Virus record (IMG/VR): IMGVR_UViG_3300047678_000444
Location: 1-23,876 of that record
Length of the DNA stretch: 23,876 nucleotides
Reading direction: 5' to 3' (one strand)
Source: a virus
In this document: positions 1 to 23,876 of the stretch, one piece after another
Layout of the letters: each line of letters opens with the position of its first letter
Position numbering within the stretch: the first letter of the stretch is position 1
Notes under the pieces: model-generated
What the model saw: the letters and a program-made list of their open reading frames with translations, nothing else
The model's database searches: none
What the model was told of the DNA's origin: nothing
Made by a program: the position numbers and the translations under genes

Positions 1-71
1 CTCATGCGTGCGAAAAATTTTGCGGGGGGCGTTGGTTTGAATTGGCTGCCTGAATTCAATGGAAATCAAAC
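1..71. other. Left-edge non-coding leader upstream of terminase
   Basis: This 71-base stretch is clearly richer in A and T than the genes that follow (it contains AAAAATTTT and GAATTCAATGG). I see no gene in it. A GGAAA at 61-65 sits a few bases before the GTG start at 72 and may act as its ribosome binding site. The ATG at 59 opens only a ten-codon frame and is not in frame with the next gene. A cos or pac site commonly lies just upstream of small terminase genes, but nothing here identifies one. Confidence 0.4.
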
Positions 72-719
72 GTGACGACCGCGCCTGATCCGGACAGCAA
101 ATCGGCCAAGGACGGCACCCGCCGCGGCGGTGCACGCAAGGGCGCCGGCCGCAAGAAGAAGGGATTGTCGGCGCCGACCTCGCTGTCCGAGCTCGAGCTG
201 CGGGCGCTGCTCGCCGAGCCGGCTCCGGACGAGATCGACGGCGTCGCGCAGAAGCACGCCGACCTCGCGATCGAGACGCTGGCGCGGCTGCTGATCTACG
301 GCGCCAGCGAGTCGGCCAAGATCACCGCGGCGAAAGAGATCCTCGACCGCGGCTACGGCAAGCCCGCGGTCGAGATCGGCGGCGACGCCGCGATGCTGCC
401 GTTCATGATGGCGCCGGCCGCCGCAACGCCGACGGTCAGCAATGACATCCGCACCCAGTCGCGCCGCTACGCCGCGGTGGCGGTCGCGGTGTTGCGCAAG
501 ATCGCCCAGGACGGAGTGAGCGAGACCGCCCGGGCCGGCGCATCGAAGGCCCTGCTCGATCGCGGCCTCGGTACCGTCGGCAAGGCCCGCATGCAGGACG
601 AGCAGCGCGATCGCCCGCTCGGCAAGAAGGAAGAGGCGGCCCGCGCCGCGGAGGCCGCCGCCACCGGGCGCTTCGCCACGCCGGCGCCGCCCAGGCAGCG
701 TACTGAGACCATGCAGTGA
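72..719 (+). CDS. Terminase small subunit (probable)
   Basis: This 215-residue protein probably recognises phage DNA and delivers it to the large terminase for packaging. The N-terminus has a basic Gly/Arg/Lys patch (GGARKGAGRKKKG, about residues 19-31) that is very common at the start of phage small terminases. Two helical stretches of related sequence follow (AKITAAKEILDRGYGKP near residue 82 and ARAGASKALLDRGLG near 153), so the body may hold a duplicated helical unit. The tail is Ala/Arg rich and probably disordered. It starts at GTG 72 and its stop overlaps the large terminase start by 4 bases (GTGA, 716-719). The role rests on the basic motif and position; no helix-turn-helix is certain. 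Confidence 0.7.
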   Translation: MTTAPDPDSKSAKDGTRRGGARKGAGRKKKGLSAPTSLSELELRALLAEPAPDEIDGVAQKHADLAIETLARLLIYGASESAKITAAKEILDRGYGKPAVEIGGDAAMLPFMMAPAAATPTVSNDIRTQSRRYAAVAVAVLRKIAQDGVSETARAGASKALLDRGLGTVGKARMQDEQRDRPLGKKEEAARAAEAAATGRFATPAPPRQRTETMQ

Positions 720-2638
720 GACCAGCACCGATCTGGTCGACGGCATGCCCGGATTGGGACCGGCGCATCGTCGAAGGACGCTCGCTGATCCCGTTCGATC
801 CGCTCTATCCGGCCGAGGCGCAGGCCGCGCTCGACATCTTCCGCGCGCTGCGCATCGTCGACGCGCCCGGCTCGCCGACGATGGGCGAGGTCTGCCGCGC
901 CTGGGTGCTAGACTTCGTCGCCACCATCTTCGGCGCCTATGACGACGAGAGCGGACGCCGGCTGATCCAGTATTTCTTCCTGCTCATCAGCAAGAAGAAC
1001 TCCAAGTCGACGCTTGCGGCCGGCATCATGGTCACGGCGCTGATCCGCAACTGGCGGGAGTCCGGCGAGTTCTACATCCTGGCGCCCACCAAAGAGATCG
1101 CCGACAACAGCTACATTCCGGCCCGTGACATGGTGCAGGCCGATCCCGACCTGCGCACGATCCTCAAACCCAGCGCTGGGCGCGTCATCGAGCATCGCAA
1201 CACCGGCGCCATCCTCAAGGTGGTCGCGGCCGACAATGAGACCGTCTCAGGCAAGAAGACGATCGGCCTTCTGATCGACGAGCTCTGGTTGTTCGGCAAG
1301 CGCGCCGGCGCCCATAACATGCTGATGGAGGCCGTGGGCGGCCTGGCGTCACGGCCCGAAGGCTTCGAGATCAACCTGTCGACGCAATCGGATGCGCCGC
1401 CGCAGGGTGTGTTCAAGCAGCGGCTGGACGAGTACCGCGACATCCGCGACGGCAAGGTCATCGCGCCGAACAAGCTGGGCGTGCTCTATGAGTTTCCGAA
1501 GTCCTATTTGAAGGACGAGAAGTTCCGGGATCCCAAGACCTGGCACATCACCAACCCCAATCTCGGCGCCTCGGTCGATGAGCGCTATCTGCTCGATCAG
1601 TTCGCGACCGTGCAGCGCGCCGGCCGGGCCGAAGTCGTCGGCTTCCTCGCCAAGCATCTCAACGTCCAGATCGGCCAGTCGCTGCGCTCGGATGGCTGGG
1701 CGGGCGCTGCGATCTGGGCCCGTGGCATCGAGCAGGGACTGAGCCTCGACGACATCCTGGCCCGCGCGGATGTCGCCGTGGTCGGTCTCGACGGCGGCGG
1801 CCTCGACGATCTCCTCGGCGTCTACGTGCTCGGCCGCGAGAGAGGCACCAACCGCTGGCTCGGCTGGGGTCATGCGCTGATCTCGACCGTCGGCGCGCAT
1901 CGCCGCAAGGCCAACGCGGAAGACTATCTGCGCTTCAAGAAGGCTGGCGAGCTGACCGTATTTCGGTTCGGTCATCTCGACGAGGACCTGATCGACGACG
2001 ACCCGGTACTGGCGGAGCTGCTGACCGACGTGCCGGCGGCGGACCCGGATGCAAAGCTGCCGCCCGATATCCGTTACGTCGTCGACCTGGTCGAGCGCAT
2101 CAGCGGGCTCGGCCTGCTCGCCCAGGTCGGCGTCGACGCCGCCGGCATCGGCGCCATCGTCGACGCGCTCGCCGGCATCGGAGTGACGCAGGATGCCGAG
2201 ACGCTCGATGCGGTCCGACAGGGCATCGCGCTGATGGGAGCAATCAAGACCATCGAGCGCAAGCTCGCGGATCGCAGCTTCCGCCACGGTGCCCAGGAGC
2301 TGATGAGCTGGACGGTGGGTAATTTGCGGGTGGTGCCGACGCCAACGGCGATGCGGATCGGGCGCGACGAATCCGGCTTCGGCAAGGTCGACCCCGCGAT
2401 GGCGCTGTTCAACGCGGCGCATCTGATGAGCCTCAATCCGGAAGGCGAAGGCCTGTCCGTCTACGACCAGCTCGCGGCCGCCGAAACAGGCGCCGAACCA
2501 GCGCAATCAGGTGACGGGGAGGCGGATGACGATGCGATCGACATGGCGATCCTGCGCGATCCGTCGCATCCCCGCTGGCAGGAGATGCGCGAGAAATTCG
2601 AAGCGACATTGCCGGCTGATGACGAAGGCTTCTTCTGA
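716..2638 (+). CDS. Terminase large subunit (Terminase_1-like ATPase/nuclease)
   Basis: This 640-residue packaging motor pumps DNA into the prohead through the portal and cuts it to length. The N-terminal ATPase has a Walker-A-like loop KKNSKST (residues 93-99) and a Walker B strand IGLLIDE ending at D188-E189. The C-terminal RNase H-like nuclease shows the expected acidic residues: D359 in VVGLDGGG, D474 in VGVDAAG and D559 in GKVDPA. The arrangement matches the Terminase_1 family, which often has KNGKS in the loop; here the glycine is serine. The start is GTG 716, coupled to the small subunit by a 4-base overlap. The last ~50 residues are acidic and low in complexity. The stop overlaps the portal start (TGATG). 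Confidence 0.92.
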   Translation: MRPAPIWSTACPDWDRRIVEGRSLIPFDPLYPAEAQAALDIFRALRIVDAPGSPTMGEVCRAWVLDFVATIFGAYDDESGRRLIQYFFLLISKKNSKSTLAAGIMVTALIRNWRESGEFYILAPTKEIADNSYIPARDMVQADPDLRTILKPSAGRVIEHRNTGAILKVVAADNETVSGKKTIGLLIDELWLFGKRAGAHNMLMEAVGGLASRPEGFEINLSTQSDAPPQGVFKQRLDEYRDIRDGKVIAPNKLGVLYEFPKSYLKDEKFRDPKTWHITNPNLGASVDERYLLDQFATVQRAGRAEVVGFLAKHLNVQIGQSLRSDGWAGAAIWARGIEQGLSLDDILARADVAVVGLDGGGLDDLLGVYVLGRERGTNRWLGWGHALISTVGAHRRKANAEDYLRFKKAGELTVFRFGHLDEDLIDDDPVLAELLTDVPAADPDAKLPPDIRYVVDLVERISGLGLLAQVGVDAAGIGAIVDALAGIGVTQDAETLDAVRQGIALMGAIKTIERKLADRSFRHGAQELMSWTVGNLRVVPTPTAMRIGRDESGFGKVDPAMALFNAAHLMSLNPEGEGLSVYDQLAAAETGAEPAQSGDGEADDDAIDMAILRDPSHPRWQEMREKFEATLPADDEGFF

Positions 2639-4071
2639 TGTTTGAGCAGCTGCGCGACCGCATGGCGATCGGCCTGCTGGCGATCGCCAACCGCGTCACC
2701 TCGGACCAGCGCTTCCCCGGTGCGGGGCGGGTACCGAATGCGATCCGCACGCTCGCGGGCGTCGCGATCACGCCGGACACGGCGGTCACGATCGCGACGG
2801 TCTGGGCCTGCCTGCGCTATCTGTCGCAGACGGTCGCCGTGCTGCCATGGCACGTCAAGAAGGACGGCGAGAACGGGCCGGAGATCCAGCGCGCGCACGG
2901 CGTCGACTACCTGCTGTGGAAGCGGCCGAGCAAAGAGTGGTCGTCGTTCCAGTTCCGCGAAACCCTGATGCATTGGGCGCTGCGCTGGGGCAATGGCTAC
3001 GCCGAGATCGAGCCCGACCAGCTCGGTCGCCCGGCGGCGCTGTGGCCCATCCATCCGGAGCGCGTGCTGGTCTGTCGCGCGACTGACGACGAGACAGACG
3101 CTTATGGCGATCCGATCGACCCGGGCGATCTGTTCTATGAGGTCAGCAACGGCTCGAACCTGCAGGGCTCATCCGGCGCCGGCGCCAAGACAATCCTCGC
3201 CGCCAAGAACATGTTTCACCTCCGCGGCTTCGGTGAGGGGCCGGTCGGCGTCAACGTGATCGCCTATGCCGCGCAGTCGCTCGGCTGGACCCGCGCGGCG
3301 CAACTGTTCGGCGCGGCGTTCTTCGGCAACGGCATGAACCCGGCCGGCGTCGTCATCAACAAGAAGCCGCTGAAGGCGGATGGCCTGAAGCGGCAGAAGG
3401 CGGAGTTCGACCAGCTCTACAAGGGGCCGAACAACTCCCACCGCACCGTGTTCCTCGACAACGACGCGGACTGGAAATCGATCGGCTTCAATGCGCGCGA
3501 CGCCCAGCTGATCGAGGTGCATCAATATCTGGTCGAGGAGACCTGCCGTTGGTTCGGGGTGCCGCCGCACAAGGTGATGCACCTGTTGCGCGCCACGTTC
3601 ACGAACATCGAGAGCCAGGGCATCGAGGTCGTTGTCGACAGCATTTCGCCGTGGGTCAAGCGTCTGGAGGACGAGGCCGATTTCAAGCTGTTCGGCCAGA
3701 ACCGCCAGAAGATCTACACCAAGATCGACATGCGGGGCTTGATGCGCGGTGATGCCGCGGCGCGCGCCGCCTACTACAAGATGATGCGCGAGGCTGGCGC
3801 TTACAACGCCAACCGCATCCTCGAGCTCGAGGACGAGAACACGATCGGAAAGATCGGCGACGCCTACACCATGAACGGCACCTATCGCACGCTCGAGCAG
3901 ATCATCGAGGGCGAGCCCGCGGCCACGGGTGCGGCACCGGCGGCGGATCCGGAGACCGAGAGCGATCCTGCGCCCACGCCCGAGCTCGGCGAGGATGCCG
4001 CCGCCCAGGCCGCGCTCGAACAGCGGCTCCATGCGATCGAACAATCATTGCGTGAGCGAGCCCATGTCTAA
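2638..4071 (+). CDS. Portal protein (HK97 family)
   Basis: This 477-residue protein would form the twelve-subunit ring at one capsid vertex through which DNA enters and leaves. It carries typical HK97-portal landmarks: the early helix VWACLRYLSQTVAVLPWHV (from about residue 57), the wing segment with LMHWALRWGNGYAEI, the block AAFFGNGMNPAGVV, and the stem/clip region RWFGVPPHKVMHL followed by TNIESQGIEVVVDSI. The C-terminal 60 residues are Ala/Pro/Glu rich and probably disordered. The length is normal for the family. The start ATG 2638 shares one base with the terminase stop, and the last 8 bases overlap the collagen-like gene. Confidence 0.93.
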   Translation: MFEQLRDRMAIGLLAIANRVTSDQRFPGAGRVPNAIRTLAGVAITPDTAVTIATVWACLRYLSQTVAVLPWHVKKDGENGPEIQRAHGVDYLLWKRPSKEWSSFQFRETLMHWALRWGNGYAEIEPDQLGRPAALWPIHPERVLVCRATDDETDAYGDPIDPGDLFYEVSNGSNLQGSSGAGAKTILAAKNMFHLRGFGEGPVGVNVIAYAAQSLGWTRAAQLFGAAFFGNGMNPAGVVINKKPLKADGLKRQKAEFDQLYKGPNNSHRTVFLDNDADWKSIGFNARDAQLIEVHQYLVEETCRWFGVPPHKVMHLLRATFTNIESQGIEVVVDSISPWVKRLEDEADFKLFGQNRQKIYTKIDMRGLMRGDAAARAAYYKMMREAGAYNANRILELEDENTIGKIGDAYTMNGTYRTLEQIIEGEPAATGAAPAADPETESDPAPTPELGEDAAAQAALEQRLHAIEQSLRERAHV

Positions 4072-4954
4072 AGCTCCGACCGTCCTGGCGCGCGCCACCA
4101 CGCCGCCGCCGGAACAGCCCCCGGAAAAGCCGCGCTCGCTGCTCGACCGCATCGTCGGCTCGATCGAGAGCCTGGTCGCGCGCGTGCAGGAGATCGAGCG
4201 TCGGCCGCTGGCCAGGGATGGCGAGCGCGGCCCGCAAGGGGCGCAGGGCGTGCAAGGCGCCGCCGGCGATCGTGGACCGGCCGGCGAGCCGGGTCCGCGG
4301 GGCGAGCGCGGCGAGCCTGGTCTCGTTGGCCGCGATGGTCCGTCCGGTCCGCAGGGCGAGCCCGGGCTGCGCGGCGAGCGCGGCGAGACCGGGCTGCAGG
4401 GCGAGCGCGGTGAGCCGGGGCTCAACGGCCAGGACGGCGCACCCGGTCCGCAAGGGCTGCCAGGGCCGCAGGGCGCGATCGGTGAGCGCGGCCCGGCCGG
4501 CGAACCCGGTCCGCGCGGCGAGCGCGGCGAAGCGGGCCTCGCAGGCCGTGACGGCCGTGACGGACTTCCCGGCCTGCCCGGCGAGCGCGGTCCGCAGGGT
4601 GAGCAGGGACTGCCGGGCCCGCAGGGCGAACGCGGCGAGCAGGGACTGCAGGGCGAGTCAGGCGAGCAGGGCGTCGGCGGCCCGATCGGTCCGCCTGGCG
4701 ATCGCGGCGAACCAGGTGCGCGCGGCGAACGCGGCGAGCCCGGCCCACGTGGTGAGCGCGGCGAGCCCGGCCCACGCGGCGAACGTGGTGCGCCCGGACC
4801 GGTCGGCGCAGCCGGGCCGAAAGGCGAGGCCGGCGCCACCATCGAAATCGGCGACATGTCCCCCGCGCGCATGAGCGCCCGGGATCTCGACCGCCTGATG
4901 ATCCGCGAGATCACGATCAACGGCGAAACCTTCCAGATCCTGGCGCCGAAATGA
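4064..4954 (+). CDS. Collagen-like protein between portal and protease
   Basis: This 296-residue protein has a short N-terminal part (residues 1-52, with a likely helix SLLDRIVGSIESLVARVQEIE), then 69 consecutive Gly-X-Y triplets (residues 53-259) with no break in register, then a 37-residue C-terminal cap containing MSPARMSARDLDRL and ITINGETFQILAPK. Gly-X-Y repeats form collagen triple helices, so a trimeric rod with an N-terminal coiled-coil trimeriser is the likely structure. GER (11 times) and GEP (8 times) dominate, giving charge-pair stabilisation; there is one Lys in the repeat. Phage collagen-like proteins are usually tail fibres; the position here, between portal and head protease, favours a head-vertex or capsid fibre, which is inference. 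I chose ATG 4064; the in-frame GTG at 4052 is an alternative. The stop overlaps the protease start (ATGA). Confidence 0.85.
   Translation: MSKAPTVLARATTPPPEQPPEKPRSLLDRIVGSIESLVARVQEIERRPLARDGERGPQGAQGVQGAAGDRGPAGEPGPRGERGEPGLVGRDGPSGPQGEPGLRGERGETGLQGERGEPGLNGQDGAPGPQGLPGPQGAIGERGPAGEPGPRGERGEAGLAGRDGRDGLPGLPGERGPQGEQGLPGPQGERGEQGLQGESGEQGVGGPIGPPGDRGEPGARGERGEPGPRGERGEPGPRGERGAPGPVGAAGPKGEAGATIEIGDMSPARMSARDLDRLMIREITINGETFQILAPK
4220..4840 (+). repeat. Gly-X-Y coding repeat (69 triplets, 9-bp period)
   Basis: Every ninth base position begins a glycine codon across 621 bases. Within it, a 27-base unit encoding GEP-GPR-GER recurs nearly unchanged (starts near 4733 and 4760), showing recent unit duplication. 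Such DNA can expand or contract by slippage or recombination in exact nine-base steps without breaking the frame. Confidence 0.9.
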
Positions 4955-5679
4955 GGCCGACCATGCGCAGCATCCTCGACCAGCCGCTGATGAGCGTGAC
5001 GCCGTTGCAGTCCAAGCCGGGTGCGTCCGGCTATCGCATGGTCGCGCGCGGCGCCGACCGGGCCGAGATCTATCTCTATGGCACCGTCGGCGCCGATTGG
5101 TTCGGCGAGGGCGTGACCGCCAAGCAGTTCGCGGCCGACCTCAAGGGCCTCGGCAAGGTCAAGACCATCGACCTGCGCATCAACTCCGACGGCGGGTCGG
5201 TGTTCGAGGGCAAGACGATCTACTCGCTGCTGGCGGAGCACCCGGCCAAGGTCATCACCAGGATCGACGGACTGGCCGCGTCGATCGCCTCGCTGATCGC
5301 GATGGCCGGCGACGAGATCCACATCGCCGAGGGCGGCTTCGTGATGATCCACAATGCCTGGACCTTCACGGCCGGCAACGCCAAGGATCTGCGCAGCACC
5401 GCGGATCTGCTCGACACGGTCTCGGCCAGCATTCTCGACACCTATGTCGCCCGCACCCGCGGCGATCGCAAGACCATCGCGAACATGATGGACGACGAGA
5501 CGTGGATGAGCTCAAGCGAGGCGCTCAAGCACGGCTTTGCCGACAAGGTGACCGAAAACCTGAAGGTCGCGGCGACACTGAACCATGCCGACCGCTACCG
5601 GCATGTCCCGGCCGCGCTGCGGCCCAGCAACAGACGCGCTGCGGCCGCGCTGGAGCGGATCGCCGCCCTTAACTCCTGA
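4951..5679 (+). CDS. Head maturation protease, ClpP-like (S14 family)
   Basis: This 242-residue serine protease would cleave the capsid protein's N-terminal scaffolding domain during prohead maturation. The ClpP fold is visible: INSDGGSVFEGKTIYSLL (residues 77-94), the nucleophile motif GLAASIASLIAMAG with S111, and the base H134 in VMIHNAW. The third catalytic position falls in the acidic cluster D181-D182-E183 before TWMSSSEAL, as in many phage members. It starts at ATG 4951, overlapping the collagen-like gene by four bases; the in-frame ATG at 4963 is a possible alternative. It lies directly before the major capsid gene, the standard order for HK97-type heads. Confidence 0.93.
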   Translation: MRPTMRSILDQPLMSVTPLQSKPGASGYRMVARGADRAEIYLYGTVGADWFGEGVTAKQFAADLKGLGKVKTIDLRINSDGGSVFEGKTIYSLLAEHPAKVITRIDGLAASIASLIAMAGDEIHIAEGGFVMIHNAWTFTAGNAKDLRSTADLLDTVSASILDTYVARTRGDRKTIANMMDDETWMSSSEALKHGFADKVTENLKVAATLNHADRYRHVPAALRPSNRRAAAALERIAALNS

Positions 5680-5809
5680 GACACCCGAGATTCCGTTGCG
5701 AGACGGATGCGTGCCGCAAGCGTCGGCGCGCGAACCCGCGGCCGGCACTTGCCGGCGCATCATGGTGCCGTCTTGTCGGACGGTGGCAGCCCAAAGAAGG
5801 ACCATCTCT
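5680..5809 (+). other. 130-base gap before the capsid gene, with a hairpin
   Basis: The gap between protease and capsid genes holds a perfect small hairpin, GCCGGC (5741-5746), loop ACTT, GCCGGC (5751-5756), and a strong ribosome binding site AAGAAGG (5794-5800) just before ATG 5810. I see no convincing promoter. A hairpin in the leader of the most heavily expressed virion gene could stabilise or process the transcript, which is inference. Confidence 0.4.
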
Positions 5810-7252
5810 ATGACGATCAAGAACGCCCTTCTGGGCGCAACCCGCATCACCGCTGCTGCGGCGCTCGCGGCGGCGATGCCGCTCAATGTCTTCGTCATGG
5901 CGGCGCCGACGATCGCCGAGCTCGAGGCCCGCGTCGTCGAGCTCAACGCCGAGTCGGAGGACTTTCGAGCTCGCATCGCAGCCGGCGACGAGCTTTCGGA
6001 CGACGACGCCGAGGCGATCGAGGCCAATGCGGCCGAGCTGGAGAAGCTCGCCAAGCGCATCAAGGCGATGAAGCTGCTGGAGCCGCAGGGCCAGGGCCGG
6101 CGCACCGCGGCCGAGCCGCAGAATCGCGAGCCCACGGGCGGCGGCGCCCGACGCGTGCCGGCCGAGCCGCGCCGCGACGACGCCCGCCACGGAATGCGCT
6201 CGTTCGGCACCTTCGCCCAGGCGGTGCTCAATCACTACCGCGGCAACACCACCGACGACGTGACCCGGTTGCGCAACGTTGCGACGACCTATGGCGGCGA
6301 GGGCATCGGCACCGATGGCGGCTTCCTGATCCCACCCTCGTTCTCGCAGGAGATCTGGCAGAAAGTGCAGGCCGAGGAGAATCTGCTGTCACGATGCACG
6401 CCGCTCACCACTGACGGCAACAGCATGATGATCCCGAAGGATGAGACCACACCGTGGCAGACTACGGGAGGCGTCCAGGTCTATTGGGAGGGCGAGGCTC
6501 AGGCGCCGGCAGCCTCCAAGCCGTCGCTGGAGATGGGCGCGCTGCGGCTCGCCAAGCTGATTGGACTGGTGCCGATCTCCGAGGAGCTGATGGCGGACGC
6601 CTCCGGCCTCGACTCCTGGCTGCGCGCCAAGGCGCCGAGCAAAATGGCGGCCAAGATCAACACCGCGATCGTCGCCGGAACCGGTGTCGGCCAGCCGCTC
6701 GGCATCATCCCGAGCTATGCCGCGGTCGGTGCTTCGGTGGTGCAGGTCTCCAAGGAGACTTCGCAGCCGGCCGATACGGTCTGGTTCGCCAACATCAACA
6801 AGATGTGGTCGCGGATGTATGCCGGCTGGCGCCGCAACGCGATCTGGCTGATCAATCAGGACATCGAGCCGCAGCTCGAGGGCATGGCGTTCGTGGGTAA
6901 TGGCATCACGCCCACCGCCGCCTCGAGCACGCCGGCCTATATGCCGCCCGGCGGCCTTGCGGATTCGCCCTATGCGCGCCTCAAGGGCCGCCCGGTCGTG
7001 CCGATCGAGGCCTGTGCCGCGCTCGGTGATCTCGGCGACATCATGCTCGTCGACCTCACGCAGTATTGGGCGCTGACCAAGGCCGGCGGAATCCAGACGG
7101 ACACCTCGATCCATCTCTATTTCGATCAGGCGCTCATGTGCTTCCGTTTCATCTTCCGCGTCAACGGTCAGCCGGCATGGTCCTCGACCGTCAGCCGGCA
7201 AAATGGCTCGGGCAACGATCTGTCCTGGGCCGTCGCGCTGCAGGCGCGCTGA
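5810..7252 (+). CDS. Major capsid protein (HK97 fold)
   Basis: This 480-residue protein would build the icosahedral shell. Residues 31-90 form an Ala/Glu/Lys coiled-coil-like delta (scaffolding) domain starting PTIAELEARVVELNAES, then a basic disordered linker to about residue 125, then the HK97 core: GGFLIPPSFSQEIW, the spine-helix region with KLIGLVPISEELMADA, and the C-terminal AQYWALTKAGG-like strand region ending in NGSGNDLSWAVALQAR. The delta domain is presumably removed by the protease encoded upstream. I chose ATG 5810 because AAGAAGG precedes it; the in-frame ATG 5897 would remove the first 29 residues, which are hydrophobic and resemble a signal peptide, a strange feature for a capsid protein. 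Confidence 0.93.
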   Translation: MTIKNALLGATRITAAAALAAAMPLNVFVMAAPTIAELEARVVELNAESEDFRARIAAGDELSDDDAEAIEANAAELEKLAKRIKAMKLLEPQGQGRRTAAEPQNREPTGGGARRVPAEPRRDDARHGMRSFGTFAQAVLNHYRGNTTDDVTRLRNVATTYGGEGIGTDGGFLIPPSFSQEIWQKVQAEENLLSRCTPLTTDGNSMMIPKDETTPWQTTGGVQVYWEGEAQAPAASKPSLEMGALRLAKLIGLVPISEELMADASGLDSWLRAKAPSKMAAKINTAIVAGTGVGQPLGIIPSYAAVGASVVQVSKETSQPADTVWFANINKMWSRMYAGWRRNAIWLINQDIEPQLEGMAFVGNGITPTAASSTPAYMPPGGLADSPYARLKGRPVVPIEACAALGDLGDIMLVDLTQYWALTKAGGIQTDTSIHLYFDQALMCFRFIFRVNGQPAWSSTVSRQNGSGNDLSWAVALQAR

Positions 7253-7268
7253 TCCCCCCTGAGCCGGC

Positions 7269-7292
7269 GCGCGCGGCAGAAGCTGCGCGCGC
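7269..7292 (+). other. GC-rich hairpin after the capsid gene
   Basis: Between the capsid gene and the next gene, GCGCGC (7269-7274) and GCAG (7276-7279) pair with CTGC (7283-7286) and GCGCGC (7287-7292), leaving one bulged G and a three-base loop. No run of T follows, so this is more likely an RNA-stabilising or processing element than a terminator. Confidence 0.35.
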
Positions 7293-7328
7293 TCATGCCC
7301 TGCGCCCCCTCATCAAGGACCCCGTCCC

Positions 7329-7868
7329 ATGACCAACGTGCATTTCGTCGAAAAGAACCAGGTTGTGCTCGGCTTCAAGCCGGTCGCGATGAACACCGCC
7401 GCCAACAACGGCGACTATGTCAGTATGAAGGGTTACGGCCGATGCGCCGTGATCTTCATCAAGGCCGTCGGCACCGCCGGCGACGATCCGACGATGTCGT
7501 TCAAGCAGGCCAAGGACGTTTCCGGCACCAGCGTCAAGGCGCTCGGCGTCACCCGCATCGACAAGAAGCAAGCCGCGACCGATCTCACCGCGACAGGCAC
7601 CTTCACCAAGTCGACCTCGGACTCGCCGGCCAGCAACGACACCTTCAACACCACCCTGGGCACCTGGACCAACTCCGATCTCGCCGAGCAGGCCGCGATC
7701 GTGATCGCCGACATCAAGGCCGAGGATCTCGACGTCGCCAACGATTTCGACTGCATCACCTGCAACATCGGCGACGTCGGCACCAATGCGCAGCTCGGGA
7801 CGCTGATCTTCGTGCTGCACGAGCCGCGCTACCTGAAGGAAACGCTGCCGTCCGCGATCGTCGACTGA
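7329..7868 (+). CDS. Post-capsid virion protein, possible head decoration
   Basis: I do not recognise the family of this 179-residue protein with certainty. It has no catalytic motif, signal or membrane segment. The sequence is rich in beta-forming stretches (NQVVLGFKPVAM, GYGRCAVIFIKAVG, LGTLIFVLHEPRYL) and in Thr/Asn/Asp, with an acidic middle. A compact beta protein encoded directly after the major capsid gene commonly turns out to be a head-decoration or stabilisation protein, and that is my best inference. AAGGA lies upstream of ATG 7329. It is followed by a strong hairpin, which would end or attenuate the head transcript, fitting a virion component made in bulk with the capsid. Confidence 0.6.
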   Translation: MTNVHFVEKNQVVLGFKPVAMNTAANNGDYVSMKGYGRCAVIFIKAVGTAGDDPTMSFKQAKDVSGTSVKALGVTRIDKKQAATDLTATGTFTKSTSDSPASNDTFNTTLGTWTNSDLAEQAAIVIADIKAEDLDVANDFDCITCNIGDVGTNAQLGTLIFVLHEPRYLKETLPSAIVD

Positions 7869-7892
7869 TTGCTTGCTCTCACGAGCGTTGTT

Positions 7893-7917
7893 CCGGCCCC
7901 CTCGATGGGGGGGCCGG
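7893..7917 (+). terminator. Rho-independent-type terminator candidate
   Basis: CCGGCCCCC (7893-7901) pairs perfectly with GGGGGCCGG (7909-7917), a 9-bp stem with a 7-base loop, followed by GGTGTTGTTG, which is T-rich but not a clean U tract. It lies 25 bases after the stop of the post-capsid gene and before a shift to less essential genes. It could reduce read-through from head genes into the cassette downstream. Confidence 0.55.
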
Positions 7918-7955
7918 GGTGTTGTTGATCACGCGCAAGCAGCGGAGATGACGCG

Positions 7956-8258
7956 GTGAAAATCGAATTCGTGCAGACGGCCAAAGGCCGCGACTTCAAG
8001 GTCGGCGACATCGTCGAGTTCAAGGGCATGGTCGAGGAAGGCTACGCGCAGAAGTACATCGCGCGCGGCTGGGCCAGGCTGGTCGACGCCGCTGCTGCGA
8101 AGGCTGACATGATCGACCAGATCGAGAGCAAGCCTCCGGAGGAGAGCGGCGACCAGGCTCCCAATGAGTCCAAGGCGGACGAGGCGAGTGCCGGGGATGA
8201 CGAGGTTGCGAAGATCAAGGCCGCGGTGCGGGCCAAGAAGGACGCAGGCAAGTCCTGA
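7956..8258 (+). CDS. Small acidic-tailed phage protein of unknown function
   Basis: This 100-residue protein has a compact N-terminal part (residues 1-45: KIEFVQTAKGRDFKVGDIVEF then YAQKYIARGWARLVD) that reads like a small SH3-like or beta-barrel fold, followed by a charged, low-complexity tail rich in Ala, Glu, Lys and Asp ending in a short basic helix. Similar small genes are often found just after capsid genes in siphophages, with no proven role. The GTG start at 7956 is supported by GGAG at 7944-7947 with 8-base spacing; the ATG at 7948 stops after three codons. Function not assigned. Confidence 0.65.
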   Translation: MKIEFVQTAKGRDFKVGDIVEFKGMVEEGYAQKYIARGWARLVDAAAAKADMIDQIESKPPEESGDQAPNESKADEASAGDDEVAKIKAAVRAKKDAGKS

Positions 8259-8303
8259 TTTCGCCTGACCACGACGACCGCCACGACCTGGCCCGGCGCA
8301 GAC

Positions 8304-8843
8304 ATGATCGATCCCTCCGCAACCATCCATCGGCTCGCCCTCGTCGAGGGCGCCACGATTGGTCCGCGCACGCGGGTCTGGCAGTTCGCCAGCGTGATCC
8401 GCGGCGCGCGGCTGGGCGCGGATTGCAACGTGGCGAGCGGCGCGACGCTCGACGGTCCCGTGTTCGGCGACCGCTGCATCATCTCGCAGGGCGTCGCCAT
8501 GGGGCCCGGTTTTAAGATCGGCGATGACGTCTTCATCGGTCCGAACGTGACGGTCTGCAACGATCGCTGGCCGCGAACCTATAAGAGCGGTTTCGATCTC
8601 GCCAAGCTGCAGTCCGGATTTGTCACGGTCAGGATCTGCAACTGGGCCAGCATCGGCGCCAATGCCGTCATCCTGCCCGGCGTCGTCATCGGCAAGCGCG
8701 CGATGGTCGCCGCCGGCGCCGTCGTCGATCGCGACGTTCCCGGCGATCATTTGTTCAAGCGCGACGGCTCGGTGCAGCCGATCTCGCTGCGCGTCGAGCG
8801 CCATGCTGCGCGCTGCAGGATGCGGGAGGCGATCCGATGTTGA
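8304..8843 (+). CDS. Left-handed beta-helix (hexapeptide) acyltransferase
   Basis: This 179-residue protein is built of hexapeptide repeats ([LIV]-G-x4): ATIGPRTRVW, ARLGADCNVAS, PVFGDRCIIS, FKIGDDVFIG, ASIGANAVIL, VVIGKRAMVA, ending with GAVVDRDVPGDH, a signature of WbpD/WlbB-type sugar N-acetyltransferases and related enzymes. These work as trimers and move an acetyl or other acyl group from CoA to an amino sugar on a nucleotide. The length is close to the family norm, and the fold appears complete with the inserted loop NDRWPRTYKSG. It is the first gene of an accessory set embedded among head genes and precedes a glycosyltransferase with a 7-base overlap. The substrate is unknown. A weak ribosome binding site upstream leaves the exact start slightly uncertain. 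Confidence 0.88.
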   Translation: MIDPSATIHRLALVEGATIGPRTRVWQFASVIRGARLGADCNVASGATLDGPVFGDRCIISQGVAMGPGFKIGDDVFIGPNVTVCNDRWPRTYKSGFDLAKLQSGFVTVRICNWASIGANAVILPGVVIGKRAMVAAGAVVDRDVPGDHLFKRDGSVQPISLRVERHAARCRMREAIRC

Positions 8844-9451
8844 CGGTCGCAACCCTGCTCTGGGACGCGAACGACGCCTCGCTGCCGTTCTCGCGCTGCT
8901 ATGACGAGTCCTGGGTCACCAAGCTGCACGACGGTTTCGATCGGCATTTGCGCCAGCCGTTTCGCTTCGTGCTGTTCACGGATCGCGCGCGACGGCTGCC
9001 GGCGCACATCGAACAGGTTCGCCTGAAGGCCGACAGGCCCGACTATTCAAACTGCATCGAGCCCTACCGGTTCGGCGTCGCCATGATCCTGGTCGGGCTC
9101 GACACCATCGTCACCGGCAACATCGATCATCTCGCCGACTACTGCCTGACCGCCGACACCATCGCGCTGCCGCGCGATCCCTATGCGCCGCAGCGCGCCT
9201 GCAATGGCGTCGCGCTGGTCCCGGAAGGCCATCAGGGCGTCTGGCGCAATTGGCGCGGCGAGAACGACATGGAGTGGATGCGCCGGCAGGATCACGTCTT
9301 TATCGACGATCTCTTCCCGGGTCATGTCGTGTCCTACAAGGGCAGCGCCCGGGATCGCGGCCTCGGCGACGCACGCATCGTCTATTTCCACGGCCAGGAA
9401 AAGCCGCACCAGCTGCCGCATGTGCCGTGGATCGAGGAGAACTGGGTCTGA
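8837..9451 (+). CDS. Glycosyltransferase-like protein (GT-A type, phage cargo)
   Basis: This 204-residue protein resembles small nucleotide-sugar transferases. It begins with a beta strand VATLLWDAND, has FRFVLFTDR (residues 42-50), then the sugar-nucleotide/metal region MILVGLDTIVTGNIDHL (83-99), and ends with the block YFHGQEKPHQLPHVPWIEENW. In typical GT8-like enzymes the metal site is DxD, written as DLDT; here it is GLDT (G87, D89), so the first Asp is absent. It may still bind metal through other residues, or may be weak. A strong GGGAGG at 8824-8829 precedes ATG 8837, and the start overlaps the acyltransferase. Probable role: adding a sugar to a virion or host-surface acceptor; target unknown. 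Confidence 0.7.
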   Translation: MLTVATLLWDANDASLPFSRCYDESWVTKLHDGFDRHLRQPFRFVLFTDRARRLPAHIEQVRLKADRPDYSNCIEPYRFGVAMILVGLDTIVTGNIDHLADYCLTADTIALPRDPYAPQRACNGVALVPEGHQGVWRNWRGENDMEWMRRQDHVFIDDLFPGHVVSYKGSARDRGLGDARIVYFHGQEKPHQLPHVPWIEENWV

Positions 9452-9711
9452 TGTGTGGTCATCAAAATTTTTCAGCCAAGGTTGCAGTCGCGCGCCTAGA
9501 AGACACGCGGCAGTTTATGGCTGAGATCAAGATATGCTGCGCAGATTGCGAACAGCCCTTTCAGTTTCTCGGACTTGAGCCGGGAATTGATCTGCAGGGT
9601 GCGCGGGTCTCCATCGATGGTCTCGAGGCAAACATCGCTATCAGTCCTGTTGGCGCGAAGCCGAATCCGCTGCAGCGGATGGCGGTCAATATCACTCGTT
9701 TCGATAGCTGA
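9451..9711 (+). CDS. Small zinc-ribbon-like protein in the sugar cassette
   Basis: This 86-residue protein opens with MCGHQNF and has KICCADCEQPF at residues 27-37; C2, H4, C30 and C33 could hold one zinc ion. The rest is a small beta-rich domain (FLGLEPGIDL, ARVSIDGLEANIAISP). I recall similar short proteins next to transferase-like genes in other phages, but know no function. The ATG at 9451 shares a base with the preceding stop (TGATG). Its GC content is about 54 percent by hand count over 120 bases, against 63-72 percent in flanking segments, and it uses codons such as AAA, TTT and CTA that the neighbours avoid, suggesting a separate origin. Confidence 0.7.
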   Translation: MCGHQNFSAKVAVARLEDTRQFMAEIKICCADCEQPFQFLGLEPGIDLQGARVSIDGLEANIAISPVGAKPNPLQRMAVNITRFDS

Positions 9712-9713
9712 TC

Positions 9714-10385
9714 ATGAATGCCCAGCCCGACAGCCGGGAATTCGAATACTGGACGCCGGAGCCGATCTTCTCCGGCGAGACGGTGTTCTGCCTGGCCTCG
9801 GGCCCGTCGCTGACGGCTGAGATCGCCGAACGCATCCGCGGCCGTCGCACGATCGTGGTCAACAGCTCGTGCCGGCTCGCGCCGTGGGCCGACGTGCTCT
9901 ACTTCACCGACTCGAGCTGGTACGAGGCGCGGCGCGAGCTGGTCGCCGCCTGGCCCGGCTTGGTGGTGTCGATGTCGCGGATCGCCAAGCGCGAGCTGCC
10001 CGACAAGGTCAGGCGGATCGAGGGCATCGGCGATCCCAGCGCCATGATCCCGGGCCAATTCCCGCGGCCAGGGGCGCCCGTGGTGCGTCAGGGCCGCACC
10101 AGCGGCCACACGGCGGTCAGCCTGGCGCTCGCGCTCGGCGCCGCCAGGATCGTGCTGGTGGGCTATGACATGCGCGTCGTCGACGGCCGCGAGCATCATC
10201 ATCAGGAGTATTCCGGGCCGCGCGACCTCGACCAGTATGCCCGCGACTTCGTCCCTGCATTCAAAGGCTGGCATGCCGACGCGCGCGAGCTCGGCGTCGA
10301 GATCCTCAACGCGACGCCGGGCTCGGCGCTCACAGAGTTTCCATTCATTCCGCTCGACGAGGCCCTGGCGTGCGCAGCGTCCTGA
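9714..10385 (+). CDS. DUF115 / GT42-like putative sugar-processing protein
   Basis: This 223-residue protein has the layout of the DUF115/MAF_flag10 and sialyltransferase-like Rossmann group: an N-terminal glycine loop VFCLASGPSL (residues 24-33), RTIVVNSSCRLAPWADVLYFTD (45-66), and the second nucleotide-binding block RTSGHTAVSLALALGAARIVLVGYDM (128-153). Relatives include enzymes that use CMP-linked or related nonulosonic sugars, as in flagellin modification, as well as many uncharacterised phage proteins. It is the last gene of the cassette that also holds an acyltransferase and a transferase-like gene, so a role in glycan transfer or recognition is reasonable. A His-rich loop (REHHHQEY) follows the second block. 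Its end overlaps the connector gene by 16 bases. Confidence 0.7.
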   Translation: MNAQPDSREFEYWTPEPIFSGETVFCLASGPSLTAEIAERIRGRRTIVVNSSCRLAPWADVLYFTDSSWYEARRELVAAWPGLVVSMSRIAKRELPDKVRRIEGIGDPSAMIPGQFPRPGAPVVRQGRTSGHTAVSLALALGAARIVLVGYDMRVVDGREHHHQEYSGPRDLDQYARDFVPAFKGWHADARELGVEILNATPGSALTEFPFIPLDEALACAAS

Positions 10386-11014
10386 CCGTCACCGTCGCCA
10401 ATAGCGACACCATGCTGACCACCTTGAACAGGGTGAAGCTCGAGCTCGACATCACCGGCGCTGACACCCAGCGCGACATGCTGCTCAACCTCAAGATCCT
10501 GGAGGCCAGCGACGACATCGAGGCCGCGCTCTGCTTCACGGTGCGCCGCGAGACCGTGCAGGAGACGTTCTGGCACGAGGTGAGCGATTACGCGCCGGAA
10601 TATCTGGTGCTGGACCGCACGCCGGTCGCGACGATCACCAGCGTCATCGTCGACGACGTTCCGGCCGATGCCTCGCGCTACCGGCTCGATGCCGCCACCG
10701 GTCAGCTCTATGCGCTCGACCCGGCCGGGCATCCCGGCCGCTGGCTGTTCTGGAAGAGCATCGTCGTCGCCTATGCCGGCGGCTACATTCTTCCCAGCGA
10801 AACCGGCCACAACTTGCCGGCCGGCATCGAGGGCGCCTGCGTCGAGCTGATGTCGGACTACTGGGCCGCCAAGGGCCGCGACCCCAGCGTCCGCTCCGAG
10901 GAGGTCATCGGCGTCGGCACGGTCCAGTACTGGGTCGGCACCGTGGGCGATCCCGGCGAGCTGCCGCCGCGCGTGGTGATGAAGCTGGCGCCGTTTCGGC
11001 GCGCGGTGGTCTGA
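10370..11014 (+). CDS. Head-tail connector protein (gp6-like)
   Basis: This 214-residue protein would form the adaptor ring under the portal. The N-terminal helical part (residues 15-65: NRVKLELDI, QRDMLLNLKILEASDDIEAAL) is typical of HK97 gp6-like connectors, followed by the beta segment LDRTPVATITSVIVDDVP and the motif IVVAYAGGYILP, where phage connectors commonly show V.Y.AGY..P. A late helix (GACVELMSDYWAAK) completes the fold. The GTG start at 10370 is supported by GAGG at 10359-10362 with 7-base spacing; an ATG at 10412 would cut the first 14 residues. It marks the return to virion genes after the sugar cassette. Confidence 0.85.
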   Translation: MRSVLTVTVANSDTMLTTLNRVKLELDITGADTQRDMLLNLKILEASDDIEAALCFTVRRETVQETFWHEVSDYAPEYLVLDRTPVATITSVIVDDVPADASRYRLDAATGQLYALDPAGHPGRWLFWKSIVVAYAGGYILPSETGHNLPAGIEGACVELMSDYWAAKGRDPSVRSEEVIGVGTVQYWVGTVGDPGELPPRVVMKLAPFRRAVV

Positions 11015-11016
11015 CC

Positions 11017-11415
11017 GTGACACCCGACCAGGCCATCACGATGCTCGATCGGCATCTCGCCAAGCATGGCGAGACCGTCGTCATCAGGCGCATCAGCGGC
11101 ACGGCGCCGTCGACGTCGAATGCCGACGTCACCTGCCGCGCCAAGGTCACGGCGGCCGGCACCGAGCCCCTGCCAGGGCCAGGCGGCGTGGTGGTACGGC
11201 TCTGGGACATCATCATCTCGCCGACGCAGATTCGCGCGGCGGCATGGCCTGGCGCCAGCGCGCCGGCGGTGCCGCCGGCCGGCTTCGACCAGGCGATCCC
11301 GCGCGCCATGACCGACAGGATCGAGGTGCGCGGGCAGTGGATCGCGATCACCTTCGTCGATCCGGTTCTCGTTGCCAACAAATGGGTCCGCGCCAACATC
11401 AAGGCCAAGGGATAA
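11017..11415 (+). CDS. Head-closure / head-tail joining protein (probable)
   Basis: This 132-residue protein fills the slot of head-closure (stopper) proteins between the connector and the gp10-like gene. It is mostly beta (ETVVIRRISG, GGVVVRLWDIIISPTQIR, RIEVRGQWIAITFVDPVLVANKWVRANIKAKG), which fits the small beta-barrel of head-closure proteins, and the closing segment about a measured quantity and 'WVRANIKAKG' resembles others of this class. It starts at GTG 11017, two bases after the previous stop. The call depends on position and size more than on a strong motif. Confidence 0.6.
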   Translation: MTPDQAITMLDRHLAKHGETVVIRRISGTAPSTSNADVTCRAKVTAAGTEPLPGPGGVVVRLWDIIISPTQIRAAAWPGASAPAVPPAGFDQAIPRAMTDRIEVRGQWIAITFVDPVLVANKWVRANIKAKG

Positions 11416-11419
11416 GCCG

Positions 11420-12025
11420 ATGCTCTCCGGCGCGATCGAACCCATCGACCTCGACATCCAGGCCATCATCGACGAGGAGCTGTCACCGGCTGCCCGCAGC
11501 CGCGTGCTGGCGCAGGCGGCGCGCGAGGAGCTGGCGCGCGTCAAAGACATCAACGCCCGCGCGCTCGGCGCGACGCCCGTGCACACCACGACGGTCGACG
11601 GCGTCGCCGGCGCCTCCGAAGATCGCGTCAGGCCAGATGGCACCATCGTCTACGAGTTCGATCTGCAGACCGGGCTGTTCGGCTGGATTGCGGCCGAGCT
11701 AGCAGCCTTCGCGCCGGTCAAGTCCGGCCGCTTCCTGCACTCGTTCCTGTTCTTCGTCGACGGTGTCCTGGCCGAGCTGTCCGACGCGATACCTGAGGGC
11801 GACGAATACGTGTTCATGTCCTCAGTCGCCTATGCCGGCAAGATCGAGGGCGAGAACCGCGCGCCGGAATCCGAGCAGGCGCCGAACGGCGTGTTCGAGG
11901 CGGTTGCAGCACTGGCGGGCCAGCAGTTTCCCGGCGCCAACATCAGCTTCGGCTACCGTGCGCCGTTCCACGCGGCCGCGTCCGGCCAGGCCGATACGCC
12001 GGCCATCACCATCCGCCGGGGTTGA
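11420..12025 (+). CDS. Neck protein, HK97 gp10-like (probable)
   Basis: This 201-residue protein occupies the gp10 position between head closure and tail terminator. The diagnostic stretch is APVKSGRFLHSFLFFVDGV (from about residue 97), matching the 'aP..tG.L..S' pattern of HK97 gp10-type proteins. An N-terminal helix rich in Ala and Arg (AARSRVLAQAAREELARVKDINARALG) precedes it. It is longer than many gp10 proteins, with an extra middle loop (EDRVRPDGTIVYEFDL). I chose ATG 11420, five bases after the previous stop, over an in-frame ATG at 11372 that lies inside the previous gene. Confidence 0.6.
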   Translation: MLSGAIEPIDLDIQAIIDEELSPAARSRVLAQAAREELARVKDINARALGATPVHTTTVDGVAGASEDRVRPDGTIVYEFDLQTGLFGWIAAELAAFAPVKSGRFLHSFLFFVDGVLAELSDAIPEGDEYVFMSSVAYAGKIEGENRAPESEQAPNGVFEAVAALAGQQFPGANISFGYRAPFHAAASGQADTPAITIRRG

Positions 12026-12026
12026 G

Positions 12027-12437
12027 ATGGCGAGCGGCGCGCTGATGACGGCCGTTGCCAACAGGCTCGCGGCCAATTGGACCGCAACGCCGATCGTGGC
12101 CGATGACACCACGGGCCTCGGTCCGGCCGGCGGGCCGCCGTATGTGACGGTGCAATATCCGGTGGCGCGCGAGGATCAGATCACGATCGGCGCGCCCGGC
12201 AACAACGTCTTCCGTGAATCCGGCGCCTTCCGCCTGGTGCTGGTGTCGCCGACGGGGCAGGGCACGACCCAGCCGATCGCGCTGATGGACCAGTTGCGGG
12301 CGCTGTTTCGCGGCAAGCAATTCGACCACGTCACGACCTACGCGCCAAGCCCGGGCGTGATCGACACCTCGAACTATCAGGCCGGCACCTTCGTGGTGTC
12401 GTCGTCCGTGCCCTACTACATCGATCTTTTCGCCTAA
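12027..12437 (+). CDS. Tail terminator protein (DUF4128-like)
   Basis: This 136-residue protein would cap the tail tube and join it to the head. Its sequence pattern, helix ALMTAVANRLAANW, then PYVTVQYPVAREDQITIGAPGNNVFRESGAFRLVLVSPTGQG, helix MDQLRALFRGKQF and the beta end YQAGTFVVSSSVPYYIDLF, follows the tail-terminator fold (DUF4128 in many alphaproteobacterial prophages). The position immediately before the tail tube gene agrees. It starts at ATG 12027, one base after the preceding stop. Confidence 0.75.
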   Translation: MASGALMTAVANRLAANWTATPIVADDTTGLGPAGGPPYVTVQYPVAREDQITIGAPGNNVFRESGAFRLVLVSPTGQGTTQPIALMDQLRALFRGKQFDHVTTYAPSPGVIDTSNYQAGTFVVSSSVPYYIDLFA

Positions 12438-12449
12438 GGAGAGCCTGAT

Positions 12450-13928
12450 ATGGCCGATCTGCAAAGCACGAACCGCGTCGCTCTGGCCAAGGTCCGTGAG
12501 GCGACCTTTGGCGTCACACCGGCGAGCCCCGTCTTCAAGGCAATCCGCCAGACCTCGTCGGGGCTGAACGCCAATCCGAAGACGGTCATCAGCTCGGAAA
12601 TCCGCAGCGACCGCCAGGTCACGGATCTCATCCTGGTCGGCCAGGAAGCCGGCGGCCCGGTGGGCGGCGAGCTCGCCTTCGCCGTGGCCGATGACGACCT
12701 CGAGGAGGCCGTGCAAGGCACGTGGTCCAACAATCCCTCGATCACGGTCATCACTTCCGACACCGAGATCTCCGATCTCACCACCACGACCGCCACCGTC
12801 GCGTCGGGCGGCGCAGCGTTCAAGACCGGTATGCTGACGCTGATGTCGGGCTTCACGACAGCGGCCAACAACAAGCTGGCGCGGGTGTCGTCCTCATCAG
12901 GAACGACCATCGTCTATCCGTCCTCGACCTTCTCGGCGGACGCCGTCATTCCGGTCGGCGCCACTATCCGCCAGGTCGGTTTCGAGGGGGCAACCGCGGA
13001 CCTGGTCGCGACGACGTCGGGCGGCAATGCCCTGACGTCGACAGTGCTCGACTTCACCACGCTCGGCCTGGCCGCCGGCAAATGGGTCAAGATCGGCGAC
13101 GGCGATACCGGATCGAAGAGCTTCGCGACGTCAGCCAATAACGGCTTCTGCCGCGTCTCGGCCGTGGCGACGAACCGGCTGTCCTTCGATCGCGTGCCGA
13201 CCGGCTGGGCGGGCGACACCGGCACGGGGATCGCGCTGCGCGTCTTCACCGGCGACGTCCTGACCAATGCCTCTACCAAGCGCTCCAACAGCATCGAGCG
13301 GCAATACCTTGATCACTCGCCGGTGACCTATGAGTATTTGGTTGGCATGACGCTCAACACCCTGCAGGTCGAGGCCAAGCAGGAGGCGATCGCGACCTAC
13401 ACCAGGTCCTACATCGGCAAGAGCGCCTCGACCACAAACAGCCGCGTGTCCGGCGCGACCGATCAGGCGGCCCCGACCTTTGCGGTGCTCAACACGTCGG
13501 CCAATGTCGGCCGCATCGGCTTCGACGGTTCGACCATCACGGGGCCGAATTTCGTGATGGGTGCGACGATCAACATCAACAACAATCTGCGCGCCCAGAT
13601 GGCGGTCGGCTCGCTCGGCGCCGTCGGCACCGGCAACGGCGAGTTCACGGTCACCGGGACCCTCGAGACCTACTTCGGCGACAAGTCGGTCTATGACAAG
13701 ATCGTCAACAACACGCTGACCTCGTTCGATATGCGTCTCGGCCGCGCCGATGGCAATCGCGAGACGCTGCTGTTCGACTTGCCCTCGATCAAGCTCGGAA
13801 GCGGCGCGCCGCAGGTCGGCGGTAAGAACCAGGATGTCACGATCTCGGCGGGCTTCACTGCGTTCCGCGATGCGACCTTGCTCTACACCGTCAGCATCGG
13901 CCGCTTCTGGTACCTGCCGACGTCGTGA
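12450..13928 (+). CDS. Major tail tube protein, enlarged
   Basis: This 492-residue protein would stack in rings to form the tail tube. N-terminal residues 1-95 (NRVALAKVREATFGVTPA, SSEIRSDRQVTDLILVGQEAGGPVGGELAF) and the C-terminal third (YEYLVGMTLNTLQVEA, DGSTITGPNFVMGATININNNLRA, KNQDVTISAGFTAFRD) match the Phage_tube_2-type tail tube. Between them lies an insertion of two related beta units (about residues 113-176 and 195-267), each with a G-x-W/L-x-K-I-like strand followed by AANNxxxRVS. These would face outward and make the protein longer than many tube proteins. A strong AAGGAG (12437-12442) precedes ATG 12450, consistent with high expression. Confidence 0.88.
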   Translation: MADLQSTNRVALAKVREATFGVTPASPVFKAIRQTSSGLNANPKTVISSEIRSDRQVTDLILVGQEAGGPVGGELAFAVADDDLEEAVQGTWSNNPSITVITSDTEISDLTTTTATVASGGAAFKTGMLTLMSGFTTAANNKLARVSSSSGTTIVYPSSTFSADAVIPVGATIRQVGFEGATADLVATTSGGNALTSTVLDFTTLGLAAGKWVKIGDGDTGSKSFATSANNGFCRVSAVATNRLSFDRVPTGWAGDTGTGIALRVFTGDVLTNASTKRSNSIERQYLDHSPVTYEYLVGMTLNTLQVEAKQEAIATYTRSYIGKSASTTNSRVSGATDQAAPTFAVLNTSANVGRIGFDGSTITGPNFVMGATININNNLRAQMAVGSLGAVGTGNGEFTVTGTLETYFGDKSVYDKIVNNTLTSFDMRLGRADGNRETLLFDLPSIKLGSGAPQVGGKNQDVTISAGFTAFRDATLLYTVSIGRFWYLPTS

Positions 13929-13933
13929 GATGG

Positions 13934-13956
13934 ATGGCCGGGTCAAGCCCGGCCAT
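13934..13956. repeat. Host-type palindromic repeat (REP-like)
   Basis: In the 63-base gap between tail tube and chaperone genes, ATGGCCGGG (13934-13942) and CCCGGCCAT (13948-13956) form a perfect 9-bp inverted repeat around TCAAG. This sequence type is scattered between genes in Bradyrhizobium-like genomes, from memory. Transcribed, it forms a stable hairpin between a highly expressed gene and a low-expression gene and could set the 3' end of the tube message. Confidence 0.7.
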
Positions 13957-13991
13957 GACGGCAGAGACACAACTCACAACAAGGACATCTC

Positions 13992-14399
13992 ATGAAACTC
14001 TCCGACATCGCCGTCAATCCAGTCCTGATCGAACAGGGCGACTGGGTCGACAATCTGCCGGACATGCCGGGCGTGCGCATCAAGGCGCGCGGCCTGGGCA
14101 ACGCGGATTATCGCAAGCTCGAGGCGAGGCTGATCCGCGAGATCCCGCGGGCGCGCCGGCTTGAGGGCCTGGCTCCGACGGACCAGGACAGGATCCTGGG
14201 CCGGCTTTTGCTGGAGACCGTGGTGCTCGACGTGGAGGGCCTGGAGGATGACAGCGGTCCGGTGACCTATTCGCGCCAGCTCGGGGAGCAGCTGCTGCTC
14301 GATCCGGAATTCCAGCGTTTTCGCGCCGCCGCGGCGACGGCCGCCGATATCGTGGCGCAGCGGCAGAAGGCCGAGACCGGAGCCGACGTAAAAAACTGA
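13992..14399 (+). CDS. Tail assembly chaperone, first frame (lambda G-like)
   Basis: This 135-residue protein is encoded between the tube and tape measure genes, the slot of the tail assembly chaperone. It begins with DIAVNPVLIEQGDWVDNLPDMPGVRIKARGLGN, a typical start for these proteins, followed by helices (ADYRKLEARLIREIPRARR, DQDRILGRLLLETVVLD, QLLLDPEFQRFRAAAATAADIVA). The chaperone coats the tape measure during assembly. AAGGA upstream of ATG 13992 is a good ribosome binding site. The gene ends GTA AAA AAC TGA: the stop follows a classic slippery heptamer, so some ribosomes should continue in the -1 frame and make a longer fusion. Confidence 0.85.
   Translation: MKLSDIAVNPVLIEQGDWVDNLPDMPGVRIKARGLGNADYRKLEARLIREIPRARRLEGLAPTDQDRILGRLLLETVVLDVEGLEDDSGPVTYSRQLGEQLLLDPEFQRFRAAAATAADIVAQRQKAETGADVKN
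14390..14396 (+). promoter_or_regulatory. -1 ribosomal frameshift site (A AAA AAC)
   Basis: The heptamer A AAA AAC lies in the correct phase (codons GTA AAA AAC) and is followed at once by the zero-frame stop TGA. Slipping back one base puts ribosomes in a frame open from 14396 to the TGA at 14732-14734. A GGAG (14379-14382), seven bases upstream, may act as an internal stimulator as in dnaX; a short CTGC/GCAG stem 12 bases downstream is possible but weak. Confidence 0.85.
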
Positions 14400-14734
14400 C
14401 CGAGGCCCTGCTGTGGCAGCTGCAGTGGGGTGACAGTTTCGCGGGCATCGTGTCGGCGGCCGAGGCCGCCGGGGTGCCGCTGGAGCAGCTGCCCTGCGTC
14501 GTCACCCGCGTCGATCCGCTGCCGCATCTGTTGTTCGAATGGCAGGCGTTCGGCGAGCTCCGGACCGACCGCCCCGTGGGCATCGAGGCCGGCGCCATTC
14601 CATGGTCCTCGATTCACGCTTACGCCCTGCGCCATGCCGTCGACGGCGAAGAGTTCGACCGGTTTGTCCAGCTGATCCGCGCGCTCGATGCTGCCGAGCG
14701 CGCAGCTTCCAGGAAGCAAGATGCCCAGTCTTGA
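14396..14734 (+). CDS. Tail chaperone fusion part (lambda T-like, via -1 frameshift)
   Basis: After frameshifting, 112 residues are added, beginning LTEALLWQLQWGDSF and including EAAGVPLEQLPCVVTRVDPLPHLLFEWQAFGEL and WSSIHAYALRHAVDGEEFDRFVQLIRAL. The fusion would be 247 residues. In lambda, protein G and fusion GT are both required, and the T part binds tail subunits while G binds the tape measure. I see no well-placed start within this frame: the GTG at 14450 has no nearby ribosome binding site, which supports expression by frameshifting. Its end overlaps the tape measure start by 14 bases. Confidence 0.8.
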   Translation: MTEALLWQLQWGDSFAGIVSAAEAAGVPLEQLPCVVTRVDPLPHLLFEWQAFGELRTDRPVGIEAGAIPWSSIHAYALRHAVDGEEFDRFVQLIRALDAAERAASRKQDAQS

Positions 14735-17264
14735 GACCATCCGCACCGTCAGAGTGAAGGGCGAGGCCGACGGCGTCGATGCGACGACGGCGGCGCTCAA
14801 TCGCCTGACCGCCTCGATCCGCGCTGCCAACGACAACCTCGCGCGCTCCGATGCCGCCGCGCGCCAGGCCGATGCCGGGTGGAGCCTGACGTCGGAGGGT
14901 GCCGCCAAGGCCGCGAACCATCTGCGCCAGGCAGCGGAGGCCGCCTATGCGTTCTCGCCGGCCTTCCGCGGCGTCGTCAACGAGCTCGCGCTGCCGGCGC
15001 TGCAGGGCGCCGGCACGGCCCTGGTCGCGGTTGCCGGCGGCCTTGTTACTGCGACCAACGCGGTCGGCACCGGCGTCACCAGGCTCGGCACGGCCGTGGA
15101 GACCTCCTATCCCGCGTTCTCCGGTCTTGGCGTAGCGCTCAAGGCCGCCGGCGGCTGGATGGAGGCCTTCAACCCGACCTTGACCGGCGTCGCCGGCACC
15201 ATCCTGGGCAAGCTGATGCCGGCGCTGCGCGTCCTCGGGCCGGCGCTGCTGGTGCTCGACGGCATCAAGCTGGTGGCGCAGGCCTGGGAGCTCGGCAATC
15301 AGCGCCTGCAGGAGTTCGTCGACATCGCCAACAAGGCGGCAGAGACCGGTATCTCGAATGAGTTCTTCCAGCGCATCACAAAGGGGGCAGAGGCGGCGCG
15401 GACGCCGGTGGACGCGCTGACGGCGTCGTTCAAGAAGCTCAACGAGGCGACGGGCCCGCAGCTCGGCGGCACTGCGGCACAGAACCGGCTGACCGAGCTG
15501 ACCAAGGCCGGCAATTTCGGCGGCAACAGCGGCGTCGCCGCGCTCGGCAATGCCGACACCACGGAAGCGAAATTCCGCGCCGTGGCGAAGCTGGTCGATG
15601 ACGCCATGCAGAAGGGCGAGCGGCTGGCCGCGCTCGACGTCGCCAAGAGTTTTCTCGGCGAGGAGGTCGCGGCCAATCTCGCCAAGGATTCCGATTATCT
15701 CGATCGCGTTCTGGCGTCGGCCGATGCGATCGCCGCCAAGGATCTGATTCCCGACCGCGCGATCGAGAATGCGGTGATGCTGCAGAGCCGGCTCGATGCG
15801 GCCGAGAAGATCCTGTCGGAGCGCTGGCACCCGATCCAGGAACTGCTGGTGCAGCTCGGGATCAAGATGAAGGAGGTCTGGGTCGACATCGTCGAGGCGA
15901 TCGCCAACGCCGTCGACGCGGTGTTCCGGCTGGGCCAACGCATCGCCGACGCGCTCGGACCGGCGATGGATTATCTGCGCACGGCCGCCAACCTCGCCGG
16001 CAAGGTCGCGGCGTTCGCCGGCAATGGCCTCGGCCCGATCGGGGCCGCGATCGGGCTCGGCGGGCAGGCAGCCAGCAGCCTGACGGTGCCGGCCGAGACC
16101 GAGGACCCGATGGCGGCCTCGCGGCGCGCGCTGGGCGCCTCGCTGGCGAACCGCGCGCGGCTGCAGGATGCGATCCAGCAGGCGACGGCCACGGAAACGC
16201 GGGTGCGCGGCGACACCTCGCGCAACCCGAAAGCGGTCGAGGACACTACGGCGGCCTATGACCGCGCCACGGAATCCCTGCTCAAATACATCGCGACCAC
16301 CAACGCCGCCGCCGACAGCGTCGGCAAGAGCGTGGCCGAGCAGGAGAAGGCCAAAGCGACCGCGCAGCTGCTCGCGGCCGCGGAGAAGGACGGCACCAAG
16401 GTCACCGCCGAGATGCGGGCGGAGATCGACAAGCTCGCCGAGCGCGCCGGCGCGGCCGCCCAGGCGCTGGAGAAGGCCAAGGTCGCGGCCGATATCAAGT
16501 TCAACCGCGATACGGCGCTGCTGTCGCAGGACGACGTCCAGATCGCCAGCGCGCTGAAAGGGATTTATCCGGACGTCGCGACCGCGCTCGGCAGCGTCGA
16601 GGCGCAGGCGATGCGCACCAACACCGCCTTTCGCAGCATCTCGTCCTCGATCGAGAACGAGTTGACCTCCGGCCTGACCGACATCGTCAGCGGCTCCAAA
16701 TCGGCCGGCCAGGCGTTCTCCGACATGTCGAAGACGATCATCAGGTCGATCGAGCAGATGATCATCAAGCTGACGATCATCGATCCCCTGCTGAAGGGGC
16801 TGCAGTCGGCCATCGGCGGTTTCGGCTTTGGAGGTGGGGGAGCCGCTGAAGCGACGCCGACTGGCATGGGTGGCATTGGCCACATGCACTCCGGCGGCAT
16901 CGTCGGCACGGAGCCGACCTTCACCCGCAGCATCTCCGCCTCGGTCTTCTCCGGCGCGCCACGCTTCCACGGCGGCGGCATCGCCGGCGACGAGGTTCCG
17001 ATCATTGCGCGCAAGGGTGAGGGCGTATTCACTGCGGGGCAGATGGCCGCGATGGGCGCCGCCAACAGCAACACTCGCGCGCCCAACGTCATCATCAACA
17101 ACCATACCGAGGCCAAGCCGGAGGTATCGGTTTCGAGCAACGGCGATGTCACGGTGACCTTGAAGAAGATGGTCGACGATGCGACGGCGGATTCGTTGTC
17201 GACCGGCAAGGGCCGGCGGGTGCTCGGCAGTCAATACGGCGTCAAGTCGTTCACCGGGCAATAG
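14721..17264 (+). CDS. Tail tape measure protein (lambda H-like)
   Basis: This 847-residue protein sets tail length and may enter the host envelope during DNA delivery; lambda H is of similar size. Order: N-terminal helices with VKGEADGVDATTAALNRLTASIRAANDNL, a hydrophobic stretch at about residues 85-205, long Ala/Glu/Lys helices (HPIQELLVQLGIKMKEVWVDIV; EKAKATAQLLAAAEKDGTKV), then the C-terminal lambda-type block ELTSGLTDIVSGSKSAGQAF, IEQMIIKLTIIDPLLKGL, HSGGIVG, FHGGGIAGDEVPIIARKGEGVFTAGQM. ATG 14721 is preceded by AGGAAG. By a 0.15 nm per residue helix rule the tail would be near 125 nm, a rough estimate. Confidence 0.92.
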   Translation: MPSLETIRTVRVKGEADGVDATTAALNRLTASIRAANDNLARSDAAARQADAGWSLTSEGAAKAANHLRQAAEAAYAFSPAFRGVVNELALPALQGAGTALVAVAGGLVTATNAVGTGVTRLGTAVETSYPAFSGLGVALKAAGGWMEAFNPTLTGVAGTILGKLMPALRVLGPALLVLDGIKLVAQAWELGNQRLQEFVDIANKAAETGISNEFFQRITKGAEAARTPVDALTASFKKLNEATGPQLGGTAAQNRLTELTKAGNFGGNSGVAALGNADTTEAKFRAVAKLVDDAMQKGERLAALDVAKSFLGEEVAANLAKDSDYLDRVLASADAIAAKDLIPDRAIENAVMLQSRLDAAEKILSERWHPIQELLVQLGIKMKEVWVDIVEAIANAVDAVFRLGQRIADALGPAMDYLRTAANLAGKVAAFAGNGLGPIGAAIGLGGQAASSLTVPAETEDPMAASRRALGASLANRARLQDAIQQATATETRVRGDTSRNPKAVEDTTAAYDRATESLLKYIATTNAAADSVGKSVAEQEKAKATAQLLAAAEKDGTKVTAEMRAEIDKLAERAGAAAQALEKAKVAADIKFNRDTALLSQDDVQIASALKGIYPDVATALGSVEAQAMRTNTAFRSISSSIENELTSGLTDIVSGSKSAGQAFSDMSKTIIRSIEQMIIKLTIIDPLLKGLQSAIGGFGFGGGGAAEATPTGMGGIGHMHSGGIVGTEPTFTRSISASVFSGAPRFHGGGIAGDEVPIIARKGEGVFTAGQMAAMGAANSNTRAPNVIINNHTEAKPEVSVSSNGDVTVTLKKMVDDATADSLSTGKGRRVLGSQYGVKSFTGQ

Positions 17265-17267
17265 TGC

Positions 17268-17642
17268 ATGACCCTGCCCACCTGGCCGGCCGTCCCCTAC
17301 ATGCCGGATCAAGAGTCCTTTCAGCCGGTGCAGCGTGCGCTCGATCCGCTCGCGACGGCGATGGAGGGCGGCAATCTGCGCCAGCGCGCGCGGCCGGGCG
17401 ACAATGTCGGCCAGCTGACGCAGACGATCTGGATGACGACCGCGCAATGCGACACCTTCATCGCCTGGGTCAAGGACACCCTTGGCAATGGCACCGGCCG
17501 CTTCACGGCGCAGGTCTGGCTCGGCACCGCCTACGTCAGCAAGACCTGCCAGTTCGTGAAGCCCGGCAGCAGCATCAAATATGCCTGGCTCTCGGCCACC
17601 GAGGTCGCCGTCACCATGACCCTGCGCGTCTACGGGCTCTGA
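17268..17642 (+). CDS. Minor tail protein, lambda M-like (probable)
   Basis: This 124-residue protein follows the tape measure gene, in the position of lambda M (109 residues) or distal-tail adaptors. It contains WPAVPYMPDQESFQPVQRALDPLATAMEGGNLRQRARPGD at the start, a helix with QCDTFIAWVKDTLGNGTGRF, and a beta-rich end (YAWLSATEVAVTMTLRVYGL), in keeping with tail-tip baseplate rings. It starts at ATG 17268, three bases after the tape measure stop. The exact homologue is not certain. Confidence 0.65.
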   Translation: MTLPTWPAVPYMPDQESFQPVQRALDPLATAMEGGNLRQRARPGDNVGQLTQTIWMTTAQCDTFIAWVKDTLGNGTGRFTAQVWLGTAYVSKTCQFVKPGSSIKYAWLSATEVAVTMTLRVYGL

Positions 17643-17643
17643 G

Positions 17644-18168
17644 ATGCCGACCCATTCCGAAGCGCTGCTCGAGGCCTATGCGTCGTGCCCGCCGAGCGCC
17701 CGCATCTTTCAGACGCTCGAGGTGTGGCAGTCGTCGTTCGACCAGGCCGCGCGGATCGTCGCCAATGTCGGCGACGACATGAGCTTCGGCATCGAGATGG
17801 GCGCACCGCGTAACGCCGGCGAGACCGTCACCTTCATTGCCTGTCCGCTGACGGCCGACTATCCCGAGCAGCGCGAGGGCCAGCCGCCGTCGAGCAAGAT
17901 CACGATCGACAACGTCACCCGCGAGCTGGTGCCGAAGATCCGCGCGGCGCTCGGCGTGCGCGAGTACATCCAGGTGCTGTATCGCGAGTATCTGGCCTCT
18001 GATCTCACCGAGCCGGCCTACGGCCCGGTCGAGTTCGAGCTGCGCAACATCGCAATGACCGGCACCCAGCTGACCGGCCAGGTGATGGTGAAGAACCTGA
18101 TCAACAAGCGCTTCCCGCGGCTGACGAAGAACTACGATTATGTGCAGTTTCCGAGCCTGCTGCCGTGA
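17644..18168 (+). CDS. DUF1833 tail-tip protein (lambda L position)
   Basis: This 174-residue protein begins SEALLEAYASCPPSARIFQTLEVWQSSFDQAARIV, the pattern of DUF1833 proteins found in phage tail-tip operons. It then has beta stretches (ETVTFIACPLTADYP; PYGPVEFELRNIAMTGTQLTGQVMVKN-type end). Its position between the M-like and peptidase genes matches lambda L, although the [4Fe-4S] cysteine set of lambda L is not visible (only C15 and one Cys in IACPL). The stop overlaps the next start by four bases (GTGA). Confidence 0.75.
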   Translation: MPTHSEALLEAYASCPPSARIFQTLEVWQSSFDQAARIVANVGDDMSFGIEMGAPRNAGETVTFIACPLTADYPEQREGQPPSSKITIDNVTRELVPKIRAALGVREYIQVLYREYLASDLTEPAYGPVEFELRNIAMTGTQLTGQVMVKNLINKRFPRLTKNYDYVQFPSLLP

Positions 18169-18590
18169 CGCGCTCCGCGTTTCTTAGCACCCTGATCGGC
18201 GAGCCCTGGGCATGGGCCGATCACAATTGCTGGCAATTCGCCGTGGCCGTGCAGCGCGAGCTGTTCGGTCGCGCGCTGCCTGACATCGCGTTGCCCACAG
18301 ACTTCTCACGGCGATGGGTTCTCGACGAGTTCGCTTCGCATCCGGAGCGGGTGCGCTGGGAGGCAGTCGCCGAAGGCCCGGGCGGGCTGGTGATGGCCGG
18401 CGACGGCGCGCTGGTGCTGATGGCCCATGCGCGCTTCCCCGCCCATATCGGCGTCTGGCTGGCGCCGGAGCAGCGCATCATCCATTGCGACACCAACACT
18501 GGCGTCGCCTGCGAAAGCCCGCTGGCGCTGCGCCAGATGGGCTGGAAGCGATTGACGTTCTACGAGCCGAAACAGCTGGACGCCCAGTGA
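18165..18590 (+). CDS. NlpC/P60-like cysteine peptidase (lambda K position)
   Basis: This 141-residue protein has the NlpC/P60 layout: the cysteine nucleophile in ADHNCWQFAVAVQRELFG (C22), the central AGDGALVLMAH and the histidine motif ARFPAHIGVWL (H94 or nearby), followed by IIHCDTNTGV. It could trim peptidoglycan during entry or act in tail-tip assembly, as with lambda K. Lambda K also has an N-terminal JAMM metalloprotease domain; none is present here. GTG 18165 is chosen because it overlaps the previous stop. The stop shares a base with the next start. Confidence 0.8.
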   Translation: MTRSAFLSTLIGEPWAWADHNCWQFAVAVQRELFGRALPDIALPTDFSRRWVLDEFASHPERVRWEAVAEGPGGLVMAGDGALVLMAHARFPAHIGVWLAPEQRIIHCDTNTGVACESPLALRQMGWKRLTFYEPKQLDAQ

Positions 18591-21500
18591 TGACGCCTTC
18601 GCGCAAAATCCAACAGGCTCGGCCTCTCCCCGTCAAGGGAAGGGGACCGCAGCCGCGCGCGCGTCGGCAGCGAGGACAGCGCGACCGGCGGCCGGTCCTG
18701 CATCTCGTCATGCCCGGCCTCGAGGTGGCGCGCGAGCTGCCGCGGGCGCGCGAGACGGTGGAGAGCTTCCTGCGCCGCACCGGCTGGGCAGTGCGCGATT
18801 CCCGCTATGGCTGGCAATTCCGCAAGGGGCTGCCGACGATCTGCGAGATCAACGGCGAGGCGGTGCTGCGCCGCGACTGGCGCCGGCGGCGGATCCGCGC
18901 GACCGACGAGCTCCGCTTCGTCTCGCACCCGCTCGGCGGCAATGGCAATGGCGGCGCCAAGCAGATCGTCGGCCTGGTGGCGCTGATTGCGGTTGCGGCG
19001 TTCGCCACCTTCGTGACCGGCGGCGGCGCGGCCGCCTTGCTCGGTACCGCGTTCGGCGCCGGCACCCTCGGCGCCGCCGCGCTCGGGGCTGCGATCGGTA
19101 TCGGCGGCGCGCTGCTGATCAACGCGCTGACCGCGCCGAAAGCCGGCGCCACCAATTCGCCGAGCGCGACGCAGGACCAGATCTACAGCGTCGCAGCCCA
19201 GGGCAACACCGCCAAGCTCGGCCAGCCGTTGCCGGTCTGGTACGGCCGGCTGAAGCGCTTCCCGGACTTTGCCGCGACGCCCTGGGGCGAGTTCGTCGCC
19301 AACGACCAGTATGTCAACGTGCTGCTGTCGACGACGATGGGCAGCCTCGAGTACGAAGCGCTCTATGTCGATGACACCCTGCTCTGGCACGCCGGCGCCG
19401 GCATCGAGCCGGGCTTCGATGCCCAGCTCGCGTTCTACGAGCCGGGCCAGACCATCACGCTGTTTCCGGTCAATGTCGACCAGTCGAGCGAGGTCTCCGG
19501 CCAGCAATTGCCGTCAGGCTCCGGCACCTCCGGCGGCCGGTTCGGCCCGGGCGGCAGCGTGTTCGGCGGCTCAGGCCGCTCGCCCGGCGCCTGGCTCGGG
19601 CCGTTTGTCGCCAATCCGGCGGGCAGCCAGGCCCAGGCGATCGCGATCGACTTCGTGTTTCCGGCCGGTTGCTTCACCGTCAATAAGGATAACGGCAGCA
19701 TCGGCTATTCCACGGTCGGCCTGACCGCTGAATATGCACCGTGCGACGATGCCGGCAGCGCCACGGGGTCGTTTGCGCAACTGTTCTACCTCGAGCGCTC
19801 CTATGCCTCGCAGTCGCCGCTGCGCGACAGCGTCAAGGTCGACGTCTCGCCCGGTCGCTATCTGGTGCGCTTCCGGCGGGAGGATGCCGAGCTCGCGGGC
19901 ACCAATGGCTCCAACAGCGTGATCTGGGCCGGGCTGCGCGCGTTTCTCAAGGGAGCGAATTCATTCGCGGATGTCTCGACGGTGGCGATCCGGCTCAAGG
20001 CATCGCAGTCGACCCAGGGCGGTTACAAGTTCGGCGTGCTCGCCACCCGCAAGCTGCCGGTGTGGACCGGCGCGGCCTTCGTCACCCAGGCGACGCGCAA
20101 CGCCGGCTGGGCTTTCCTGGATGGCGTCGTCAACGCGCAATACGGCTCCGGCCTCGGCATCGACAAGGTCGACTTCAATGCCGTGGTGAATTTCGCGGCC
20201 GGCTGCACGGCGCGCGGCGACAGTTTTGATTATTGCTTCACGACCGCGGTCGCGGTGCCCGAGGCGCTCGACAAGATCCTGATCTCGTCGCGGTCCCGGC
20301 ACTTCTGGCTCGGCGATACCATCTCGGTGGTGCGCGACGAATGGCGCGACGTGCCGACCATGATGCTGACCGATCGCGAGATCGTGCGCGATTCCACGCA
20401 AATCAGCTTCCAGATGCTCGGCGACGAGGATCCCGATGCGGTCGTCGTCGAATATGTCGATCAGGACACCTGGCTGCCGGCGCAGGCGCAATATCCGCCT
20501 GACAGCGAGAGCTTCACCGCGGCCTATGCCGAGACCAGGCGCATCGACGGCGTCATCAACCGCGCCCAGGCGTTCCGCGAAGCAGCGTTCTATTACCTGG
20601 TCTCGATCTATCGCCGTGAGACCGGCCAGATCCAGACCGAGTATGAAGGCCGCGCCATCACCTTTGGCTCGGTGCTGCGGCTGCAGTCGGAGCTGCCGGA
20701 GGCCTATGGCTATGGCGGGGCGGTGGTCGCCGTCTCCGGCCACACCCTGACCCTGGAGCCGGCGCCGGTGTGGGACAGCGGCCCGTTCTATATCCGCCTG
20801 CGCCGGCCGAACGGCACTTTGTTCGGCCCGGTGCTGGTCACCCAGGGCGTCGATGCGGCGCATGCGGTGCTGGACAACACGAGCCTGGCGGCGGCCGAGA
20901 CCGCGCAGTCGACCACGCTGGCGGCCGTGCTGGCGCGCCAGGATGGCGGCGAGGATCCGTCGTTCGAGCTCGGCACCGGTGTGTCGTCGTCAAAACTCTG
21001 CGTCGTGCTCAATGGCGTACCCTCAGGCGAATTGTGCACGCTCAATCTCGTCATCGACGATTCCAGGGTGCATGCGACCGATCTCGGCGATCCGCCGGTG
21101 CTGCCGGTCGCGCAGTTTCCGGCCAACGACAGGCTGCCGCTGATCGTCGGCCTCAACGCGACGTTCGGGCAGGGCGCGATCGAGCCAAAGCTGTCGGCAT
21201 CATGGTTTCCAGCCGCCGGCGCGATCTACTATATCGCCGACGTCAGCTATGATTCCGGCGTGCACTGGCAGCAGGTCTACGAAGGCCAGGACAATCAGTT
21301 CTCGGCCGTGGTGTCGCTGGCCGCCCTGAGCCTGCGGGTGCAGGCCGTCAACACCGTCCTGAAGGGACCTTATTCGAGCGTCGACGTGACGGCGCCGACC
21401 CTCGAGGCAATTCCGCAATCGGTGGCGCTGAAGTCGCTGATCGAAGGCCTGCGATTTCAGGTCACGACTCTGCAGGACCAGATCCAGGCGGCGCTCGACG

Positions 21501-22117
21501 ACGTCACCCAGCGCATCGCGGCCGTCACTTCCAACCAGGATGCGCGCAACTGGCTCGACAAGAAGCAGGTGCGCACGCAGCTCGCTGCGCGCGCAGATGC
21601 CGCCGAGGCCGCCATCACCGAGGTCCAGACGGTCGCCGTCGACACCCAGGCGGCCCTGGCCTCATTCGAGACCACCGTCAGCGCCACCTTCGGCACTCTC
21701 AGCGCCGCGGTCACCACCAACAGCACGGCGATTGCGACGCTCGACGGCTACGCGGCGGCGTCGTGGTCGGTGACGCTCAACGTCAACGGCGCGATCTCCG
21801 GCATCCGCCTGGTCGACGGCAGCGACAGCGCCAGCGTCATCAACCTGCAAGCCGATCACGTGCAGATCTCGCTGCCCGGCTACAACGGCGGCAATCCCTA
21901 CGGCCTGTTCTCGACCGGCTTCGTCGGCGGGGTGCCGTCGGTCGGCATCAATGGCAACCTGATCCTGAATGGCACCATTTCAGCCGTCATGATGAACGTC
22001 GGAACCTTGAGCGCGATCACCGCAAATGTGGGCACGCTCACGGCGGGCAAGATCCAGAGTGCCGATGGCAGATATCTGATCGACCTCGACGGCGGTTTCG
22101 AGCTGATCAGTGACTGA
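18590..22117 (+). CDS. Tail tip protein: lambda I-like domain fused to J-like fibre
   Basis: This 1175-residue protein appears to be a natural fusion. Residues 35-117 form a ubiquitin-like beta-grasp domain (PTICEINGEAVLRRDW, RATDELRFVSHPLGG ending in G116-G117) like lambda protein I. Residues 122-182 are Gly/Ala-rich and hydrophobic (KQIVGLVALIAVAAFATFV, GIGGALLINAL), also as in lambda I. From about residue 198 (YSVAAQGNTAKLGQPLPVWYGR) it is J-like: tail-hub repeats, a fibronectin-type III-like domain near 864-940, a coiled coil near 945-1050, and the DUF1983-type end with NGTISAVMMNVGTL and GKIQSADGRYLIDL. It should form the central tip fibre that binds the receptor. ATG 18590 shares a base with the previous stop. 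Confidence 0.85.
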   Translation: MTPSRKIQQARPLPVKGRGPQPRARRQRGQRDRRPVLHLVMPGLEVARELPRARETVESFLRRTGWAVRDSRYGWQFRKGLPTICEINGEAVLRRDWRRRRIRATDELRFVSHPLGGNGNGGAKQIVGLVALIAVAAFATFVTGGGAAALLGTAFGAGTLGAAALGAAIGIGGALLINALTAPKAGATNSPSATQDQIYSVAAQGNTAKLGQPLPVWYGRLKRFPDFAATPWGEFVANDQYVNVLLSTTMGSLEYEALYVDDTLLWHAGAGIEPGFDAQLAFYEPGQTITLFPVNVDQSSEVSGQQLPSGSGTSGGRFGPGGSVFGGSGRSPGAWLGPFVANPAGSQAQAIAIDFVFPAGCFTVNKDNGSIGYSTVGLTAEYAPCDDAGSATGSFAQLFYLERSYASQSPLRDSVKVDVSPGRYLVRFRREDAELAGTNGSNSVIWAGLRAFLKGANSFADVSTVAIRLKASQSTQGGYKFGVLATRKLPVWTGAAFVTQATRNAGWAFLDGVVNAQYGSGLGIDKVDFNAVVNFAAGCTARGDSFDYCFTTAVAVPEALDKILISSRSRHFWLGDTISVVRDEWRDVPTMMLTDREIVRDSTQISFQMLGDEDPDAVVVEYVDQDTWLPAQAQYPPDSESFTAAYAETRRIDGVINRAQAFREAAFYYLVSIYRRETGQIQTEYEGRAITFGSVLRLQSELPEAYGYGGAVVAVSGHTLTLEPAPVWDSGPFYIRLRRPNGTLFGPVLVTQGVDAAHAVLDNTSLAAAETAQSTTLAAVLARQDGGEDPSFELGTGVSSSKLCVVLNGVPSGELCTLNLVIDDSRVHATDLGDPPVLPVAQFPANDRLPLIVGLNATFGQGAIEPKLSASWFPAAGAIYYIADVSYDSGVHWQQVYEGQDNQFSAVVSLAALSLRVQAVNTVLKGPYSSVDVTAPTLEAIPQSVALKSLIEGLRFQVTTLQDQIQAALDDVTQRIAAVTSNQDARNWLDKKQVRTQLAARADAAEAAITEVQTVAVDTQAALASFETTVSATFGTLSAAVTTNSTAIATLDGYAAASWSVTLNVNGAISGIRLVDGSDSASVINLQADHVQISLPGYNGGNPYGLFSTGFVGGVPSVGINGNLILNGTISAVMMNVGTLSAITANVGTLTAGKIQSADGRYLIDLDGGFELISD
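18625..18646. repeat. Possible decayed host repeat inside the tail-tip gene
   Basis: The segment CTCTCCCCGTCAAGGGAAGG (from 18624) encodes PLPVKGRG near residue 13. It resembles, from memory, the second common palindromic repeat of Bradyrhizobium-type genomes (CTCTCCCC arms). Only part of the inverted repeat remains. The similarity may be chance. Confidence 0.35.
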
Positions 22118-22523
22118 CAGGTTGTTCAGGGGCAATCTCGGCGGCGCCCAGGTGCTGCGGATCTCGCGGCCTGGCTTCAGCGCGCGCGGCGAGCCGTTCG
22201 GCTCCGCTGGAATTGCCCTGGATACGCGCATAGCCGACATCGGAACGGTGGTGGCTGCCGGGCTGATCATCTGCGGTGGTGGTCCGGTATCGTTCCCGGC
22301 CATGAGCTTCGTTCCGATCGTCAAGATCCTGGCCTACACCGGCGGCAACCTATCGGATCACGTCGTCATCAAAGCCGTCGCTCACAGCTGGTTGCCGGCG
22401 ATCGCGCTGGTGACGCAGAGCTCGATCGAGGTGATCGCCTACACCTGTCCGTGGGTCAATACCACTGCCTACTACAACCCGAACGGACAATATTACTCCT
22501 ACTACGTCTTTGCCGCAGGTTAG
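22110..22523 (+). CDS. Tail-tip/fibre accessory protein 1
   Basis: This 137-residue protein is not a family I can name. Its first 45 residues (LFRGNLGGAQVLRISRPGFSARG, then IALDTR) match the start of the two genes that follow, which begin with an xISKPGIDVRTA-type block. The rest is hydrophobic beta (IADIGTVVAAGLIICGGG, HVVIKAVAH, YYVFAAG) with Tyr/Asn-rich ends. A beta adhesin tip hung on a shared N-terminal attachment domain is a reasonable guess. GTG 22110 overlaps the J-like stop by eight bases, implying coupled translation; no clear ribosome binding site is seen. Confidence 0.6.
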   Translation: MTDRLFRGNLGGAQVLRISRPGFSARGEPFGSAGIALDTRIADIGTVVAAGLIICGGGPVSFPAMSFVPIVKILAYTGGNLSDHVVIKAVAHSWLPAIALVTQSSIEVIAYTCPWVNTTAYYNPNGQYYSYYVFAAG

Positions 22524-22526
22524 GCG

Positions 22527-22973
22527 ATGACCTTTCGCGCGCAGTTCGGCAGGCGCAGCGGCGTCTCGGGCGCATGGATCTCCAAGCCGGGCATCGACGT
22601 CCGGACCGCGCTGCCGGGCGACATGCTGCTCGACACGTCGGCGCAAGTGTTCCAGTGCATCGCCAAGGGCGACACGCTGATCTTGAACGAGGGTAAGGCC
22701 TCGATCCCCGCCGGCACTTATGGCACCGCGGTTGCACTTCCGGCGTCCCTGGCGCCGTTCTCGAACGTGGCGATGATGGCGAGCTACTACGAGGTCTCGA
22801 ATGCGGGGGTCGTGTTCGATGCCCAGACCATCTCCCAGACCTATCTGACCTTCCGCGTGTCGGCCGGCGTGCTCTTCCTCAATGTGACCTTCCGAAGCGC
22901 CGGCGGCACCGGAACGACATCGGTCAGCTTCCAGCACCGCGCCGCATGGTCGGTCTACCGTGGACAATTCTGA
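22527..22973 (+). CDS. Tail-tip/fibre accessory protein 2
   Basis: This 148-residue protein has the shared N-terminal block GVSGAWISKPGIDVRTA (residues 12-28), followed by PGDMLLDTSAQVFQCIAKGDTLIL and a beta-rich C-terminal half (VAMMASYYEVSNAGVVFDAQ; SAGVLFLNVTFRSAGG). No enzyme motif is present. It starts at ATG 22527, three bases after the previous stop, and its TGA overlaps the next start (TGATG). Together with its neighbours it is probably part of the receptor-binding tip. Confidence 0.65.
   Translation: MTFRAQFGRRSGVSGAWISKPGIDVRTALPGDMLLDTSAQVFQCIAKGDTLILNEGKASIPAGTYGTAVALPASLAPFSNVAMMASYYEVSNAGVVFDAQTISQTYLTFRVSAGVLFLNVTFRSAGGTGTTSVSFQHRAAWSVYRGQF
22584..22606. repeat. 23-bp direct repeat, copy 1
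   Basis: This 23-bp block, which encodes the KPGIDVRT part of accessory protein 2, is identical to 23036-23058 in the next gene. Confidence 0.9.
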
Positions 22974-23539
22974 TGGTGGGACGCGTGCTTCGGGGGCGAA
23001 ACCCGGCCACGGGAGGCGTCGGTCTGCTGGTCTCGAAGCCGGGCATCGACGTCCGGACAGCAAACCTGATGCAGCTGGCGTTCTCGTCGGACTACATCCA
23101 TCCGAAGCTCGTCATCAAAGGGACGGTGGTCAATCCCCCGACGAATGGATGGGGACCGTTCGGGGCCAGCGGAGCGGTGCCCGGAGCCGAGCAGACCCGA
23201 AACATCCTGTCCTATGGCCGCACCGTATCGCCCATCCCGTCGGCCTTCGCCATCGCGACCGCGCCGGATTGGCGGCTGCCGTTGGCGGTGGCGAGTGCGC
23301 AACTCGGGTATCTGGCGGGCCGCTGGCACAGCCATGTGTACGAGACCCCGGACAGCGGCGTGCTGATCGGTGAATACGGCCCGACGATTCAGAAGACCGC
23401 ATCCACGGGATCGAACGCCGTCAGCCTGAACTGGCACTCCGCGCGCTTCATCGTGGTGCCTTATCCCGACCGGCTGGAGATCTTCACCAACTGCCGGTCG
23501 TCCGTGACCATCAAATATCTCGTGCTGGAGAACCAGTGA
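22973..23539 (+). CDS. Tail-tip/fibre accessory protein 3
   Basis: This 188-residue protein begins VLRGRNPATGGVGLLVSKPGIDVRTANLMQLAFSSD, sharing the block SKPGIDVRTA with the previous gene. The remainder, with GTVVNPPTNGWGPFG, YLAGRWHSHVYE, LNWHSARFIVVPYPDRLEIF and YLVLENQ, is unrelated to the neighbours' C-termini and looks like a distinct beta domain. A common attachment end with different heads fits fibre or tip proteins. It starts at ATG 22973, coupled by TGATG; a longer in-frame start at 22946 lies inside the previous gene. The stop is coupled to the next start in the same way. Confidence 0.65.
   Translation: MVGRVLRGRNPATGGVGLLVSKPGIDVRTANLMQLAFSSDYIHPKLVIKGTVVNPPTNGWGPFGASGAVPGAEQTRNILSYGRTVSPIPSAFAIATAPDWRLPLAVASAQLGYLAGRWHSHVYETPDSGVLIGEYGPTIQKTASTGSNAVSLNWHSARFIVVPYPDRLEIFTNCRSSVTIKYLVLENQ
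23036..23058. repeat. 23-bp direct repeat, copy 2
   Basis: Identical in sequence to 22584-22606 and in the same reading phase, 452 bases downstream, in accessory gene 3. Confidence 0.9.
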
Positions 23540-23876
23540 TGTTCGTCATCTATGATGGCAGCGGCCGAATTCTCTCGACCATCTCGGGGCCGGACCAGAG
23601 CTATGGTGCCGACGTGCTCGACCGCGAGGGCCGGACGTGGCTGTTCCTTGAGGGTGTCACCTCGCTCGATCCGCTCACCTCGTACATTGATGTTGCAACG
23701 CGCGGCGTGCAGCCGCTGCGGACGATGACGCTGAGCCTCGACCGCGACGTTGTCGCCGCCGATGGACAGCACGCCGCGCGCGTCACAGGCCTGCCCGAAG
23801 GCGCCGTCATGCAGGTGCTGATTGGTGATGCCGAGGTGACGGCGGAGGTCATTTCCGGCGGCGTGGTCGCATTCAG
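23539..23876 (+). CDS. Tail-associated protein, cut by the window edge
   Basis: This gene is incomplete: 112 whole codons are present and the frame is open to the right edge. It begins MFVIYDGSGRILSTISGPDQSY, like short phage proteins located after fibre genes, then GREWLFLEG-like strands (RTWLFLEGVTSLDP) and a Ser/Thr/Asp-rich beta part (LRTMTLSLDRDVVAADGQ; LPEGAVMQVLIGDAEVT). It could be a fibre-assembly or tip-cap protein; no enzyme motif is seen. ATG 23539 shares a base with the previous stop. Confidence 0.6.
   Translation, partial: MFVIYDGSGRILSTISGPDQSYGADVLDREGRTWLFLEGVTSLDPLTSYIDVATRGVQPLRTMTLSLDRDVVAADGQHAARVTGLPEGAVMQVLIGDAEVTAEVISGGVVAF

Follow-up and report, generated by a model that had tools for sequence, protein, structure and literature searches.

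Fibres and decorations on phage heads are usually encoded beside the capsid gene and not beside the portal gene; the head fibre gene of the RcGTA particle, Rcc01080, lies outside the main cluster. The gp12 protein of phage SPP1 is described as a trimeric, collagen-like, non-essential capsid protein located at hexamer centres (PMC7602432, PMC6316719, PMC5292684). It has 64 residues, among them a short collagen-like motif, and its C-terminus is helical; its gene stands beside the capsid gene, between the portal and capsid genes. RcGTA head fibres use an N-terminal hydrophobic peptide as anchor and bind the capsule (PMC7296036). Other trimeric rods, the phi29 head fibre gp8.5 and T4 fibritin, are built of helical repeats or coiled coil, and fibritin carries a beta-hairpin foldon at its C-terminus. 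In Agrobacterium phage 7-7-1 the capsid vertices bear fibres made of protein and 88-114 nm long, and the protein of these fibres exemplifies how often the proteins of phage head fibres are left unassigned (PMC12796354). The region around gene 4 of this phage was considered as a rod locus and rejected, as it holds tail genes and no rod.

The DNA analysed here (the window, 23,876 nucleotides of IMG/VR record IMGVR_UViG_3300047678_000444) is the structural gene cluster of a siphophage. It contains a small terminase-like gene (72-719), the large terminase gene (716-2638) and an HK97-family portal gene (2638-4071, plus strand; PF04860, 4e-85), whose product matches the portals of HK97 (PDB ID 8cez, 1e-30) and RcGTA (6tba, 3e-9). 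Directly downstream of the portal gene lies a collagen-like gene (4064-4954, plus strand, ATG start, TGA stop, 296 amino acids), followed by the gene of a ClpP-type head maturation protease (4951-5679, plus strand; PF00574, 2e-29; phrog_94, 3.5e-79). The next gene encodes an HK97-fold major capsid protein with a long N-terminal delta-like domain (PF05065, 1e-43; plus strand, 5810-7252 from its likely start, within an open frame beginning at 5585). The original prediction had placed the collagen-like gene at a head locus and overlapping both neighbours. The neighbours are indeed portal and protease, in a head cluster that recurs in related phages, and the collagen-like gene shares 8 nt with that of the portal and 4 nt with that of the protease.

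Several small genes separate the capsid gene from three glycan-enzyme-like genes (8304-10385), after which come a head-tail adaptor gene (10370-11014) and tail genes including that of a lambda-J-like tail-tip protein (18314-22117). The trio between the capsid and adaptor genes resembles a hexapeptide acyltransferase, a glycosyltransferase (phrog_1962) and an MptE/sialyltransferase (phrog_4603). At least one glycan-enzyme-like gene is located downstream of the capsid gene also in the related loci L003, L081, L085, L087-L090, L100 and L108, as well as in L115, L118, L120 and L124; proteins of the virion or the surface of the host may be the targets that the products modify. Three small genes following the tail-tip gene (22110-23539) have a common motif, S-K/R-P-G-I/F-D/S-V/A-R, as if they were a duplicated small tail module. 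Two features overlapping the collagen-like gene were discarded: a tRNA-Ala called by ARAGORN (4736-4817, minus strand) lies inside Gly-X-Y codons, has no counterpart in Rfam and is almost certainly false, and a minus-strand frame rich in Pro/Ser repeats (4045-5352) is the mirror image of GC-rich collagen codons.

Three parts can be distinguished in the collagen-like protein. The shaft (residues 53-259; 4220-4840, plus strand) consists of 69 unbroken Gly-X-Y triplets, the number originally predicted, and matches the Pfam Collagen family (PF01391, 6e-38; 128.8 bits against a cut-off of 27.2). It is the sole run of at least six such triplets on both strands of the window, and when the residues of the protein were shuffled about 2,000 times, the longest run obtained was eight triplets. 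Because all four glycine codons are used over the stretch (GGC 44, GGT 14, GGG 7, GGA 5), the Gly-X-Y period is kept at the level of protein and does not reflect a DNA tandem repeat. The N-terminal part (residues 1-52; 4064-4219, plus strand), compared in an alignment of 31 N-termini, is composed of a short motif, a Pro-rich linker and an amphipathic helix LLDRIVGSIESLVARVQEIE. The motif reads V-L-A-R-A in the window and V/I-x-A/N-R-A in many relatives, and the helix ends in R-V/L-x-A-L-E-x-R-P across the 31 sequences. This part, for which a search of phage records gave no match, presumably provides the virion anchor and a coiled coil. A longer frame (GTG at 3929, 341 amino acids) was rejected, as the conserved N-terminus begins at 4064; a motif common to the N-termini of rod and protease, suggestive in three loci, failed across the relatives.

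The C-terminal cap (residues 260-296, 37 amino acids; 4841-4951, plus strand) comprises the helix SARDLDRL and a beta-hairpin REITINGETFQIL. AlphaFold2 models it as a beta-hairpin with a short helix (mean pLDDT 87.5), the strands being residues 27-34 and 37-44 of a 45-residue construct. Searches of the PDB with the cap gave no match by sequence or by fold, the fold search returning chance hairpins alone; a match to phage RcSimone-Hastad proved spurious, being antisense and in the replication region. Being constant where the shafts are variable, the cap resembles an element for registration or trimerisation more than a receptor binder. Of the two functions predicted for it, trimerisation suits the hairpin model, and nothing indicates receptor binding.

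A portal scan with three portal queries identified 44 related loci among viral contigs and another five among genomes. Those with portal and protease on one contig, after removal of repeats of the same phage and addition of one locus (L145), make up a set of 27 relatives. L145 derives from a portal survey of 397 Hyphomicrobiales genomes, only two of which carry a close portal: one was known already, and the other, L145, shows the order portal, collagen-like gene, protease. The gene-order comparison proposed together with the original prediction finds a collagen-like gene between portal and protease in 24 of the 27 relatives. Two others (L094 and L103) have there a non-collagen rod that keeps the same two ends but whose shaft is built of helical and beta repeats. 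In the last one (L109) the protease follows the portal directly and the rod gene is absent, which would fit an accessory part. In one locus (L114) the rod lies between portal and protease, about 2 kb after the portal. Five more contigs stop within the rod gene (L092, L102, L104, L106, L116). No collagen-like rod follows more distant portals, with identity of 36% or less.

Across the relatives both ends of the rod are conserved and its shaft varies in length and type. The cap had been predicted to be conserved, and it is so in 24 aligned sequences, with the approximate consensus I-E-I-G-D-x3-A-x-L-S-A-K-D-L-D-R-L-x-V-R-E-I-T-I-N-G-E-T-x-x-V-L. The counted shafts comprise 39 to 106 triplets, and a small beta module (type GRSIVSxxIDxxGRLVLxxTDGSxExVGxVVG) often interrupts them. 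L103 pairs in the portal tree with the collagen-bearing L100 (support 100/97) and L094 groups, with weaker support, with L089 and L003. As the two stand apart, the collagen shaft has probably been exchanged for another rod type at least twice. In a further locus (L138), an open frame with a GIY-YIG-like start motif and no Pfam match (378-1088) appears to split the collagen-like rod gene.

In bacterial collagens, pairs of Arg/Lys at position Y and Glu/Asp at the next X replace hydroxyproline as stabilisers of the triple helix. Such pairs exceed the expectation from triplet shuffling in all ten family members tested. The window protein has 15 of them against 7.9 in shuffled shafts, and none of 2,000 shuffles reached this count; in the weakest member 15 of 2,000 shuffles did. 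Conserved ends around a variable shaft, together with the excess of charge pairs, strongly suggest a trimeric rod. At 0.286 nm per residue a fully triple-helical shaft would measure about 59 nm in the window protein and 34-91 nm over the family.

Rods encoded directly 3' of the portal are present in other HK97-type phages, too. The shaft of the L103 rod matches post-portal proteins of EBPR siphovirus 3 (gp5), Pseudomonas phage PAJU2 (ORF007) and many E. coli lambdoid phages, and L103 and L094 match phrog_1289 (7e-36 and 9e-13, respectively). The window rod gave no match to PHROGs 1289 and 2271 among the best 25 of 40; its position 3' of the portal and its layout, an N-terminal coil and a long repeat shaft, are those of post-portal rods. 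The EBPR siphovirus 3, PAJU2 and E. coli rods end in a weakly matching CBM5/12-like domain (E=0.0018 for the E. coli rod, below the Pfam cut-off), whose AlphaFold model was discarded (pLDDT 34). The post-portal rod of Rhizobium phage RHph_X2_26 combines a coil, a beta module, short Gly-X-Y stretches and a CBM5/12-like end domain. In a separate lineage (L005, L055, L056), a collagen rod comes after the portal and contains two CBM-like modules, which have weak profile matches to chitin-binding domains of tail fibres and chitinases in the PDB. CBM5/12-like modules would fit outside, glycan-contacting parts; the window rod has no recognisable binding domain. In E. coli, PAJU2, RHph_X2_26 and the L005/L055/L056 lineage the capsid gene precedes the portal, and the rod is still downstream of the portal. 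Because the rod is kept there with the capsid gene on either side, its place goes with the portal rather than with the capsid or protease gene.

Judged from sequence and gene order, the collagen-like protein is probably, though by no means certainly, structural: an accessory virion fibre, trimeric and held by its N-terminus on the head or neck. Alignment of three chains would begin at both ends, in the beta-hairpin cap and in the N-terminal coiled coil, and from the 69 triplets a collagen triple helix of about 60 nm would form, with Arg-Gly-Glu salt bridges taking the place of hydroxyproline. The trimer would be attached through its N-terminal motif and helix; the most likely site on the head is the portal/neck vertex or its vicinity, and the capsid lattice is a possible one. 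Carried outside the particle as a flexible whisker, the rod would make it more likely that glycans or appendages of the host surface are touched weakly and reversibly. The head fibre of the original prediction, a trimeric rod, is partly supported: it accords with the head-cluster gene, the rod architecture and the precedent of gp12, while portal fusions found in E. coli prophages point inward.

These fusions concern a locus that exists in two forms. In one, the portal and rod genes overlap by ATGA, with five G upstream; in the other, six G at the same site are accompanied by a single open frame of about 860 codons, exemplified by WP_000267294.1 (861 amino acids), annotated as one portal protein. 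Complete E. coli genomes contain the portal-rod junction region in 1,235 of 5,426 cases, and of three annotated junction regions inspected, one had an intact fused frame and two were frameshifted. PGAP labels the two-frame form as a frameshifted pseudogene. Loci of this kind are L134 (1726-4224), L141 (833-3418) and L132 (2532-5116). Slippage on the G run could yield both fused and separate products. The fused frames retain the G-rich run and an ATG for the rod, and since this run resembles a ribosome site for that ATG, a free rod may still be made. PHROGs 1289 and 2271 carry the name "portal protein" for the rod; their members appear to be post-portal rods or fusions of portal and rod, so that phages are annotated wrongly.

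Fusion suggests that the rod associates with the portal, whose crown is turned towards the inside of the capsid (PMC10359639). For these two reasons we keep as the main rival a rod bound inside the head at the portal crown, acting in packaging or DNA ejection like the P22-type barrel or a minor head protein of the SPP1 gp7 type. Such a location would also agree with a rod gene that tracks the portal whether the capsid gene comes after or before it, and with the occurrence of portal and rod in one 861-residue frame in many E. coli prophages. We nevertheless consider it unlikely. The head has an inner diameter that we take to be roughly 55-60 nm, so that rods of 34-91 nm would hardly fit inside, those of 60-90 nm equalling or exceeding it. 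Swappable shafts and CBM-like modules are, moreover, typical of surface fibres, a separate rod may exist where fused frames keep the G run and ATG, and one relative manages without any rod gene.

Within the reading as an external fibre, one version would place the rod on the capsid lattice, as a decoration of hexamer centres. It is modelled on SPP1 gp12, trimeric, collagen-like and encoded between portal and capsid genes, and it takes a minor share of the probability we give to that reading as a whole. But gp12 is a protein with a small motif and a gene beside that of the capsid, whereas the protein here has 69 triplets and the rod gene follows the portal even with the capsid gene elsewhere. 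That the protein is a tail fibre or tail-tip component encoded by chance in a head cluster appears improbable. The original prediction held that phage collagen-like regions are normally parts of tail fibres; this is true for most PHROG matches listed, and small rod modules do recur in tail-fibre PHROGs, but it overlooked SPP1 gp12. The best PHROG matches listed for the window protein fall mainly on the Gly-X-Y repeat, its gene belongs to the head cluster, and its N-terminal part lacks the match in phage records that would link it to tail fibres. A tail-tip J protein and the genes that follow it are encoded elsewhere in the window (18314-23874), and the rod remains beside the portal in several lineages. 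An assembly aid not retained in the particle, conceivable for a protein co-encoded with the protease and with a capsid protein bearing a delta-like domain, is very improbable, as no scaffold role is known for long shafts of collagen and both the swap of rod types and the loss in L109 argue against an essential function in assembly.

A broader and more speculative proposal, which we regard as possible but no better than tentative, extends the external fibre to many HK97-type phages. These would carry modular trimeric post-portal rods with interchangeable shafts, be they of collagen, helical repeats or beta repeats, and glycan-binding modules, anchored at the portal vertex, in some cases fused to the portal, and forming collar whiskers or vertex fibres. 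If true, databases would hold an unnamed class of post-portal rods listed as "portal protein". The collagen-like protein is a conserved, exchangeable module of the phage head cluster and not a stray tail-fibre gene, and this module is linked to rods labelled "portal protein" in over a thousand E. coli genomes. A simple search rule, of inspecting the gene that follows the portal, would open the question of head fibres to tests in cultured phages.

Compared with known systems, phi29 gp8.5 and T4 fibritin, the latter with its hairpin foldon as a counterpart of the cap, may work like the window rod but differ in not being collagen; PDB-wide searches with the cap and with the helical-shaft rods matched neither of them. 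The rods of E. coli lambdoid phages, PAJU2/IME307 and EBPR siphovirus 3 have the same gene position, N-terminal coil and long repeat shaft, and they share the shaft with the syntenic homologues L103 and L094. They differ in that this shaft is helical, the end CBM5/12-like, collagen and hairpin cap are missing, and portal and rod sometimes form one open frame, unlike in the window. Rcc01080 is by its description alike in being flexible, with a short N-terminal hydrophobic anchor, on an alphaproteobacterial HK97-type particle; it differs in its 325 residues and in standing, at the capsid vertices, on a pentameric base formed by the protein Rcc01079. SPP1 gp12 is the nearest described case, and the window rod would work like gp12 or the RcGTA head fibres. 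It differs in its 296 residues, its N-terminal motif and helix, its 69-triplet shaft, its hairpin cap and its gene after the portal, a conserved place of which we found no description in the literature searched. A collagen-like capsid protein is thus already known from SPP1, to which the long post-portal rod adds a variant, best filed among phage head-associated fibres as one with a conserved gene place after the portal.
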